A DNA stretch of 64,000 bases from Aestuariispira ectoiniformans (GTDB taxonomy: Bacteria; Pseudomonadota; Alphaproteobacteria; UBA8366; Aestuariispiraceae), in the NCBI RefSeq assembly GCF_025136295.1, contig NZ_CP062788.1, positions 4,295,588 through 4,359,587 of the forward strand, written 5' to 3'. Position numbers and translations under genes: made by a program. The notes under the pieces were generated by a model that saw only the letters and a program-made list of their open reading frames with translations, made no database searches and was not told where the DNA came from. Below, piece by piece: positions 1-64,000 of this stretch (position 1 is the first letter of the stretch; each line of letters opens with the position of its first letter).

Positions 1-206
1 ACGGCGGACCGGATGGCCTCGCCCCCTATCGAATCATCATCCCAGAGGCGAAAAACATTCTTGTTTCAGAAGGGCTTATCGCCCTTGAATTCGGCAAGGG
101 GCAGGATCTCGCGGTAACCGGCATCCTCGACAAGGCGGGCTTTGCTAATATTACCCCGCATCAGGACCTCACAGGCACCATACGTTGTTTGACCGCAAAA
201 GCGTGA
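1..206 (+). CDS. prmC: Peptide chain release factor N5-glutamine methyltransferase, 3' end only
   Basis: Only the last 68 codons (from base 3) are in the window; they end at TGA 204-206. The translation (PEAKNILVSEGLIALEFGKG, then a C-terminal LTGTIRCLTAKA) matches the C-terminal part of the PrmC/HemK methyltransferase, which methylates the GGQ glutamine of release factors. The motifs NPPY and SAM-binding glycine loop lie outside the window, so the call rests on this tail and on the DUF4167 gene directly downstream, a common alphaproteobacterial arrangement. Confidence 0.75.
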   Translation, partial: GGPDGLAPYRIIIPEAKNILVSEGLIALEFGKGQDLAVTGILDKAGFANITPHQDLTGTIRCLTAKA

Positions 207-432
207 GTCAGATTAAAAAAACTGTGGAAAACTGCAAAAAAGGCTTGAAAAGACGCCTCCGATCGATAGGGTGAAACATGTCGATACGGCGCTGAAACGC
301 GCGTCTGCTGGTTTGAAAGCCAGCCGAAACGAATTTAATCGACTTCCCGCTACACCAAAGAATAGTACCCGTGGGTTTTGACCACGGACTGAGCGAGTAG
401 CGTATTTCCACCAGGCAACTGCGTGAAAGAAT

Positions 433-1068
433 ATGAGACAAAACAACAACAACAATAAGAACCGCCGCAACAATAATAATCGTGGTGGCGGAAACCGGCG
501 CCCCTCTGCACGTCAGAACTTTGACTCCAATGGTCCGAGCGTGCGTATCCGGGGGACGGCTACGCAAGTTTACGACAAATATGTGGCCCTTGCGCGGGAT
601 GCAACCGCTTCCGGTGACCGGGTATTGGCGGAAAACCTGCTGCAGCATGCCGATCATTATTTCCGGATTCTGAACGCCGATAACGAGGCACGCCAACGCC
701 GCCAGCAACAGCAGGCAGCGGAACAGCAAGCCGCTGCCGAAGCAAAAAGCGATAACGCCGACACGCAAGTCGACGCCGAAGCCTCCGAAGCCAACATTGC
801 TGTCGCCGCGGACGAAAGCCGCAACGACGAAAAGGTAGAGGAAAAGCCGAAAGCGCGTCGCCCCCGCAAACCTGCGGCGGCAAAGACAAGCGAAGGCGAA
901 GGCAACGACGCAGCGCCTGCAGAGGCATCCGAGGCGGAGGAAAAACCCAAACCCCGCCGCCGCAAGGCTGCTGCCAAGAAAACGCGCGCGAAAAAGGCTG
1001 AACCGGCAGAGGCCGACGCAGCCAATGACAGCGACAGCGACCTGACGACACCCGCCGTTGCCGAATAA
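433..1068 (+). CDS. DUF4167 domain protein with Asn-rich N-terminus
   Basis: A protein of 211 residues. The first 25 residues are almost only Asn, Arg, Gly and Lys. Residues about 25-90 are the DUF4167 core (RGTATQVYDKYVALARDA and a HADHYFRILN motif). The rest is Ala/Glu/Lys/Arg-rich and disordered, ending in basic RRRKAAAKK-type runs. The composition suggests nucleic-acid or ribosome association, but function is unknown. It follows prmC by 226 bp in which no other gene is seen, and is closed by a strong terminator. Confidence 0.9.
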   Translation: MRQNNNNNKNRRNNNNRGGGNRRPSARQNFDSNGPSVRIRGTATQVYDKYVALARDATASGDRVLAENLLQHADHYFRILNADNEARQRRQQQQAAEQQAAAEAKSDNADTQVDAEASEANIAVAADESRNDEKVEEKPKARRPRKPAAAKTSEGEGNDAAPAEASEAEEKPKPRRRKAAAKKTRAKKAEPAEADAANDSDSDLTTPAVAE

Positions 1069-1095
1069 TTGGCGGTATCAGGGTCGAGACGATTG

Positions 1096-1128
1096 AAGGG
1101 GCGGCTGTAAAGCCGCCCCTTCTGCTTT
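1096..1128 (+). terminator. Intrinsic terminator after the DUF4167 gene
   Basis: A 10-bp perfect stem AAGGGGCGGC (1096-1105) pairs with GCCGCCCCTT (1112-1121) around a six-base loop, followed by CTGCTTTT. It lies 27 bp past the stop codon. Confidence 0.85.
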
Positions 1129-1129
1129 T

Positions 1130-2287
1130 CTAATCTCCCAGAAAATCCAGCAGGGCCTGCGCCACCTCCGCAGGCCTTTCCAGCGCCAGCATATGCGAGG
1201 CCCCGGCAACCTCCCTATATGTGGCATTGGGCATCCGCCCTGCCATTTCACGCATCATCGCCGGTGTTGCCGACCGATCGAACTCGGCCGCCAAAAGCAG
1301 ACTGGGACAGGTGATTTCCGGAAGATCAGACCAGGTATCCACGCCAGCCAGCGCCCGCCAGGCAAAGGCCCAGTCCTCCGGAAAGGCCCGTAAAATACTT
1401 TCACGGGCATAGCGTACCGGCCATTCATTGGCGGCCAGGGTTTCCGGCAGGAACCAACGGGTCAGGCTTGGTACGATCTGCGCTTCCATCCCCTCTTCCA
1501 GTCCCGCACGCGCACGTATCTCGAAGGCATCCTGGGCCTTGGCCATCGTGCAGATCAGGGCAAGTTTGCACAGGCGCTGGGGATAGGATCGTGCGAAGAC
1601 CTGCGCTACTACCCCGCCCAGCGCCAGCCCGGCAATATGCGCCTGCTCCAGCCCCAGGACGTCCATCAGGTCTTTCAAATCATCGGCCATATCCTGCAAG
1701 GTGAAAAGCGCATCCATACCGGCGGCATGTCCATGCCCCCGGAAATCGTAGGCAATAACCCGATAGCGCCGCGCCAACAGGGCGGTCGCCCGCTGCCACA
1801 TACGTCGGTCAACACCCAGCGCATGGGTCAGGATCAGGGGCTCCCCCTCGCCGCCGCTGTCCGACACCAGGGTCTCGCGCCCGTTAAGGGTAACAACACG
1901 CTCACTGGCAATCGGCTCCACATTCATTTCCGCCAGCGTGTCCCGCGTTTTGAACAGCATATTCAAGGCACGCGGATAACCGGCGTAGACACTGACATGT
2001 TCTGCCGCTGCAACCAGTTCCTCCGGTTCCACACCACAGCGCAAGGCCGCCTCCACATGCACCGCCAATTGCGGTTCCGCGCCACCGATTGCGCCCAATA
2101 TGGCAACGGTCATCAATTCCCGTTCCCGCCGTCCAAGCTCTGCACGGGCAAACACGGTTCCAAATCCGTGCTCAACCAGTGTCCGGGCCAGAACAGGGCT
2201 GATCGCACCGACCGCCTGTTCCACCGCAACGCCACGGTCTCCATCAATGGCATGCAACTCTTTGAGGCCGATTTTTCGCTTCGACAT
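1130..2287 (-). CDS. Carboxymuconolactone decarboxylase-like / alpha-beta hydrolase fusion (PcaC-PcaD-like)
   Basis: A protein of 385 residues with two parts. Residues about 15-120 resemble PcaC/AhpD-type carboxymuconolactone decarboxylase (RRERELMTVAILGA, then HVSVYAGYPRALN). Residues about 130-385 form an alpha/beta-hydrolase most like 3-oxoadipate enol-lactonase PcaD (DFRGHGHAAG; late Asp in AAEFDRSA; late His in GASHML). PcaL fusions of actinobacteria carry these parts in the opposite order. The nucleophile elbow reads G220-L-A222-L-G-G, so the expected Ser is Ala (codon GCG), which argues against normal esterase chemistry. Divergent from the LysR gene at 2370, 82 bp away, which may control it. 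The substrate is not predictable. Confidence 0.8.
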   Translation of the reverse strand: MSKRKIGLKELHAIDGDRGVAVEQAVGAISPVLARTLVEHGFGTVFARAELGRRERELMTVAILGAIGGAEPQLAVHVEAALRCGVEPEELVAAAEHVSVYAGYPRALNMLFKTRDTLAEMNVEPIASERVVTLNGRETLVSDSGGEGEPLILTHALGVDRRMWQRATALLARRYRVIAYDFRGHGHAAGMDALFTLQDMADDLKDLMDVLGLEQAHIAGLALGGVVAQVFARSYPQRLCKLALICTMAKAQDAFEIRARAGLEEGMEAQIVPSLTRWFLPETLAANEWPVRYARESILRAFPEDWAFAWRALAGVDTWSDLPEITCPSLLLAAEFDRSATPAMMREMAGRMPNATYREVAGASHMLALERPAEVAQALLDFLGD

Positions 2288-2369
2288 TTACATCCTCCAA
2301 AAATCTGGAAGGCCATGCTAGTTTTTCAAATAGAGAATAAAAATAGACAGTTTTTCGGTATTATTTTTC

Positions 2370-3284
2370 ATGAATGAAAAACTCGATTGGAACGATATCC
2401 GGTATTTCCTGGCCGTTGCCAGCCACCAAAGCCTGACAGCCGCCGCACATCAGTTGCATAGCAGCCCGGCCACCGTGAGCCGGAAAATCCAGGCGTTGGA
2501 GCATAGCATCGGCTATGCCCTGTTCACCCGCCATGTAACCGGCTACTTCCTGACCGACGATGGAGAACGGATGCTGGTCCTTGCCCGGCAGGTCGAGGAA
2601 AGCGTCCTGAACCTCACCCACAGCGGCCAACAACAGAAGGCAGACGCCGTCGGCGATGTCAGGATCGCCACTTCGGAGATGCTGGCACTGGACCTGATTG
2701 GCCCGGCCCTTCCCAAACTGAAACGGGACTACCCCAACCTGAAGCCGGAACTGGTTGTCGGCATCGGTTACGTAAGCCTCACCCGCCGTGAGGCCGACAT
2801 TGCCTTACGCCTGACCCGCCCCAATCGCGGCAACCTCATTACCAAACAGGTTGGAAGGCTGGATTATGCCCTCTATGCAAGCCGGAACCTCGCCGCACGG
2901 TTCAGCCTGACGAAGGATATGGGCCTTGAGAACCTTCCTGCCGTGCCCCGTGTGGATTGGACCGACAACCACGCAGACATTCCCGCCGCCATCTGGCAAC
3001 GGCAGAACCTCGGGGGCTCTCCGGTTTCGGCGGAAGCCAACCGCACAACGACGCAGCTATGCCTTGTCCGCGCCGGTCTGGGCGTGACCGTGCTTCCCTG
3101 CATGTCCGTAGTGGACTATGACGATCTCATCCGGATTACCCCACCGATCGCCGATCTGACACGGCCCCTTTGGCTGATTGTCCACAAAGACCTGCGACAC
3201 AGCCCGCGCTATGCCGCCGTATTTGATTTTCTGGAAGAGGTTTGCCTGGAGAACGCAGACCTGCTGCAAGGGCGGTCAGGATAA
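2370..3284 (+). CDS. LysR-family transcriptional regulator
   Basis: A protein of 304 residues. Residues 5-64 are the LysR winged helix (NDIRYFLAVASHQSLTAAA, SSPATVSRKIQALE) and the rest the periplasmic-binding-like effector domain. It is divergent from the hydrolase fusion and probably regulates it and itself, as LysR proteins often do. No Shine-Dalgarno is visible; a TATTAT at 2359-2364 sits only 5 bases before ATG, so the mRNA may be leaderless. Its 3' end overlaps the MOSC gene on the opposite strand by 9 bp. Confidence 0.92.
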   Translation: MNEKLDWNDIRYFLAVASHQSLTAAAHQLHSSPATVSRKIQALEHSIGYALFTRHVTGYFLTDDGERMLVLARQVEESVLNLTHSGQQQKADAVGDVRIATSEMLALDLIGPALPKLKRDYPNLKPELVVGIGYVSLTRREADIALRLTRPNRGNLITKQVGRLDYALYASRNLAARFSLTKDMGLENLPAVPRVDWTDNHADIPAAIWQRQNLGGSPVSAEANRTTTQLCLVRAGLGVTVLPCMSVVDYDDLIRITPPIADLTRPLWLIVHKDLRHSPRYAAVFDFLEEVCLENADLLQGRSG

Positions 3285-4052
3285 GGTCGCGGCGTCGCCG
3301 ACGGAAATCTCACCACCTTTGACCACCCTGCCATAAACACCCATGTCGATATGGCCGAAGCCCCGGCGCAGGCTCAGCGGGATATTCATATCCACCTCAC
3401 CGGTTTCCGGGTTGGCGTTGGTTGCCGCACAGCGTTCAATCAGCTTGACGATTTCAAGCTCTACATCCCCGATGGTCAGGGTCTTGCCGACCCAGTCCTT
3501 TTCTTCCCAGGACTGAAGGCCTGCCAGATATAAATTTCCCCGGAAACGATGCGGATGAACCTTCTGGCGAATGACACGCTCTTCCAGGTCGGCGACGCTG
3601 GCGAGATTGATGATCGAAACATAATTGCTGGAGACATCGGAAAAACTGTCGCCCGATGGTGCTTCGACGATCCGAGGCATTCCGCGCGCGCCGCGCGGCA
3701 TGAAACCGGCAAGGAAAGTCTGCAACGTCTGGCGGCCGATATGATCGCTCATGACGCCCCGGCTGACCGGACGCCCCTTGCGGGTGATCGTCAGTGCCGT
3801 CGTCTCTTCATCGAATTCAAGACCGAGTTTGGCCAGGCGCGGGTCACGCGCCAGCATCAGGAAATTCTGTTTGGGCGCCCATTCGGGTGCCGCCGGATCA
3901 ACCTGCGAAGCCGCGTGGATAATACCCCAACGGCGGTCATAGGGCAGCGCCTGCCCCGGCGACAATGTCACCGTCTGCAAACAGTCAGCCGCCAATCCTT
4001 TGACCGGATACCGGCAAATTTCTTTCACTTCGATCATCATGCAGCGCAACAT
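3276..4052 (-). CDS. MOSC domain protein with N-terminal beta-barrel domain
   Basis: Up to 258 residues. The N-terminus (EICRYPVKGLAA) is the MOSC_N beta-barrel signature; residues about 120-250 are the MOSC domain (molybdenum cofactor sulfurase C-terminal fold) with the conserved Cys in IERCAATNANPETGE. Family members bind molybdenum cofactor or use its sulfur, for example in N-hydroxylated compound reduction. No ferredoxin domain is attached. Translation may start at the second or third Met (MIEVKE), since the first three codons carry no conserved sequence. Confidence 0.88.
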   Translation of the reverse strand: MLRCMMIEVKEICRYPVKGLAADCLQTVTLSPGQALPYDRRWGIIHAASQVDPAAPEWAPKQNFLMLARDPRLAKLGLEFDEETTALTITRKGRPVSRGVMSDHIGRQTLQTFLAGFMPRGARGMPRIVEAPSGDSFSDVSSNYVSIINLASVADLEERVIRQKVHPHRFRGNLYLAGLQSWEEKDWVGKTLTIGDVELEIVKLIERCAATNANPETGEVDMNIPLSLRRGFGHIDMGVYGRVVKGGEISVGDAATLS

Positions 4053-4162
4053 AACGAAAGTTTGAGCATACGAAAAGCTTTGAGATCACGATAAAAGCAC
4101 CTTAATCTTAATGATGCCTAAATTATTGGCACATAAAGGCAAAACCTGAACAGGAGAAGCCT

Positions 4163-6541
4163 ATGCCCGTCGAAAGAAATGCCCAGGAAATCGGACTTCC
4201 GCGATTTGAAGGCTGGCGAACACGCAACGGCAGCGTTTTCGACCTTACAAGTCACACCCGCGCACGCGAAGCCCTGGAGTTCGGCCTCGACATCAATCAA
4301 CCCGGTTTCAACATCTTTGTGCTGGGGGCCGACAATTCGGGCCGGATGACACAAACCCTGGCATTTCTGAAGACAGCCCTGGAGGCGCAGCCCGCCCCCA
4401 ACGACTGGGTCTACCTCAACAACTTCCTACGCCCGCACAGGCCCAAACCCTGTGCTCTGCCTGCCGGTGTCGGGCGGACATTCCGTTCGCGCATGAAGGT
4501 CTTCACCGCCAATCTCCACGATGCCCTGGAGGCCGCCTTTGAAAGCGAGGAATACCAGGGTCAGGTGGAAACCATCGGCGAAGAGGCGCAGGAGACCATT
4601 CGCGAGGAGATGGAGAAGCTCGGCAAGGAGGCTGCGGAAAGCGACCTGGCCCTGCTGCGCACCGAAGAGGGCGTGATGGTCACGCCGCTGGGTCCGGAAG
4701 GACAGCCCCTTCCCATTGATGACATTGAAGAACCGCGCCAGGCGGAACTCCGCGACAAGGCGAACGAAATCGCCGATGCCCTGAAAGAAGTGCATCGCGA
4801 AGCGGCACAGCGGCAGATGGAAACGGCGGCGCAAATTGAAAACCTCGACCGTGATCTGGCCGACGCAGTCATCAGTGACCTGCTGGAACCGGTTATCAAG
4901 GACTATGGCACCTACCCCGGCCTGGGCCGGTGGCTCACGATGGTCAAGGCCGACATCCTGGACAATCTCGGCGTTTTTCAGGCCGCATTCAATGCGGAAA
5001 ATGAAGATACCGAGACTTTATATCGCGACGAGGTCGAGCGCCGCTATTCCGTCAACCTGTTCGTCGACAATGGCGACATGCCCTGTCCGGAACCGATTAT
5101 CGAGGCCAATCCCACCTTCGAAAACCTGATGGGCTTTATCGAATACCGTTCCCTTGGTGGGGAACTGACCACCGACTTTTCAATGATCCGCCCCGGCGCT
5201 CTTCACCGGGCCAATGGCGGCGTCCTTGTCCTGCGCGCAGAATCCCTCGCCGGGCAGGCAGAGGCATGGGACGCCCTGAAAGGGGCCCTGCGCGACTGCA
5301 AGATCCGGATCGAGGAACGCCACCGCAAGAACGGCGTGCGCGTGGCGGGTTCCCCCACACCAAAGGCAATCCCTCTCAATCTGAAGATCGTCCTGGTCGG
5401 CACCCCCCATTGGTATTACACATTCTTTTCCCATGATCCGGATTTCCGCAACCATTTCAAAGTGAAGGCGGATATCGACCCGGATATGGAGGCAAGTTCC
5501 GCCAATCTCTCCATCTATGCGGGCCTGCTGCGCAACAGCGCAAAAGAACTGGGTATCGGCAGTCTGAAGCGCCCGGTCCTGCTCCGACTGCTGGGCAAGG
5601 CCGCCCGCTATGCAGAGGACCGTTCCCGGTTGAGTGCACGCTACGAACTGCTAAACGATTTGCTGGTCGAGGCCTCCCAGCTTTCCAAAGGCAAACAGAT
5701 CACGCTGACCGCGCTGGAAAAGGCCGACACCATGCGCCGACGCCGCAACGCCCGCGTCGAGGACCGCATGATGGAACAGGTCACCACCGGCAAGCAGTTG
5801 ATCGACGTGGAAGGTGCGAAGGTCGGCCAGGTCAACGCCCTGACCATCCTGGACATGGGCGACCACAGTTTCGGCAATGTGGCCCGCGTCACAAGCCGGG
5901 CCAGCATTGGCCGCAAGGGTCTGATCAATATCGAACATCAATCCGACATGGGCGGCCCGTTACAGCAGAAAAGCGTACTTGTGCTGCAAGGCTATCTGAC
6001 CGGGGTTTTCGCCCGGCAAATCCCTGTTGCCTTCAACTGCACGATTACGTTTGAGCAAAGCTACAGCGGCGTGGAAGGCGATAGCGCCACCATGGCGGAA
6101 CTGCTGGCTGTGATTTCCGATCTGGCAGGCGTCCCGCTGCGCCAGGACATGGCAGTCACGGGGTCGGCCAACCAGTTGGGCCATGCGCAACCCGTCGGCG
6201 GCGTCCGGGAAAAGGTGGAGGCCTATTTCCACACCTGTCAGGCCAAGGGAAAACTGAGCGGCAAACAGGGGGTAGTCGTCCCCGAAGCCAACGCGGTCAA
6301 TCTGCTCTTCGACAAGGATATCGAGCAGGCCATTGCCGATGGGCGTTTTCATATCTGGACCGTGACCCATGTGAACGAGGCCCTGACCCTGTTTACTGAT
6401 CTGGAGGTGGGGGAACCGGATAAAAAGGGCGATTATCCGGCGGACAGCCTCTATGGCCGGGTGCAAAAGCGGCTTGCGCAATTCGACCAAATCCTGCAAC
6501 AACGGGAAACCGCCCTTGTGAATAAAAACCGCCCGCAATGA
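4163..6541 (+). CDS. Lon-like ATP-dependent protease (AAA_32 / Lon_C type)
   Basis: A protein of 792 residues with a preceding AGGAG. The N-terminal ATPase region has a weak P-loop (GADNSGRMTQT, residues about 55-65) without the usual Lys, a Glu/Lys-rich insert at about 120-230, and a GALHRANGGVLVL segment where a Walker B would sit but with Arg after it. The C-terminal Lon proteolytic domain carries the Ser-Lys dyad: Ser641 in GDSATMAE and Lys684 in GGVREKVEAY, 43 residues apart as in classical Lon (Ser679/Lys722). Family: PF13654 plus PF05362, related to E. coli YcbZ. Likely cytosolic quality control. gmhA starts 10 bp downstream and is probably cotranscribed. Confidence 0.9.
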   Translation: MPVERNAQEIGLPRFEGWRTRNGSVFDLTSHTRAREALEFGLDINQPGFNIFVLGADNSGRMTQTLAFLKTALEAQPAPNDWVYLNNFLRPHRPKPCALPAGVGRTFRSRMKVFTANLHDALEAAFESEEYQGQVETIGEEAQETIREEMEKLGKEAAESDLALLRTEEGVMVTPLGPEGQPLPIDDIEEPRQAELRDKANEIADALKEVHREAAQRQMETAAQIENLDRDLADAVISDLLEPVIKDYGTYPGLGRWLTMVKADILDNLGVFQAAFNAENEDTETLYRDEVERRYSVNLFVDNGDMPCPEPIIEANPTFENLMGFIEYRSLGGELTTDFSMIRPGALHRANGGVLVLRAESLAGQAEAWDALKGALRDCKIRIEERHRKNGVRVAGSPTPKAIPLNLKIVLVGTPHWYYTFFSHDPDFRNHFKVKADIDPDMEASSANLSIYAGLLRNSAKELGIGSLKRPVLLRLLGKAARYAEDRSRLSARYELLNDLLVEASQLSKGKQITLTALEKADTMRRRRNARVEDRMMEQVTTGKQLIDVEGAKVGQVNALTILDMGDHSFGNVARVTSRASIGRKGLINIEHQSDMGGPLQQKSVLVLQGYLTGVFARQIPVAFNCTITFEQSYSGVEGDSATMAELLAVISDLAGVPLRQDMAVTGSANQLGHAQPVGGVREKVEAYFHTCQAKGKLSGKQGVVVPEANAVNLLFDKDIEQAIADGRFHIWTVTHVNEALTLFTDLEVGEPDKKGDYPADSLYGRVQKRLAQFDQILQQRETALVNKNRPQ

Positions 6542-6551
6542 GGTCCCAGCC

Positions 6552-7142
6552 ATGACTGCATTAGAAGACTATTTCAACAGCAACCTGGACTCCCATGCGG
6601 ACGTTTTGGCCCGCACCAAGGCCGAATGCGTCGAAACCTTCTCCCATATGCTGGCCGGTTGGGTCGCCGCCATCCGGGACGGCAACAAGATCGTCTTCTT
6701 CGGCAATGGCGGCAGCGCGAGTGACGCACAGCATCTGGCGACCGAAATGTCCGTGAAACTGAAGGACGACCGCGCCCCCATCGCTGGCCTGGCACTGACC
6801 ACCGACACATCGGCGCTGACCGCAATCGGCAACGACTATGGCTTTGATTACCTGTTCGAACGCCAGGTCCGCGCCCTGGGCAAGCCTGGCGATATTGCGG
6901 TGGGCATTTCCACCAGCGGCAATTCGGAAAACGTCAACCGCGCGCTGGTCGCGGCGGCGGAAATCGGCATGGTGCCCATGGGTCTGACCGGTCGTGATGG
7001 CGGCAAGATGGCCCCGCTCTGTGATCCGGCCCTGATCATTCCCTCCGACATCACCGCGCATATCCAGGAAATGCACATCACGCTCGGCCATATGCTGATC
7101 GGTGCGCTTGAAATCGAACTGGGACTGGTCAGCAATTCCTGA
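6552..7142 (+). CDS. gmhA: Phosphoheptose isomerase (sedoheptulose 7-phosphate isomerase)
   Basis: A protein of 196 residues, normal for GmhA. It has the SIS sugar-isomerase fold with FFGNGGSASDAQHLATE near residue 50 and ISTSGNSENV near 117, and His residues in HIQEMHITLGH. It converts sedoheptulose 7-phosphate to D-glycero-D-manno-heptose 7-phosphate, the first step to ADP-heptose for the LPS inner core. The other heptose genes are not nearby, so a DiaA-like SIS protein remains a weaker alternative. Confidence 0.85.
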   Translation: MTALEDYFNSNLDSHADVLARTKAECVETFSHMLAGWVAAIRDGNKIVFFGNGGSASDAQHLATEMSVKLKDDRAPIAGLALTTDTSALTAIGNDYGFDYLFERQVRALGKPGDIAVGISTSGNSENVNRALVAAAEIGMVPMGLTGRDGGKMAPLCDPALIIPSDITAHIQEMHITLGHMLIGALEIELGLVSNS

Positions 7143-7147
7143 CCGGG

Positions 7148-7960
7148 TCAGACAGAAACATCCGTCTTGTCCGGCTCGCCCAGGGACGCGGGCCCGCCTG
7201 TATCGCCGCCGATCAACGGCTGATCGGTAAAAATGCGCAACAGGTTCGCAGGGCCGGGCCTGCTAATGGAACCGACGCCGATCATACGATCGAAAAGCTG
7301 GGTAATCGCGTCCATTTTCCCCGCCAGCTCGGGGTCATCTGCAGACCGCTGGTCGTTCTGGTGATCACTTTGGGGATCATTGCCGATAATCAGATTGTCC
7401 CTTGTGCCAATTGACGCGGAAAACGTCGTCACAGACAGTGACAGGCTCATCCGCTCAATACTCAGATTGGTTTCCCCTTCTGCGGTTTTAATGCGCAGGT
7501 CGAAGCTTTCAATCGATACCGACAACTGCAAATCGGTGAAGGATAGCTGAGGGTCTGTCGCTCTGTCGATCAGCCCCTGCCCCATCTTCCTGGCGCGTTC
7601 GGATACAAGGTCTCCGATGTTTTGTGAAAACCGGCCGCGGGCATGAGGATCGTCCTTGGCCCCCAGCAAATCATGCAGGCGATGAACAAAGTCGGACATG
7701 CCCCGGGCGGTCCGTTCGGCCACGTCTTTCTTGTTGAAACCACGCCCGATCGACACCGCTTTTTTCGCGCTTTCCAGGGCATTCTGGGCATCATTACTCA
7801 GGAATACATTGCTGGAAGGCGCAGAATGCGGCTGCTCATCGCGATGCGCAGCCTGCCGTTGCTGCGACCGCAATTGCAAATCCGAATATGACAGCTGAAA
7901 AGTCTGGCGATTGTATTGCGCGCTTACCGCAGCAGCATCGCCGTTTAATCCGTTTCCCAT
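7148..7960 (-). CDS. Uncharacterised protein with repeated QLS[YF]xDLQL motif
   Basis: A protein of 270 residues. The start is set at ATG 7960 because GGGAGGTCAAGG lies just upstream; the frame stays open 13 codons further but without a ribosome site. No family was recognised. Two similar short motifs occur: FQLSYSDLQL (21-30) and PQLSFTDLQL (137-146). The second opens a 45-residue stretch rich in alternating Ser/Leu (SIERMSLSLSVTTFSASIG) that looks like beta strands. No signal peptide or membrane helix is visible. It converges on gmhA, 5 bp away. Confidence 0.7.
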   Translation of the reverse strand: MGNGLNGDAAAVSAQYNRQTFQLSYSDLQLRSQQRQAAHRDEQPHSAPSSNVFLSNDAQNALESAKKAVSIGRGFNKKDVAERTARGMSDFVHRLHDLLGAKDDPHARGRFSQNIGDLVSERARKMGQGLIDRATDPQLSFTDLQLSVSIESFDLRIKTAEGETNLSIERMSLSLSVTTFSASIGTRDNLIIGNDPQSDHQNDQRSADDPELAGKMDAITQLFDRMIGVGSISRPGPANLLRIFTDQPLIGGDTGGPASLGEPDKTDVSV

Positions 7961-8218
7961 CCTTGACCTCCCTTCTGGAACGAAATGGGGTGCGTCCAAT
8001 CAACCGCAATCGGGCTTCTGCCCTGCGTTTGATGGCCGAGATAATACCACAAAGCCCGCATATGGAATAGAGGAAAGCCGATGTTGTAAGTTTTCTGCGA
8101 CAAACGTTAACAAAGGCTTCCGTTGACAGTTGCCTTTAGGCCGCTTATCTCAAAGTCTCCCATTACTGGTAATTCGATTTCGCCTGACATAGTTATGATC
8201 CATATCGAGGCATTTTAA

Positions 8219-10882
8219 ATGATTAGCGGACTGCTTAAGGCCGTGTTTGGCTCCGCCAACGACCGTATTGTAAAAACTCTTTTGACGAAGGTTGAGCGGA
8301 TTAACGCTCTTGAGCCGGAATTCGAGAAGCTTTCAGACGACGCCCTCCAAGCCAAGACCGACGAGTTCCGCAAGCGCCTCGCCAATGGCGAAACAGAAGA
8401 CGATATTCTGGAAGAAGCCTTCGCCACAGTGCGCGAAGCCTCCAAACGTGTTCTTGGCATGCGCCATTTCGATGTACAGCTTGTCGGCGGCATCGTGCTG
8501 CATAACGGCCAGATCTCGGAAATGAAAACAGGTGAAGGTAAGACCCTGGTCGCCACTGCGCCGGTCTACCTGAACGCGCTCTCCGGCAAAGGCGCCCATG
8601 TGGTGACCGTCAACGACTATCTGGCCAGCCGTGACGCCAACTGGATGAGCCAGGTCTACAGCTTCCTGGGCCTGACCACGGGCATCATCGTTCCCGGCGT
8701 TGACGATATGGCGCGCAAGGAAGCCTATGCCTGTGACGTTACCTATGGCACCAACAACGAATTCGGTTTCGACTATCTGCGCGACAATCTGAAATTCTCT
8801 CTGGAACAGATGGTTCAGCGCGAGTTCAACTTTGCCATCGTCGACGAGGTCGACTCGATCCTGGTCGACGAAGCCCGGACACCGTTGATCATCTCCGGCC
8901 CGGCGGAAGATTCCTCCGAAGCCTATATCAAGGTCAACGCCGTGATCCCGCTTCTGACCGAGGAAGACTACGAGAAGGACGAAAAGGCACGCTCCGTCAC
9001 CCTGACCGAACAAGGTCAGGAACATATCGAAGAGCTGCTGAAGGAGAAAACGGACCTGCTGCAGGAAGGCGGCATGTACGACGTGCAAAACGTTTCCGTT
9101 GTCCATCACGTGAACCAGGGCCTGCGGGCGCACAAGCTGTTCACCCGTGATGTGGATTACATCGTGGACGGCGACAAGGTCGTCATCATCGACGAATTCA
9201 CCGGCCGTAAAATGGAGGGCCGTCGTTACTCCGAAGGCCTGCATCAGGCACTGGAAGCCAAGGAAGGCGTCAAAATCCAGCTGGAAAACCAGACACTGGC
9301 CTCCATCACCTTCCAGAACTATTTCCGCATGTATCCGAAACTGTCCGGCATGACCGGCACAGCCATGACCGAAGCGGCGGAATTTGAAGAGATTTACAAT
9401 CTGCAGGTCGTGGAAATCCCGACCAACCGCCCGCTTGCCCGTAAGGACTATGACGACGAGGTCTACCGGACGAGCCGCGAACGCGACAATGCGGTTATCA
9501 CCCAGATCAAGGAATGCCAGGAACGCGGCCAACCGGTGCTGGTCGGCACCGCCTCGATCGAGCGTTCGGAGGAATTGTCCGCGACGCTGAAAAAAGAGGG
9601 CATCAAACACGAAGTCCTGAACGCCCGCCAGCATGAACGCGAAGCGCATATCATTGCGGATGCAGGCGTGCCGGGTGCGGTGACGCTGGCCACCAACATG
9701 GCCGGTCGCGGCACCGATATTCAGCTTGGCGGCAACCTTGAAATGCGCATGGAGCGTGATCTCGAAGGCATTGAAGATGCTGCCCAGCGCGAGAAACGCA
9801 TCGAGGAAATCAAAGCCGAAATCGAAGCGGACAAGGCCCGGGTCATGGAGGCCGGCGGCCTTTACGTCCTGGGTACCGAACGCCATGAATCCCGGCGTAT
9901 CGACAACCAGCTTCGCGGTCGTTCCGGTCGTCAGGGCGACCCGGGCGCATCCAAATTCTACGTCAGCCTGCAAGACGATCTGATGCGTATCTTCGGGTCC
10001 GAACGCATGGATGGCATGCTGCGCAAACTGGGCCTGGAAGAAGGCGAAGCCATCGTCCACCCCTGGGTCAACAAGGCCCTTGAAAAAGCCCAGCAGAAGG
10101 TCGAGGCCCGCAACTTCGACATTCGTAAGCAGCTTCTCAAATTCGACGATGTGATGAATGACCAGCGTAAGGTCATCTTCGAACAGCGTAAGGAAATGAT
10201 GCGCAGCGACGATGTGCATGACACCGTGCTGGACATGCGTCACGACGTGATCGAAGAACTGGTCGAACGCACCATGCCCGGCAATGCCATGGCCGACCAG
10301 TGGGACATCGACTTCCTGAAAGAAGAATGCTGGCGCATCTTTGGCCTGGATCTGGATATCCATGGCTGGCTGAAGGAAGAAGGCGTTGCCAACGAGGAAA
10401 TTCACCACCGCATCACCGACGCCGTGGACCGCAAGATGGCCGAGAAGGCTGCCAACTATGGCCCGGAAATCATGCGGATGGCGGAACGCAGCCTGGTTCT
10501 GCAGCTGCTGGACAACGCCTGGAAGGACCACTTGCTGCAGCTGGACCATCTGCGTCAGGGTATTGGCCTGCGCGCCTATGCACAGCGCGACCCGCTGAAC
10601 GAATACAAGCAGGAAAGCTTCAACCTGTTCGAAGCCATGCTGCACGGCCTGCGCAGTTCCGTAACACAGGTTCTGTCCCATGTTGAACTGCAGGTCGGCA
10701 CGCCGCCGCAGGAACCGGAAGCCCCCAAAGAGGCCCAGGCCCCGACCGGTGCCGCGGCGCTGGAAGCACAGGAAAACGCGGTTGATCCGAACAACCCGGA
10801 CACCTGGGGCAAGGTTTCCCGCAATGCAGCCTGCCCCTGTGGCAGCGGCAAGAAGTTCAAACACTGCCACGGGCGCGTCTGA
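8219..10882 (+). CDS. secA: Preprotein translocase ATPase SecA
   Basis: A protein of 887 residues, full length. It shows the SecA DEAD motor (MKTGEGKT Walker A near residue 100; [20 protein letters not shown]), the helicase-2 motor ([22 protein letters not shown]), the preprotein-crosslinking and helical wing regions, and a C-terminal Zn/SecB-binding tail [14 protein letters not shown]. It drives secretory proteins through SecYEG at the inner membrane. The 258 bp upstream hold no gene. A strong terminator follows, so it is probably monocistronic. Confidence 0.98.
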
Positions 10883-10914
10883 CCGACAGCACGTTACAGG
10901 CACAAACTCAAAAA

Positions 10915-10948
10915 AGGGGCGCGATGATTTTCGCGCCCCTTTTTTTAT
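10915..10948 (+). terminator. Intrinsic terminator of secA
   Basis: Stem AGGGGCGCGA (10915-10924) with TCGCGCCCCT (10931-10940), loop of six bases, then a run of T. Confidence 0.92.
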
Positions 10949-10967
10949 AGCCTCATGTAACAGGTAC

Positions 10968-10998
10968 AAAAAAGCCCGGCATATCGCCGGGCTTTTTC
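10968..10998 (-). terminator. Bidirectional terminator of the DEAD-box helicase gene
   Basis: Stem AGCCCGGC (10973-10980) with GCCGGGCT (10986-10993). A-run on one side and T-run on the other give a U tract in both directions; it serves the minus-strand helicase and backs up secA. Confidence 0.88.
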
Positions 10999-11016
10999 CT
11001 GTCTTTACGCGTACGG

Positions 11017-12402
11017 TCAGGCGATTTTACGCTTGAGCGTATCGAAACCAGCGGACGGTTTCTTACGGGCGAAAGGCTTCTTACCTTCGTCGCGTTTTCC
11101 GCCATTGCCCTTACCGGCGAAGGGCTTGCCGTCTTTACGCTCGCCAGACTTGCCGCCAAAGGGTTTTCCACCTTTACCACCGAAACCGGGTTTACCACTC
11201 TTGCCGAAGGGACGTTTGTTGCCGAATCCCTTCTTCTTGGCACCGGCAGGCTTGGCGCGCGGCGGAGCGTGATATTCATGGTCTTCGTCAACGTCAACGC
11301 GCTGTTTGATAACCTTCTCAATCATACGCAGGTGACGGACTTCGGAGAAATCGCAGAAGGACAGTGCAGTCCCTTCCGCCTTGGCGCGACCGGTCCGGCC
11401 GATACGGTGCACATAGCTTTCCGGGTCGGTCGGAATGTCATAGTTGATCACATGTGTGATATCCGGCACGTCAATGCCACGCGCGGCAACATCCGTTGCG
11501 ACCAGAACACGGTGTTTCCCGTTCCGGAAGTTGCGCAGAATCTTCTGACGCAGGAACTGCGGCTTGTCACCATGGATCGCATCCGCGCGCACACCCGCCT
11601 CACGCAGGTGGTCGGACAGGCGGTCTGCATCCATCTTGGTGCGGGTGAAGATCAGCACACGGTCCGTGCCCGGTTTTTCCAGAACATCCGCCAGCAGCGC
11701 GGATTTATTCCGGTTCAGGACAAAGCAGACCTTGTGGGTCACCTGTTTGGTAACGGAGGCTGCCGGCGCCGTTTCGATACGAACCGGGCTTGTCAGCAGG
11801 GCATTGGCGAAACGTTCCACCATCGGCGGCATCGTCGCAGAGAAGAGAATGGTCTGATGATCCGGGTGCAATGCCTTGGAGATGCGGTTGACGTCATCAA
11901 CAAAACCCATGTCCAGCATGCGGTCGGCTTCGTCCAGGATGAAGGTATCCACCATGTCGAAACGGACAGTCCCGCGCTGCACATGGTCCAGCAGGCGTCC
12001 CGGCGTTGCCACCAGAATGTCGATCCCACGCTTCAGCATCTGCATCTGCGGACGCATGGGCGCACCACCGAAAATAACGGTGTGGTTCAATTTCATCCCG
12101 CGGGAGAATTGACGGATGTTGTCGCCGATCTGCGACGCAAGCTCACGCGTCGGCGCGAGAATCAGCGCACGCGGCGTGCCCGGCATCGGGCGGCCATTAT
12201 CCGCAGCGGCCAGGCGATGCAACATCGGCAGAACGAAGGCAGCGGTCTTGCCGCCACCGGTCTGGGCAACGCCCAAAAGGTCTTTACCTTCCAGCAGTGC
12301 CGGAATGGATTCCGCCTGAATTGCAGTCGGCTCGGTAAAGCCCTGCTCGGCCACAGCCTTAACGATCGGCTCGATGAGGCCGAGTTCAGCAAAATTAGTC
12401 AC
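11017..12402 (-). CDS. rhlE: DEAD-box ATP-dependent RNA helicase, RhlE type
   Basis: A protein of 461 residues starting at GTG 12402 (AAGGA ten bases upstream). All helicase motifs are present: Q motif (GFTEPTAIQ), AQTGGGKT, PTRELASQI, ATPGRLLDH, DEAD at about residue 155, SAT, and HRIGRTGRA in the second RecA domain. From about residue 375 the tail is Gly/Lys/Phe/Arg-rich with KPFGGKSG-like repeats, typical RNA-binding tails of RhlE proteins. It probably remodels RNA in ribosome assembly or decay. The leader contains a 22-bp perfect palindrome, a possible control element. Confidence 0.94.
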   Translation of the reverse strand: MTNFAELGLIEPIVKAVAEQGFTEPTAIQAESIPALLEGKDLLGVAQTGGGKTAAFVLPMLHRLAAADNGRPMPGTPRALILAPTRELASQIGDNIRQFSRGMKLNHTVIFGGAPMRPQMQMLKRGIDILVATPGRLLDHVQRGTVRFDMVDTFILDEADRMLDMGFVDDVNRISKALHPDHQTILFSATMPPMVERFANALLTSPVRIETAPAASVTKQVTHKVCFVLNRNKSALLADVLEKPGTDRVLIFTRTKMDADRLSDHLREAGVRADAIHGDKPQFLRQKILRNFRNGKHRVLVATDVAARGIDVPDITHVINYDIPTDPESYVHRIGRTGRAKAEGTALSFCDFSEVRHLRMIEKVIKQRVDVDEDHEYHAPPRAKPAGAKKKGFGNKRPFGKSGKPGFGGKGGKPFGGKSGERKDGKPFAGKGNGGKRDEGKKPFARKKPSAGFDTLKRKIA

Positions 12403-12444
12403 TTACAAATAATCCTTTTCCTGTATGTCCCGGACGCGAAATCA

Positions 12445-12466
12445 GGCAAAGCCAATTGGCTTTGCC
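12445..12466 (-). promoter_or_regulatory. 22-bp perfect palindrome in the helicase leader
   Basis: GGCAAAGCCAATTGGCTTTG continues to CC and is a perfect inverted repeat 43 bp before the helicase start codon. As RNA it forms a 9-bp hairpin with an AAUU-type loop; as DNA it could be a dimer binding site. It may control the helicase gene. The remainder of the 291-bp gap at 12403-12693 holds no gene. Confidence 0.5.
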
Positions 12467-12693
12467 GCGCTCTTCCGGGGCCTCTTAAGCTGCACACCGG
12501 GAAAAGGAAAACGCCTGGGGCATGTTAACCGGGATATCCGTTGGATTGTTTCCCGGTTTTGCTTCCCATTACATATGGGGTCTGTTCAACGCGCTTGCCA
12601 CATTTCAACAGTCAGCCAAGCGTGATGGATGCTTCTCCTATATGCTTTTAAGCATAGGGTCAAGCAAAGCTTATCCAGGCGTCGTAATCGTGG

Positions 12694-13146
12694 TCAATCT
12701 TCGACCGGTGTCCAGATCTGTTCCTTGCAGAAAATCAGGACACAGCCTTCAACCTTCAAGGTGCCGTCTTCGAGCAGTACCATTTCCGAGCTGTAGGTCT
12801 TTCCGTCTTCCGGATTATAGATGTCACCATCCTCATAGGTTCCCTGCTTTTTGCCCGGCACGAAGCCCGTCAGCAAGGGCAGTCCGATCAGTGGACGGTC
12901 ACGAAGCCCTTCCCTCCGGTTTTTCCCGTCCAGCTTTGGCTTACCCGCGTCATCAAGGGGTTCGCGAAGCCACACGATGCGTCCGCAAACTTCCTTCCCG
13001 CATGGTTCGATAGCAACCTTGGACTTTCCACCTTTGGTTAACCAGGTCCCGTAAACATCGGTCTTTTCACCGGCCGCCATGCCGACACTGCTCGTCATAA
13101 AGGCCAAGGCACAGGCAATCCCGAGACATTTTCCCAACGTACTCAT
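12694..13146 (-). CDS. DUF2147 family secreted protein
   Basis: A protein of 150 residues. The start at ATG 13146 is chosen over 13152 because AGGGAGA then lies at proper spacing. Residues 1-25 are a signal peptide ending near GMAAG. The mature part shows the DUF2147 pattern: VYGTWLTKGGKSKVAI, CGKEVCGRIVWL, and GDIYNPEDGKTYSSEM near the end. Family members are exported lipocalin-like proteins of unknown role. Probably host chromosome, forming the left neighbour of the prophage. Confidence 0.88.
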   Translation of the reverse strand: MSTLGKCLGIACALAFMTSSVGMAAGEKTDVYGTWLTKGGKSKVAIEPCGKEVCGRIVWLREPLDDAGKPKLDGKNRREGLRDRPLIGLPLLTGFVPGKKQGTYEDGDIYNPEDGKTYSSEMVLLEDGTLKVEGCVLIFCKEQIWTPVED

Positions 13147-13161
13147 ATGCATCTCCCTATT

Positions 13162-13193
13162 CGTAATATTTCTTACACGTTATTATTATTACG
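13162..13193. promoter_or_regulatory. Inverted repeat CGTAATA/TATTACG upstream of the DUF2147 gene
   Basis: CGTAATA (13162-13168) and TATTACG (13187-13193) flank an 18-bp AT-rich spacer in the only AT-rich patch between the DUF2147 start and the prophage holin. It could be an operator. The prophage left boundary should also lie in 13153-13209. Confidence 0.3.
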
Positions 13194-13209
13194 TATAGGT
13201 AACCACGAA

Positions 13210-13590
13210 TCAATTCTTCTTCCAAAGATTGATTCCTTTTTCCGCCCCACGGCTGACGATATACCCGCCAACGCCAATCTTCAGAAGTTCCCAGAGATGG
13301 TCGGGCATCTCGGCCTTGGGCACATCGAAGATCGGTGCGATGACGTAGTTGTGGGCAACGATATAGCCAAACAAAACCATCAACATCGGGCGCCAGTTCC
13401 GCTGCAGCCAGCTTTCACCCTTGGCTTCCGCGACGACTACTTCGGCGGCTGTTTCTTCGATGCGTGCGCTGTGCTGCAACAATGTTGCCGCCAGTTCCGC
13501 CTCAACCTTATCCCGTTCCACGGTATCGGGTAGAACGCGGTCGAGCACTGTTCCCAAAAGCGGAGCGAGTAAACCAATCAAAGGGGCCAT
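13210..13590 (-). CDS. Phage holin, three-TM GTA type
   Basis: A protein of 126 residues with AAGGAGG upstream. An N-terminal hydrophobic segment (MAPLIGLLAPLLGTVLDRVL), a charged middle, then two hydrophobic segments around WRPMLMVLFGYIVAHNYVIA and LLKIGVGGYIVSRG. This matches the 3TM holin family first described for gene-transfer agents (PF11351). It permeabilises the inner membrane for the cell-wall hydrolase encoded by the neighbouring gene. Last gene of the phage operon. Confidence 0.85.
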   Translation of the reverse strand: MAPLIGLLAPLLGTVLDRVLPDTVERDKVEAELAATLLQHSARIEETAAEVVVAEAKGESWLQRNWRPMLMVLFGYIVAHNYVIAPIFDVPKAEMPDHLWELLKIGVGGYIVSRGAEKGINLWKKN

Positions 13591-13673
13591 CCATCCTCCT
13601 TCCCCGGGGCGGCATTCGCAGGTCGCGCAAAAAGTTCATGCTGCGAATGCACCACGAATACCGCCCCGCATGT

Positions 13674-14150
13674 TCATGATATGTTCTTATAAAAAAGATG
13701 ATTGCCGATTTCCGCGCAAGGGACACGCCCCGCAGCCCACCAGGGATTGAGATCAATATGATGGTAATGCGTCGCGCCGTTGGTCGGATCTTTCAGCGTA
13801 GCGTGTACGGCGCGGCGCGCCACACGAAGGCAGGTCTGAAAGGTCCGGTCGGACTTTTCGACAGCCAGAAGCTTCTCCCGGTTAGGGTCGTTCGCATTCC
13901 AACAGGAATACTGCCAGGGCATCATGCAGACTTCCTCCACGGTCGCCCCCCACCAGTGCCCCCCGCGCGCCTTGGCCTTATTCACACGATTGATAATGGT
14001 GGCGGCAACGGCTTCCTTACCACGCACGGTCTCTCCACGGGCTTCACCCCAAATTGTGCGCGCAAGAATATCGATGGCATTGTCATCCTTGGCCGGCCTC
14101 GCCGGGACACTAATCCTGTCTTTTTCTGCCGAATTACGAAACTCCGTCAT
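13674..14150 (-). CDS. Cell-wall hydrolase (SleB-like, phage endolysin)
   Basis: A protein of 158 residues. Hydrolase_2/SleB fold: LARTIWGEARGE carries the catalytic Glu near residue 37, followed by AVAATIINRV, and PWQYSCWN and GATHYHH farther on. No signal peptide, so it needs the holin to reach peptidoglycan. Its ATG overlaps the stop of the upstream membrane-protein gene (ATGA). Confidence 0.88.
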   Translation of the reverse strand: MTEFRNSAEKDRISVPARPAKDDNAIDILARTIWGEARGETVRGKEAVAATIINRVNKAKARGGHWWGATVEEVCMMPWQYSCWNANDPNREKLLAVEKSDRTFQTCLRVARRAVHATLKDPTNGATHYHHIDLNPWWAAGRVPCAEIGNHLFYKNIS

Positions 14151-14461
14151 TGCACTCTTCCTTCCCCTTTCTGTCCTGCACCAAGTTTGGCCTCAATTCT
14201 CAACAGATGATCCGTCAGCCGCCGTTCCACATCCTTCATATAGGGCATGGAGACATAGTTCTTGGCCACTTCGAGCTTGTAGGCGGCGAGGCTTTCCCGC
14301 GCTTGGGCAATGGCTGCATCCAGCCTTTTCTGCGCTTCCGCCAGGTCATAGTCATGGTCGCGCCGGTTGCGCCAAACCAACCAAAACAACCCTGCAAGAG
14401 AGGGGATTTCCACGACCGTGATCCACCAGGTCAGGCTACTCCCCTCCAGCATATGTTCCAC
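14147..14461 (-). CDS. Small membrane-anchored coiled-coil phage protein (possible lysis accessory)
   Basis: A protein of 104 residues from GTG 14461, with AAGGAG nine bases upstream. One membrane helix at about 10-30 (WWITVVEIPSLAGLFWLVW), then a long charged helix (DLAEAQKRLDAAIAQARESL) likely to form a coiled coil. The layout, one N-terminal helix plus periplasmic coil next to holin and endolysin, resembles inner-membrane spanins, but no outer-membrane partner is seen. The family was not identified. Confidence 0.6.
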   Translation of the reverse strand: MEHMLEGSSLTWWITVVEIPSLAGLFWLVWRNRRDHDYDLAEAQKRLDAAIAQARESLAAYKLEVAKNYVSMPYMKDVERRLTDHLLRIEAKLGAGQKGEGRVQ

Positions 14462-14501
14462 AGGTATTCACTCCTTTTCGTCCGCCTGCTGCCATGTCGG
14501 C

Positions 14502-16004
14502 CTACAGGTCAAAATCATAATCTGCGCGAAGCGACTGCCCCAGGCGCTGCCAGTCAGGCCGCTTGCTCATGTCATTTTGTGAGAACGCCCTATGCAGCCG
14601 AACCGGCTCGCTCAACAAACATCCGGCAACCGCATCCAGCCCGTCATCCGCTCCCGCTTGCTGGGCTCCCGGACGCCATTCCCGCATTTCCCGCAGAAAT
14701 GGGGTCTCCGCGACACTTTCATGCGCCCTGAGATTCCCTGCCGCCAGAACGGCATCGAAGGCTTCGATGATGCGTTTATCTTTCGGTTTTGTGTTGTGCC
14801 GCTCAACGACTGCAACCGATTGCCCCTGTTCTCTCAGAACCGATCGCAAAAGCCCCGGCAGAAACCGACCCACGCCATTGGTTTCCACTGTGACGGAGGG
14901 TAAACAATATTCTTTCAGAAAATCGCAGACGCCGGTGCATTGCTGCCGCGCTTCATCGGTCGGCAAGGACATGTCGACGGCAAGATAGCGAATGGCGTGC
15001 AGCCAATAACCGCCATCGCGATCTGTAAAGACACAGGCGATGACGGAACGGTCTCTCTTGCCGGATGCCCCATAGGCCGGGTCCCACCAGCAGGATGACG
15101 ACACAAGTTCCTTTCCATCCAGCAGCAAGGCCGGAACCCCATTGCGTGTCTCATGGCTCAGGGAGGTATTATAGAGGTCAATCCTGTCAGGGTTCAGGCG
15201 ACCGTCCGAATGGCTGACCGGCCGTAACAGCATCTGGCTTGAGAACTTGTTGGGACCATGTCGCCGACGGAGGTTCGCAATTGCCGCCCTGCCGTATCGC
15301 TCCGGCCAGGCCGGGCGGCCCCGATCATCGTGAATAGGGATGACAAGTCTTTCGAAACCACCCAGAAACGGCTCTTCTTCCCCGCTTTCCGGACGGGCAC
15401 AATCCGCATAGATCGTGTAATAACTGTGGGGCGTTCCTACATAAAGCTGCATCCCGCCGGGAACCAGAATATAATCAATTTCGCTCAGGCGCTGCCTCAG
15501 GTCTTCGCGTTTACCTGCTGTATCACAGGTATTGGGCACCTCGACATCATCACAAATGACAACATCCGCGCGACTGCCGGTCACGTTGGCCCCGATCCCC
15601 CGCGCCAGCATGGACGGGTCTCGCAATTCCAGAGACCGTTGCACAGTGAATCGGTCCGATGCCCATTGATCCGCCCGTTGCGGTTTCAGGCCGACGGCCA
15701 GCGGGTGCCGTTCCAGCACCCGCTTGACGTTGCGGACCATCCGGATTGCCAGCGATTGTTCCGCCGCCAGAACCAGAATTCGAAGATTGGGATTTCGCGT
15801 CAAAAGCCACGCACAAAACAGCCCCACCAGCGTAGACTTCCCGCAGGCACGAAAGGCCATGAGGAGCAGGGCCGTCTCCTGCGAGGACCACATCCTGTCC
15901 AGCCATCGCGCAATACTCTTATGCACATCCGGCGTATCCCGGCCCTGGCTGTGATTCCAGATCCACAGGAATTCAGGAAAACTGGCGCTTGGCGCAACCG
16001 TCAC
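14502..16004 (-). CDS. terL: Phage terminase large subunit
   Basis: A protein of 500 residues from GTG 16004, behind AAAGGGGG. ATPase part: Walker A-like AFRACGKST near residue 51, Walker B VVICDDVE near 149. Nuclease part: WDPAYGASGKRDRS near 310 (acidic metal ligand), VTVETNGVG, and DDGLDAVAG near 460, the usual RNase H-like Asp cluster. It would cut and pump DNA into proheads through a portal, and no portal gene is present here. Starts 4 bp after the candidate small subunit. Confidence 0.88.
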   Translation of the reverse strand: MTVAPSASFPEFLWIWNHSQGRDTPDVHKSIARWLDRMWSSQETALLLMAFRACGKSTLVGLFCAWLLTRNPNLRILVLAAEQSLAIRMVRNVKRVLERHPLAVGLKPQRADQWASDRFTVQRSLELRDPSMLARGIGANVTGSRADVVICDDVEVPNTCDTAGKREDLRQRLSEIDYILVPGGMQLYVGTPHSYYTIYADCARPESGEEEPFLGGFERLVIPIHDDRGRPAWPERYGRAAIANLRRRHGPNKFSSQMLLRPVSHSDGRLNPDRIDLYNTSLSHETRNGVPALLLDGKELVSSSCWWDPAYGASGKRDRSVIACVFTDRDGGYWLHAIRYLAVDMSLPTDEARQQCTGVCDFLKEYCLPSVTVETNGVGRFLPGLLRSVLREQGQSVAVVERHNTKPKDKRIIEAFDAVLAAGNLRAHESVAETPFLREMREWRPGAQQAGADDGLDAVAGCLLSEPVRLHRAFSQNDMSKRPDWQRLGQSLRADYDFDL

Positions 16005-16007
16005 GTT

Positions 16008-16355
16008 TTACCCCCTTTCGGTGTCCAGAGATCCAACGGCCTCCCTTGCGGCTGAAATCAGACCGTCCAGAGCGGTATCATTACCGTCGTCATCCCCATC
16101 GTCATCCGGCAGCCCGTCTGCCAGGTTCAACAGATTTTCCAGATGGGAAAGTGCTGTCTTTGCCGCGGCAAGCTGCGCTCCCTGTGCCTTGGGCTCTTCA
16201 GGCATTGGCGTAGACAGGATGCGATCATAGGCCTCAAGGGCAGCACTCAGCATCGACGGCAGTTTCTCTGCCACTTTTCGCCTGATCACCTCGGCCTTCG
16301 ACCGACGGCGGCGAGAACCTCTCCTGTTAGAGGGAAATTGACTGCGTTTTTTCAT
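16008..16355 (-). CDS. Candidate phage terminase small subunit
   Basis: A protein of 115 residues. The N-terminus is very basic (KKRSQFPSNRRGSRRRRSKA), followed by a helical middle and an Asp-rich stretch (DDDGDDDGND). Size, a basic DNA-binding start and position immediately before terL support a TerS role; no sequence family was recognised. No strong Shine-Dalgarno is visible. Confidence 0.5.
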   Translation of the reverse strand: MKKRSQFPSNRRGSRRRRSKAEVIRRKVAEKLPSMLSAALEAYDRILSTPMPEEPKAQGAQLAAAKTALSHLENLLNLADGLPDDDGDDDGNDTALDGLISAAREAVGSLDTERG

Positions 16356-16387
16356 TTTGTTTATGTTTTGTTCTTTCTGTTGTTAAA

Positions 16388-16741
16388 TTAAAGCACGTTG
16401 AGGCCTGCCGGTCGAACCGCTTTCAGTTCTTCCGGCGTGGCTGCAGCGTCGATAGCCGGATCTGCCGGAGCATCACGCAGGGCCTGTTTCCGGGACACGA
16501 TGACGGACGTGTCTGCACCGCTTTCGAGTGCCTTCATGAAATCCGCATCCAGGCCTTCTAGGGCAGGGGTGCGGACCTGACGAATTTTATCTCTCCAGAT
16601 GTCCCGCGCCTTTGCCATATCCACGTCGATGACGGGTTGGTCCGGCTTTATCCATGCTTCGCGAAAGATGCGATCGGCGGGGACCGAAACGTCAGCGGCA
16701 TTTACGGTTGCTTCAGGGGTCTTGATATAAACTTTTGTCAT
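16388..16741 (-). CDS. Phage protein, probable tail-fibre assembly chaperone
   Basis: A protein of 117 residues beginning MTKVYIKTPEA; ATG 16741 overlaps the stop of the previous gene. The body contains RQVRTPALEGLDADFMKALE and RKQALRDAPADPAIDAA, the pattern of C-terminal domains in tail-assembly chaperone-like proteins of many prophages (DUF4376-like). Position after the fibre genes fits a fibre-folding helper. The call is by resemblance, not a firm family match. Confidence 0.55.
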   Translation of the reverse strand: MTKVYIKTPEATVNAADVSVPADRIFREAWIKPDQPVIDVDMAKARDIWRDKIRQVRTPALEGLDADFMKALESGADTSVIVSRKQALRDAPADPAIDAAATPEELKAVRPAGLNVL

Positions 16742-17163
16742 GCGGCTAGTCTCCATGCGTTGCGAAATCCCCTGTCCTCAGGGATTTGATGTTTCTGACA
16801 AATATAGAATTTCAGACGGTTGGCCGTTTCGTCCTGCCAGACATGCGAAGGCACGTCCTTCCGGATCAAATATTCGATGGCCTGTTCCTCCGTCATCGGC
16901 CCGAGTGGCGGCGTTTCGTGCAGGATATGCCCGTTCAGAACATGGCCTTTCTCGTCAATCTCCAACTGGTGATAGACCTCCACCGGCGGCAGGATGCCGC
17001 CCGCCAGGGCACAGGCCATCCACTCAGGAGCCGGAACCAGCACCGCCGCCGCCTCATCCATGTCACATTCGAAAACCACCCGGTAGTCCGTTTCGACGGG
17101 AGCGAGGTTTTCCTTTGCCCAGAGAAGGCGGTCGAATAGCGGCAACTCTGAAAGTGTCGTCAT
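16738..17163 (-). CDS. Uncharacterised phage protein
   Basis: A protein of 141 residues with GGAG seven bases upstream. It contains two short acidic/aromatic segments (PVETDYRVVFECDMDEAAAV and HVLNGHILHETPPLGPMTEE) and no membrane helix. It lies between fibre accessory genes and the chaperone candidate and overlaps the latter by 4 bp, so it probably belongs to the adsorption apparatus or its assembly. No known domain recognised. Confidence 0.6.
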   Translation of the reverse strand: MTTLSELPLFDRLLWAKENLAPVETDYRVVFECDMDEAAAVLVPAPEWMACALAGGILPPVEVYHQLEIDEKGHVLNGHILHETPPLGPMTEEQAIEYLIRKDVPSHVWQDETANRLKFYICQKHQIPEDRGFRNAWRLAA

Positions 17164-17355
17164 GGGAGTTCTCCATGTGCAGCCAAACTGTTATCAGAAT
17201 TGTCGCGTCCACGTTGCCCCCGTTCAGACTGTTGAAAGGTCCGTGGCGCTCGATACATTCAAGGACACAACGTTGTTGATCTGGTCATAGTGCGCTCAGG
17301 GCTTTACGCGCCCTCCATCCACATGAAGCCCATTGATATCAAGTTGGCTTCTCAT
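17164..17355 (-). pseudogene. Decayed third copy of the fibre-accessory gene
   Basis: A good ribosome site (GGGGAG) precedes ATG 17355, but the frame reads 19 codons (MRSQLDINGLHVDGGRVKP) to TGA. In the same frame downstream lies NNVVSLNVSSATDLSTV, clearly like VVRESLNLSSMLDNGVG and AIRDSLNVSSTTDIIVG of the two intact paralogues. In another frame the 3' end reads AAHGELP then TGA, matching HNVAHGDLA of the gene at 18106. Internal stops, a frameshift and a shortened middle indicate decay. Confidence 0.65.
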
Positions 17356-17732
17356 GCGATTCTCCCCGACGTACGCATAAACACATGATTAACGTCAACA
17401 GCAGTAGCGCCGCTGTCGTCAGAAACGCGAACACGACAATTGCTCTCTGCATATCCCGTTAATGGCGTCATGCCTCGGAAGGAGGAAAGGACGCTAAAAT
17501 CTGGGGCTTGTGAATAAGCACTCGCCATAACATTTGCATAATTGCAGCCATAAAGCCCGACACCATTATCCAACATAGAAGACAAGTTCAGACTTTCTCG
17601 AACAACGGTGTTGACGCCGTCCATACACGCCCAAGCTTTAGCCGTTCCATGCACCACATAGTCAATTCCAACCTCATCCACGCCAGCAGATGACCCCGGC
17701 TTTTTCAGCTTGTTTGCTTCAATGGTACTCAT
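17352..17732 (-). CDS. Phage tail-fibre accessory protein, paralogue 1
   Basis: A protein of 126 residues. It shares with the upstream gene the pattern AKAWACMDG...VVRESLNLSSMLDNGVGLYG, a motif seen near the ends of podoviral tail-fibre proteins (KAWVNF...SFNVSSITDNGTGDYTVNF type), so it is probably a small beta-rich fibre-tip domain made as a separate protein. ATG 17732 overlaps the upstream stop. Confidence 0.65.
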   Translation of the reverse strand: MSTIEANKLKKPGSSAGVDEVGIDYVVHGTAKAWACMDGVNTVVRESLNLSSMLDNGVGLYGCNYANVMASAYSQAPDFSVLSSFRGMTPLTGYAESNCRVRVSDDSGATAVDVNHVFMRTSGRIA

Positions 17733-18106
17733 GCGAGGTCTCCATGTGCAACGTTGTGAACGAACGTCAGGTCAGCATTGCTTGTGCCCGCAGCATTAAG
17801 CCCCAGAACGTGCTGGACGCTCGCCGTACTCCCTAAAACATGGTCTCCAAGCTGGCCCTGAACATCAGTCACGCCGCTGGCTACCCCCATTGTCACCGTG
17901 CGTAGAGAACTCGAAAATGCATTGGTGAAGGCATAGGCGTATTTCCCCACGATAATGTCTGTCGTGCTGGACACATTGAGGCTGTCGCGTATTGCCCCGT
18001 TCGTCATGTCAAAGTTGATCCGCGCTTTCGCCGCGCTCTGCCCGGTCAGGTCAACGGGTTTCCCGTCCGGTTTCTCGATCTGTTTTACCTTCAGTTTTCC
18101 GTTCAT
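17729..18106 (-). CDS. Phage tail-fibre accessory protein, paralogue 2
   Basis: A protein of 125 residues, related to the next gene downstream by KARINFDMTNGAIRDSLNVS and GKYAYAFTNAFSS. It starts directly after the fibre gene's stop, with GGTGG in the fibre's last codons as ribosome site. It probably attaches to or replaces the fibre tip in receptor binding. The tandem arrangement suggests duplication and divergence. Confidence 0.65.
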   Translation of the reverse strand: MNGKLKVKQIEKPDGKPVDLTGQSAAKARINFDMTNGAIRDSLNVSSTTDIIVGKYAYAFTNAFSSSLRTVTMGVASGVTDVQGQLGDHVLGSTASVQHVLGLNAAGTSNADLTFVHNVAHGDLA

Positions 18107-19690
18107 TTACACCACCGTGAGTGTTGAGCCGTCGGGGATTGTCAATGTGGTTCCCGCCGGGGCGTCGGCGGTGGAGGCATAGGCCGTTGGTGCATCCGTC
18201 TGGCAAAGCTGCGCCCCCCAGAGGTAGAGACCTTCAGAAGTCACGCCCGTATAACTTGGCTGTTGCGCATCATCCGTCATGTAGATATGCAGCGTGCAGG
18301 ACATCTTCAAAGCCCGTTCAGTAACACTAACCCGCCACCAGCCGTTTCCGGCCTCTGCAACATCATAACCGGCCACGGGATCGCCAATGGTCGAGTTGAA
18401 AGTTGTCCCCCCATCAACGAGGTTCACTTTTGCGATGGCGTATAACCCATTGTCCATGACAAGCTGCAGGTTCGCCCTGGTCCGTTGCCCGGCCTTCAAG
18501 TAGATGCTGAACGTGTAGACATTGCCGGGAACGGTCGGTGAAGCCCGCAAAACACGGTGATAGCCGGTTGAGGTGTCTTCTCCCAATTTGTCAGCCGCCT
18601 GGACGCCGTTAGGATCGTTCGTCACATTTTCCGAAACCGTGACACCTGTCTTATCCCAATCCGCAGACCCGAAATCCTCAGATCGCGTTAGTTCGTTTTT
18701 GTCGACAATGGTCAGCGGCCCGGCGATCATGCCATTGACAGGCCCGCCGTATTTGTCCTGCAAGGTCAGGTCTTCGGAAATGATGCGCGGGTTAATGCGG
18801 ATAGGCCCGACAGACGGCCCGCCCAGTTCCACTTCCGGGTCAATTTTCGCCTGGGTCACTGCCCCGTCCGCAAGCTTCACGGTCGTCACGGCCTGATCAG
18901 CAATTTCACCTACTGGCGTCGCCACGCCATAGCGGATTTGGACATTGTCGGTGCCCGCTGGAAACACCCCTTCAATAACACCGTTGGCCAACGCCCAGCT
19001 ATCCTGAAAACGCTCCACACCATCAACAGTCACGAAGACAAGGCTTGAACTGCCGGGGTCCGCAGTCAGCGGACAACTTTGCTGTGCACCGGTACCACTG
19101 AAATATTCGACCCGCCAATACACCAGCTCCGTCAATGTCGATGCAGCCTGAATGGCGTCCTGCCGCGCGGCCTGTGCCTGACTGGCGGCTTCTTCGGCTG
19201 TGGCCGATGACGTAGCAATATCGTCATAGACACGAACCGCCCCGGCTTCATCGAAACCCAGCATCTTTCCGGCACGCCCGGAACTGTCAGGCAGGATCAG
19301 ATCGGGACTGTCATCGTAGATCGGCTTACGCAGAGCATCACTTGCCTGCATCGCGGCCTGTTCCAGCAACAGAACCGAATTATCCAATTCCACATTCAGG
19401 CTGGCAGCCTGCAAAGGCGCCCCTTCGTTAAACTGCGACGCGCGCGCAATAGCCATCGACCGGTAAATGGTGAGGATAGCCCCATCAGAAAGACCGGTTT
19501 CGAATGTTACCGAGCCGCCAGAACCAGCCTCATTTAACGATATTGTATAGGCAGGCGCCTCTTCCATACCCTGGACATGTAAGGCAACCTGGTCTGAAGA
19601 CGTCGTGCCAAAATCAAACTCGTAATCCGTTTGGCCAGTATCAGTTACCACGACTCGGACACGAGGATGTAGATGTAGATTTTCGCTCAT
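18107..19690 (-). CDS. Phage tail fibre protein with T7-type N-terminal domain
   Basis: A protein of 527 residues. ATG 19690 is chosen for its AAGGAA; the open frame extends 45 codons upstream without homology. Residues 1-130 match the T7 tail-fibre attachment domain (VVVTDTGQTDYEFDFGT, then MAIARASQFNEGAPLQAASL). A short Ala-rich coiled stretch (TAEEAASQAQAARQDA) follows. The C-terminal half (NELTRSEDFGSADWDKTGVT; GNGWWRVSVTE) is a carbohydrate-binding-like beta domain. It binds the host surface. Confidence 0.88.
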   Translation of the reverse strand: MSENLHLHPRVRVVVTDTGQTDYEFDFGTTSSDQVALHVQGMEEAPAYTISLNEAGSGGSVTFETGLSDGAILTIYRSMAIARASQFNEGAPLQAASLNVELDNSVLLLEQAAMQASDALRKPIYDDSPDLILPDSSGRAGKMLGFDEAGAVRVYDDIATSSATAEEAASQAQAARQDAIQAASTLTELVYWRVEYFSGTGAQQSCPLTADPGSSSLVFVTVDGVERFQDSWALANGVIEGVFPAGTDNVQIRYGVATPVGEIADQAVTTVKLADGAVTQAKIDPEVELGGPSVGPIRINPRIISEDLTLQDKYGGPVNGMIAGPLTIVDKNELTRSEDFGSADWDKTGVTVSENVTNDPNGVQAADKLGEDTSTGYHRVLRASPTVPGNVYTFSIYLKAGQRTRANLQLVMDNGLYAIAKVNLVDGGTTFNSTIGDPVAGYDVAEAGNGWWRVSVTERALKMSCTLHIYMTDDAQQPSYTGVTSEGLYLWGAQLCQTDAPTAYASTADAPAGTTLTIPDGSTLTVV

Positions 19691-19709
19691 CCGTTTGTTC
19701 CTTTCCCAA

Positions 19710-20126
19710 TCAATCCGGCAACTTGCTGTAAACGGATGAGAAACCGTTGGCTCCACGTTGTATCTGCCCAAACTTGTAGGCAGAGGCATTCGCCTTATCT
19801 TCCAGCAACAAACCGCGAGCGCCAAAATACGAATTTTCCCTCATATCCGCCATACGTTGCTGGCTTTCCTCACGGATACCACGTGTCACGGCGTCAGCCG
19901 ATCCTCCGGTTCCGCCAATCCCCGCAGCACCGAAATGGGCAATCGCCTGTGCACGCTGCCGTCTTTCCTTTTTATTTTCCTCACGTTCAGCCTGCTCCAA
20001 TTGAGCTTTTTGTTGTTCCATCTGGAGATTGGTTTTCTTTTTTTGGTATTTTCGCTGCTGTTGTGCGCCAGCCATGCTAGCCGCGGCGGATACAGCAGCG
20101 GCAACTGCGGCAGCATATGTCGCCAT
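19710..20126 (-). CDS. Internal virion protein-like phage protein
   Basis: A protein of 138 residues with AGGAGGAAG upstream. The N-terminus is Ala-rich and hydrophobic (TYAAAVAAAVSAAASMAGAQ), followed by a Gln/Lys/Glu-rich helix and GAAGIGGTGGSADAVTRGI. This resembles the small core proteins (gp14-like) between tail and fibre genes of T7-like phages that are ejected into the host envelope. The larger core proteins gp15 and gp16 are absent. Confidence 0.6.
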   Translation of the reverse strand: MATYAAAVAAAVSAAASMAGAQQQRKYQKKKTNLQMEQQKAQLEQAEREENKKERRQRAQAIAHFGAAGIGGTGGSADAVTRGIREESQQRMADMRENSYFGARGLLLEDKANASAYKFGQIQRGANGFSSVYSKLPD

Positions 20127-20137
20127 ATCTTCCTCCT

Positions 20138-22045
20138 CTATTGTCCCAATGCTGATATTTCGGTGAGCACCGACAGGATGGTGCAGGGAAGCGGTACGTC
20201 CTGTTCGATCCGCCAGAGCGGTGTGGTGTCGCCGCGGGTCCAGCCAAGCGCCCGGATTGTCTTGTCGCCGGTAAAGGGCGGCGTCGGCGTGTCCAGCACC
20301 TCGGTTGTGTTGAAGCGGCGGAAGGGCACGACGGTCAGGCCCTTGCCGGTATCGATGGTCAGCGCACGCGTATCCAGAAGGCGGAAGGTCCCGCGCACCA
20401 GACGCACCGGCGATCCCTGTCCCGCACCAAAACCACCGGCATGGAAGACCGGCAACGGCACGATTTCATGGGCGTAGGCGAGGCCGATTTCCACTTTTGA
20501 GGCCGGGTTGGAAAGCCCAATCTCACCCGATGACACAGTCAGAACACCCTGATAGATGCCATCGGCCACCACCTGGACCGCATCGCCGTCCAGATGATCA
20601 AGACCACCCCAGACGGTTCGGGCCGTTCCGCTTTCGGCTGTAACGGCGCTGTCCGTATTCAGGGATGCATCGAAGCGTTCCACGTAGATACCGCTCTCAC
20701 GGTCCACCAGGGCATAGACATCGTCGCCCACGGCACAGACCGACAGGAAGTCGCCATCGGTTTCATAAACCGTCCAGGCCGTGACCTGTTCCTGGCGATA
20801 GACGGTGACCGTTGCAATCGTGCCGTCCCCCATCACCAGATACATCAAACGCGAGGATTTCTGGAAATCCTGATCCAATGGATTTTTGAGGACATGACGT
20901 GCCAGAATAGCCAGATCGTTGGACTGATACGCCTGTTCCACGTCGGTGAAGAGGAACTCACGCAGTTCCGTACCCGTACGGGACACGTACAAGGTTGCAC
21001 CGTCCACATCGCGTGGCGGAACGGACCGGTCAACCGGCGAACCGACGCGGGTTTGGCGTTTGAGTTGCAGATTGGTCGGGGTCAACGGGTCGCCGGTCAC
21101 CATCCATTCCGCGCCTGAGGTGAAAACCTGTAGGTGACGGCCGGAAAAGACAGCGCGAATAGCATTCACCTGGTCGGACAGAATGGCAAATTCAATTGCC
21201 TCATCATCCTCCCCGGTTCCCAGATCGAAATTGAACAGGTCGGAGGATTTCGACAGCCATATCCGGTTGGGCAGATCACGGGAACCACCAACCACCATGC
21301 GGTCCTGATGGAAGCAGACCGCCACCGGCCAGCCCCGAACCGCGGAGAACGCCTGTTCCTCCCAGTCCTTCGTAGCATCGGTATTGTCGAGTGTCTGCTT
21401 GACCTTGGCAGTCGCACTCGTCGTCGAGGCCACCGCCGTGATTTCCACTTCCTTGTCGATGATGCGGAAGCGCGTTCCCACATGGGCCGCGACAAACAGG
21501 TTGCCCGATGCGGTCAGGGTCACCGTGCCACTGGTCGCGCTGGCTTTCAGCGTGATGGCATCCTTTGAGAACTTATGGGTCGGCTGATAAATGCGGCCGT
21601 CTTTCTCAAAGAAGGACCAGTCTTCAATCTCGAAAGTCGTCGCATCCTTGCGCAGGATTTTTTTCGGCGGCACTTCCGGATGACAGATCAACAACGTATC
21701 CGCACTTTGCGTCCAGGTGATGCTGCCGATCTGGTTTTCCGCCCAGGGGGCGTCAATAGTCGCAATGACCGCGTCATCTTCAAGCACCGACACCTTCTGA
21801 TCGGTAAAAACCAGCAGATAGGTCTGTTCGGTGTTGAACTCGAAGGCGACCAGACGCCCCCGGCCCAGGGCCGCCGCGACAAAGCGCAGGCCCGGACGGC
21901 GGGACAGGCCGCCGGTCGGGAAAACCTGCACATTGCGCAGGCGGCGCGCACCGTTGGTATAGGCGGTCAGGTCACCGCGCCCCAACAGGCGTTCATTCAC
22001 CTCGCCCGCGGTAAAATTGGTTTTGAGCAGTTTCAGGCGCGGCAT
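20138..22045 (-). CDS. Phage tail tubular protein B-like / tail nozzle protein
   Basis: A protein of 635 residues. The opening FTAGEVNERLLGRGDLTAYTNG and NVQVFPTGGLSRRPG are typical of podoviral tail nozzle proteins. The body has beta-propeller-like repeats (QDRMVVGGSRDLPNRIWLS; TELREFLFTDVEQAYQSNDL). It forms the distal tail tube. ATG overlaps the tail tubular A stop by one base (TGATG), so translation is coupled. Confidence 0.82.
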   Translation of the reverse strand: MPRLKLLKTNFTAGEVNERLLGRGDLTAYTNGARRLRNVQVFPTGGLSRRPGLRFVAAALGRGRLVAFEFNTEQTYLLVFTDQKVSVLEDDAVIATIDAPWAENQIGSITWTQSADTLLICHPEVPPKKILRKDATTFEIEDWSFFEKDGRIYQPTHKFSKDAITLKASATSGTVTLTASGNLFVAAHVGTRFRIIDKEVEITAVASTTSATAKVKQTLDNTDATKDWEEQAFSAVRGWPVAVCFHQDRMVVGGSRDLPNRIWLSKSSDLFNFDLGTGEDDEAIEFAILSDQVNAIRAVFSGRHLQVFTSGAEWMVTGDPLTPTNLQLKRQTRVGSPVDRSVPPRDVDGATLYVSRTGTELREFLFTDVEQAYQSNDLAILARHVLKNPLDQDFQKSSRLMYLVMGDGTIATVTVYRQEQVTAWTVYETDGDFLSVCAVGDDVYALVDRESGIYVERFDASLNTDSAVTAESGTARTVWGGLDHLDGDAVQVVADGIYQGVLTVSSGEIGLSNPASKVEIGLAYAHEIVPLPVFHAGGFGAGQGSPVRLVRGTFRLLDTRALTIDTGKGLTVVPFRRFNTTEVLDTPTPPFTGDKTIRALGWTRGDTTPLWRIEQDVPLPCTILSVLTEISALGQ

Positions 22046-22614
22046 CAGTTTCGGGCCTCGATCAGGGTATTGGCCTCAAAACGCGGCGGCACATCCTGTT
22101 GCGCGTCGATCAGCTTGGCCTGGCGTAATTCCTTTTCCGCCATCTGGAACAGGACTTCCGTGCGGCTGACGCTTTCGGTTAGCGGCAGGCAGAATTCCGC
22201 CGCCATACGCATGATCAGCGCCTGGTCGAAAAAGGCCGGAAAGGCCGCCTCATGGGGCCGGAAGATATAGGTCAGCGTCACGTCTTCGGCGTTGGTATGC
22301 AGGCGGCGTTCGACAATCTGATAGTCGATACCGCGCCCACGACTTTCCGGGCCGGCAGACAAGGCACGCAGGAAATCATTGGGAAGCTGATAGGCATAAT
22401 TGAAGTCGGCCACGGGCTTTGCCACCAGCCGGGTCAACCTTTTCTGCGTCGTGGCGAAATTCCACGGATAGGCGGACAGGACCGCGTCGCGGGTGGAGGG
22501 GTAGAGCAATCCGGCGGCGACACTTTCCGCCGTGCCGTCCTCGAAACTGGCAATCGGCTCCCCGCCCAGTTTCAACAGCGCGCGGCTGCATATGGCGATA
22601 CTGCTTAGCGCCAA
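22045..22614 (-). CDS. Phage tail tubular protein A-like (adaptor/gatekeeper)
   Basis: A protein of 189 residues. The start is taken as TTG 22614, since AGGGAGA lies six bases upstream and the protein then begins LALSSIAICSRALLKLGG as in family members. Motifs: LYPSTRDAVLSAYPWNFAT, YAYQLPNDFLRALS, and ALIMRMAAEFCLPLTE, characteristic of T7 gp11-like adaptors that sit between portal and nozzle. The portal that it should contact is not encoded here. Confidence 0.85.
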   Translation of the reverse strand: MALSSIAICSRALLKLGGEPIASFEDGTAESVAAGLLYPSTRDAVLSAYPWNFATTQKRLTRLVAKPVADFNYAYQLPNDFLRALSAGPESRGRGIDYQIVERRLHTNAEDVTLTYIFRPHEAAFPAFFDQALIMRMAAEFCLPLTESVSRTEVLFQMAEKELRQAKLIDAQQDVPPRFEANTLIEARN

Positions 22615-22640
22615 GGCAAATCTCCCTGGTTGGGCCGTCC

Positions 22641-22664
22641 CGCCCCGGCACAAAAGCCGGGGCG
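22641..22664 (-). promoter_or_regulatory. 9-bp hairpin between capsid-side and tail genes
   Basis: CGCCCCGGC (22641-22649) pairs perfectly with GCCGGGGCG (22656-22664) around a six-base loop, in the 76-bp gap before tail tubular A. There is no U tract, so it is not a classical terminator; an mRNA-stability or attenuation role that keeps capsid-side transcripts in excess is possible. Confidence 0.5.
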
Positions 22665-22690
22665 AAAACAGCAGGTGAAAGGGTCGGGGA

Positions 22691-22960
22691 TCAGTCGGTA
22701 TTAGTGGCGGAAAGGCTGGACATATCCGCCACGTCCACCACCATGTTGGTGTTGCCGGTCACCGCGAACAGGCCGGTCGTCAGCGTGCCGTCGGTGTCCA
22801 CGTTGGCAACGATCAGGTCACCAACACGCAGCATATGCGCCGCCTCGTTGAAATAGCCGCTGCTGTCCACATCGGCCGCCAGATCGGGCGTCGTGTAATG
22901 CCACATGGTGAAGCCGTTGGCATAGGCGATCACGCTCAGGTCTTTGCTCTGATAGGCCAT
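22691..22960 (-). CDS. Small phage protein encoded next to the capsid gene
   Basis: A protein of 89 residues. Start at ATG 22960 with AAGGAGGT at six-base spacing. Sequence MAYQSKDLSVIAYANGFTMW, then HYTTPDLAADVDSSGYFNEA, with a Thr/Asp-rich end. No membrane helix. The location 2 bp after the capsid stop suggests a head decoration or stabilising protein, but this is inference from position only. Confidence 0.7.
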   Translation of the reverse strand: MAYQSKDLSVIAYANGFTMWHYTTPDLAADVDSSGYFNEAAHMLRVGDLIVANVDTDGTLTTGLFAVTGNTNMVVDVADMSSLSATNTD

Positions 22961-22962
22961 GA

Positions 22963-23808
22963 TCACACCTCCTTACAGCGCAGGCGGACAATGCCCGTTG
23001 CATCGACCAGACCGGCACCCTGGCTCATCATGTTGTTGACGAAATGGGAGGCCCGGTCACCGTGATAGGTGATGTCGGATTTCACATCCTGGCCGGAGGC
23101 ATGGCCGATGGCCGTTTTGTGATACCAGTAGCAGTAGCGCAGGTCGCTGCCGTCCTTTTTCAGGCCGGAATGCGGCATCCAGAGCGTACCCAGCCAGCGT
23201 TTTGCCTGTGTCCCTTTCCAGGGCAGGCTTTCATCGCCCACATAGTCCGCGTTGGAAAACTCCTTGATATCCAGCAACTGGCCCCATTGACGCCAGCCGA
23301 TGATGGCGAAACGCTGGCCGTCGTCGGGCACATCCGCCTCTCCCAGCATCTCAAAGGCCTTGAGCACCTTTTCCTTGGTCAGGCCGTCACTGTCGGTCAG
23401 GCCCGTGCCGGTGCCTTTGGCCTCACGCTCCGCACCCAGACCGTCCAGCTTTTCGATGATCAGCTCGTCGGTCTTGCGGCCCAGGGCATAGGCACCCGCA
23501 TTGGCGGTGACCATGCGTTCGTCGATATTGGTTTTCAATTCGTCCAGGGAATCGACCCAGTCCCCGGCGTAATAGTCCTGCAGGACCACCTCGATCGGTT
23601 CATGGTCGATATTCATGACCGGCACCTTGCCATGACGGGCCTTGGTGCTGGCCGTGCCCTTGCCCACCTTCTGGAAAGTGGTGCTAGACCCTTTGACGTT
23701 GTTCTTGCTGCGCACCGTATTGCGCAATTTGGAGCCCATCCGCTGATAGGCTTCGTGCACCTCCGCCTGGAAATGCTTCGTGAATGACTGGTCTACCGAG
23801 GTAGACAT
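22963..23808 (-). CDS. Phage major capsid protein
   Basis: A protein of 281 residues. ATG 23808 with GAAGGAG is the true start; the open frame continues 81 codons upstream into non-coding leader. The sequence STSVDQSFTKHFQAEVHEAY, KVGKGTASTKARHGKVPV, and DYYAGDWVDSLDELKTNIDE matches the podoviral phage capsid family (Phage_capsid_2 type). First gene of the late operon as preserved; scaffold and portal genes that usually precede it are missing. Confidence 0.85.
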   Translation of the reverse strand: MSTSVDQSFTKHFQAEVHEAYQRMGSKLRNTVRSKNNVKGSSTTFQKVGKGTASTKARHGKVPVMNIDHEPIEVVLQDYYAGDWVDSLDELKTNIDERMVTANAGAYALGRKTDELIIEKLDGLGAEREAKGTGTGLTDSDGLTKEKVLKAFEMLGEADVPDDGQRFAIIGWRQWGQLLDIKEFSNADYVGDESLPWKGTQAKRWLGTLWMPHSGLKKDGSDLRYCYWYHKTAIGHASGQDVKSDITYHGDRASHFVNNMMSQGAGLVDATGIVRLRCKEV

Positions 23809-24140
23809 GGCATCTCCTTCAAAATCGCATCTGTTTTTGGGAAAGGGGGATCGCGGCCGGTTATCGCAGGACCTGGGAAACCAGGGACCAGGGGATGTCC
23901 CACAGGGGGCATAAAGATCACTGCGGCCGGCGGCGAACCGGAAAAGGGGATGGGCCGGTGCGAGGAGGCATGGGGCCGGGACGTCTCGGGGCGGTGCCTT
24001 TCGGCTCTTCAACGCGTCAGGCGCGCGCCCATCTCCTACAGTCCCACCCAAAGGCGGTTATCCATCCGGGGATACTGATCACAGGAACGATGGTGAAATC
24101 TGAGATCGCCTCAACGAGCGATCCATCACCCGTCCCGTGA
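23809..24140 (-). other. Gene-free leader between putative late promoter and capsid
   Basis: A GC-rich stretch with open frames but no protein-like translation on either strand. It contains the nested helices at 23948-24049 and a small CCTGG-gaaa-CCAGG hairpin (23872-23885). It may be an untranslated leader, or the scar where upstream phage genes (portal, scaffold) were lost. Confidence 0.5.
23948..24049 (-). ncRNA. Candidate structured RNA in the capsid-gene leader
   Basis: On the minus strand, 5' GGGUGGG (24049-24043) pairs with CCCAUCC (23954-23948). Inside it, AGGAG-AUGGG (24037-24028) pairs with CCCAU-gc-CUCCU (23974-23963), 5+5 bp with a 2-base bulge. The enclosed loop holds a CGCG hairpin (24013-24025) and a GCC-GAAA-GGC tetraloop hairpin (23996-24005). 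No known riboswitch class was recognised. It lies 140 bases before the capsid start and would be transcribed from the putative promoter at 24148-24176. Confidence 0.5.
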
Positions 24141-24147
24141 TGATTGA

Positions 24148-24206
24148 GAGATAGCAAAGGCGTTCCTAAAAGTCAAGAACAAAATGAGAACATATATGAC
24201 TTTTAG
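24148..24206 (-). promoter_or_regulatory. Putative LexA-controlled leftward phage promoter
   Basis: Read on the minus strand: a direct repeat GTTC-N7-GTTC (24191-24177), the alphaproteobacterial LexA box pattern, directly abuts a -35 TTGACT (24176-24171). A 17-bp spacer leads to -10 TATCTC (24153-24148). A 10-bp inverted repeat CTAAAAGTCA/TGACTTTTAG (24166-24175 and 24197-24206) brackets the box. Transcription would enter the capsid leader. A GTTC-N7-GTTC match is expected about twice by chance in 64 kb, so the weight comes from its position. Confidence 0.5.
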
Positions 24207-24253
24207 TCTATTCCCCTGAGCGCGTTAAGTGACCAAACCATTTCCATTTTAGA

Positions 24254-24294
24254 TTGCATATCAGAAACAAATAATTTATAGAGTTGCAACTCTA
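24254..24294 (+). promoter_or_regulatory. Promoter with 16-bp palindromic operator for the two-gene cassette
   Basis: TTGCAT (24254-24259), a 17-bp spacer and TATAGA (24277-24282) form a good sigma-70 promoter. TAGAGTTGCAACTCTA (24279-24294) is a perfect 16-bp palindrome covering the -10 and start site, the position expected of a repressor operator. The first cassette gene starts 22 bp on. No repressor gene is nearby. Confidence 0.6.
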
Positions 24295-24316
24295 GCACGT
24301 AATACCGAGAGGGATT

Positions 24317-24718
24317 ATGGACAGCGCATATCAATGGATATTTAGCGGAGTGGGCACATCTTTTGTTGGTGCAATTTTGTCTCTTTTTTTCGCGTTGGTA
24401 TCGCGCAAGTTTCGGAATGACGCACGAGACCAAGTAAAAGCAACAAAGGGTAAAATGCTTGCACCTCGGTTGGATAACGCCATTTCCGCACTGCACAGAT
24501 TAAGGACCCAACCGCAAAAATCGTTCGACCAAGCTTCCGCGCTGATGGGAGAGTTTCTTACCGAATTTCCAAGCCAAACTAAAGAGTACAAACAAGTAGC
24601 AGATGCGCAAAGGCTTTGTCACAGCTATCAAACTGTGCTTTCCAGCCAGCAAACGGACGACTTAGCATTCGAAATTCGGACTATTTTGCAGAACGTTTCA
24701 GCGGACTTGAAGAACTAA
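24317..24718 (+). CDS. Uncharacterised small membrane protein, cassette gene 1
   Basis: A protein of 133 residues, with GAGAGGG upstream. One membrane helix at about 7-29 (WIFSGVGTSFVGAILSLFFA), then a basic junction (SRKFRNDARDQVK) pointing to a cytoplasmic C-terminal part of mostly helical character. AT-rich compared with the surrounding genes, suggesting transfer. No family recognised. Probably cotranscribed with the gene 20 bp downstream. Confidence 0.6.
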   Translation: MDSAYQWIFSGVGTSFVGAILSLFFALVSRKFRNDARDQVKATKGKMLAPRLDNAISALHRLRTQPQKSFDQASALMGEFLTEFPSQTKEYKQVADAQRLCHSYQTVLSSQQTDDLAFEIRTILQNVSADLKN

Positions 24719-24738
24719 GACACTTAGGATGGCTATTC

Positions 24739-25098
24739 ATGGAATTAGAAGCAGAGATCAAAAAGATCAAATTTCAAATATCTCTGATTGGTGAAGCAAT
24801 CAGATATAACGAGAACCCACTAACCAGCCTTGTTATCGAGTTGGATTGGTCCGAAGAAGACCTGGAAGCGGCTCATGACTGCTTCGAACAAGCCGAAACT
24901 GTCCTCAATAACAATCCACAAGACTTTAATAATGTAATGTTCGAAAAACTCTTCAAGGAAAAATTGGGCGTGGGGTACCAGAGAGTCAAAGCGATAGTGC
25001 TGGCATTCTATCGAGAACATCGCTGGACATCCGTGTGCGTAGCCTATGCAAATTCTTTCGGGGACACGCGGCCGTCTGAATTGATGAGCATTACATAA
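24739..25098 (+). CDS. Uncharacterised small soluble protein, cassette gene 2
   Basis: A protein of 119 residues from ATG 24739; the frame is open for 41 more codons that overlap gene 1 and look spurious. An N-terminal helix (MELEAEIKKIKFQISLIGEA) is followed by LVIELDWSEEDLEAAHDCFE, an acidic helical middle and YQRVKAIVLAFYREHRWTSV. No signal peptide, membrane helix or recognised domain. Its pairing with a membrane protein beside a prophage would fit an accessory or exclusion/defence pair, but this is inference from context. Confidence 0.6.
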   Translation: MELEAEIKKIKFQISLIGEAIRYNENPLTSLVIELDWSEEDLEAAHDCFEQAETVLNNNPQDFNNVMFEKLFKEKLGVGYQRVKAIVLAFYREHRWTSVCVAYANSFGDTRPSELMSIT

Positions 25099-25258
25099 AA
25101 ATTCACTAGCTCACTTCTCAATATGATCTCAGATCAGACAGAACATACATCCCGCCGCAAAACCGCGCCCTTCCGTCGCTTGCTGGCTTGACCTCTGCGG
25201 CTCGCTGGACCAATCTGCGCGTCCATAATTGTTAGGACGTTATTCAGGGGTAAAGCCA

Positions 25259-26104
25259 ATGGCCCACCAGGACTTGCAAGCCGTCATCGACGCGGCCTTC
25301 GACAATCGTGACCAGGTATCCACCAGCACCACCGGCGAAATCCGCGACGCCGTCAATGAAGCGCTGGATCTGTTGGACAGTGGTAAGGCCCGCGTCGCCG
25401 AGAAGGTCGGCGACGAGTGGCAGGTGAACCAGTGGCTGAAAAAGGCCGTGCTGCTTTCCTTCCGCCTGAACGACATGTCCCTGATCCCAGGCGGCCCCGG
25501 CCAGAACAGCGGCTGGTGGGACAAGGTGCCGAGCAAATTCGACGGCTGGGGCGAAAACCGCTTCCGCGACGCGGGCTTCCGCGCCGTACCTAACTGCACC
25601 GTGCGCAAATCCGCCTATATCGCGCCGGGCGTGGTGCTGATGCCCTCCTTCGTCAATCTGGGCGCCTATGTGGACAGCGGCACCATGGTCGATACCTGGG
25701 CCACCGTCGGCTCCTGCGCGCAGATCGGCAAGGACGTTCACCTGTCCGGCGGCGTCGGCATCGGCGGCGTTCTTGAGCCGCTGCAGGCAGGCCCCGTCGT
25801 GATCGAAGACAACTGCTTTATCGGCGCGCGCTCCGAAGTGGTCGAAGGCGTTCGCGTGGGCGAAGGCTCCGTCATTTCCATGGGCGTCTTCATCGGCGCC
25901 TCCACCAAGATCGTCGACCGCGCCACGGGCGAGGTCCATATGGGCTATGTCCCGCCCTATTCCGTCGTGGTTTCCGGCTCCCTGCCGGGCAAGCCGCTGC
26001 CGGACGGCACGCCGGGCCCGAGCCTCTATTGCGCGGTCATCGTCAAACGCGTGGACGAGAAGACCCGCTCCAAGACCTCCATCAACGATCTGCTGCGCGA
26101 CTAA
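25259..26104 (+). CDS. dapD: 2,3,4,5-Tetrahydropyridine-2,6-dicarboxylate N-succinyltransferase
   Basis: A protein of 281 residues from ATG 25259 ([14 protein letters not shown]); ten earlier in-frame codons lack homology. Central hexapeptide-repeat left-handed beta helix ([38 protein letters not shown]). Succinylates tetrahydrodipicolinate in the succinylase branch of lysine and diaminopimelate synthesis; dapE, the later step, lies just downstream. The 160 bp before it hold no gene. Confidence 0.97.
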
Positions 26105-26183
26105 AGCCAACCTTCGACTTCATCGCCACCCGCATTTTCGCAAGGTGGCGATGAGTATTATATGCAAATCGTTTACCCGTTCG

Positions 26184-26323
26184 TTCCGGCGAAAGCCGGA
26201 ATCTCCCGCATGCCCTTCAGCCGTCTGTATTTGCGGCCCCAGATCCCGGCATACGCCGGGACGAACGGAGTTTTAGTCGGGGTGATGCAAAACTTCACCC
26301 GCTTATTCCGGCGCAGGCCGGAA
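26184..26323. repeat. Cluster of three intergenic palindromic repeats
   Basis: Three related short hairpins in the 389-bp dapD-dapE gap: TTCCGGC-gaaa-GCCGGAA (26184-26201), TCCCGGC-atac-GCCGGGA (26244-26261, inverted relative to the first, with shared CGTTCGT flanks) and TTCCGGC-gcag-GCCGGAA (26306-26323). This is the REP-like 'ttccggcgaaagccggaatct' element common in alphaproteobacterial genomes, probably spread by a REP-associated transposase. The rest of the gap shows no gene. Confidence 0.8.
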
Positions 26324-26493
26324 TCTCATCCGTGCCTTATCGTTGGACAAACGTCTCGGAACAGTTGCTTTTCCATTCTGTCCTGTTGTCTTTCGAAGAG
26401 GAAGACAGTAGGACAAAGGGAAGGCACCGACATGGCCGGGCCCGTCCCGGCCATTTGTCGTTCCGCTATAAGTATTTGAAGCAGGAGTACCCC

Positions 26494-27648
26494 ATGGCCA
26501 TCGATCCCATTCAGTTCACACAGGACCTTATCCGCTGCCCCAGCGTCACCCCGACGGAAGGCGGCGCATTGGACCTGTTGCAGACTGTTCTGGAAGAGCT
26601 GGGCTTCACCTGCACGCGCCTGCCCTTTTCCGAAGAAGGCACGGATGACGTGGACAACCTTTATGCCCGCCTCGGCACCGGCCTGCCGAACCTGTGCTTT
26701 GCCGGTCACACCGATGTGGTGCCGGTCGGCACGGAGGCAAGCTGGACCAGTCAGCCCTTTGGCGGGGAGATCAAGGATGGCGTGCTGCATGGCCGTGGCG
26801 CGGTCGATATGAAGGGCGCGATTGCCTGCTGGGTCGCCGCCGTTTCCCAGGTTCTGGAGAAAAGCGGCCATCCCGATGGCTCCATCAGCCTGTTGATCAC
26901 CGGTGACGAGGAAGGCCCCTCCATCAACGGCACCAAGAAGATGCTGCCCGCGCTGGCCGAACGCGGCGAGGAACTCAGCGCCTGCGTGACCGGGGAGCCC
27001 ACCAACCCCACCAGCCTGGGCGAGATGGTCAAGATCGGCCGCCGCGGCAGCCTGAACGGCTATATCAGTGTTCACGGCACCCAGGGCCATACCGGCTATC
27101 CGCATCTGGCAGACAACGCCGCGCATCGCATCGTGGACCTGCTGAAAGTGCTGACCGATTGGGAAATCGACCAGGGGTCGGAGCATTTCCAACCCTCCAC
27201 GCTCGCCATCTCCACCATCGATATCGGCAATACGGCGACCAACATCGTCCCCGGCGAGGCCAAGGCGGTTTTCAACATCCGCTTCAACGACCTGCATAGT
27301 GGCGCGTCGCTGACCGAAGACATCAAAAAACGTCTGGATGCCGCCATCGGCGACGGGCGCTATGATCTGGATATCACGATCTCCGGTGAAAGTTTCCTGA
27401 CGCCGCCGGGCCAGTTGAGCACGCTGATCGCGGACGCCTGCGAGGCCGCCACCGGCCAGCGCCCGGAATTGAGCACGACGGGTGGTACGTCGGATTCCCG
27501 CTTCATCAAAGACTATTGTCCTGTGGTAGACTTTGGTCTGGTGGGTCAGACCATGCATAAGGTGGACGAGCGCGTGCCCGTCGCCGATCTGGAAAACCTG
27601 ACCGAGATTTACCGCCGCGTGATTGAAGGATATTTCCAGGCCGCATGA
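26494..27648 (+). CDS. dapE: Succinyl-diaminopimelate desuccinylase
   Basis: A protein of 384 residues from ATG 26494 with CAGGAG upstream; the frame is open 54 codons further but through the repeats. M20 metallopeptidase: [12 protein letters not shown] (first Zn His/Asp), [14 protein letters not shown] (bridging Asp), [15 protein letters not shown] (catalytic and ligand Glu), and [13 protein letters not shown] (last His). Releases succinate from N-succinyl-LL-diaminopimelate. Its TGA overlaps the next gene's ATG. Confidence 0.96.
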
Positions 27649-28241
27649 GGTTCCGTCTGACCATTCCCGAAACCTATCTGCAGCTTTACGGCGCTTGGCG
27701 AACCTTCTGGTTGGACAAACGCGGCATCATGCTGTTCGGCAACACACCGGAGGCTTTGCTGCAAAGCTTCTGGTGCGGGGTTGTCCTGCTCCCGGCCTAT
27801 GTCCTGCTGCTTGCCCTGCAGCCCGGCTACAGCGCCCTGATGGACCACAACAGCACCGGCAGGCTAGTTTCCGTGGAAACCATCACCTATGTGATGGGCT
27901 GGGTTGCCTGGCCGGTCGTGGCACAGCCGATAACCGCCTTCCTGGAACGACGGGACCAGTATTTCAACTATATCTGCGCCTATAACTGGGTGTCCGCCCC
28001 GATGCTGGCGCTGTTCCTTCTGTTATCGGTGATCGAAACCCTGCTCCCGCTGCCGGAGATTGTTACAATCGGCCTCACAATCGGCGCGATTTTCTGGCGG
28101 CTTTTCCTGCATAGCTTTGTGATCCGCAACACGCTGCAGATTACGGGCATGGCGTCCATCCCGTTGATTATATTCGATTTCATTCTGGGCCAGATGATTC
28201 TGGTCTGGCGGCACGGGCTTTTGCTGACCGCCGCAATGTAA
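27645..28241 (+). CDS. Uncharacterised polytopic membrane protein
   Basis: A protein of 198 residues, translation-coupled to dapE through ATGA. About four or five hydrophobic segments ([72 protein letters not shown]). No transporter signature was recognised. Coupling with dapE suggests a cell-wall or lysine-linked role, but nothing in the sequence shows this. Confidence 0.75.
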
Positions 28242-28260
28242 CGGCGGCCCTGTCAACGGC

Positions 28261-29010
28261 CTAACCCGCGTCGGGATAGGTGACCGTGGTCAGATAGAGG
28301 CCGCAGGCCGGTGCGGTCGGCCCAGCGGCGGAACGATGCCGGGCCTCAAGCGCCTGTTTCACATCCTCTTTGGTCCAGCGCCCGTCGCCTACCTGACGAA
28401 GGGTGCCGACAAAGTTGCGCACCTGATGATGCAGGAAAGAGCGCGCCGCCACATGGACATGGATCTCATCGCCGACCCGTTCGATATCCAGACGATCCAG
28501 CGTTTTGACCGGTGATTCCGCCTGACATTCCTTGGCGCGGAAACTGGTGAAATCATGATTGCCGATCAGGACCTGGGCGGCATCATGCATGGCCTCCGCA
28601 TCCAGCCGCTTGTTCACATGCCAGACCTTGCCCCGGTCCAGCGTCGGCGGCGGGCGGCGATCCAGAATACGATAGAGATAGGCCCGGCCGGTCGCGGAAA
28701 AGCGGGCGTGGAAATCCTCGCTCACTTCTTCCGCCTCCAGAACCGCGATCGCATGGGGTTTCAGATGATAATTGACGGCCTCGCGGATCTTTCGCGCTTC
28801 CATCGGCTTTTCCAGATCGAGATGGGCAACCTGGCCCAGGGCGTGGACGCCGGAATCCGTGCGTCCGGCCCCCTGGACCAGAACCTGTTCGCCGGAAAAT
28901 CCCTCTACGGCTTCTTCCAAAGCCTGCTGTACGGATGGCCCATTGGCCTGGCGCTGCCAACCAACGAACTTGCCGCCATCATATTCGATCAGGATTTTCC
29001 AACGCGTCAT
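28261..29010 (-). CDS. truA: tRNA pseudouridine(38-40) synthase
   Basis: A protein of 249 residues. TruA fold: [20 protein letters not shown] at the start, catalytic Asp in [17 protein letters not shown] near residue 52, RAYLYRI, and [13 protein letters not shown] near 190. It isomerises uridines 38-40 of the tRNA anticodon arm. Last gene of the minus-strand group starting with metA. Confidence 0.97.
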
Positions 29011-29027
29011 TACTTACTGCCGATTGC

Positions 29028-29528
29028 TTACTGTTTCTTATTGCCGTCGTGCTTCATTTTCATGGAGCTGTCGGCACCATAGCCGACCGATTCCACTTTC
29101 ACCGATACCGTCGTATCGCCGGATTTCTCAAAATGCAAAGTCAGATCGAAGTTTTCACCTTCGACAAAGGGCTTTTTCAGGCCCATGAACATCACATGAT
29201 AGCTACCGGGCTTCAATTCGGCCATGCCTTCGGCAGGCACGGGCACAAACGGAACCTGGCCCATTTTCATGACGCCGTTGGCATCCATTTTATGGGTGTG
29301 CAGCTCAACCCTTTTGGCAACATCGGAACTGGCCGAAACCAGCTTGTCGTCGGCTTTTCCCATATTGTGGATGGTCATGAAAGCACCCCCGGCCTTGGCC
29401 TGGGCCGTGGCGCTGGCGCGCGCCCAAGGGTGATCGATCTTGAGATCGCCAAGCTTGTATTCATGGGCCAGGGCAGCGGAAGACATCATAGCGGCAGCCA
29501 CAACGGCTGCGGAAATCAGGCGTTTCAT
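29028..29528 (-). CDS. PCu(A)C family periplasmic copper chaperone
   Basis: A protein of 166 residues from ATG 29528 (GGAG upstream). Signal peptide residues 1-21 ending at SSAALA. Copper motif: VELHTHKM followed by VMKMG, then SYHVMFMGL, the usual His/Met set of PCu(A)C (DUF461) proteins that hand Cu(I) to cytochrome oxidase CuA. The C-terminus adds a Met/Lys/His tail (SSMKMKHDG) that may bind more metal. 77 bp after the DUF2946-like gene. Confidence 0.9.
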   Translation of the reverse strand: MKRLISAAVVAAAMMSSAALAHEYKLGDLKIDHPWARASATAQAKAGGAFMTIHNMGKADDKLVSASSDVAKRVELHTHKMDANGVMKMGQVPFVPVPAEGMAELKPGSYHVMFMGLKKPFVEGENFDLTLHFEKSGDTTVSVKVESVGYGADSSMKMKHDGNKKQ

Positions 29529-29605
29529 TGATAACTCCATTCTCAACGCAAATTTTTGGATAAAGGACCAAACAAATTGTCAGCCGGTAAGAGGGATGGG
29601 GTCCC

Positions 29606-29980
29606 TCAGGCGACAGGGGGTCCTCGGTTGAGAACGCGATAGACCGCGACTTTTGCCGGCGACTGATCTGGAGGAAGAGGAATGGATCCTTCAACCGGCC
29701 ACTGCGTCGGACCTACCGGTACGATCTCGTCGGGAATGACAAAAGTGACATGACAGGCAGCCTTACAGAAAAAGCAAAGCTCGTCTGCACCTGCGGGGCT
29801 GTCTGCCGATGGGGACTTGTTTTGCTGCTGCTGGGTGAACCAGCCGCAGGTAAAAAACGCGCTGTTGACATCCTGGCTTGCAGCGGCAAAGCCGCTGGCC
29901 ACAGGCATCAGAATAGCGAGGTAAACGCCAAACAGGGCGAAGCCATATGCCAGATGGTATATGCGTCCTGCCCGTTTCAT
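29606..29980 (-). CDS. DUF2946-like membrane-anchored Cys-rich protein
   Basis: A protein of 124 residues from Met 29980. Membrane or signal segment at about 10-33 (LAYGFALFGVYLAILMPVAS), a periplasmic region with AFFTCGWF and LCFFCKAACH, and a Pro-rich tail. The clustered Cys/His and position before a copper chaperone fit a copper-handling DUF2946-type protein. The Shine-Dalgarno GGGAG is distant, so the start is tentative. Confidence 0.6.
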   Translation of the reverse strand: MKRAGRIYHLAYGFALFGVYLAILMPVASGFAAASQDVNSAFFTCGWFTQQQQNKSPSADSPAGADELCFFCKAACHVTFVIPDEIVPVGPTQWPVEGSIPLPPDQSPAKVAVYRVLNRGPPVA

Positions 29981-29990
29981 GTGTTTTGCG

Positions 29991-30911
29991 CTACTCCCGG
30001 CCGATGTCGTCCATGTTGAACGGCGTATTCTGGTAAACGTCGTTGATCCAATTCGCAATTAGCAGATGTGCGTGTGCCCGCCAAGTATTAAGAGGCACCT
30101 GCGACGGATCGTCCTGCGGGAAGTAGTATTTCGGAGGATTGATCTCCAGTCCTTGACTTACGTCACGATCATATTCGTCTTTCAGCGTCGTCGCGTCATA
30201 TTCAAGATGATTGAACATATAGACCTGACGCCTGCCGCGATCGCGGACAATACAGACCCCGGCCTCGTCCGATTCCGCCAGAATCTCCAGGCCCGGCACC
30301 TTTACGATATCCTCCTTCGTGGTTTCTGTATGTCGGGAAACCGGCACCGGGAAGCTATCTGCAAAGCCACGCAGCAGAATGGAATGCTTTTTAACGATAT
30401 GATGCGGGAACAGGCCAAAAATCTTGTCATCAAGCTGGTGTTTCGGCACCTGGTAAAAATGGTACAGAGCCGCCTGCGCGCCCCAGCAGATATTCAATGT
30501 GTTGAAGACATTGCTTTGGGTCCAATCGAAAATATTCGATATTTCCTCCCAATAGGCGACGTCCTCGAACGGCAAAGTCTCCACCGGCGCCCCCGTGACG
30601 ATCAGACCGTCAAATTTCTGATCCTTGATCTCTTCCCAGGGTTTGTAGAAGTCCAGCATATGCTGCTTGGACACGTTGGTCGGCGTATAGCTGCCGGTCG
30701 TCACCAGCGTCAGTTCCACCTGTAGCGGGGTCGCCCCGATCAACCGGGAAAAATGTATCTCGGTTTTTTCTTTCAAGGGCATCAGGTTAAGCAGTGCGAT
30801 ACGCAACGGTCGGATATCCTGACGCGCTGCCTCGGACTCCCGCATCACGACGAGACCTTCCCCCTCCAGGAATTTTCGCGCAGGCAACGTATCGGGAATC
30901 TTGATCGGCAT
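29991..30911 (-). CDS. metA: Homoserine O-acetyltransferase of the MetA type
   Basis: A protein of 306 residues. MetA fold with catalytic Cys142 in NICWGAQAALYHFY and His-Glu in FNHLEYDATTL. Residue 111 is Glu (GAPVETLPF); in characterised MetA proteins Glu111 selects acetyl-CoA, whereas E. coli has Gly and uses succinyl-CoA. So this enzyme most likely makes O-acetylhomoserine for methionine synthesis despite its MetA family name. First gene of a minus-strand group with DUF2946-like, PCu(A)C and truA genes. Confidence 0.92.
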   Translation of the reverse strand: MPIKIPDTLPARKFLEGEGLVVMRESEAARQDIRPLRIALLNLMPLKEKTEIHFSRLIGATPLQVELTLVTTGSYTPTNVSKQHMLDFYKPWEEIKDQKFDGLIVTGAPVETLPFEDVAYWEEISNIFDWTQSNVFNTLNICWGAQAALYHFYQVPKHQLDDKIFGLFPHHIVKKHSILLRGFADSFPVPVSRHTETTKEDIVKVPGLEILAESDEAGVCIVRDRGRRQVYMFNHLEYDATTLKDEYDRDVSQGLEINPPKYYFPQDDPSQVPLNTWRAHAHLLIANWINDVYQNTPFNMDDIGRE

Positions 30912-30940
30912 TGCTCAGATACTCCTCACCCCACTGTCGG

Positions 30941-30975
30941 TTCCGGTATCAGATCACCCATCCGATTTACCGGAA
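30941..30975 (-). promoter_or_regulatory. 8-bp inverted repeat in the metA leader
   Basis: TTCCGGTA (30941-30948) and TACCGGAA (30968-30975) can form a hairpin about 30 bp before metA. The enclosed GGGTGATCTGA recalls part of the SAM-II riboswitch, but the conserved core of that class is absent, so only an unspecific control element is claimed. Confidence 0.35.
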
Positions 30976-31043
30976 CATTCGTACAGTATAAAGAACAATG
31001 TCTCTATATCGGGGCCACAGGAGTTTCTGTCAAGAAAAGCGTG

Positions 31044-31079
31044 CAAAAAGAAACGGCATCCGCGGAAGGCAGATGCCGT
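31044..31079 (-). terminator. Intrinsic terminator after cysH
   Basis: On the minus strand ACGGCATC (31079-31072) pairs with GATGCCGT (31060-31053), followed by TTCTTTTT. It lies 28 bp past the cysH stop. Confidence 0.85.
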
Positions 31080-31106
31080 ATAGTCCACCCGCATAGGAGG
31101 TTTCGA

Positions 31107-31856
31107 CTAGCTGTAGACTGCCCATTTGGCTTTGTGAATGCCGCATTCGGTCTTGCCATTGCCCATCCAACGGCCAGAGCGCACATCCGCACCCTCAACC
31201 GGCTTGGCGGTGCATGTGGCGCAACCGATCGACAGATAACCCTGATCAAACAGGGGGTGCCGGGGCAGGGCGAAATTCAGGTAATAGTCTTCGATCTGCT
31301 CTGCCGTCCAATCGGCAAGCGGATTGATTTTCACGCGGCCTTCGTCGCTCTCGAAAACGGGAAGCTGCTTACGCGTACCGCCATGGAACCTTTTGCGGCC
31401 AGTAATCCAGGCATCGAAACCTTCAAGTGCCAAATCCAACGGGCGAACCTTGCGGATATCACAGCATTTGTCCGGGTCTGACTCCCAAAGCGTTCCACTG
31501 GGGTCCTCCTGTTGCAAATGCAAATCCTTGGGGGTCAGGACCCGCACATCGCGAAGACGAAGGCGATCCACCAGCAGGTCACGATAGGCCAGCGTCTCGG
31601 GGAAATGCTTGCCGGTATCGAGGAACAGAACCGGCGTCGCGGGATCGACGCGCGCAATCAGATCGAGCAGCACTGCCGCCTCTGCACCGAAGGAGGACAC
31701 AATGCCTATACGACCCGGATACACTTCCAGCAAAACCTTGTGCAACAGTTCCTGCGTCGACAGCCCGGAGAGCTTATCCTCCAGGAATGCCGCATCCGTG
31801 GATGCCTGTTCCAAAGAAATATTCTGCTCGACTTTCAAGGCCTGAGTCATGGGCAT
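31107..31856 (-). CDS. cysH: Adenylyl-sulfate (APS/PAPS) reductase
   Basis: A protein of 249 residues. PAPS-reductase fold with VSSFGAEAAVLLDLI and LDTGKHFPET. Cluster motif: DKCCDIRKV plus GCATCTAKP about 80 residues later, the four Cys of the [4Fe-4S] APS-type reductases, and a C-terminal ECGIH catalytic Cys. It therefore probably reduces APS directly to sulfite in assimilation. No other cys genes are adjacent. Confidence 0.93.
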   Translation of the reverse strand: MPMTQALKVEQNISLEQASTDAAFLEDKLSGLSTQELLHKVLLEVYPGRIGIVSSFGAEAAVLLDLIARVDPATPVLFLDTGKHFPETLAYRDLLVDRLRLRDVRVLTPKDLHLQQEDPSGTLWESDPDKCCDIRKVRPLDLALEGFDAWITGRKRFHGGTRKQLPVFESDEGRVKINPLADWTAEQIEDYYLNFALPRHPLFDQGYLSIGCATCTAKPVEGADVRSGRWMGNGKTECGIHKAKWAVYS

Positions 31857-32062
31857 ATCCCACCTTTCATCCTAATCCTTATTATTTACTAGAATGACAT
31901 GTGGTATGGCGTCAATATATTTACAACAACAATAATGTATTTTATATAATACACATCTTTATACTGTTATTAAGACCTTCCCTTTGCCCCTTAAAAAGCA
32001 TAGAATAAGAGTGTTCGGTACGGGTGGAACTGCCCGGCGGGCAATCGTATTGAGACTTTGAG

Positions 32063-33046
32063 ATGTACGTTTCGAACGGAAGCGCAATAACGGCATTGGC
32101 GGCCCCACGCGCGGTGAGCGGGCCGATGCAGACGGCTGCGCAAATCAAAGCCGGTCCAGCCACTTCAACGGCAACACTGAACACCCACACCACCAGGAAA
32201 CAGCCGCTATTAAGTTCAACTGCATTCGCAACCCTGCAGGAAACCTCCCCCGCGCGCCTGTCGACCAAACGGCTGGAGGCACCATCCGCAGACGGCAAGA
32301 AAGACGGCGGGGCCAATACAGACAGCACATCATCGACCGACAGCCCCAAAGACGATGAAAAAAAGAAAACGGAAGAAGAGCAGGGCCAGGACAAGCAGAA
32401 AAAAGAACTGACCCCGGAGCAGCAACTCCTTGTTGAACAGCTCCAACAACGCGACGCACAGGTCCGGCGGCATGAACAGGCGCATGCCTCCGTCGGTGGA
32501 CAATATGCCGGGTCGCCCAATTATGAATACACAGTTGGTCCTGACGGACGCCGCTATGCGACCGGCGGCGAGGTTCAGATTGACGCCGGTAAAATCTCAG
32601 GCGACCCGGAGGCCACCATCAGAAAGCTGCAGGTCGTCCGCCAATCCGCGCTGGCGCCCGCCGACCCCTCTCCCCAGGATCAGCGGGTCGCGGCCACCGC
32701 CAGCCAGGGTGTGAATGAAGCACGCGCAGATCTCAGGGAACTTAAGGCTCAGGAAGACCGCGACGAAGCCGAGGAACAGGCTGCAAAAAAGGCTGATGAG
32801 AAAGCAACCAGCACAAAAGACGAAACGCCCGCGGCAAACAAGGATACCGCCACCGCCGACAATGAGGGACAGGCAGGGGGACAAAACACCGGCGAGACCG
32901 GAAACAGCGTCCAGTTCAACCGGGATGGCGTCTCTTCCGCACAGGCCGCCAACGCCTTCGAACAGGCAATCCAGCTTACCCCGCCAACGACAAACGGCGC
33001 GGAGGTCGTTCAAGACACCTTCCGCGCCGTTCAGGTCACCGCATAG
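32063..33046 (+). CDS. SprA-family putative metalloprotease
   Basis: A protein of 327 residues. Low-complexity Ala/Thr/Ser and Lys/Glu-rich flanks surround a conserved core (residues about 133-175): RRHEQAHASVGGQYAGSP, then EYTVGPDGRRYATGGEVQID, the hallmark of PF12118 (SprA-related). HEQAH fits the zinc-protease HExxH pattern. No signal peptide is evident. The 206-bp AT-rich gap before it has no gene; the Shine-Dalgarno is weak. Substrate unknown. Confidence 0.85.
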   Translation: MYVSNGSAITALAAPRAVSGPMQTAAQIKAGPATSTATLNTHTTRKQPLLSSTAFATLQETSPARLSTKRLEAPSADGKKDGGANTDSTSSTDSPKDDEKKKTEEEQGQDKQKKELTPEQQLLVEQLQQRDAQVRRHEQAHASVGGQYAGSPNYEYTVGPDGRRYATGGEVQIDAGKISGDPEATIRKLQVVRQSALAPADPSPQDQRVAATASQGVNEARADLRELKAQEDRDEAEEQAAKKADEKATSTKDETPAANKDTATADNEGQAGGQNTGETGNSVQFNRDGVSSAQAANAFEQAIQLTPPTTNGAEVVQDTFRAVQVTA

Positions 33047-33063
33047 ATTTCGGAATATCCGTC

Positions 33064-33825
33064 TTACTTCGGTTGCATCCGCAACGCGCTGTCCAAACGG
33101 ACGACCTCGCCATTCATGATCGCATTATCGACCATATGCAGAACAAGCTTGGCATATTCTTCCGGTTTGCCGAAACGCGACGGGAAGGGCAAGGTCGATG
33201 CCAGGCTGTCCTGAACCTCCTGCGGCATTCCGAGAAGCATCGGGGTTCCGAAGAGGCCCGGCGCAATGGCATTCACCCGGATACCGGATTTGGCAAATTC
33301 GCGTGCCGCCGGCAATGTCAGGGCGACGACCCCGCCTTTCGACGCAGCATAGGCCGCCTGACCGATCTGGCCTTCAAAGGCGGCAACCGATGCCGTGGAG
33401 ACGATCACACCGCGTTCACCATCCGCATTGGGGTCGCGCTTTTGCATCTGGGCCGCCGCAAGGCGCATGATGTTGAAGGTGCCGACCAGATTTACCTGAA
33501 TGACTTTGTTGAAATCTTCCAGGGCCTGAGGACCTTCTCTGCCAACGATGCGTTTTGCAGGCGCGATGCCCGCACAATTGACCGCAATACCACAGGGGCC
33601 GAGCTGTGCTTCGACGTCCGCCATTGCCTGTTCCGCGCTGACCGCATCCGACACATCGCATTGCAGGGCAATCCCGCCGATCTCATCGGCAACGGCCTTG
33701 GCTTTGTCCAACCCCATATCCAGGATCGCCACCTTGGCCCCGGCAGACGCCAACGCGCGCGCCGTTCCTTCTCCTAGGCCGGACGCTCCACCAGAAACAA
33801 CGGCAACAACATCTTTCACATCCAT
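33064..33825 (-). CDS. Short-chain 3-hydroxyacyl-CoA dehydrogenase (type II-like SDR)
   Basis: A protein of 253 residues. Classical [16 protein letters not shown] loop, NCAGIAP, catalytic Ser in [10 protein letters not shown] and Tyr-Lys in YAASKGG. The GEG variation and [14 protein letters not shown] end resemble the HSD17B10/type II 3-hydroxyacyl-CoA dehydrogenases of fatty-acid or branched-chain oxidation. An acetoacetyl-CoA synthetase gene lies 1.1 kb away. Confidence 0.87.
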
Positions 33826-33922
33826 CTCGGGCTCCTCCCAAATCTCATGTTTGGCCGTTTATAACAAAGCAAAGCGTCACCGCCAAGATTTTCCATACGC
33901 ATGCGTATGGACCTCCATACGA

Positions 33923-34846
33923 TCACGTATGCGCAGCCCGTTTTGCCAGCACGCGTTCCCGATGGGCAATGTATAGGGCACTACCGATGATGACTGCCGC
34001 GCCAATCCAGGTGAAGGTATCCGGGACCTCTCCAAAAGCAAAATAGGCAATCAGCGCGACGAAGGGCAGACGCAAATAGTCGAATGGCATGACCATGGAT
34101 GCATCCGCGGCGGCAAAACTGCGCGTCACACTGGTCTGGCTGATTGCGGCAATCCCCCCGATTGCACAGCCAATCCCCCACATCTCCAATGTCATCGGTT
34201 TCCACACCCAAAGCGCCAGCGGCAGCGTCAATAAGGTCATCCCCAGATTGGTATAAATCATGATCCGGAGAACAGGCTCGCTACGCGTCAGCGATTTGGC
34301 GATCAACGCCGCCGCCGTCATGGAAACCGCAGCCGCGACCGCTGACAATGTGCCGATGCCGACCTCGGTCGCGCCGGGCCGAATAACGATCAGGACTCCC
34401 AGAAAGCCAATCGTCACAGCAACCCAGCGACGCAGCCGGACGACCTCCCCCAAAAGCAGTGCCCCACCCACCGTGATGAGAATCGGCGCACTGAATGTAA
34501 TCGTGGTCGCCTGGGCCATCGGGATTTGGGCAATCGCAAAGACGAAAAAAAGCATCCCGCCGGTGGACCCCGCGCTTCTGGAAAAATGACGGAACGGAAG
34601 GTCCGTTTTCAAAACCGACAGACCTTCCCTGCTCAGGGCCCTTAGCAAAAAGGGAGACAGGACCAATAGCGCAACAACGCTACGTAAAAAGCCGATTTGA
34701 AACGGATGCATCCCCATATCCGCCGCCGCACGGACAAGCCCGTTCATAACAGCAAATAAGGCCGCCGCCAGAACCATCCAGGCGGCACCGGCCATCGGGA
34801 AAGTCGACCGCGGCAGCGAAAAAATCCGTTCTTCGTTTATATGCAC
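33923..34846 (-). CDS. EamA/DMT-family transporter
   Basis: About 308 residues with ten hydrophobic segments in two EamA repeats (AAWMVLAAALFAVMNGLV; WIGAAVIIGSALYIAH near the end) and the GEVVRLRRWVAVTIGFLGVL junction typical of RhaT/EamA drug/metabolite exporters. Start uncertain: GTG 34846 has AAGGG at eight bases; ATG 34795 would give the usual short N-terminus. Substrate unknown. Confidence 0.85.
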   Translation of the reverse strand: MHINEERIFSLPRSTFPMAGAAWMVLAAALFAVMNGLVRAAADMGMHPFQIGFLRSVVALLVLSPFLLRALSREGLSVLKTDLPFRHFSRSAGSTGGMLFFVFAIAQIPMAQATTITFSAPILITVGGALLLGEVVRLRRWVAVTIGFLGVLIVIRPGATEVGIGTLSAVAAAVSMTAAALIAKSLTRSEPVLRIMIYTNLGMTLLTLPLALWVWKPMTLEMWGIGCAIGGIAAISQTSVTRSFAAADASMVMPFDYLRLPFVALIAYFAFGEVPDTFTWIGAAVIIGSALYIAHRERVLAKRAAHT

Positions 34847-34944
34847 TGCAGCAAACCCTTGAGAAATCGTTGTGAACAGTGCTATCCCAAGAGACAACAA
34901 GCTGCAAACAGCAAGCGACGCAGTCAATTACGCAGGGAGCGCCC

Positions 34945-36903
34945 ATGATGAGCCAACCGCTTTGGACACCATCCGCCACACGTATCGCAAAATCCAATAT
35001 CACTTCCTTTGCCAAGGCACTGGAACTGGAACATGGTGTCAGCCTGCCGGACTATGCCGCCCTGCATGACTTCTCCATCAATGAAATGGAGAAATTCTGG
35101 AGTTCCTTCTGGGAGTTTGCCGATATCAAGGCCCAGACCAGGGGCGAAGAGGTTCTGATTGACGCGGACAAGATGCCGGGTGCTCAGTTCTTCCCGGGCG
35201 CGAAGCTGAACTTCGCCGAAAACCTGCTCACCAAACGCGACAACAACACCGCAATCGTGTTCTGGGCGGAAGACAAGGTTAAACGCCGCCTGACCTGGAA
35301 AGAGCTCTATGACGGTGTCTCCCGCCTGTCCCAGGCCCTGCGCGACCTGGGCGTGAAGCCCGGTGACCGCATTGCAGGCTTCGTTCCCAATATGCCGGAA
35401 ACCGTGATGGCCATGCTGGCTGCGACCGCCATCGGCGCGATCTGGACGTCCTGTTCTCCCGATTTCGGTATCCAGGGTGTGTTGGACCGCTTCGGACAGA
35501 CCGAGCCGGTCGTCCTGTTTACCGCCGACGGCTATTTCTACAACGGCAAAAGCCACGACTCTCTGGGCCGGGTGAAAGAAATCGCGGGCGAACTGTCGAG
35601 CCTGCGCAAGGTTGTTGTGATGCCGCTGGTTGATGATGATCCGGAAGTTCACAACATTCTGGGCGCGGAAACCCTGGAAGATTTCATCGAAGACTTCGAG
35701 CCGAAAGACATCGAGTTCGAAATGATGCCGTTCAACCACCCGGTCTACATCATGTATTCCAGCGGCACGACCGGAAAACCGAAGTGCATCGTGCATGGTG
35801 CAGGCGGCACCCTTTTGCAGCAGAAGAAGGAGCATCTCCTTCACTGCGATGCCAAGCCGGGTTCCCGCGTGTTCTATTTCACCACCTGTGGCTGGATGAT
35901 GTGGAACTGGCTGGTGGCTGCCCTGTCCTGCAAGGCGACGCTGATGTTGTTTGACGGCTCCCCCTTCGCGCCCAGTGGCAATATCCTGTTTGATTATGCC
36001 CAGGAAGAAGAAATCACATTCTTCGGCACCTCCGCCAAATGGATCGACGCCTGCAGCAAGGCAGAACTCCGGCCGATCGATACCCATAACCTGGGCAGCG
36101 TGGAAACAATCACGTCCACCGGCTCGCCGCTGGTGCCGGAAAGCTTTGACTATGTCTATGACGCCATCAAGAAAGACGTCCTGCTTGCCTCCATTTCCGG
36201 CGGCACGGACATTCTGAGCTGTTTCATGCTGGGCGTGCCGATCCTGCCGGTCTGGAAGGGTGAAATCCAGGTAGCGGGCCTCGGCATGGCAGTCGACGTC
36301 TTCGGCGAAGACGGCAAGACCGTCGAAGGCGACAAGGGCGAACTGGTCTGCACCAAGCCTTTCCCGTCCATGCCGGTCGCTTTCTGGAATGACCCGGATG
36401 GCGCGCGTTACAAAGGTGCCTATTTCAAGCGTTTCGACAACATCTGGCACCATGGGGATTTTGTCTCCCGCACGGAACACGGCGGCTACGTCATTTTCGG
36501 CCGTTCCGATGCGACCCTGAACCCCGGCGGCGTGCGGATCGGCACGGCGGAAATCTATCGCCAGGTTGAAGGCTTTGCCCAGGTTCTGGAATCCATTGTG
36601 ATCGGTCAGGAATGGAAAGGAGACACGCGCGTCGTGCTCTTTGTCCGCCTTGCACCGGGCGCGACGCTGGACGAGGATTTGCAGCGTGCCATCCGCTCCC
36701 ACATCCGCCAGCAGTGCACTCCGCGCCATGTGCCCGCAAAAATTGTCGCTGTCGACGATATCCCGCGGACCCGCTCCGGCAAGATCACCGAACTTGCGGT
36801 TCGCGACATTGTCCATGGCCGTCCGGTGAAAAACCAGGAGGCCCTGTCCAATCCGGAGGCCCTGGCACTCTACAAAAACATTCCGGAACTTCAGGAAGAT
36901 TAA
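34945..36903 (+). CDS. aacS: Acetoacetyl-CoA synthetase (acetoacetate-CoA ligase)
   Basis: A protein of 652 residues from ATG 34945 with GGGAG upstream; 22 earlier codons are not conserved. ANL adenylating enzyme: YSSGTTGKPKCIVHGAGG P-loop near residue 270, and RTRSGKITELAVRDIV with the C-terminal catalytic Lys. FWSSFWEFADI and the TSCSPDFG block place it with acetoacetate ligases rather than acetyl-CoA synthetases. Activates acetoacetate for ketone-body or polyhydroxybutyrate-derived carbon use. Ends in a strong terminator. Confidence 0.94.
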   Translation: MMSQPLWTPSATRIAKSNITSFAKALELEHGVSLPDYAALHDFSINEMEKFWSSFWEFADIKAQTRGEEVLIDADKMPGAQFFPGAKLNFAENLLTKRDNNTAIVFWAEDKVKRRLTWKELYDGVSRLSQALRDLGVKPGDRIAGFVPNMPETVMAMLAATAIGAIWTSCSPDFGIQGVLDRFGQTEPVVLFTADGYFYNGKSHDSLGRVKEIAGELSSLRKVVVMPLVDDDPEVHNILGAETLEDFIEDFEPKDIEFEMMPFNHPVYIMYSSGTTGKPKCIVHGAGGTLLQQKKEHLLHCDAKPGSRVFYFTTCGWMMWNWLVAALSCKATLMLFDGSPFAPSGNILFDYAQEEEITFFGTSAKWIDACSKAELRPIDTHNLGSVETITSTGSPLVPESFDYVYDAIKKDVLLASISGGTDILSCFMLGVPILPVWKGEIQVAGLGMAVDVFGEDGKTVEGDKGELVCTKPFPSMPVAFWNDPDGARYKGAYFKRFDNIWHHGDFVSRTEHGGYVIFGRSDATLNPGGVRIGTAEIYRQVEGFAQVLESIVIGQEWKGDTRVVLFVRLAPGATLDEDLQRAIRSHIRQQCTPRHVPAKIVAVDDIPRTRSGKITELAVRDIVHGRPVKNQEALSNPEALALYKNIPELQED

Positions 36904-36925
36904 GCTTCCCGGATCAAGGAACAGA

Positions 36926-36961
36926 AAAGGGGGAAAGCCTGCCGCTTTCCCCCTTTTTTAT
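36926..36961 (+). terminator. Bidirectional intrinsic terminator
   Basis: Stem AAAGGGGGAAAG (36926-36937) with CTTTCCCCCTTT (36945-36956), then more T; A-rich on the other side. Sits between the convergent aacS and MocR genes and can serve both. Confidence 0.9.
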
Positions 36962-36982
36962 TATGCCATGACAAAGTCCGGG

Positions 36983-38470
36983 TTATGCTTCCAAAACTCT
37001 GGCGAGGCGGTCCACCGCCTCCGCCATCTGTTCCTCCGGCACCGCGGCATAGCCTAAAAGCAAGCCCTGGTGACCGTTGCTCGCCGCATAGTAGGAAGAC
37101 AGGCAGGATAGAGACAGCCCCTTGTCACGGGCGCGTTCCACCGCCTCGACATCCGTCATCCGCGCCGCCAGTTCCGGTCTGAACCGCGCCATGACATGCA
37201 TTCCGGCTTCCGACGGGGCAACATCCAGCAAATGCCCGACGCGCGCCTGCAGGACAGACAGCAGTTTTTCCTGCCTTTGGCTATAGAGCTTGCGGGTCCG
37301 CCGGAGATGCGCCGCGAAGAACCCTTCCTCGATAAAGGTCGCCAGGGCGGGCTGCGCAATCGTGCTTGGATGATCGTCAAGCGCCGCGCGCGCCGCACGG
37401 AATGGCTCTGTCAGGTCCGGCGGCACAACCAGATAGCCAAGACGCAGGGACGGGAACATAACCTTGGAGAAGCTGCCCACATAGACAACGCGCCCATCCC
37501 GGTCGAGGCCCTGCAAGGCCGCCAGCGGCCGCCCGCCATAGCGGTACTCGCTGTCATAATCATCCTCGATGACCCATCCGTCGCCGCGCGACGCCCATTC
37601 CAACAGCTTCAAACGCCGCGCCAGTGTCATCGTCACACTCAACGGGAACTGATGGGAGGGTGCTACACAGGCAAGCCGTGCTTCCGGCGCCATGCGTTCA
37701 CCCGCATCGACGTCGAACCCCTCGTCATCCACCGGTACAGGAATCAGTTCCGCCCCGGCCGCCATCAGGGCACCACGAACGCCCGGATAGCCCGGTTCCT
37801 CAACCAGAACCGGATCACCATCGTCAAGCAGGACATGCGCCGCCAGCCCGATGGCCTGTTGGGCACCGGATACGATAATCACCTGTTCCGCATCACAGCG
37901 CACGGCACGCGCCGTGCGCAGATATCCAGCAATAGCCTCACGCAGCGGCAAATAGCCTGCGGGTTCTGCATTGGCGAGCAGATCAATTGGCGGACGCCGC
38001 CAGGCCTTCGACATCAAACGGGACCAGACATCGAAAGGAAAATCGGCCACATCCGGCATACCAACGGAAAAGGCCGGGCTGCGGCGGCCACGCGGCTGAC
38101 GCAGGGACGCAAGGCGCTGCCCGCGCTTGGACAGGCCGCGCCGCCTCGGCGTCGCCCCGTCCCGGTCGACAATCTTTCCCTTGGTCGCAAGCGCCTCTTC
38201 GGGCAGTTCCCCGGACACGAAAGAACCGGCCCCGACCTTTCCTTCCAGATAGCCTTCCGCCAGCAACTGATCGAAAGCCGCCGCCACGGTGTTTCTGGAA
38301 ACCGCAAGGTCTTTTGCCAGCGTCCGTGTCGATGGCAGGCGTTCCCCGCCGACAAGACGCCCGGACAGGATCATTTCCCGGAGCTGATCATAGAGTTGCC
38401 GATGCATGGGCTTGTCAGAAGACCGTTCCAACGCAACCGGCAATAACGCTGCTCTATCTGTTCGCCGCAT
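36983..38470 (-). CDS. MocR/PdxR-type GntR regulator with aminotransferase domain
   Basis: A protein of 495 residues. N-terminal GntR winged helix (PMHRQLYDQLREMILSGRLV; STRTLAKDLAVSRNTV), a linker, then a fold-I aminotransferase-like domain with the PLP Lys in YVGSFSKVMFPSLRLGYLV. MocR proteins sense PLP or amino-acid adducts. Divergent from a pyridoxamine-oxidase-like gene across 108 bp, which is the expected target. Confidence 0.93.
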   Translation of the reverse strand: MRRTDRAALLPVALERSSDKPMHRQLYDQLREMILSGRLVGGERLPSTRTLAKDLAVSRNTVAAAFDQLLAEGYLEGKVGAGSFVSGELPEEALATKGKIVDRDGATPRRRGLSKRGQRLASLRQPRGRRSPAFSVGMPDVADFPFDVWSRLMSKAWRRPPIDLLANAEPAGYLPLREAIAGYLRTARAVRCDAEQVIIVSGAQQAIGLAAHVLLDDGDPVLVEEPGYPGVRGALMAAGAELIPVPVDDEGFDVDAGERMAPEARLACVAPSHQFPLSVTMTLARRLKLLEWASRGDGWVIEDDYDSEYRYGGRPLAALQGLDRDGRVVYVGSFSKVMFPSLRLGYLVVPPDLTEPFRAARAALDDHPSTIAQPALATFIEEGFFAAHLRRTRKLYSQRQEKLLSVLQARVGHLLDVAPSEAGMHVMARFRPELAARMTDVEAVERARDKGLSLSCLSSYYAASNGHQGLLLGYAAVPEEQMAEAVDRLARVLEA

Positions 38471-38578
38471 TCAAAATGGCCCCTTCACTTAGTTAACATT
38501 GGACCTTTCAATCATGCCAATTTCTTTTTCTATAGGAGCAGATTTTGAAAGTGACAAGCCCAGAAGCGTACCGAGACA

Positions 38579-39244
38579 ATGCAACACAGAGACAAAGACC
38601 AGACCGACAACAGCTTTAACCCGACCAATGTGTCACGGGTCAAACGCGAGCATCAGCGGGGCGCCTATGACAAGGAAACCGTGTTTGGCATCCTGGATGC
38701 TGCCCCCTTCTGCCACGTCGGCTATACCATCGAAAACCGCCCCTATGTGACGCCGACGCTGCACTGGCGGGAAGGCGAGCGGATCTATTGGCATGGGTCC
38801 AGCGCCAGCCGCATGCTGCGCCAGGTCAAGACAGGCGTGCCCGTCTGCGTGACCGCCTCGCTGTTTGACGGCTATGTCCTGGCGCGTTCCGCCTTCCATC
38901 ACAGTGCCAACTATCGCGCCGTCATGGCCTTTGGCACGGCCCATATGATCGAAGACCGCGATGAAAAGGAACAGTCCCTCAAAGTCATGATGGATCAGCT
39001 CTGGCCCGGCCGTTGGGAAGAACTCCGACCGATGTACGAACAGGAACTGAAGGCCACAACCGTGGTTGCCATGGATATCGAGGAAGCCTCTGCCAAGACA
39101 CGCAGCGGTCCGCCCGTGGATGACGAAGAAGACTATGACCTGCCGATCTGGGCGGGTGTTGAACCCATTGTGCATGGGACCGGCACTCTGGAAACAGACC
39201 CGCGGATGCTGCCCGGCGTACCGCTGCCTGATTATCTGAAATAA
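38579..39244 (+). CDS. Pyridoxamine 5'-phosphate oxidase-like FMN-binding protein
   Basis: A protein of 221 residues with the FMN split-barrel pattern of the PNPOx-like group (DAAPFCHVGYTIENRPYVTP; WHGSSASRMLRQVKTG; SAFHHSANYRAVMAFG). This branch includes nitroreductase- and NimA-like proteins, so it may not be a true PdxH. Regulated most likely by the divergent MocR protein. No clear Shine-Dalgarno. Confidence 0.87.
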   Translation: MQHRDKDQTDNSFNPTNVSRVKREHQRGAYDKETVFGILDAAPFCHVGYTIENRPYVTPTLHWREGERIYWHGSSASRMLRQVKTGVPVCVTASLFDGYVLARSAFHHSANYRAVMAFGTAHMIEDRDEKEQSLKVMMDQLWPGRWEELRPMYEQELKATTVVAMDIEEASAKTRSGPPVDDEEDYDLPIWAGVEPIVHGTGTLETDPRMLPGVPLPDYLK

Positions 39245-39319
39245 CGGCCTGCCGCCGGGACTGGACCTTTCGTCACTTTCCCCGTAAACAAGCCCAACGC
39301 AGCTTGAGGGGAAAGTGAC

Positions 39320-39667
39320 ATGCGCATTTATCATCTCGCCCGTAAAGCCGCCTGGGCCGAGGCGGAAAAATCCGGTGTCTATACCGGAACGCCGGAGGAC
39401 CGGGCGGACGGATTCATCCATTTTTCCACCGCAACACAGGTCGAGGAAAGCGCCGCCAAGCATCGCGCAGGCGAAACAGACCTGCTGCTGGTATCCGTGG
39501 ACGAGGACAGGCTGGGCGACGGCCTGAAATGGGAACCGTCCCGCGGTGGACAACTTTTCCCCCATCTCTACGGCGACATGCCGCTGACGGCAGCCATCGA
39601 AATAGTCCCGCTGCCACTGGGTGATGATGGCCTGCACCAGTTCCCCGCATTGACGGAGGAAGTGTAG
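39320..39667 (+). CDS. DUF952 domain protein
   Basis: A protein of 115 residues with AGGGGAAAG upstream. DUF952 signature: IYHLARKAAWAEAEKSG, DGFIHFSTATQVEES, LKWEPSRGGQLFPHLYG. A small cytosolic beta-rich fold of unknown reaction, distantly like ADP-ribosyl-handling proteins. Its stop lies 1 bp before pyrD, so the two are cotranscribed. Confidence 0.92.
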   Translation: MRIYHLARKAAWAEAEKSGVYTGTPEDRADGFIHFSTATQVEESAAKHRAGETDLLLVSVDEDRLGDGLKWEPSRGGQLFPHLYGDMPLTAAIEIVPLPLGDDGLHQFPALTEEV

Positions 39668-39668
39668 G

Positions 39669-40733
39669 ATGTCGCTTTCGGATTTCGCCCTGCCCTTTCT
39701 ACGCTGTCTCAACCCGGAGACCGCCCATAACCTGACCCTGAAAGCCCTGAAAATGGGGTTTGGGCCGAAAGAATTTTCCGGTGATGACAGGATTCTGCAC
39801 ACCCGCGTCTGGGACCTGAACTTCCCGAACCCCGTGGGATTGTCCGCCGGATTTGATAAAAATGCCGAAGTGATCGACCCCATGCTGGAAACCGGACTGG
39901 GTTTTGTCGAGGTCGGTTCCATCACCCCGCGCCCGCAGCCGGGTAATCCCAAGCCGCGGATTTTCCGCCTGCCCAAGGACGGCGCGGTCATTAACCGCCT
40001 GGGGTTCAACAACAAGGGCATCGACTATGCCGCCCACAATCTGTCCCGCCATCGCAACGGGATCGTGGGTGTCAATCTGGGCAAGAACAAAGACAGCGAG
40101 GACGCGGCGGAAGATTATGCAAAGGGCACGTTGAAACTGGCCCCTTATGCAGGCTATCTGGTGATCAACGTTTCCTCGCCCAATACACCGGGCCTGCGCG
40201 CCCTGCAAGGCAAGGATGACCTGATCGTCCTGGTTGAAGCCGTCAAAGGCGCGCGAGCATCCGTTTGCCCCGACCGCAAGCCCCCCATCCTGGTCAAGAT
40301 CGCACCGGACCTGACAGACGCCGACGTTCAGGATATCGTCGCCGTGGCCCAGACCACCGATGTGGATGGCCTGATCGTTTCCAATACGACAATCGCCCGG
40401 CCCGACAGCCTCAAGGAACAGGACAAGGCCGGTGAGACAGGCGGCCTCAGCGGCCTTCCCGTCTTTGGCCCGTCGACCGAGATGCTGCGCCAGGTTTACC
40501 AGCTCACCGAAGGGAATATCCCGCTGATCGGTGTTGGCGGAATCGCCAGCGGCCACGATGCCTATCTGAAGATCCGCGCCGGTGCATCGCTGGTACAGCT
40601 TTATACCGCGCTCATCTATCACGGGCCGTCGCTGATCCCCCGGATCAAACGTGAATTGGCGGAATTTTTGCGCCGCGACGGCTTTGCCTCCATCATGGAG
40701 GCGGTCGGCGCCGATCATCGCGAGGGTGCATAA
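39669..40733 (+). CDS. pyrD: Dihydroorotate dehydrogenase (quinone), class 2
   Basis: A protein of 354 residues. FMN barrel: NPVGLSAGFDKNAEVID, GSITPRPQPGNPKPRIFRL, catalytic Ser in INVSSPNTPGLR, and IGVGGIASGHDAYLKIRAGA phosphate site. The N-terminal helices (LPFLRCLNPETAHNLTLKA) are those that bind the membrane in class 2 enzymes. Oxidises dihydroorotate to orotate with ubiquinone in pyrimidine synthesis. Confidence 0.96.
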   Translation: MSLSDFALPFLRCLNPETAHNLTLKALKMGFGPKEFSGDDRILHTRVWDLNFPNPVGLSAGFDKNAEVIDPMLETGLGFVEVGSITPRPQPGNPKPRIFRLPKDGAVINRLGFNNKGIDYAAHNLSRHRNGIVGVNLGKNKDSEDAAEDYAKGTLKLAPYAGYLVINVSSPNTPGLRALQGKDDLIVLVEAVKGARASVCPDRKPPILVKIAPDLTDADVQDIVAVAQTTDVDGLIVSNTTIARPDSLKEQDKAGETGGLSGLPVFGPSTEMLRQVYQLTEGNIPLIGVGGIASGHDAYLKIRAGASLVQLYTALIYHGPSLIPRIKRELAEFLRRDGFASIMEAVGADHREGA

Positions 40734-40841
40734 CAGCACGCAGCACTGGTCAAGGGTCTGTTTTCCCTATATGACTGAAGTGGGTTTGGTATCGGCGAAA
40801 ACCGGTATCGATACAGGGTTAACCGTCTATCCGGGGGAGGC

Positions 40842-42203
40842 GTGGGCGCAACCTGGCATATAATTCTGACAGCAGGCTATGTGGTCCTCGGCTTGATCAC
40901 AGCCTTTGTCGTGCCCGCAATCTGGCCGGAGGTCGGCACCCTGACGGGCATCCTGTCCGGTGTCGTTGTCGCCCTGGGCTTTGGCCTCGGCCATGAGGCC
41001 TACCGCCGCAAGAACTTCGAAAACCAGACCCACCGCCACATGCTCGCGTTGAAAAAGGCCTATGACCAGCACAAGCTGGAACTGGCAGAAATGCGCGTGG
41101 AACTGTTCCAGCAGGCCGCCGGAGGCATTCCGACCCGTACGGCCCCGGCCCCGCAGGAGACATTCAGCCCACCCCCCGTACCGCAGGCGCCGCCGGTGGC
41201 ACCGCAACCATCATCGGCCCCTGCGTCTGATGACGCACAGCCCGCTGCCCCGGACATGGTTGAGCCGACGGACCCGCGCGAGGAAGTTGCCATTGAGGCC
41301 GAGGTGAAAGTCCTGCGCTCGCTCGTGGAGCAGCTTTATAAAGAGGATATCCCGACCTCGGCGCGCAAAAGCAAATCGGCTGGCGACAGCGGAGGCGACA
41401 AGAGCCGGATCGGCCTGCGGGTTGTTGGAAAGAACGGCAGGAACAACATCCTGGAAACGGTGAAGGAGGCACTGCGCAACGAACGCGTTGACCTCTACCT
41501 TCAGCCCATCGTCAGCCTGCCACAGCGCAAACGCCGCTTCTTCGAGTGTTTCAGCCGCATCCGCACCGCCGATGGAAACACCTTACAGGCGGACCAGTTC
41601 ATGCCTGTGGCCCGCAAGGAAGGGCTGGAAGCAACTGTCGACAACATCCTTCTCTTCCGCTCAGTCCAGTTGCTGCAGAAAGTACGCGCCCATGACTATT
41701 CCATGGCATTCTTCTGCAACCTCTCGCCCAACAGCCTGTCCGATGAAAGCTTCCTGCAGGAATTCACCCGCTATATGGAAAGCCACCAGGATTTGGCCCC
41801 CAGCCTGGTTCTTGAGTTGAGGCAGTCGGATATCGAAGGCCGCCTGGAGGCCCTGACCCCGCATCTGGATCGCCTGGGGCGGCTGGGTTACCGTTTTGCG
41901 TTGGACGGCGTCACACAGTTTGACCTGGATGTGGGTGCACTTGCCCAGCGTCACTTCCATTTCGTCAAAGTCAATGCCGAGGCCCTTGTGAACCGTTTCA
42001 AGGCCAGCCCCGGAGGTGGTGAGGTTCGCAGCCTCAAACAGCAGTTGGATGATCGCGGCATCGACATGATCGTGGAACATATCGAAACCGAGCAGATGTT
42101 GATTGAACTGCTGGACTTCAATATTGATTACGGACAAGGCTTCCTGTTCGGTGAGCCGCGCATGAGCAAAGACCCGTCCGCGGGTGGCATGCGCGCCGGT
42201 TGA
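40842..42203 (+). CDS. Membrane protein with degenerate EAL domain
   Basis: A protein of 453 residues from GTG 40842 (GGGGGAGG lies very close; a slightly later start is possible). Two hydrophobic segments in the first 50 residues, a Pro-rich linker, then an EAL-like domain from about 205. Key residues are lost: EAL reads ECF (FFECFSRIR), DDFG reads DGVT, KID reads KVN, and AEGVE reads VEHIE. Probably not a c-di-GMP phosphodiesterase; it could still bind c-di-GMP or a partner, as LapD or YdiV do. Confidence 0.82.
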   Translation: MGATWHIILTAGYVVLGLITAFVVPAIWPEVGTLTGILSGVVVALGFGLGHEAYRRKNFENQTHRHMLALKKAYDQHKLELAEMRVELFQQAAGGIPTRTAPAPQETFSPPPVPQAPPVAPQPSSAPASDDAQPAAPDMVEPTDPREEVAIEAEVKVLRSLVEQLYKEDIPTSARKSKSAGDSGGDKSRIGLRVVGKNGRNNILETVKEALRNERVDLYLQPIVSLPQRKRRFFECFSRIRTADGNTLQADQFMPVARKEGLEATVDNILLFRSVQLLQKVRAHDYSMAFFCNLSPNSLSDESFLQEFTRYMESHQDLAPSLVLELRQSDIEGRLEALTPHLDRLGRLGYRFALDGVTQFDLDVGALAQRHFHFVKVNAEALVNRFKASPGGGEVRSLKQQLDDRGIDMIVEHIETEQMLIELLDFNIDYGQGFLFGEPRMSKDPSAGGMRAG

Positions 42204-42252
42204 CCTTCGGGACACAGCCTCTTTCTCAGGCTTTTCAAGGACCCGCCCCGCC

Positions 42253-43107
42253 ATGCATACCAACCTGATCCCCGGCCTGTCCGCTGTGGTGGATGACTAC
42301 GACCTGTTCCTGATCGACCAGTGGGGTGTGCTGCATGACGGCGAGAACCTACACGATGGTGCGCTAAACACGTTGCAGGAGCTTCGCAAGACGGGCAAAA
42401 CGGTGATCATCCTGTCCAACTCAGGCAAGCGTGTCGAAGACTCCTACGCCCGGATGGCGCGCATGGGCATCACCCGCGACCTGTATGACCATGTGGTGAC
42501 GTCGGGCGAATTGGTCTATCGGAATTTCCAGGCCAAGGAAGACCCTGTCTTCAAAAGCCTGGGCCGCAAATTCATCGCCTTTACTTGGGGTGAAGCCAAT
42601 ATTTCAGTCGCCGAAGGCTCCGGCCATGAGAAGGTCGACAGCGTGGAAGAGGCGGATTTCATCCTTTGCACCGGTACGGACCAGGGTGACCTTGAATATT
42701 ATCGCCCCTTCCTGGAAAAGGCCTTGGAACGCAAACTTCCCCTGATCTGCGCCAACCCGGATTTCGTCAGCGTCGCCCCAGACGGCAGCCTGAACATGTG
42801 CCCGGGCATGGTCGCCAAGGAATATGAAGATATGGGCGGCACCGTCCGCTGGCACGGCAAGCCGCTGCTGGAAACCTACGAATACTGCAAAAGCCTCGCG
42901 CCGGGGTGTGACCGTATCCTGGGCATCGGGGATTCCCTGCGCCATGACGTAAAAGGGGCCAATGACGCGGGTGGTCATTCGCTCTTTGTCTGCGGCGGCA
43001 TCCACGACCATGAAATCGGCCACCCGCCAAGCCATGTCGCGCTGGCAAATCTGTTTGATATTTACGGGATAGAGCCGACCTATTCGGTCGAAAATTTCCG
43101 CTGGTAA
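42253..43107 (+). CDS. HAD-superfamily class IIA hydrolase (TIGR01459 type)
   Basis: A protein of 284 residues from ATG 42253. Motif I FLIDQWGVLHDG (nucleophile Asp), motif II VIILSNSGKRV, and motif IV ILGIGDSLRHDVKGANDAGG. IIA HAD proteins are phosphatases of small phosphoesters related to NagD. Substrate not predictable. Starts 49 bp after the EAL gene; probably same transcript. Confidence 0.9.
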   Translation: MHTNLIPGLSAVVDDYDLFLIDQWGVLHDGENLHDGALNTLQELRKTGKTVIILSNSGKRVEDSYARMARMGITRDLYDHVVTSGELVYRNFQAKEDPVFKSLGRKFIAFTWGEANISVAEGSGHEKVDSVEEADFILCTGTDQGDLEYYRPFLEKALERKLPLICANPDFVSVAPDGSLNMCPGMVAKEYEDMGGTVRWHGKPLLETYEYCKSLAPGCDRILGIGDSLRHDVKGANDAGGHSLFVCGGIHDHEIGHPPSHVALANLFDIYGIEPTYSVENFRW

Positions 43108-43126
43108 GCGGGAAAGCCCCTTAAAG

Positions 43127-43152
43127 GGCCGGACTTACATGAAAGTCCGGCC
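43127..43152 (-). terminator. 10-bp hairpin over the end of the class V aminotransferase gene
   Basis: GGCCGGACTT (43127-43136) and AAGTCCGGCC (43143-43152) form a perfect stem with loop ACATGA. It contains the stop codon of the minus-strand aminotransferase gene and lies between two convergent genes. No T tract, so it may act as an mRNA 3'-end protector rather than a terminator. Confidence 0.45.
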
Positions 43153-44355
43153 GATCTGGGCGAGTTTCTCATAGTCGGCCATATCGTTATAGATATAGGC
43201 GCAGAAGCGAATCCAGAGACGATCCGCAAAGGGTTTCACCTCAACTTCGAGGTTAAATTCATGCCGCAGGCGAAGCTGCAGCTCTTCCGCAGCCTTGGCC
43301 GTGCCCTTTTCTGCACCGGGCCATTCAACGGTCGTCATGAAGGCCGTCATGCGGTCCGATGCCCCGCGTTGCGTTCCCCATGCTTCCGCCAGCATATTCG
43401 CACCATCCCGAACCAGGGTCCGGCAATAGTGGTATATCTCCTTCTCACCCCATTGGGCCCGGAAGTCGATGGCATCCTGTACGGACAGATAGGGCGTGAA
43501 ATCCTTGGTACCGGGCCAATCGAATGCCCGGATATAACCTTCACCCACATAATGGCTGATCGTCGTCGGGCGAAGCGAGCTTTGCCGGTCCGCATGGGTC
43601 CAGATGAAACCACATCCCCGTGGAGCGCCCAGCCATTTATGGGCATTTCCCACGTACCAGGCAGGGTCCTGGTCATTAAGGCGCAGCGGCACCGAACCGG
43701 GCGCATGCGCGCCGTCCACCAGAACCGGAATCCCGCGATCGGCACATTCATGGATAATTTCATGCACCGGCAGCTTCAAGGCTGTCATGGAGGTTATATG
43801 ATCCACGACAACAAGGCGGGTTCGCGGGGTCACGCGGCTCATGATCGCATCGGTCGCGTCTCCCGGATCGTGGATCGGGAAGGGCACATGGGCAAAAGAA
43901 AGGCGGGCACCGGCCCGCTCACATACAAATTCAAGAGTTCTCAGCACTGCGCCATAGGCATGGTCGGTAGTAACCACCTCATCACCCGGCAATAGAACCA
44001 GGGACCGTAGCACCGCATTCACGCCCGTGGAGGCATTGTCGACGAAGACGATATCATCCCCATCGCCGCCCAGGAATTTGCCCACTGCCGCCGCCGATTG
44101 GCGCAGTCGATCCGGCAATTCCTCGCGCAGGAAACGCGCGGGCTGGCGGTCGATAGTCCGGCGCAGTTTTTCGGCGGCATCCAAAACGGGATTGGAGGTA
44201 ACACCGAAAGCACCGTGATTCAGATAGGTGCAGCCCTCTTCCAAGGGCCAGAGGTGACGTGCTTCACGCCCCCAGGAAACCGAATCCGCATCGCACATCG
44301 CGACGGAAGAGTCATTCATGCTCATATCCGAAAATGATATCCCACTCACACTCAA
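43135..44355 (-). CDS. Class V aminotransferase (isopenicillin-N-epimerase-like)
   Basis: A protein of up to 406 residues; the first 15-25 are not conserved, so a later Met is possible. Fold-I PLP enzyme: YLNHGAFGVTSNPV near the start, VDNASTGVNAVL, VDHITSMTALKLPV, DGAHAPGSVPL, and PLP Lys in YVGNAHKWLGAPRG. Groups with isopenicillin-N epimerase and cysteine desulfurase-like enzymes; substrate unknown. Confidence 0.88.
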   Translation of the reverse strand: MSVSGISFSDMSMNDSSVAMCDADSVSWGREARHLWPLEEGCTYLNHGAFGVTSNPVLDAAEKLRRTIDRQPARFLREELPDRLRQSAAAVGKFLGGDGDDIVFVDNASTGVNAVLRSLVLLPGDEVVTTDHAYGAVLRTLEFVCERAGARLSFAHVPFPIHDPGDATDAIMSRVTPRTRLVVVDHITSMTALKLPVHEIIHECADRGIPVLVDGAHAPGSVPLRLNDQDPAWYVGNAHKWLGAPRGCGFIWTHADRQSSLRPTTISHYVGEGYIRAFDWPGTKDFTPYLSVQDAIDFRAQWGEKEIYHYCRTLVRDGANMLAEAWGTQRGASDRMTAFMTTVEWPGAEKGTAKAAEELQLRLRHEFNLEVEVKPFADRLWIRFCAYIYNDMADYEKLAQIGRTFM

Positions 44356-44428
44356 GACTCGGACTTTTGACCCTTAATTTCCCTTGGTCAAGCTCTTTTG
44401 GAACAGAAGCTAATATTGGGGAGATATT

Positions 44429-46522
44429 TTATTCCGACTCTTTCCGCCAGGCGAGAAGCACCAGCATCGCAACCACCAGAAGTGACAGCCAGGCCGGCAG
44501 CAGCGAGACCATCCGCAGCCCCGTCACGTCATAGTCGTTGTTACGGCGCAGACCAATCCAGCCGGGCCCGTCCATACGATGCGATGCCTGCACCAGACGC
44601 ACCGTCGGCAAGCCATCCTCCAGCCAACGCGCACTGCCACCGCTTTCCGCCACCAGCGGGGCCAGAGGTTTTTCTGACGAGACCACCTCCCGCAGTTCCG
44701 GACCGGCCGCAGCGCCGGTTGCAACCAGGGCCGACCTCTCGCCATCGCTAACACGATAGAGGCCGCTTTCCGTCAGGGGCATATCCCCCTGATATCGACC
44801 ATTGCCGATATGCTTCAAGCGCAGATTCCGCGTCTGCCCCGACGGCTCGATGACCTCGACCTCGGGCGACACAGGCATCAGGCTCCTCATTTCAACATGC
44901 AATCGCCCGTTTCGCTCGCTGGCGCGAAGATCATTTTCCTCCAGCTCAGGCTCTTTCATCAACCAATGGGCCAGACGCCTGATCAATTCCGCATAAGGAC
45001 CACCGCCTTCATAGCCCCGCGCCCAAAGCCAAAGCTGGTCGCTGGTGATCTGTGCTACCCGGCCCTCGCCAACGCGGTCTACCATCAAGATCGGACTGTT
45101 ATTCAGCCCCGTCATCAGGACATTGCCCGCACGCGGCGTGACCTCCACCTGCCGGAACCAGCGGCCCCAGCGAATATCATCATCGGTTGAGATCACCGGC
45201 CCGCCCGGCAGCCTTGCGGTGATCGGATGCCGGATACCTTCGTCGGTCAGCCGGGGCTTGAAGCCTCTTTCGATGACAGCACCGGTCGGCGCGCCGGGCA
45301 GTATCTCCCCCAGGGCCGTCTGGAAAAGACTGTAGGGACCGGCAAACCCGGGGCCCGCCACTTCCAGCAACGCCCCGCCGCGCCGGACAAAATCGGTAAT
45401 GTTGCGCAGGTAGAGCGTTGGGAGAACGCCACGTCGCCGATACCGGTCGAACACGATCAGATCGAATTCATCCAATTTGTTCTGGAAAAGCTCCCGCGTC
45501 GGGAAAGCAATCAGCGACAGTTCCTGGATCGGCGTGCCGTCCTGTTTTTCCGGCGGACGCAAAATCGTGAAATGGACAAGGTCCACCGACGGGTCGGCCT
45601 TCAACAGGTTACGCCAGGTCCGCTCCCCCGGATGCGGCACGCCTGAGACCAGCAACACCCGCAAACGGTCCCGCACGCCATTGATCGTCGTTACAACCTG
45701 ATTGTTGGAGGTGATCAGTTCATTCTCGACCGGATCAACGGTCAGGGAGACAAGTGTCTTGCCACGGCGTTTAACTGGCACCTCGACCTGAATGTTACGT
45801 CCAACCGGCAGCATGATCCGCTTCGGGACTTCATCAGGTGTCTCCAGGGTCACGGCGGCCTGTGCCTCCGTCCCCTTGGGGTCGTCAATACGCACCTGAA
45901 GGGCAACTTTCCCGCCGACCAGCCCATAGGTCGGGGCCTTCACCAGGACCAGACGCCGGTCTCTGTCGTCCCGCGATCCCGTCAACAGAACATGAACCGG
46001 TGCCCCCGCCACCCGTAGGTCCTTCAGGCGACTGGTATCCGAGGGCATATCATGGGCTTGCCCGTCCGTAATGGCGATCGCACCGGCCAGGCGATGTGGC
46101 GAGATATCCGCGACCGCCCGCTCCAGGGCGGTGACAAGGGATGTTCCGGCCTTGCTGTCGGCGAGATTGTTGTGACGCAAGGTCACCTCACGCACCTCAA
46201 GCTGATCCGATTCCTTGTTTAACTGGGCCAGCAGCTCGCTACGGGCTGCCTTGGTCTGCGCCTCCCGGTTGGCGATCTGCTGGGAGGCGGTCTCATCCAC
46301 CAGAAGGACTACCACATCCTTGCGCGGTTTTCTTTCTTCCAGCACCAGCGTCGGATTACCCAGCGCCAGCAGCAACGCTGTCAGACACAAAATCCTCAGG
46401 GCCGTTCCGCGCACCCGGCGAACAAGATAGTAGGCCACCGTCACGGCGGCCAGTGCCGCCAGCGTGACGATGACCCATTCGGGCAACAGGGGCGACCAGG
46501 TGATGGAGGAAGCATTCAGCAT
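44429..46522 (-). CDS. Large membrane protein of the MoxR/DUF58 locus
   Basis: A protein of 697 residues. Two helices in the first 65 residues (VIVTLAALAAVTVAYYLV; LRILCLTALLLALGNPTLV), a VWA-like opening with DVVVLLVDETASQ, a beta-rich middle (CARDB-like, ELITSNNQVVTTI), a glutamine-amidotransferase-like part (RVLLVSGVPHPGE; FVRRGGALLEVAGPGF), and a C-terminal helix before AWRKESE. Last gene of the operon with moxR, DUF58 and DUF4159 genes; likely part of a membrane complex assembled by MoxR. Confidence 0.82.
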   Translation of the reverse strand: MLNASSITWSPLLPEWVIVTLAALAAVTVAYYLVRRVRGTALRILCLTALLLALGNPTLVLEERKPRKDVVVLLVDETASQQIANREAQTKAARSELLAQLNKESDQLEVREVTLRHNNLADSKAGTSLVTALERAVADISPHRLAGAIAITDGQAHDMPSDTSRLKDLRVAGAPVHVLLTGSRDDRDRRLVLVKAPTYGLVGGKVALQVRIDDPKGTEAQAAVTLETPDEVPKRIMLPVGRNIQVEVPVKRRGKTLVSLTVDPVENELITSNNQVVTTINGVRDRLRVLLVSGVPHPGERTWRNLLKADPSVDLVHFTILRPPEKQDGTPIQELSLIAFPTRELFQNKLDEFDLIVFDRYRRRGVLPTLYLRNITDFVRRGGALLEVAGPGFAGPYSLFQTALGEILPGAPTGAVIERGFKPRLTDEGIRHPITARLPGGPVISTDDDIRWGRWFRQVEVTPRAGNVLMTGLNNSPILMVDRVGEGRVAQITSDQLWLWARGYEGGGPYAELIRRLAHWLMKEPELEENDLRASERNGRLHVEMRSLMPVSPEVEVIEPSGQTRNLRLKHIGNGRYQGDMPLTESGLYRVSDGERSALVATGAAAGPELREVVSSEKPLAPLVAESGGSARWLEDGLPTVRLVQASHRMDGPGWIGLRRNNDYDVTGLRMVSLLPAWLSLLVVAMLVLLAWRKESE

Positions 46523-46534
46523 CGTACGCGCCCC

Positions 46535-49276
46535 CTATTGCCCAAGTCGTTCAAGAATGGCGGGCACGTGAACCTGGTCGGATTTGTAATTTCCGGTCAG
46601 CATATACATGACCACATTCACCCCGAAGCGATAGGCCATCTCGCGCTGTCGCTCGCCGCCGGGAACCACCGGATAGCGTGGCCTGCCATATTCATCCATC
46701 GCCCAGGCCCCGGCCCAGTCCTGCGACCCGACAATAACGCGGGAGACCCCGTCGTTGGCACCTGAATCACTCGGCTCCACCCAGACATCGCCTCCGCTCC
46801 AGCGCCCTGGGAAGTCCTGCAACAGATAGAATGACCGCGTCAGCACATGATCCGAAGGGGTGACCGTCAACGGCGGCAGGTCCAGCATATAAGTCAGGCG
46901 GCGCAAACGATCCCGGCTATCGGTTCCGATTGTCGCGACGGGTGGTTGACGCAGATCGATCAACAGCGTGCCGCCCCGCGCCATATATTGGTTCAGGTTG
47001 TCCGCGGCAGTCTGGCTCAGCGGCGGCTGCGTGTCTCCGATCGGCCAATAAAGCAGGGGGAAGAACGACAGGTCGTCCCGCACGATATCGACCCCCATCG
47101 GCTGCGACGCTTCGACCGCCGTCCGCTGGTTCAGGATAGTTGCCAGCCCACGCAGCCCCTCTTCGCTGACCCTGTCCAGTTCCGGGTCACCGGTCCGGAT
47201 ATACGCCAGGACCGTGCCTGTACTGGCCGCCAGTGCGAAGGCATCCCGATCCGCGGTCTGGGCCCGGAGATCACCCGGCAAGGCCATCCCGGCAATCGTC
47301 ACCACCAGAACAATGGACGCCGCCCCGCGCATATGCCGCAGCCAGCCAAGCTGCCCACGCAGCCAAAGCGACAGCCAGGCATCCAGCAGGATCAGCAAAA
47401 GCGCCACTGCCAGACCGATCCCCCTGAGGTCCACGACCTCTTCGGAATCATAACCCGTCTGCCTCAACCAGGCCGGAACGGGTTGGGACAGGTCGGAGAG
47501 TTGAACATGTTCGCCCAGGTTCATTGCAATGAAACGATCTTCATTGCCGTAATATCCGGGTGGCAGGCTTGCAGACAGCACCGGGTCCCCGCCATCGTCC
47601 AAAGCCGGATAGCTTTTCGCGGAACGATAGGGCGGTATCAGGTCTCCAAATGCAGACAGCGACTGCATCGGTGGCAGCGTTTCATGCACCAGTTGCCGTT
47701 CCACGACCCCACCCCGAGGCAGTCCTCCCAGCCGTTGCAGCATCTCAACAAAGGTTCCGGATAACGCCAGGTTGGACCAGCTTGCATTGGCGCTGGTATG
47801 GAAAAGAACAAGCCAGCCCTTGCCACGGCGTGCGCCCGTGACAAGCGGTGTGCCGTCGTCCAGTTCCGCCCAGATTTTTGCCTCTACGTCCGGACCGGGT
47901 TCGGCCAGAACCTGCCGGGTCACCGTCACATCGTCCGAGACGGCAAGCCCGGCGAAAGGCCCGTCGTTGCTGAACCGGCCCAGATGCGCCGGGTCGTCCC
48001 ATTGCAACGCGCCGTCACGCGCCCGCCCGCCCTGCCGCAGGGGCAGCGGCAACAGGTCCTGATCGGCATGGGCCGCAAGCCGCGGCCCGGCAAAGCGGAC
48101 CAGCACGCCACCGTTTTGCACCCAGTCTTTCAGGGAGGCCTGCTCGTCTGTCGTCAAGGCCACCGCGTCCGGCAGCAACAGCATGTCATGACCGGCGCGC
48201 AGCAGAATGTTCAGGGGGGCCTGGCTGGTGGAGGCAAAGGGGTCTACGGCACGGCTCAGATAATACCCTTCCGACAGCAGGGTCAGTTCCCCACCGGTGA
48301 AGGATTCCTCGACAATTCCCACCTCAAGCTGGTTCCAGCTGGCATCCAGCAGATAGACACCACCGGCCTGCCCCGCCCGTTCCACATCAATCTGTGCAAT
48401 CTGATTGGCAAAGGCCGCAGGCAGGCTCAACTTCATTGTTGCCTCCCGCTGACCCGCCTTGAACTGCAATTCGTTGCGCGACAGGACGCGGCCGTCCCTG
48501 GCCCGCGCCAATAGCGCCACCTGACGTTCACTTCCAACATCGGACCTGCGGACAGTGACTTTCGGCAGGCCCGACGGATCACGTTGTGCAATAACGGTTA
48601 CCGGCTGCTCCATCGGGGCCGGGCGCAGCAAGGTGATCGCCCCCAGGCGGCGAAGCCGGTCGGCCAAAACGGTCGTTTCATCGCTCCAAAGCCCGTCAGA
48701 TGCCCATATAATGCTCGCCGCACCCTTCAGCGGCACCCTGGCCAATGCCGCATCCAATGCTTCCAGGTTCCCCGGCCAGGGCTTTGGCTCCAACGCCGCA
48801 AGCCATTCCTTGGCCTGGGCTGGCGCCAGATAGAGAGGTTCCGGCATTTCCCCGTCCGTCGCCGACGGCGCAGATGTCAGGATGACAACGGATTTTCCGG
48901 CCTGTGCGGCGTCATCGACATAATTCTGCAGGGCCGTAACTTTATCATTCCACCCGGGTGCGGCGGCCCAATCATCCTCGATCACCAGAATCAGCGGACC
49001 GCTGCCGACCATATGATAATCATCGCGTAAACGCGGTTCCGCAAAGGACAGGATCAATAACGACACCACCAGCAAGCGCAACAGAACCAGCCACCACGGG
49101 GCATCGGAGCTGGTCTGTTCCTCGACCGACAATCCGAACAGCAGCCGTATGGCAGGGAAACGCATCAGGCGCGGAGCAGGCGGCGTCACACGCAGCAACC
49201 ACCAGAGCAACGGCAGGATCAAAAACCCCGCCAACAGCCAGGGATGAACGAAGGAGATGCCCAGAAGGTCCGTCAT
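46535..49276 (-). CDS. BatA-type N-terminal domain plus DUF4159 membrane protein
   Basis: A protein of 913 residues from ATG 49276. N-terminus FVHPWLLAGFLILPLLWWLL is the aerotolerance regulator (BatA) N-terminal domain. A second helix precedes a long periplasmic-type region with VWA-like and amidotransferase-like segments (LKDWVQNGGVLVRFAGPRLA). Two more helices near residues 610-660, then a DUF4159 domain (YIRTGDPELDRVSEEGLRG; ARGGTLLIDLRQPP). ATG overlaps the DUF58 stop (ATGA). Confidence 0.87.
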   Translation of the reverse strand: MTDLLGISFVHPWLLAGFLILPLLWWLLRVTPPAPRLMRFPAIRLLFGLSVEEQTSSDAPWWLVLLRLLVVSLLILSFAEPRLRDDYHMVGSGPLILVIEDDWAAAPGWNDKVTALQNYVDDAAQAGKSVVILTSAPSATDGEMPEPLYLAPAQAKEWLAALEPKPWPGNLEALDAALARVPLKGAASIIWASDGLWSDETTVLADRLRRLGAITLLRPAPMEQPVTVIAQRDPSGLPKVTVRRSDVGSERQVALLARARDGRVLSRNELQFKAGQREATMKLSLPAAFANQIAQIDVERAGQAGGVYLLDASWNQLEVGIVEESFTGGELTLLSEGYYLSRAVDPFASTSQAPLNILLRAGHDMLLLPDAVALTTDEQASLKDWVQNGGVLVRFAGPRLAAHADQDLLPLPLRQGGRARDGALQWDDPAHLGRFSNDGPFAGLAVSDDVTVTRQVLAEPGPDVEAKIWAELDDGTPLVTGARRGKGWLVLFHTSANASWSNLALSGTFVEMLQRLGGLPRGGVVERQLVHETLPPMQSLSAFGDLIPPYRSAKSYPALDDGGDPVLSASLPPGYYGNEDRFIAMNLGEHVQLSDLSQPVPAWLRQTGYDSEEVVDLRGIGLAVALLLILLDAWLSLWLRGQLGWLRHMRGAASIVLVVTIAGMALPGDLRAQTADRDAFALAASTGTVLAYIRTGDPELDRVSEEGLRGLATILNQRTAVEASQPMGVDIVRDDLSFFPLLYWPIGDTQPPLSQTAADNLNQYMARGGTLLIDLRQPPVATIGTDSRDRLRRLTYMLDLPPLTVTPSDHVLTRSFYLLQDFPGRWSGGDVWVEPSDSGANDGVSRVIVGSQDWAGAWAMDEYGRPRYPVVPGGERQREMAYRFGVNVVMYMLTGNYKSDQVHVPAILERLGQ

Positions 49277-50195
49277 CGGCCGCCCCCGAACCAACTGGCC
49301 CCTATCGCCATATAGGCGGACAAGAGCGCGGCCTCCGGCGCGTGATCCGTCCTATGGTCCAGCCACAGCCAACCCTGGCGGCGGGCAAGGGTGCGCAGAT
49401 AGCCGAAACGATCGTCACGCTTTCTTCGATAATCATCTCGGATGGCCTGTGCCTTTCGGACAAGGAAGCGTCCTTCGCCCTCAAGGCCGGTGAACCGCAC
49501 CCGCCCGTGATAGGGCATGGTTTCTTCCGCCGGATCAGCAATGCACCACAGCATCACGTGCTGGTGCTGTTTTGCCAGCGCCGACAACGCCCGTTCGAGA
49601 TCGTCCAACGGTGCCAGAAAGTCGCTTACCAGCACCACCTGACCATAGGGGGCCAGCGCCGACATGTCTGGCAGGCTGGCCTTTTCACTTTCGTCGTCAA
49701 TCAACGCGCTTGCGGCAAGCGCCTCTGTCAGCCGAAACAATGCGGCACGACCACAGCCGGGGGCAGCCTCTCCATTGCCGGTTCCAACCTTCTCGCCGCC
49801 TTGCATGAGCAGAACAGCCAGCGCCAATGTGAGGATCGCCCCGCGTTCCCATTTTTCCGGTAGGCCGGGAACAGACCTGAATTTCATCGAGGCAGAGGAA
49901 TCAAGCCAGGTCCACACCGTCTGGGATGCCTCCCATTCGGTTTCACGAACAAACAGGGCATCGGACCGGGCAGAACGCCGCCAGTCCACCTGACTGCTGC
50001 TGTCGCCGCTTTGATAGGCGCGATATTGCCAGAAGGTTTCTCCCTGCCCGGTGCGGCGGCGGCCATGCACACCCTGACTGACCGTATTGGCAACCCGCTC
50101 CGCATCCGCCAAAAGCGGTGGAAACCCGGCGCCAAGTGCTTCGGCCCTGGCCAGGTATCCCACCGCTCTCTGGTTTTTGTCTGCGGTCGTTGCCG

Positions 50196-50199
<4 letters not shown>
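49273..50199 (-). CDS. DUF58 domain protein
   Basis: A protein of 308 residues. DUF58 core: GRRRTGQGETFWQYRAYQSG, SSSQVDWRRSARSDALFVRE, and a VWA-like remainder (VVLVSDFLAPLDDLERAL). DUF58 proteins accompany MoxR ATPases and are thought to be their clients in envelope stress or maturation functions. Overlaps moxR by 4 bp. Confidence 0.94.
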
Positions 50200-51224
<1,025 letters not shown>

Positions 51225-51301
51225 CTTCGCCTCCCGGTTTGTATTGGCATGATTTGCCACGCATACTATTACTAGCACTATATGAGGATGAATGGGTCAC
51301 A

Positions 51302-51862
51302 ATGACGACGCAAGAACAATCACGCCCCAATATCAAAGAGTTGATGGAGAAGGGCGAGGGCCTCACCGGGTTTCCATGGCCCGAAAACTATTGTGATTTT
51401 GACATCCGAATCGGTCGGGACGGCCAATGGTACTACCACGGCAGTCCCATCGAACGCCTAAAACTCTGCAAACTCTTTTCCACGGTGCTCCAGAAAGACG
51501 ATCAGGGTGACTATTGGCTTGTGACGCCCGGAGAAAAAGGCCGCATCGATGTGGAGGACGCGCCATTTCTTGCCGTGGAACTGACCGTCGAGGGAGACGG
51601 CAAGGACCGTATCCTGACCTTCCGGACCAATCTGGATCATCACGTTACAGTGGACGCGGACCATCCCATCCGCGTGGAAAACAACCCTGAAAGCGGAGAG
51701 CCCTCCCCCTACGTCATGGTGCGCGACGGCCTTGAGGCAAAAATCAACCGGTCGGCATTCTATGAACTCGTCGAATTGGCTGAACTGGAGGAATATGGCG
51801 ACCAGCCGGTCTTCGGTGTCTACAGCAGCGGTGAGTTTTTCGCCTTGGGGAGGATCGATTGA
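51302..51862 (+). CDS. DUF1285 domain protein
   Basis: A protein of 186 residues from ATG 51302. Family pattern: CDFDIRIGRDGQWYYHGSPI, LCKLFSTVLQKDDQGDYWLV and ENNPESGEPSPYVMVRDGLE. A two-domain beta-rich protein of unknown function commonly encoded before a Nudix hydrolase and cca in alphaproteobacteria, as here. The Shine-Dalgarno is weak. Confidence 0.92.
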   Translation: MTTQEQSRPNIKELMEKGEGLTGFPWPENYCDFDIRIGRDGQWYYHGSPIERLKLCKLFSTVLQKDDQGDYWLVTPGEKGRIDVEDAPFLAVELTVEGDGKDRILTFRTNLDHHVTVDADHPIRVENNPESGEPSPYVMVRDGLEAKINRSAFYELVELAELEEYGDQPVFGVYSSGEFFALGRID

Positions 51863-52476
51863 GCCAGGACATCCAAGCCATCGACCGCAACCATATCAAA
51901 CAGCGCCTGACCACGCGTCGGCTTGGTAACGGTCGGGGCGACGCCGATCTCAACCCCGGCATGAAGCCGGTGCGCGACCCGCTCACGCCTGCGGCGGTGC
52001 TGGTTCCAATTGTGGACCGACCGGAAGGATTGACCATCCTGCTGACCAAAAGGACCGACCACCTGCATGACCACGCAGGCCAGATAAGTTTCCCTGGCGG
52101 GCGCGAGGAAGACGAAGACAACGGATCAGTTGAGACGGCCCTGCGCGAGACCGAAGAAGAAGTGGGCCTACCGCGCAGCCGCATCGAACCTTTGGGGCAG
52201 CTCGACCACTACATCACCCGAACGGGCTTTCACGTAACGCCTGTCGTGGGCCTTGTCACGCCCCCCTTCCCCGTCACCCCCGATCCGTTTGAAGTTGCCG
52301 AAGTCTTTGAAGTCCCATTGTCTTTTTTTCTGGACCGCACCAATCACCAGAGACATTCTCGTGTATGGCAGGGTCAAAAACGATACTATTATGTAATGCC
52401 CTACCGGGATTATTATATCTGGGGTGCGACCGCAGGTATGCTTGTTAACCTCGTCGATGTACTGATGGAATCATGA
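51859..52476 (+). CDS. CoA pyrophosphatase-type Nudix hydrolase
   Basis: A protein of 205 residues starting at TTG 51859, overlapping the DUF1285 stop, with GGAGG eight bases upstream. The NuCoA-like segment LLTKRTDHLHDHAGQISFPG precedes a Nudix box ending ALRETEEEVGLP; the first Glu/Gly of the classical box are changed, as in NudL proteins. Probably hydrolyses CoA or acyl-CoA pyrophosphate bonds. Translation-coupled to its neighbours. Confidence 0.91.
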   Translation: MSQDIQAIDRNHIKQRLTTRRLGNGRGDADLNPGMKPVRDPLTPAAVLVPIVDRPEGLTILLTKRTDHLHDHAGQISFPGGREEDEDNGSVETALRETEEEVGLPRSRIEPLGQLDHYITRTGFHVTPVVGLVTPPFPVTPDPFEVAEVFEVPLSFFLDRTNHQRHSRVWQGQKRYYYVMPYRDYYIWGATAGMLVNLVDVLMES

Positions 52477-52763
52477 TCAGACAGATACTTACAGTCCTCG
52501 TTCCCCTCGTTGCGCCGACCATCCTCTATATGCTGTGGATCAAAATCCGCACCCGCAAGGAGGAGGCACTGGCGGAAGGGCAAGAGGTGCCCGAATGGCA
52601 AAAGCTTCCCTGGCCGTGGCTGGTCGGGATCGGCGCAGTCCTCACGGTGGCCTCCCTGCTGTTCACCGGCCTTCAGGCCGACCTGGAGGACAAGGGCAAA
52701 TATGTCCCGCCCCATATGGAAAACGGTGAACTGGTCCCCGGTCATTTCGACAAGCCGCAATAA
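52473..52763 (+). CDS. DUF6111 family small membrane protein
   Basis: A protein of 96 residues with two helices (IRQILTVLVPLVAPTILYML; WLVGIGAVLTVASLLFTGLQ) and a short polar tail (KYVPPHMENGELVPGHFDKP). Encoded between the Nudix gene (4-bp overlap) and cca, the usual place for this alphaproteobacterial family. Function unknown. Confidence 0.85.
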   Translation: MIRQILTVLVPLVAPTILYMLWIKIRTRKEEALAEGQEVPEWQKLPWPWLVGIGAVLTVASLLFTGLQADLEDKGKYVPPHMENGELVPGHFDKPQ

Positions 52764-52805
52764 GTTTTTTCGCGCCCCCCGCAAGTCACTAGGTCAACCG
52801 AACCC

Positions 52806-54053
52806 ATGACGGTGAAAATTGAAATTCAGCCCTGGATGACCGACCCTGACACAGTTGCGGTCATGGAAGGGCTGCACAAGGGTGGCGGCAAGGCGCGATT
52901 CGTCGGGGGCTGTGTCCGGGATGCCCTATTGAACCGTCCCATCGGCGATATTGATATCGCCACTGACCTCTCGCCACAGCAGGTCATTGATACGCTGGAA
53001 AGCGCGAATATCCGCTGTGTCCCGACCGGCATTCATCATGGCACGATCACTGCGGTTCGAAACCACAAGCCGTTCGAGATCACCACCCTGCGCCAGGACG
53101 TGGAGACCGACGGGCGGCGCGCTGTCGTCGCCTTCACGGACGACTGGCAGGAAGACGCAGCACGGCGTGACTTCACGATGAACGCGCTCTACCTAAACAG
53201 CGACGGGTCGGTCCTCGATTTCTTCAACGGTGTCGAAGACGCCCGCACCGGCCATATCCGTTTTGTCGGCAATGCAAAAGTCCGCCTGGAAGAAGATGTC
53301 CTGCGGTTGCTGCGCTATTTCCGCTTCTTCGCCCATTATGGAAAGGGCAAACCGGACGCGGAAGCCATCGCGGCCTGCCAGTCCATGGCATCCTCCCTGC
53401 CACGTCTTGCGGCAGAACGCATTCGCGTGGAGCTGGTCAAACTTTTGTTTGCGCCCGACCCGGTGCCCAGTATCCGGCTGATGCAGCAATGCGGCGTTCT
53501 CGAACATCTTTCAACGGCAGGCCCCATTCACCTGCATGAAGGGGATGTGGAACATCTGGTCCATCTGATCCGGCTGGAAAAGGAAACCGACGGCAGGCCC
53601 GATGCCATCCGGCGACTTGCCGCCCTGGTCTATGATGTCATGGACGAAGGCATGAGCGAGGAACATGCGCGCGCCCTGCGTCTGTCCAATGAAGAGCGCT
53701 ATCGCTTTGTGACCATTCTGGGCAAGCATTTCAACGGACTGGATATAGGCAACCAGCTTTTCTTCGAGCAATATTACAGAGTTGGCCCCGATCGTATGAT
53801 GGATATCTGCCTCGTTGCCCTGGCGGCGGAAGCACCAGGCCACTGGTATAATATCATGCGTTACGCCCGAACCGTCGGCCATCCCGAATTTACCCTGCAG
53901 GGCCGGGACGCCCTGGCACTTGGCGTCGCAAAAGGAGAACGGATGGGGCAACTCCTGCAGACCGTCAAGGCCTGGTGGGTTGCAAGCGGTTTCAAACCCA
54001 GCCGCGAAGCCTGTGCGGCAAAACTGGCGGAACTGGTTCACGGAACGGAATGA
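52806..54053 (+). CDS. cca: CCA tRNA nucleotidyltransferase
   Basis: A protein of 415 residues. Class II nucleotidyltransferase head: FVGGCVRDALLNRPIGDIDI with two metal Asp, HGTITAV, RRDFTMNALYL, and the RxxDE-like flexible helix VRLEEDVLRLLRYFRF. Adds or repairs CCA at tRNA 3' ends (or poly(A) polymerase-like). Downstream SGNH gene begins 25 bp later. Confidence 0.95.
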   Translation: MTVKIEIQPWMTDPDTVAVMEGLHKGGGKARFVGGCVRDALLNRPIGDIDIATDLSPQQVIDTLESANIRCVPTGIHHGTITAVRNHKPFEITTLRQDVETDGRRAVVAFTDDWQEDAARRDFTMNALYLNSDGSVLDFFNGVEDARTGHIRFVGNAKVRLEEDVLRLLRYFRFFAHYGKGKPDAEAIAACQSMASSLPRLAAERIRVELVKLLFAPDPVPSIRLMQQCGVLEHLSTAGPIHLHEGDVEHLVHLIRLEKETDGRPDAIRRLAALVYDVMDEGMSEEHARALRLSNEERYRFVTILGKHFNGLDIGNQLFFEQYYRVGPDRMMDICLVALAAEAPGHWYNIMRYARTVGHPEFTLQGRDALALGVAKGERMGQLLQTVKAWWVASGFKPSREACAAKLAELVHGTE

Positions 54054-54078
54054 GATCAATGATTGGTGGGGGAAGGCC

Positions 54079-54720
54079 ATGACAACAATCCGGATCTGTT
54101 ATGTCGGCGACAGTGTAACCGTCGGCACCGGCGACGATGACTGCCTCGGCTGGCCCGGTCGGCTTTCCGCCGCAGAGACCGGCGCCCGTGGCCATGATGT
54201 ATCCTGCTACAACCTGGGCATCCGGGCCGAAACCAGCAGCCAGATACGTGCACGCTGGCAACAGGAATGCGCCCCCCGCCTGCCCGCCCATGTGAAGGCA
54301 GGCATCACCTTCATGTTCGGCCTGAATGATTGTGCGCTCGATAATGGCCAGCGGCGCGTATCCCTGCAGCAATCCCTTGAAAATGCGCGGTCGATGCTGT
54401 CCGATGCGCAGGCGCAATTCCCGGTCCTGTGGCTGGGGCCGACACCGGTCCGCAGCGACAATCCGGTAATCAGCCCCGGCAAGGGTGTCCGCTATGAATT
54501 CAGTGCCGAACGGGTCGCAGAACTGAACCAGGCCTTCGCAGGACTGGCAAAAGAGCTTGGCCTGCCCTATCTAGATTGCCATGAGCATCTCGCCGGACAG
54601 GACGTATGGAATGAAACCTTGGCTGCAGGTGACGGTGTCCACCCCACGGCGACCGGCTATATGCAGCTTGCCATGCTAATCGAGAACTGGCCTGCCTGGC
54701 GGGCCTGGTTTTCAATCTGA
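54079..54720 (+). CDS. SGNH/GDSL-family lipase or esterase
   Basis: A protein of 213 residues from ATG 54079 with GGGGGAAGG upstream. Block I CYVGDSVTVGTGDDD (nucleophile Ser), block III FMFGLNDCAL (Gly/Asn), block V GDGVHPTATGYMQLA (Asp-His). No signal peptide, so it acts in the cytosol. Substrate unknown. Lies between cca and pepN. Confidence 0.93.
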   Translation: MTTIRICYVGDSVTVGTGDDDCLGWPGRLSAAETGARGHDVSCYNLGIRAETSSQIRARWQQECAPRLPAHVKAGITFMFGLNDCALDNGQRRVSLQQSLENARSMLSDAQAQFPVLWLGPTPVRSDNPVISPGKGVRYEFSAERVAELNQAFAGLAKELGLPYLDCHEHLAGQDVWNETLAAGDGVHPTATGYMQLAMLIENWPAWRAWFSI

Positions 54721-54752
54721 GATTACACGTCAAACCACGGAAGTCATCCGCA

Positions 54753-57386
54753 ATGAAAACAATCGAACCGCCCGTCATTCGTCTTCAGGACTATACCGCC
54801 CCCGCCTTTCTGCTGGATCAGGTTGACCTGACCTTCGAACTGGACCCGGACAGGACGATTGTGACATCCAAACTGGCGGTGCGCCGTCAGGACGGCAATG
54901 CGGAGGCTTTTCATCTGGACGGCGACAAGGACATGACCCTGCTGTCTGTCTGGATTGATGGGCGCGAGCTGAACAGCGACGAATATGAGCTGGAAGAAGA
55001 AAGCCTGACCCTGCACAACCTGCCTGACCAATTCACCCTTGAAATCCAGACTGCCATCAATCCGGCCGCCAATACCAAGCTGGAAGGCCTGTACCGGTCC
55101 GGTGGCATGTATTGTACCCAGTGCGAGGCAGAAGGCTTCCGGCGCATCACTTTCTTCCCGGACCGCCCGGATGTGATGACACGCTATCGCGTGAAGGTCT
55201 GCGCACCGGTCGATAGCTGCCCGATCCTGCTTTCCAACGGTAACAATGTGGAAACCGGTGAACTGCGTGAAGGCTGGCATTACGCCGTCTGGGACGACCC
55301 CTTCCCGAAGCCAAGCTATCTCTTTGCACTGGTCGCAGGCGACCTGGCCATGGTGGAAGATCACTTCACCACCCGCTCCGGGCGCGACGTCACCCTGCGC
55401 ATCTTTGTCGAACACGGCAACGAAACCCGCTGCGATCATGCGATGGACAGCCTGAAACGGTCGATGAAATGGGACGAAGACCGTTTCGGTCTGGAATATG
55501 ACCTCGACATTTTCAACATCGTCGCGGTCAGCGATTTCAACATGGGCGCGATGGAAAACAAGTCCCTCAACGTCTTCAACGCCAAATACATTCTGGCCGA
55601 TGCCGAAACCGCCACGGACAGCGACTTCGAACTGGTCGAAGGCATTGTCGCTCATGAATATTTCCATAACTGGACCGGCAACCGCGTCACCTGCCGTGAC
55701 TGGTTCCAGCTTAGCCTCAAAGAGGGTCTGACCGTTTTCCGGGATCAGGAATTTTCCGCCGACCAGCGATCACGCGCCGTGAAACGCATCGACGACGTCC
55801 GCCTGCTGCGCGCACGCCAGTTCCCGGAGGATTCCGGCCCGCTGTCGCATCCGGTACGCCCGGACAGCTATATCGAAATCAACAACTTCTATACGGCCAC
55901 CGTCTATGAAAAAGGGGCGGAGGTCATCCGGATGATGCATTCCCTGCTGGGGGAAGAAGGCTTCCAGAAGGGCATGAAGCTTTATTTCGAGCGTCACGAT
56001 GGACAGGCCGTCACCTGTGACGACTTTGCCGCCGCCATGGCCGATGCCAACGATTTCGATATGAGCCATTTCAAACGCTGGTACAGCCAGTCGGGCACGC
56101 CGCATGTCACTGTTGTGGAGGACTACGACGCAGCGGCCAAACGCTATACCCTGACCTTGAGCCAGGAAACGCGACCGACACCCGGCCAGGAAAGGAAATA
56201 CCCGCTTCATATCCCCCTGCGCACCGCCCTGCTGGACAGCAACGGCAAGGATATGGCGGTGAGCCGCAGAGGCCGATCCGCGACAGAACATTTACTGCAG
56301 ATGGAGGCGGACAAGCAGGAGTTTGTCTTTGAAGACGTCGCGGAAAAACCCGTGCTCTCGATCAACCGGGATTTCACCGCCCCTGTCGTTCTTCATCTGC
56401 CTTATGATGACGCCACCCGCGCCTTTCTGATGGCCCATGACAATGATGCCTTCAACCGCTGGGAAGCAGCCCAGCAATATGCCAGCGCGCTGATGCTGAA
56501 AATGGTTGGCGAGTATCAGGCGGGCAAGGAGTTGACGGTGGACCCGGACTTCATCGCCGCCATGGGCCGCGTGGTTCAGGACCAGGAGATCGATGCATCC
56601 TTCAAAGCATTACTGCTGACCCTGCCGTCTGAGGAATATGTGTCGGAACAGATGAGTGTTGTCGATATCGACGCCATCCATGCCGCGCGGGAGAAACTGC
56701 GCCGGGCCATCGGCGAGGCGCATCAGGACGGCTTCAAGCATATCTATGATGCCACGAAACAATCCGGCCCCTTCAGCAACACACCCGAAGCCGCCGGACA
56801 GCGGGCACTGCGCAATAGCGCGCTGGCCTATCTGGGCGCGGCTGATGAGAAGACGGCCCCGGCCCGGTTGAAGGACCATTTCGACACCGCCGACAATATG
56901 ACCGACAGTGTTGCTGCCCTGCGCCTTCTGGCGGATGTCACCGCCCCGGAACATGACCGCGCCTTCGATATCTTCCTGGCAAAGTGGAAATCCAATGCCC
57001 AGGTCATGGATAAATGGCTGGCCCTGCAGGCGATGTCGCGCCGTGCGGATACCCTGATGCAGGTGCGCGCCCTGTTGGACCATCCGGTCTTCAACATCAA
57101 GAACCCCAACAAGGTTCGTGCCCTGGTCGGGGCCTTCTGCAGTGCCAACCCGTTGCGCTTCCATGCCGCCGACGGCAGTGGCTATGACTTCCTGGCGGAA
57201 ATGGTCGTCAAGCTGGACAAGATCAATCCGCAGGTCGCCGCCCGCCTCATGGGGCCGCTGGGTCAGTGGCGGCGTTTCGACGAAGACCGCCAGCGCAAGA
57301 TGCGCAGCGCCCTGAAAGCCATCCTCGACAGTGGGGAATTGAGCCGCGACGTCTTTGAGATCGCCAGTAAATCCTACGGCGAGTAA
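54753..57386 (+). CDS. pepN: Aminopeptidase N
   Basis: A protein of 877 residues, the usual length of bacterial PepN. GAMEN exopeptidase motif in NMGAMENKSLNVFN, zinc site HEYFHNW plus Glu in LKEGLTVFRDQEF (M1 family), and the DUF3458 C-terminal regions. Releases N-terminal residues in cytosolic peptide breakdown. Followed by a bidirectional terminator. Confidence 0.97.
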   Translation: MKTIEPPVIRLQDYTAPAFLLDQVDLTFELDPDRTIVTSKLAVRRQDGNAEAFHLDGDKDMTLLSVWIDGRELNSDEYELEEESLTLHNLPDQFTLEIQTAINPAANTKLEGLYRSGGMYCTQCEAEGFRRITFFPDRPDVMTRYRVKVCAPVDSCPILLSNGNNVETGELREGWHYAVWDDPFPKPSYLFALVAGDLAMVEDHFTTRSGRDVTLRIFVEHGNETRCDHAMDSLKRSMKWDEDRFGLEYDLDIFNIVAVSDFNMGAMENKSLNVFNAKYILADAETATDSDFELVEGIVAHEYFHNWTGNRVTCRDWFQLSLKEGLTVFRDQEFSADQRSRAVKRIDDVRLLRARQFPEDSGPLSHPVRPDSYIEINNFYTATVYEKGAEVIRMMHSLLGEEGFQKGMKLYFERHDGQAVTCDDFAAAMADANDFDMSHFKRWYSQSGTPHVTVVEDYDAAAKRYTLTLSQETRPTPGQERKYPLHIPLRTALLDSNGKDMAVSRRGRSATEHLLQMEADKQEFVFEDVAEKPVLSINRDFTAPVVLHLPYDDATRAFLMAHDNDAFNRWEAAQQYASALMLKMVGEYQAGKELTVDPDFIAAMGRVVQDQEIDASFKALLLTLPSEEYVSEQMSVVDIDAIHAAREKLRRAIGEAHQDGFKHIYDATKQSGPFSNTPEAAGQRALRNSALAYLGAADEKTAPARLKDHFDTADNMTDSVAALRLLADVTAPEHDRAFDIFLAKWKSNAQVMDKWLALQAMSRRADTLMQVRALLDHPVFNIKNPNKVRALVGAFCSANPLRFHAADGSGYDFLAEMVVKLDKINPQVAARLMGPLGQWRRFDEDRQRKMRSALKAILDSGELSRDVFEIASKSYGE

Positions 57387-57407
57387 GAAACCTCCCAAGC
57401 CATAGAA

Positions 57408-57437
57408 AAAGCCCCGCCAAACTGGCGGGGCTTTCCT
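57408..57437 (+). terminator. Bidirectional terminator between pepN and the BCCT gene
   Basis: Stem AAAGCCCCGCC (57408-57418) with GGCGGGGCTTT (57424-57434), five-base loop, A-rich before and TTT after. Serves both convergent genes. Confidence 0.87.
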
Positions 57438-57459
57438 TATTCAGGATGCCGGAAACGCG

Positions 57460-59049
57460 TTACGCGTTTTCTTCGACAATCTGACCACGTTCATCCACGT
57501 GATACTTCCGTTCCTGTGCCAGCCCTTTGATAATGCTGACACACATCAGCATTAGGACCACCGCAAAGGGGAAGCCTGTGGCAATGGCTGCTGCCTGCAG
57601 GGACGACAACCCCCCGCCCAGCAACAGGGCGATGGCAATCAGCCCCTCGATCACACACCAGAAGACGCGCTGCCTGACCGGTGCATCAACCTTGCCGCCC
57701 GCCGTGATGGTATCGATCACCAGCGAACCGGAGTCGGACGAGGTTACGAAGAAGACGATCACCAGGACGATCCCGATAAAGGACGCGATTTCGGTCATCG
57801 GCATGATGTCCAGCATTTTGAACAGTGCCAGTTCCGGTGCCCAGGTCTGAACCGTATCCTTCAGGACACCCATATAGCCGCCGCTTACGATCTGGTCGAT
57901 CGCGGTGCCGCCAAAGGCGCTCATCCAGACAATGGTCACCAGGGTCGGGATGATCAGCACGCAGGTGATGAACTCACGAACCGTACGACCGCGGGAAACG
58001 CGGGCGATGAACATGCCAACAAACGGCGACCAGGAAATCCACCAGGCCCAGTAGAAGGTCGTCCAGCCATGCAGGAAGCTTTCGTCTTCACGACCGATCG
58101 GGTTGCTCAGCGCGGGAAGATATTCCAGATAGGCGAGCGTGTTGTCCCAAATCCCGGTCATAATCGCCGCCGTCGGCCCTGCAATAATGATGAAGGCCAG
58201 AAGGATGAAGGCGATCACCATGTTGATCTCGCTGAGCCGCTTCACACCGGCTTCCAGGCCCGCGACGACCGACGTCAGGGCAATGGCGGAAATCCCCAGG
58301 ATCAGCATGATCTTGGTGAAATTATTCACCGGAATGCCGAACAGATAATGCAGGCCTGCACCGGCCTGTTCCGCGCCAAGGCCCAGCGAGGTCGCCAGGC
58401 CGAACAGGGTGGCAAAAACCGCCAGAATGTCGATCAAATGACCGAACCAACCAAAGACAGCCTTACCCAACAGCGGGTAGAAAGCCGCACGAATGCTGAG
58501 CGGCAGACCACGGTTATAGGAGAAGAAGGCCAGCGCCAGCGCCACAACGGCGTAGATCGCCCAAGGGTGCAGGCCCCAGTGGAAAATCGTTGCCGCAATA
58601 CCGACACGCGACGCCAGTTCCTGATTGGCCGGATCAATACCCAGCGGCGGGTTTTCCATATGGTAAACCGGCTCCAGCACACCATAGAACATCAGGCCAA
58701 TGCCCATGCCCGCGGCAAACAACATGGCGAACCATCCGCCATAGCTGAAGTCGGGTTTTGCGTCGGGCCCGCCAAGACGGACCTTGCCCAGAGGGGTGAG
58801 AATCAGGAACAGGCAGACCAGCACAAAGACGTTGCCCGCCAGCATGAAGACCCAGTCCAGGTTCGATGTCAGCCACGGACGCAGCGCACCGAACCATTCC
58901 GCAGCCTCGCTCTGGAAAGCGAGGGTAAATAATACAAAGGCGGCAACGACAAAGGCGGATACAAAGAACACCGGATTGTGTACGTCCAACCCGAAAATTT
59001 CGACATTGTCCTGCCCAACCTCGTATTTAGGCTTTTTAATATCACTCAT
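57460..59049 (-). CDS. BCCT-family betaine/choline/carnitine transporter
   Basis: A protein of 529 residues from ATG 59049 (GGAGG ten bases upstream). Twelve hydrophobic segments; GMGIGLMFYGVLEPVYHMEN is the glycine stretch of Na-coupled BetP-like carriers (CaiT antiporters differ), and GWTTFYWAWWISWSPFVGMF the aromatic betaine box. Likely imports glycine betaine, choline or similar osmolytes with sodium. Its C-terminal tail is short. Confidence 0.94.
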   Translation of the reverse strand: MSDIKKPKYEVGQDNVEIFGLDVHNPVFFVSAFVVAAFVLFTLAFQSEAAEWFGALRPWLTSNLDWVFMLAGNVFVLVCLFLILTPLGKVRLGGPDAKPDFSYGGWFAMLFAAGMGIGLMFYGVLEPVYHMENPPLGIDPANQELASRVGIAATIFHWGLHPWAIYAVVALALAFFSYNRGLPLSIRAAFYPLLGKAVFGWFGHLIDILAVFATLFGLATSLGLGAEQAGAGLHYLFGIPVNNFTKIMLILGISAIALTSVVAGLEAGVKRLSEINMVIAFILLAFIIIAGPTAAIMTGIWDNTLAYLEYLPALSNPIGREDESFLHGWTTFYWAWWISWSPFVGMFIARVSRGRTVREFITCVLIIPTLVTIVWMSAFGGTAIDQIVSGGYMGVLKDTVQTWAPELALFKMLDIMPMTEIASFIGIVLVIVFFVTSSDSGSLVIDTITAGGKVDAPVRQRVFWCVIEGLIAIALLLGGGLSSLQAAAIATGFPFAVVLMLMCVSIIKGLAQERKYHVDERGQIVEENA

Positions 59050-59450
59050 ACGCTGAGTAACCTCCACTATTGCCCCAGGAGTTGGCTCTAAAATTTGGAG
59101 CACTTGTTGAAGTGCAGGGTTGAAACAGCAGAACGACCATCAGTTTTCCTGATGGTGCGGAAACAAATTTTGACAATACAAAGTCACGATATTGCTAACT
59201 GCTGCAGCTCCCAACCGGCGGTATTATTGTTGTTTCGGCCATGGATAATGACCACGCGGCGCCGGTAGCCACGTAAAGCGGCGCTACTGTGACGATCATG
59301 GACTGTTACAGCTTTATTTCAGACGACTCACGGTGAAGAATTAGCGGCAAGTTTTGACGTCACAGACGCATCACATAGAATTTAAGAGCCTTTCAGGCGA
59401 AGATTCGCCACATATGGGATAGGAAACGAACGCGGGGGTAACAAGATTCC
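59050..59450. other. Divergent promoter region without genes
   Basis: About 400 bp between the BCCT transporter and the flavin disulfide reductase. It holds a small hairpin CCATCAG-ttttc-CTGATGG (59137-59155) on the transporter side and no convincing coding frame. Specific promoters were not resolved. Confidence 0.5.
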
Positions 59451-60881
59451 ATGGCGAAGAAGATCAAGACCGACATTTGCGTCATCGGCGGTGGTTCCGG
59501 CGGGTTAAGCGTTGCGGCTGGCGCGTCGCAGATGGGGGCAAAGGTCATCCTGATTGAAAGCGGGAAAATGGGCGGGGATTGCCTGAACTATGGCTGTGTT
59601 CCGTCCAAGGCCCTGCTGGCAGCAGCCCATCGCGCCCAGGACATGCGCCAGTCCGCCCCCTTTGGCATCACACCCCAGGAACCGTCCGTCGATATGCAAG
59701 CCGTGCATGATCACGTACACAACGTCATCGCCGGAATCGCCCCCCACGATTCGGTCGAACGTTTCGAAGGGCTGGGTGTTACCGTCATACAAGATACGGC
59801 GCGCTTTACCGGTCGCCGCCATATCCAGGCGGGCGGACAAAGCATCAAGGCCAAATATTTTGTCATCGCCACCGGCTCCAGCGCCTTTGTTCCACCAATC
59901 GACGGGCTGGCCGATACGCCTTATTGGACCAATGAAACCATCTTCGACGTGACCGAACCGATCAATCACCTGATCGTCATCGGCGGTGGCCCCATCGGTA
60001 TGGAACTGGCCCAGGCCCACCGCCGCCTGGGCGCCAAAGTCACTGTGGTCGAAATGCTGAACGCGCTGGGCAAGGACGACGGCGAGGCCGCCGAAGTCGT
60101 AAAGGCCAAACTGCGTAGCGAGGGTATAGACCTGCGGGAAGGTACGGCCGTAACCAAGGTAGCAAAAACCGATGCAGGCATTGCCGTCACGCTTGAGAAG
60201 GATGGAAATGCCGAGGTCGTGGAAGGCAGCCATCTGCTGGTTGCGGTCGGAAGAAAACCGAATATTGAGACGCTGAACCTCGACAAGGCCGCCATAGAGC
60301 ATTCGCCAAAAGGCATTGCGGTCGACGCGCGCTTGCGCACAAGCAACCGGCGGGTCTTCGCCATCGGCGATGTCACCGGCGGTTACCAGTTCACTCATAT
60401 GGCGGGCTATGACGCCGGGATCGTCATCCGCAATTGCCTGTTCAAACTGCCAGCAAAGGCAAAGCGTCATGCCGTTCCCTGGGTCACCTATACCGATCCG
60501 GAACTGGCCCAGGTCGGCCTGCAGGAAAGCCAGGCAATCGAGGACCTGGGTGCAGGCAATATCCGTATCCTGCGCTGGGCCTATGGTGAAAACGACCGCG
60601 CCCGGGCCGAAGGACAGACCGACGGCTTCATCAAGGTGATTACCGACAAGAAAGGGTACATACTGGGGGCAACGATTGTCGGGGCCCAGGCTGGCGAATT
60701 GATCGGACTGTGGTGCCTGGCCGTGCAGGAAAAGAAGAAAATCGGTAGCATCGCAGGCCTCATTCTGCCCTATCCGACGCGGGGCGAACTTTCCAAACGG
60801 GCCGCAGGCAGCTTTTTCACACCAAGTCTGTTTTCGGAAAAAATACGCCGTATCGTCCGCTTCCTCATGGCTTTTTCCTAA
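59451..60881 (+). CDS. FAD-dependent pyridine nucleotide-disulfide oxidoreductase
   Basis: A protein of 476 residues. FAD loop GGGSGGLSVAAGASQMG, redox-active pair in CLNYGCVPSKALLAAA, NAD loop VIGGGPIGMELAQAHRRLGA, and FAIGDVTGGYQFTHMA. The C-terminal catalytic segment reads LPYPTRGELSKRA: the His of the Lpd/glutathione-reductase HPT motif is Tyr, so this is a mercuric-reductase-like branch, not a true dihydrolipoamide dehydrogenase. No MerA HMA domain is present. Confidence 0.88.
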   Translation: MAKKIKTDICVIGGGSGGLSVAAGASQMGAKVILIESGKMGGDCLNYGCVPSKALLAAAHRAQDMRQSAPFGITPQEPSVDMQAVHDHVHNVIAGIAPHDSVERFEGLGVTVIQDTARFTGRRHIQAGGQSIKAKYFVIATGSSAFVPPIDGLADTPYWTNETIFDVTEPINHLIVIGGGPIGMELAQAHRRLGAKVTVVEMLNALGKDDGEAAEVVKAKLRSEGIDLREGTAVTKVAKTDAGIAVTLEKDGNAEVVEGSHLLVAVGRKPNIETLNLDKAAIEHSPKGIAVDARLRTSNRRVFAIGDVTGGYQFTHMAGYDAGIVIRNCLFKLPAKAKRHAVPWVTYTDPELAQVGLQESQAIEDLGAGNIRILRWAYGENDRARAEGQTDGFIKVITDKKGYILGATIVGAQAGELIGLWCLAVQEKKKIGSIAGLILPYPTRGELSKRAAGSFFTPSLFSEKIRRIVRFLMAFS

Positions 60882-60955
60882 TATTAGAAAGAAGACTACT
60901 TATTTTGGCACGGAATCTGCGAGTCTTTCTGAGTGAAGATAGAGGAGTGCCCAAA

Positions 60956-61435
60956 ATGAAGAGAATTGGACAATTTCTGGCGGCTTTTCGGTCAAGGCAG
61001 GCAATAGCGAACCTTTCTGCCGACGTCTTTTACCTGGAGGGGGCAGAACCTGCCGACCGCCGCGCACCGCGCGCCCTTGCAAAACAGACGCAACCCGTTG
61101 CCACCTACAACGCTTTGGACGATGACGCGGCCTACCATCTGGCAGCCACCGCTTTCGATCCCTGCGCCATGACCGAGGACGAAAACCGGCGTCTGGCGAA
61201 TTTGCTGCTCGATGCCGAGGCAATCGACATGCATGACTACAAGATTTTGCTGCGCGGCCCTGCCCGCCGCTGCGGCACTTTGGCGGATATCCGCGCACCG
61301 CGCAATTACCTGGCCGACTGGCAGGATAACCTGTCCCGGCATATGAGCCGCGACGATCATACCGCCGTCGGCGCAGACAGCCGGGCGCTCACCATCTTAG
61401 GGAAGATCATGGTGGTTCGTAACGAAGCGGCCTGA
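60956..61435 (+). CDS. Uncharacterised protein
   Basis: A protein of 159 residues from ATG 60956 (GAGGAG upstream); 17 earlier codons are not supported. Features: a basic N-terminus, an acidic AYHLAATAFDPCAMTEDENR segment and YKILLRGPARRCGTLADIRA. No membrane helix or signal. Resembles nothing recognised; lies between the reductase and korA with a terminator behind it. Confidence 0.65.
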   Translation: MKRIGQFLAAFRSRQAIANLSADVFYLEGAEPADRRAPRALAKQTQPVATYNALDDDAAYHLAATAFDPCAMTEDENRRLANLLLDAEAIDMHDYKILLRGPARRCGTLADIRAPRNYLADWQDNLSRHMSRDDHTAVGADSRALTILGKIMVVRNEAA

Positions 61436-61463
61436 TCTCCAGTTGATCCTGCCGGACTCCTCG

Positions 61464-61490
61464 GGCGCCAATCGGCGCCTTTTCTCTTTA
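61464..61490 (+). terminator. Intrinsic terminator
   Basis: GGGCGCC-aatc-GGCGCCT with a G-T pair, followed by TTTTCTCTTT, just after the gene ending at 61435. Confidence 0.75.
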
Positions 61491-61594
61491 TGAGAGCATA
61501 AACTTTCTCTGACCTTGCCGCCGATTCCGACCCGTCGTATGCTTTAAATACATAGTAGCCGGTACCGACAAAGCTCAATCACAGGGAGCAGGTC

Positions 61595-63472
61595 ATGGAA
61601 GGCTCGGCCCCGACCCATCATTCGAAGCGTCCGGAACAGGAACTGGATTCGGCGGTAGTGCGGTTTGCTGGCGATTCCGGCGACGGAATGCAATTGGCCG
61701 GCGGACAGTTCACGCTGGCAACAGCCCTTGCCGGGAATGACCTGGCCACATTCCCGGATTTCCCGGCGGAAATCCGCGCCCCGGCAGGAACGACCTTCGG
61801 CGTGTCCGCCTTCCAGATCAATTTTGGCGATCGTCGTATTCGCACGGTCGGAGACAATGTTGACGTCCTCGTCGCCATGAACCCTGCGGCCCTCATGACC
61901 AACCTGGGCGACCTTCTGCCCGGCAGCCTGATCATTGCAGACAGCGGGGCCTTCACAGAACGGAATCTCCACAAGGCGGGATATGAGGCAAACCCGCTTG
62001 AGGACGACAGCCTGCAAGGCTATCGCCTGCTGGTGGTGGATATGCACAAGCTGGCGCTTGATTCGGTTCAGGGCCTGAATGTCAGCAAGAAGGAAGCGCT
62101 GCGCACCCGCAATCTGTGGGCGCTTGGTCTGGTCCTGTGGATGTTCGGCCGCAACACGGCAATCACGGAAAGCTGGCTGGCGGGTAAATTCAAATCATCG
62201 CCGGATATTCTGGCAGCCAACCTTGCCGCCCTGCGCGCCGGACATGCCTTTGGCGAGACATCTGGGATGCCGCCGCAATATCCGGTCTATCATGTGCCGC
62301 CCGCCCAAATCCCGGCTGGAACCTACCGCAACATCACGGGAACCGAGGCCCTTGCCTATGGACTGGTCGCCGGTTGCCAGTTGGCCGGACTGCCGATGAC
62401 CTATTGCTCCTATCCGATCACCCCGGCCTCGCAATTGCTGCATAGTCTGGCGGGGATGACGGATTTCAACGCACAGACCTTTCAGGCGGAAGACGAAATC
62501 GCCGCCATTTGTGCCGCCATCGGGGCCAGCTATGCAGGGAACATGGGCGTCACCGCCAGCTCCGGTCCCGGCCTTGCCCTGAAAACCGAAGCCCTGGGGC
62601 TGGCGATCGCAACCGAACTTCCCCTCGTGGTTGTCAACGCACAGCGCGGCGGCCCGTCCACGGGCCTGCCCACCAAGACCGAACAATCGGACCTTTATCA
62701 GGCGGTGTGGGGCCGCAATGCGGATTCCCCCTTGGTCGTGCTTGCCGCGCGGTCTGCATCGGACTGTTTCGACACCGCAATCGAGGCGGTGCGTCTGGCA
62801 ACAAAATATATGACGCCGGTCATCCTGCTGACTGACGGCTACCTGCAAAATGCGTCAGAACCCTGGCGCATCCCCGATCTGGATGACTATCCCGATTTCC
62901 ATAAACAACGCCAGGTCACGGTGGAAGACGGTTTCCTGCCCTATTCCCGCGATCCGGAAACCCTGGCGCGCCCTTGGGCGGTTCCAGGAACCCCCGGCCT
63001 GATCCATCGGATCGGCGGGTTGGAACGGCATGCCGGCACAGGCCAGATTTCCTATGATCCTGACAACCACCAGGAAATGACCAACCTGCGCCGCGACAAG
63101 ATACTGGGGATCGCCAAGGACATACCGGCACTGGAAGTCTGCCGCGGTAAGGACAAATGCCAGGTCGCCATTATCGGCTGGGGGTCGACCTTCGGCCCCA
63201 TTCACCGAGCGGTTGGCAACCTGATTGAAGAGGGGCTGGGCGTCAGCCACATTCACCTGCGCCATATCTGGCCGCTGCCGCCCAATCTGGAGGACGTCCT
63301 TCGCGGTTTCGATCATATCCTTGTGCCGGAAATGAACGACGGGCAGTTGGTCACCCTGCTCCGCGCAACCTATCTGATCCCGGCAAGAAGTCTGACCAAG
63401 GTTACGGGCAAGCCCTTCAAAATCTCCGAGATTGAACAGGCCGCGCGTGCCCTTCTGGAGGAACGAGCATGA
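61595..63472 (+). CDS. korA: 2-Oxoacid:ferredoxin oxidoreductase alpha subunit with fused gamma domain (KorA type)
   Basis: A protein of 625 residues with GGGAG upstream. Residues about 10-200 are the gamma domain (RFAGDSGDGMQLAGGQFTLA; FPAEIRAPAGTTFGVSAFQI) and about 240-620 the alpha domain with the YPITPASQLLH signature. With the next gene it forms a 2-oxoglutarate (or pyruvate) ferredoxin oxidoreductase making acyl-CoA and reduced ferredoxin. ATGA overlap with korB. Confidence 0.92.
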   Translation: MEGSAPTHHSKRPEQELDSAVVRFAGDSGDGMQLAGGQFTLATALAGNDLATFPDFPAEIRAPAGTTFGVSAFQINFGDRRIRTVGDNVDVLVAMNPAALMTNLGDLLPGSLIIADSGAFTERNLHKAGYEANPLEDDSLQGYRLLVVDMHKLALDSVQGLNVSKKEALRTRNLWALGLVLWMFGRNTAITESWLAGKFKSSPDILAANLAALRAGHAFGETSGMPPQYPVYHVPPAQIPAGTYRNITGTEALAYGLVAGCQLAGLPMTYCSYPITPASQLLHSLAGMTDFNAQTFQAEDEIAAICAAIGASYAGNMGVTASSGPGLALKTEALGLAIATELPLVVVNAQRGGPSTGLPTKTEQSDLYQAVWGRNADSPLVVLAARSASDCFDTAIEAVRLATKYMTPVILLTDGYLQNASEPWRIPDLDDYPDFHKQRQVTVEDGFLPYSRDPETLARPWAVPGTPGLIHRIGGLERHAGTGQISYDPDNHQEMTNLRRDKILGIAKDIPALEVCRGKDKCQVAIIGWGSTFGPIHRAVGNLIEEGLGVSHIHLRHIWPLPPNLEDVLRGFDHILVPEMNDGQLVTLLRATYLIPARSLTKVTGKPFKISEIEQAARALLEERA

Positions 63473-64000
63473 CGGTACAGAAACCCGCCCCCGCCGCGCG
63501 CAGCCCTAAGGACTATGCCTCAGACCAGGAAGTGCGCTGGTGCCCCGGCTGCGGGGATTATGCCATTTTGAAGGCGATACAAAAGACCTTGGCCGACCTG
63601 GATGCACCGCCGGAAAATACGGCCTTCATCTCCGGCATCGGCTGCGCCGCGCGCTTTCCCTACTATATGGAGACCTACGGCTTTCACACCATCCACGGGC
63701 GGGCCGCTGCGATTGCCACCGGGACCAAACTCGCCAATCCGGATCTGGATATCTGGGTGGTCGGCGGCGACGGAGATTCCCTGTCCATCGGCGGCAATCA
63801 CCTGATGCATCTTTTACGGCGGAATGTGAACCTGCAGTATCTGTTGTTCAACAATGAGATTTACGGCCTGACCAAAGGCCAATATTCCCCGACGTCCCAT
63901 GCGGGCACGCGCACGCCGTCCTCGCCCGGCGGCTCACTGGAACAGCCGGTTCACGCCGCCCCCTTTGCATTGGGATGCGGGGCCCGTTTCGTTGCCCGCT
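63469..64000 (+). CDS. korB: 2-Oxoacid:ferredoxin oxidoreductase beta subunit (KorB type), 5' part
   Basis: At least 177 residues, cut by the window edge. Start ATG overlaps the korA stop. WCPGCGDYAILKAIQKTL carries the Cys pair of the 4Fe-4S cluster, GIGCAARFPYYMETYGFHTI and IWVVGGDGDSLSIGGNHL form the thiamine-diphosphate site, and NNEIYGLTKGQYSPTS is a substrate/TPP segment typical of KorB. Confidence 0.94.
   Translation, partial: MTVQKPAPAARSPKDYASDQEVRWCPGCGDYAILKAIQKTLADLDAPPENTAFISGIGCAARFPYYMETYGFHTIHGRAAAIATGTKLANPDLDIWVVGGDGDSLSIGGNHLMHLLRRNVNLQYLLFNNEIYGLTKGQYSPTSHAGTRTPSSPGGSLEQPVHAAPFALGCGARFVAR

Follow-up and report, generated by a model that had tools for sequence, protein, structure and literature searches.

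The window, meaning the whole 64-kb stretch of DNA analysed here, contains a candidate promoter on its minus strand that is directed at a run of phage-type capsid, tail, fibre, terminase and lysis genes. The site spans positions 24141-24206 and is made up of the following features.

24177-24191, minus strand: LexA-type box GTTCTCATTTTGTTC, GTTC-N7-GTTC read from the sequence, matrix score 21.9
24171-24176, minus strand: -35-like hexamer TTGACT, abutting the LexA-type box
24148-24153, minus strand: -10-like hexamer TATCTC, weak (three of six matches)
24166-24175, no strand assigned: left arm of a 10-bp inverted repeat, CTAAAAGTCA, overlapping the -35
24197-24206, no strand assigned: right arm of the 10-bp inverted repeat, TGACTTTTAG

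The spacer between TTGACT and TATCTC is 17 nt (24170-24154, minus strand), and the arms of the inverted repeat bracket the LexA-type box. Direct reading located the box, both hexamers, the spacer and the bracketing repeat exactly where the preliminary description had placed them. A scan for consensus promoters did not call TTGACT-N17-TATCTC, and no 10-bp inverted repeat was seen flanking the box in relatives. The same description had the promoter pointing at phage late genes, and this agrees with the genes identified downstream on the minus strand, among them those for capsid, tail, fibre and lysis proteins.

22963-23808, minus strand: major capsid protein (PF19821, phrog_3437)
22691-22966, minus strand: small conserved protein o91 (phrog_18004)
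22045-22653, minus strand: tail tubular protein A-like (phrog_394)
20138-22045, minus strand: nozzle, or tail tubular protein B-like (phrog_376, PF25675)
19710-20126, minus strand: internal virion protein-like (phrog_418, weak)
18107-19825, minus strand: tail or spike fibre with a GTA_spike_fiber domain (NCBIfam NF048003)
17729-18106, minus strand: tail-fibre-like (phrog_11355)
17352-17732, minus strand: tail-fibre-like (phrog_11355)
16738-17163, minus strand: conserved cluster protein o141
16388-16756, minus strand: conserved cluster protein o122 (phrog_20196)
16008-16355, minus strand: protein o115, upstream of terL (phrog_31793)
14502-16004, minus strand: T7-type terminase large subunit (NF033889, phrog_38)
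13674-14150, minus strand: endolysin, cell wall hydrolase (PF07486)
13210-13590, minus strand: holin (PF11351 GTA_holin_3TM; phrog_3427)

Virion structural, packaging and lysis genes are all present in the genome, with capsid, tail, terL, endolysin and holin in the window and the portal and scaffold genes, of which the window holds none, elsewhere. A family search of the scanned cluster genes of the window and of one full relative (L101) found no replication or integration genes. We rejected a synteny with argJ and mutT suggested by ORFs p419 and p128, which are antisense of a DEAD-box helicase gene and of the holin gene, respectively. Between the promoter and dapD lie two small ORFs of 133 and 160 aa (24317-25098, plus strand). 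Neither gave a family hit above the cut-off, the second showing a weak match to DUF1878, and no homologues were found at the capsid loci of relatives. The 133-aa ORF, p133, has a probable membrane helix at its start and might also be served by the LexA box.

The motif GTTC-N7-GTTC is documented as the LexA motif of Alphaproteobacteria (PMC12907096, PMC3323433). In the window's genome the same motif lies 92 bp upstream of recA, 86 bp upstream of lexA and approximately 49 bp upstream of an imuA-like gene, which identifies it as the LexA box of this genome and bears out the identity that had been given to it from general knowledge of the group.

The preliminary description spoke of phage late genes. 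The cluster is not an ordinary phage but one part of a scattered element, derived from a podovirus and inherited with the host, of which the portal and scaffold genes lie 243 kb away. This division explains the missing portal. A portal search found exactly one portal gene in the whole genome, in a unit at 4.074 Mb that comprises a divergent S24/HTH regulator gene, a gene for a 163-aa protein (g163), the portal gene and T7-type scaffold genes. A third unit, located at 0.949 Mb, carries a peptidoglycan-binding virion-type gene, whose homologues in relatives are found inside or beside the phage cluster. Rather than a complete phage genome with replication genes, we found late genes only, distributed over three unlinked units. 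Strict LexA boxes are present on all three. The portal unit has two of them upstream, one situated 7 bp before TTGACT-N18-TATACA and the second overlapping a ribosome-binding site; since the best portal-side box has this overlap, its conservation may be partly translational. In the third unit the strict box GTTCTATATATGTTC lies 257 bp before the peptidoglycan-binding gene.

A relative of the capsid gene is present in 11 of the 14 family genomes, the window's own included, as a single copy per genome. Ten of these capsids are at 72% identity or above and the remaining one, from G004, is an outlier at 42%. The family as used here includes Curvivirga and Marivibrio (Aestuariispiraceae in NCBI ranks). 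Across GTDB genomes, at least 534 matched stretches from Rhodospirillales and Acetobacterales encode a capsid relative, a lower bound in which the stretches need not be distinct genomes; the best 80 of them come mainly from Azospirillum, Niveispirillum, Magnetovibrio, Elioraea, Roseomonas, Belnapia and related MAGs. Among the matches listed, most loci have an unsplit layout in which a divergent S24 gene faces the order X, g163, portal, scaffold, capsid, tail, terL and endolysin. The capsid unit has left this locus in the window's family, where the S24 and portal genes still adjoin a branched-chain aminotransferase gene. The same neighbour was seen in Terasakiella, Ferruginivarius and Azospirillum, and across families an S24 gene is near a branched-chain aminotransferase gene in 22 of 48 loci.

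The first gene of the LexA-headed operon, gene X (L101:4429-4797 and its homologues, alignment A2), is conserved, small and helical, at approximately 110-155 aa. It gave no match in Pfam, PHROG or NCBIfam; its fold was modelled confidently as helical (pLDDT 87) with no match in the PDB (all E > 2), and it was not found in the window's genome. We also observed related capsid (62%) and portal (50%) genes in MT838907.1 (L263), a 5-kb scaffold obtained from human faecal samples and recorded without annotation as 'Bacteriophage sp.'.

Where the S24 gene faces the first gene of the operon, the intervening gap has a perfect N7 box in 24 of 48 loci and a box with at most one mismatch in 39 of 48, compared with 4-13 of the 48 loci for other spacings (4, 5, 6, 8, 9 and 10). 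An earlier count over the same gap had given strict N7 boxes in 23 of 38 loci and 0-2 for other spacings. The box at the capsid promoter is kept less widely. The expectation that relatives with the phage genes would also keep it was borne out in G010 and G012, and in G002 apart from one mismatch, and failed in G006-G009, G011 and G013, where the box is absent or degenerate. Over 83 capsid upstream regions we counted 8 strict N7 boxes, against 0-2 for most other spacings and up to 4-5, and with this weak enrichment the idea of a box conserved at the capsid promoter in all relatives was rejected. In L064, L099 and L101 a perfect box lies over the -10 of a capsid-proximal promoter. Putative SOS regulation of the element is thus widely kept among relatives, and the exact window box belongs to the window's own lineage.

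We consider it likely, with some reserve, that the site is a LexA operator over a sigma-70-type promoter, and that this promoter serves the capsid-tail-terminase-lysis unit of an element resembling a gene transfer agent (GTA), domesticated from a podovirus and scattered over at least three units. LexA bound to the boxes would block RNA polymerase, at the window site from a position abutting the -35. On DNA damage RecA would become active and LexA would be cleaved, and the unlinked units would then be transcribed together. Capsids would be assembled and filled through the T7-type terminase, and the cell would lyse through the action of holin and endolysin. The cargo would most likely be host DNA, because no genes for replication or integration were seen in the scanned cluster. 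The binding of LexA, induction by the SOS response, the making of particles and the packaging of host DNA are steps that we infer from sequence, and the element probably ships host DNA between bacteria.

It is also conceivable that the box is real and belongs to a decaying prophage remnant, in which control by LexA is left over from ordinary prophage induction and particles are not formed. Such a history would fit the split cluster, the failure to find an integrase and the degenerate S24 regulator in the window's family, and a phage lysozyme in the core genome of Azospirillum has previously been described as a remnant (PMC3899980). However, the reading frames are open throughout, each dispersed piece has its boxes, and dN/dS values from six species pairs lie mostly at 0.01-0.2, while short genes give outliers that reach 0.42. 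The wide occurrence of capsid relatives also speaks against decay, as does the match between the element tree and the host tree. In nine family genomes the element tree agrees with the recA+lexA tree, one weakly supported placement excepted. A tree of capsid and nozzle follows taxonomy, with one odd Acetobacterales row, 'Roseomonas genomospecies 6', that groups with A. brasilense and is perhaps misnamed. We regard a decaying remnant as unlikely, though worth keeping in mind. The trees and substitution ratios indicate that the element is inherited with its hosts under purifying selection, and that its domestication is old, which sets it apart from a recent prophage.

A domesticated, SOS-controlled particle could also have a use other than gene transfer, for example as a killing or lysis device. 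The holin, endolysin and fibre genes are conserved, and PBSX packages DNA without delivering it, a case discussed in PMC12946183. Against this, the capsid, scaffold, portal and T7-type terminase genes are all under purifying selection, as expected if DNA packaging matters, and we think a particle of this kind rather improbable here.

The element had been described as lacking a repressor of its own; this is incorrect, as the S24/HTH regulator gene was found beside the portal half. Outside the window's family the catalytic Ser and Lys of this regulator are kept in 12 of 12 aligned loci, nearly always together with an Ala-Gly cleavage motif, whereas in the window's family, where the element is split, the Ser/Lys pair is lost in 8 of 8 aligned members (alignment A3). 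Searches with the S24 protein against PDB sequences and NCBIfam gave no match. The regulator of the window's family resembles RogA of Caulobacter, which represses GTA activators (PMC9632790), in combining an HTH with an S24-like domain without catalytic residues. It is plausible that, in the window's family, direct LexA control may have replaced self-cleavage of the regulator. In most genomes the conserved box adjoins the S24 gene, which would also suit an operator for the element's own S24/HTH regulator instead of one for LexA. This is very improbable, as the identical motif stands before recA, lexA and imuA, none of them linked to the element, and the Caulobacter promoters bound by the S24-type repressor RogA have inverted repeats, GGAA-N4-TTCC, instead (PMC9632790).

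Taken as a bare motif, GTTC-N7-GTTC is not rare. It occurs 114 times in the 4.36-Mb genome, compared with 86 for a reversed control pattern, and the earlier estimate of about two chance occurrences per 64 kb agrees with our own figures for the window, 1.94 expected and 3 found. At that rate the box could be a coincidence. We constructed a weight matrix from the boxes at recA and lexA in the 14 family genomes, a training set that includes those of the window's genome and excludes the window box. The window box scores 21.9, within the range of the recA and lexA training sites (13-27.9). In 40 simulated 64-kb Markov-1 sequences no site reached this score, and sites of 20 or above arose at 0.025 per 64 kb. 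The box also outscored 300 of 300 shuffles of its own 600-bp upstream region (p = 0.003). It ranks seventh by score among the 100 of 114 strict genome boxes that were listed, and up to about nine others could outrank it. Given this matrix score, the abutting -35 and the strict boxes that three unlinked parts of the element each carry, a chance match is highly improbable, and by these measures the window box is beyond one. That the box, which lies approximately 125 bp upstream of the divergent small gene p133 (24317-24718, plus strand) and as a direct-repeat LexA box could act either way, mainly serves that gene and not the phage genes is hardly credible, as the matching -35 abuts it only on the minus strand, p133 lacks both a Pfam or PHROG match and a homologue in the loci of relatives, and the capsid-promoter box recurs in G010, G012 and G002.

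Several strict boxes elsewhere in the genome were also observed. At L262:3443 (G000:417,442, minus strand) the box GTTCCTATTTTGTTC abuts TTGACT in the same architecture as at the window site, and precedes a stretch of approximately 480 nt, flanked by a desaturase gene and htpG, in which no gene is evident; it is possible that this stretch encodes an SOS-controlled small RNA. The top-scoring strict box among those listed in the genome (L261:10093-12380; G000:162,092, plus strand) abuts TTTACT, upstream of two related alpha/beta-hydrolase-like genes, neither of which was found in phage clusters. A further strict box (L108:1448; G000:734,547, plus strand) stands before a 263-aa ORF that by eye resembles a phage Gp37/Gp68-type protein.

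Within the leader, between the promoter and the capsid gene, a second motif recurs.

24055-24062, minus strand: leader motif GATAACCG, copy 1
23858-23865, minus strand: leader motif GATAACCG, copy 2

The consensus GAYAACCG is present in 54 of 83 capsid leaders (L024-L103 and the window), twice in 20 of them, and almost only on the sense strand; its core AYAACC has 113 sense-strand copies in the capsid leaders and 7 on the other strand. A small predicted hairpin fits 50 of the 113 AYAACC copies, compared with a background of 7.5%. These counts come from an exploratory search and are to be read as descriptive. The Azospirillum group has the motif inside the loop of a strong hairpin resembling a terminator, and in the window leader no intrinsic terminator was found. 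The leader of the peptidoglycan-binding unit has two related copies, ACAACC and ATAACG. A search of the leader gave no match to an Rfam family. It is possible that the GAYAACCG motif is an RNA control element.

The closest true phages are pelagiphages of the HTVC010P type (e.g. EXVC031P Hodr), with 47% identity in the capsid and 34% in the portal. These are phages of approximately 34-40 kb, whereas the genes of the present element follow the host tree. RcGTA and its relatives (Rhodogtaviriformidae; Caulobacter GTA) are likewise defective phage genes inherited with the host and located at several dispersed loci, and the RcGTA type shares with this element the same holin (PF11351) and spike-fibre (NF048003) families and a nearby RogA-like S24/HTH gene. 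In contrast, the capsid, portal, scaffold and terminase here are of the T7/HTVC010P type, and RcGTA is siphovirus-like. RcGTA is controlled by CtrA, GafA and quorum sensing. We rejected the presence of an RcGTA-type element in the window's family, as the RcGTA marker GTA_TIM (PF13547) was found in 0 of 14 family genomes, with a positive Caulobacter control. In the RcGTA-type cluster of Dinoroseobacter shibae, LexA sites were predicted in silico only (PMC6473078).

The first podovirus-like GTA, FpGTA of Faecalibacterium, was reported only in 2026; it differs in its Gram-positive host and in forming a 10.5-kb operon, and the accessible text of that report mentions no LexA boxes (PMC12946183). 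BhGTA, or VSH-1, of Brachyspira has a divided genome, as does this element, and a host of a different phylum. Its gene content presumably differs as well. BhGTA is induced by mitomycin C (PMC9662315; see also a title cited in PMC3899980). In Azospirillum lipoferum and Azospirillum sp. B510, mitomycin C led to particles with approximately 10 kb of DNA, suspected of being GTAs (Boyer 2008, as cited in PMC3899980), and later authors proposed other loci for them (PMC3899980). Azospirillum, the genus of these particles, carries the present element. The particles seen by Boyer are reportedly siphovirus-like. No description of the element was found in the open-access literature searched. GTAs as such, a podovirus-like GTA, a mitomycin-inducible GTA and predicted LexA sites in a GTA cluster are already known; the element described here would be a new form among these, if particles are made.

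A more far-reaching proposal, on which we are evenly divided, is that the element represents an ancient GTA lineage, directly controlled by LexA, that arose from an HTVC010P-like podovirus independently of RcGTA and spread by descent in Rhodospirillales and Acetobacterales. Within the window's family the element would have been split and its S24 regulator would have lost self-cleavage, with the pieces in this genome having LexA boxes of their own, and the conserved GAYAACCG leader hairpin, often paired, may add a second layer of control. GTAs have been described for few lineages, and if this proposal is true, a second podovirus-type GTA lineage, inherited through two alphaproteobacterial orders, would widen the concept of what a GTA is. 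The host orders include the easily grown Azospirillum, Roseomonas and Terasakiella, and the genes of the element are candidates for those behind the unexplained particles that mitomycin induces in Azospirillum. The switch of this GTA would be known and simple to trigger, namely DNA damage, and would offer a way to ask whether the release of GTAs is tied to the repair of damaged genomes.

Follow-up and report, generated by a model that had tools for sequence, protein, structure and literature searches.

The closest described relatives of protein B, one of the two proteins discussed here, are YhaI and the other members of DUF1878 (PF08963), which Pfam describes as a family of unknown function. 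In our literature searches, which reached few subscription papers, we found none that names DUF1878, and YhaI is mentioned in connection with Bacillus subtilis. In that organism, insertions in yhaJ, yhaI and scoC are reported to have been recovered in a sporulation screen (PMC4703394). The DUF1878 model, when run over 14 control genomes, found a match in B. subtilis alone, and no relatives of YhaI were detected in viral contigs or plasmids. In gene organization, the nearest systems are the two-gene abortive-infection and toxin-antitoxin units, in which a small membrane protein is accompanied by a soluble partner. Rare, mobile pairs of a membrane and a soluble protein located beside integrases are common among protection systems.

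In this report, we describe a gene pair, A and B, in a 64,000-nucleotide stretch of DNA from Aestuariispira ectoiniformans (hereafter “the window”). B is related to DUF1878, and A is a membrane protein. Very probably, A and B together make up a single mobile two-protein module. The whole of the evidence is, in our view, best explained by a mobile, membrane-tethered accessory module that protects the cell or stops its growth when triggered by a cue, and we assign this reading a probability of roughly 0.4.

The gene pair in the window

The pair consists of two small, intact open reading frames on the plus strand (Table 1). It is bounded on the left by a phage structural block that ends at about 24051 and on the right by a gene at 25256, which we take to be dapD, the name it received in the first-pass annotation. 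The GC content of the kilobase 24001-25000 is 0.446, against 0.52-0.64 in the window’s 63 other kilobases, in agreement with the earlier description of the gene pair as AT-rich. All 14 family genomes examined contain a homologue of the gene at 25256; inspection by eye of the region upstream of dapD in 12 family relatives revealed no gene order in common with the window. A perfect 10-bp inverted repeat, ATCTGAGATC, flanks the cassette (24098-24107 and 25125-25134), and matches of the same size occur elsewhere in the region.

Table 1. Features of the A-B locus, in window coordinates
Feature	Position	Strand	Description	Basis or remark
Proposed promoter, TTGCAT-N17-TATAGA	24254..24282	+	weak sigma-70-like hexamers; 7/12 consensus bases	read from sequence
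Candidate operator, TAGAGTTGCAACTCTA	24279..24294	.	perfect 16-bp palindrome	no conservation upstream of homologues
Likely RBS of A, GAGAGGG	24307..24313	+		inferred from sequence reading
Gene A	24317..24718	+	133 aa; N-terminal transmembrane helix at about residues 11-29, then a basic stretch and further helices	ranked first by held-out profile
Likely RBS of B, TAGGATGG	24725..24732	+	inside the 20-bp A-B gap	inferred from sequence reading
Gene B	24739..25098	+	119 aa; soluble, all-helical; divergent relative of DUF1878/YhaI	held-out profile, E 3.1e-41

The region upstream of A had been read as a promoter belonging to the pair, with a palindrome covering its -10 element. Hexamers can indeed be discerned, but they match the consensus at only 3/6 and 4/6 positions and fall under the 9/12 limit of our promoter scan, which returned one other site in the region versus 1.6 expected in shuffled sequences. 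The palindrome is real and perfect, but of the proposed -10 (24277-24282) it covers only the final four bases. By first-order Markov simulation, a perfect 16-bp palindrome would turn up by chance in the 177 bp upstream with a probability of about 0.003, but the window holds three in total, the others being AAAGCCAATTGGCTTT (12448-12463) and CATACGCATGCGTATG (33894-33909). A genome-wide search that allowed up to 2 mismatches turned up no second copy of TAGAGTTGCAACTCTA, and the palindrome was not seen upstream of any of nine homologous A genes. The cassette’s description as “repressible” is therefore unsupported, and TAGAGTTGCAACTCTA is a possible operator.

The phage block (13674-24051, minus strand) is of podovirus type, with an endolysin, a large terminase, tail proteins, an internal virion protein and a major head protein. 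It appears to be cut next to the head gene; no portal was found among the ten phage-block proteins scanned, and no direct repeats resembling attachment sites were found between 12350 and 25300. This setting bears on the proposal that the adjacent prophage carries the pair as a moron, expressed in lysogeny and serving superinfection exclusion. The window pair does abut the structural block, A is membrane-anchored, and at one other locus (described below) a B gene ends a phage-like element. However, neither A nor B matched anything in 50,697 phage records, an absence that weakens the moron reading, and the AT-rich cassette starts past the phage block, from which it differs in direction and composition. 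Further, most homologues reside on plasmids or islands, and in the sole viral contig found to carry it, the pair is placed past the integrase of the prophage and adjoins a second one. We consider a moron improbable.

Given that no portal was found among the ten scanned proteins of the neighboring phage block, the region may have lost material, and one could view A and B as decaying leftovers without function. That both frames are intact and retain the motifs of their families makes this very improbable, as do the dN/dS values of homologous pairs, which are well under 1: 0.05 and 0.21 for A (two pairs, a third being saturated) and 0.11, 0.05 and 0.10 for B (three pairs, two of these values being rough because synonymous distances exceed 2.6). 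On these estimates, both genes are under purifying selection.

Proteins A and B

B has the properties expected from its annotation as a small, helical, soluble protein: its predicted structure is all-helical with a mean pLDDT of 93.2, and it has no hydrophobic segment (best 19-residue mean 0.57). The accompanying statement that neither protein matches a known family is wrong for B. The DUF1878 model matches window B with an E-value of 5.9e-4 (20.8 bits, below the cut-off of 23), and each of the 11 aligned B proteins matches PF08963 at E ≤0.1, the best at 1.9e-9. In a search of the PDB, the B-family profile aligned its positions 5-109 to positions 5-111 of 1sed chain A (E 4.2e-7). At the level of fold, VIA-align placed 1sed in the first row for window B (Z 10.3, rmsd 4.0, 104/110 residues aligned; next row 5.3). 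The structural likeness surfaced in VIA-align alone, as plain Foldseek with the B model gave no significant match in the PDB or among viral models, and 1sed was absent among the 24 matches listed. The profile match to 1sed and the VIA-align score identify B as a divergent relative of DUF1878/YhaI, a family to which no function has been assigned, although window B alone falls under the Pfam cut-off. Its homology to the other B proteins is firm, given the result obtained with a profile from which the window protein was held out (Table 1). At E 0.001, the Pfam model does not detect B in the window’s own genome, and the profile of its relatives does. The relatives’ profiles used for the genome counts below include the window protein; the held-out profile is a separate test.

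The evidence for A is of a different kind. A single hydrophobic N-terminal segment (best 19-residue mean 1.91, residues 11-29) agrees with the annotation of A as a single-helix membrane protein. Window A shares just 14-22% identity with other A proteins. Nonetheless, a profile built from nine A homologues, with the window protein held out, ranked window A first of 709 window ORFs, with E-values of 7.3e-4 for the whole sequence and 0.018 for the best stretch (next ORF 1.1), and it aligned to window A at a conserved C-terminal AQ..Y..Q stretch. This rank, taken with the position, length and topology of the protein, makes it likely that window A is homologous to the other A proteins.

Several candidate families for A were considered and set aside. 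Residues 17-48 match the YtxH-like family (PF12732) at E 0.11 and 13.3 bits, under the curated cut-off of 37.5, and this family is not among the matches of the ten A members at E 0.1; the Pfam matches of these members are scattered. PADLOC, which returned nothing for B, offered for A just the candidate defence protein PDC-M43A (E 0.013), in the membrane-helix region only and for 1 of 10 A members, and we do not accept the identification. An NCBIfam match to CadC (E 0.0012, but 17.7 bits against a threshold of 400) and a PHROG terminase match (E 0.12) were judged to be due to chance. The A profile had no meaningful match in the PDB. The predicted structure of A is helical, but the model is poor (mean pLDDT 69.3); a fold search with it returned only generic helical bundles and was not relied on.

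Distribution, pairing and neighborhoods

Single-sequence queries with the window proteins yielded no confirmed relative in viral or genome contigs, where it took the B alignment to bring relatives to light. Relatives of B were located in six plasmid records (four from Agrobacterium fabrum and one each from Methylomonas and Methylobacterium), in five genome contigs (a Methylococcaceae MAG, Novosphingobium, Roseovarius, Paracoccus and a Rhodobacteraceae MAG, the last apparently the genome we list as G601), in one viral contig and in one further genome, G292. Over the first 8.4 kb of the locus (L003), the four A. fabrum records share 99.6-100% identity, and one represents them all. A second viral scan with more members returned the same one contig and nothing further. 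The frequency of B was 2/385 in the class, 2/398 in the phylum, 2/394 in the family of G292 and 1/43 in the window’s order, samples that overlap in part; A was found once among the 385 genomes of the class, in the window’s own. As far as these searches reach, the pair is rare and patchy across alpha- and gammaproteobacteria.

In the loci read, A is nearly always the neighbor of B. An A-like gene encoding an N-terminal hydrophobic segment lies directly upstream of B in all nine loci read (L002-L010); in L009, the listed A frame starts downstream of the helix, whose codons precede it in the same frame. In these nine loci, the end of A runs 1-11 bp into B, whereas a 20-bp gap separates the two genes in the window. 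No A lacking a B came up in the searches with A; a plasmid search with Roseovarius A retrieved the same six records as one with Roseovarius B, and each of five genomes or records holding the pair has one copy of A. The converse exception is G292 (L012/L016), where B is present without a full-length A. Pairwise distances of A and B over ten loci are correlated (r 0.87, a value reached by 0 of 5000 label permutations), in part because linked genes are inherited together.

Two small, adjacent, coupled genes, overlapping in 9 of 10 loci, are also the layout of a toxin-antitoxin system. A could accordingly be a membrane toxin and B its antitoxin, retained because they stabilize plasmids and islands. 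The overlapping ends, the location on plasmids and islands, the combination of a small membrane protein with a soluble partner and the HicA gene that adjoins the pair in L005 are all consistent with an addiction module. On the other hand, A exceeds the usual membrane toxins, which are smaller proteins, in size; its conserved part follows the helix; B matched no DNA-binding family in the family-model searches; and one B occurs without a full-length A. We regard addiction as unlikely, but as a serious rival.

The neighborhoods were surveyed with Pfam (30 chosen neighbors) and PADLOC (ten). Three tyrosine recombinases neighbor the pair in L002. In L003, it sits in a block that is variable among plasmids: the four A. 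fabrum plasmids have it, and the other listed plasmids share the right flank only, without the block. L004 contains an rve-type transposase and, further downstream, a patatin-like gene; in L005, the HicA gene is downstream of the pair; L007 features a DDE transposase, as well as an HTH protein whose match to phage replication is weak; and the L009 contig ends at the locus. In L010, the upstream side carries a P4-type integrase and the downstream side a MobA relaxase, and the locus adjoins a prophage region with its own integrase. In the Novosphingobium locus (L006), by contrast, the neighbors look like core genes when the ORF list is read by eye.

At L008, SIR2 (E 4.9e-154) and HerA (E 0) genes lie directly upstream, and the pair starts about 0.85 kb after this operon. 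It is the only examined locus with a recognized phage-defence operon near the pair. At L008:237-2974, the SIR2 reading frame aligns with just the C-terminal portion of the PADLOC model and lies next to a HerA match of full length; SIR2 may be truncated and the SIR2-HerA defence operon damaged. The orphan B of G292 (L016) lies between a phage-like element, with integrase, terminase, capsid, prohead protease and portal genes, and a tRNA-Asp gene. This compact element (L016:1-10500), at the end of which B is found, also has an HNH-like ORF (by eye) and has the appearance of either a small prophage or a capsid-encoding satellite.

The first-pass annotation had proposed to check whether homologues always adjoin each other in phage or defence islands. 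Their adjacency was found in 9/9 loci read; the one B lacking a full-length A stands apart. As to context, most surroundings are integrases, transposases and plasmid regions, and once a SIR2-HerA operon, but L006 lies beside apparent core genes. Overall, the homologues are neither single genes scattered through housekeeping contexts nor clear matches to a known metabolic or structural family, but L006, the orphan B of L012/L016 and the DUF1878 match in B. subtilis depart from this picture. The consistent adjacency, the mostly mobile DNA and the pair that follows SIR2-HerA together favor the idea of a two-gene accessory trait.

A proposed role and its relation to known systems

The pair is rare, and its members occur jointly on mobile DNA such as plasmids and islands; it may thus be a shared protection or maintenance device. 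Rare, mobile cassettes that pair a membrane with a soluble protein and adjoin integrases, as here, and in one case SIR2-HerA, are common among protection systems, and we therefore tentatively regard host protection as the likeliest use of the module. In the scheme that we prefer, A would be anchored in the inner membrane and extend its helical C-terminal part into the cytosol, an orientation suggested by the basic residues that follow the helix. B would dock on this cytosolic part, and translational coupling would keep the two proteins in ratio. A cytosolic cue, probably attack by a phage or foreign element, would change the state of B, which would then release or cluster A. Finally, A would perturb the membrane or recruit a further factor, such that the cell is protected or its growth stops. 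The defence role is the least-supported step of this model. A narrower version, namely an undescribed anti-phage system that has spread horizontally among alpha- and gammaproteobacteria, and in which infection is sensed in the cytosol by a DUF1878 protein that then triggers its membrane partner, is possible but doubtful.

The kinship of B with YhaI raises another serious rival to host protection, a mobile regulatory or stress module in which B acts like the Bacillus protein and A serves as its membrane anchor. The resemblance of B to YhaI extends over both sequence and fold, and the yhaJ, yhaI and scoC insertions reportedly recovered in the sporulation screen are compatible with such a function. 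A rare, patchy and mostly mobile spread is nevertheless unlike that of a housekeeping regulator, and the likeness of A to YtxH is insignificant. This function thus seems to us rather improbable for the pair.

To our knowledge, and as far as literature searches that took in few subscription papers reach, the mobile A-B pair has not been described before. A mobile, tightly paired proteobacterial branch of DUF1878 provides a handle on the family, as it comprises just two small, clonable genes. By analogy, the A-B pair may explain what YhaI binds in Bacillus.

Among known systems, the B family resembles YhaI/1sed by profile over nearly its full length, and window B does so by fold. The proteobacterial B clade differs from YhaI/DUF1878 in carrying clade-specific conserved positions (YQ..K, W and VC.AY) and in its residence mostly on mobile DNA, and it adjoins A in 9/9 loci read, with one further B standing without a full-length A. 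A has a faint likeness to YtxH-like proteins, in the weak match noted above and in a layout, an N-terminal membrane helix with a helical remainder, that we take to be comparable; its likeness to PDC-M43A is confined to the membrane-helix region. With the two-gene membrane units of abortive infection and toxin-antitoxin systems, the pair has in common a small membrane protein, a soluble partner, coupled genes and mobile contexts, but we found no sequence relation between these units and A-B.
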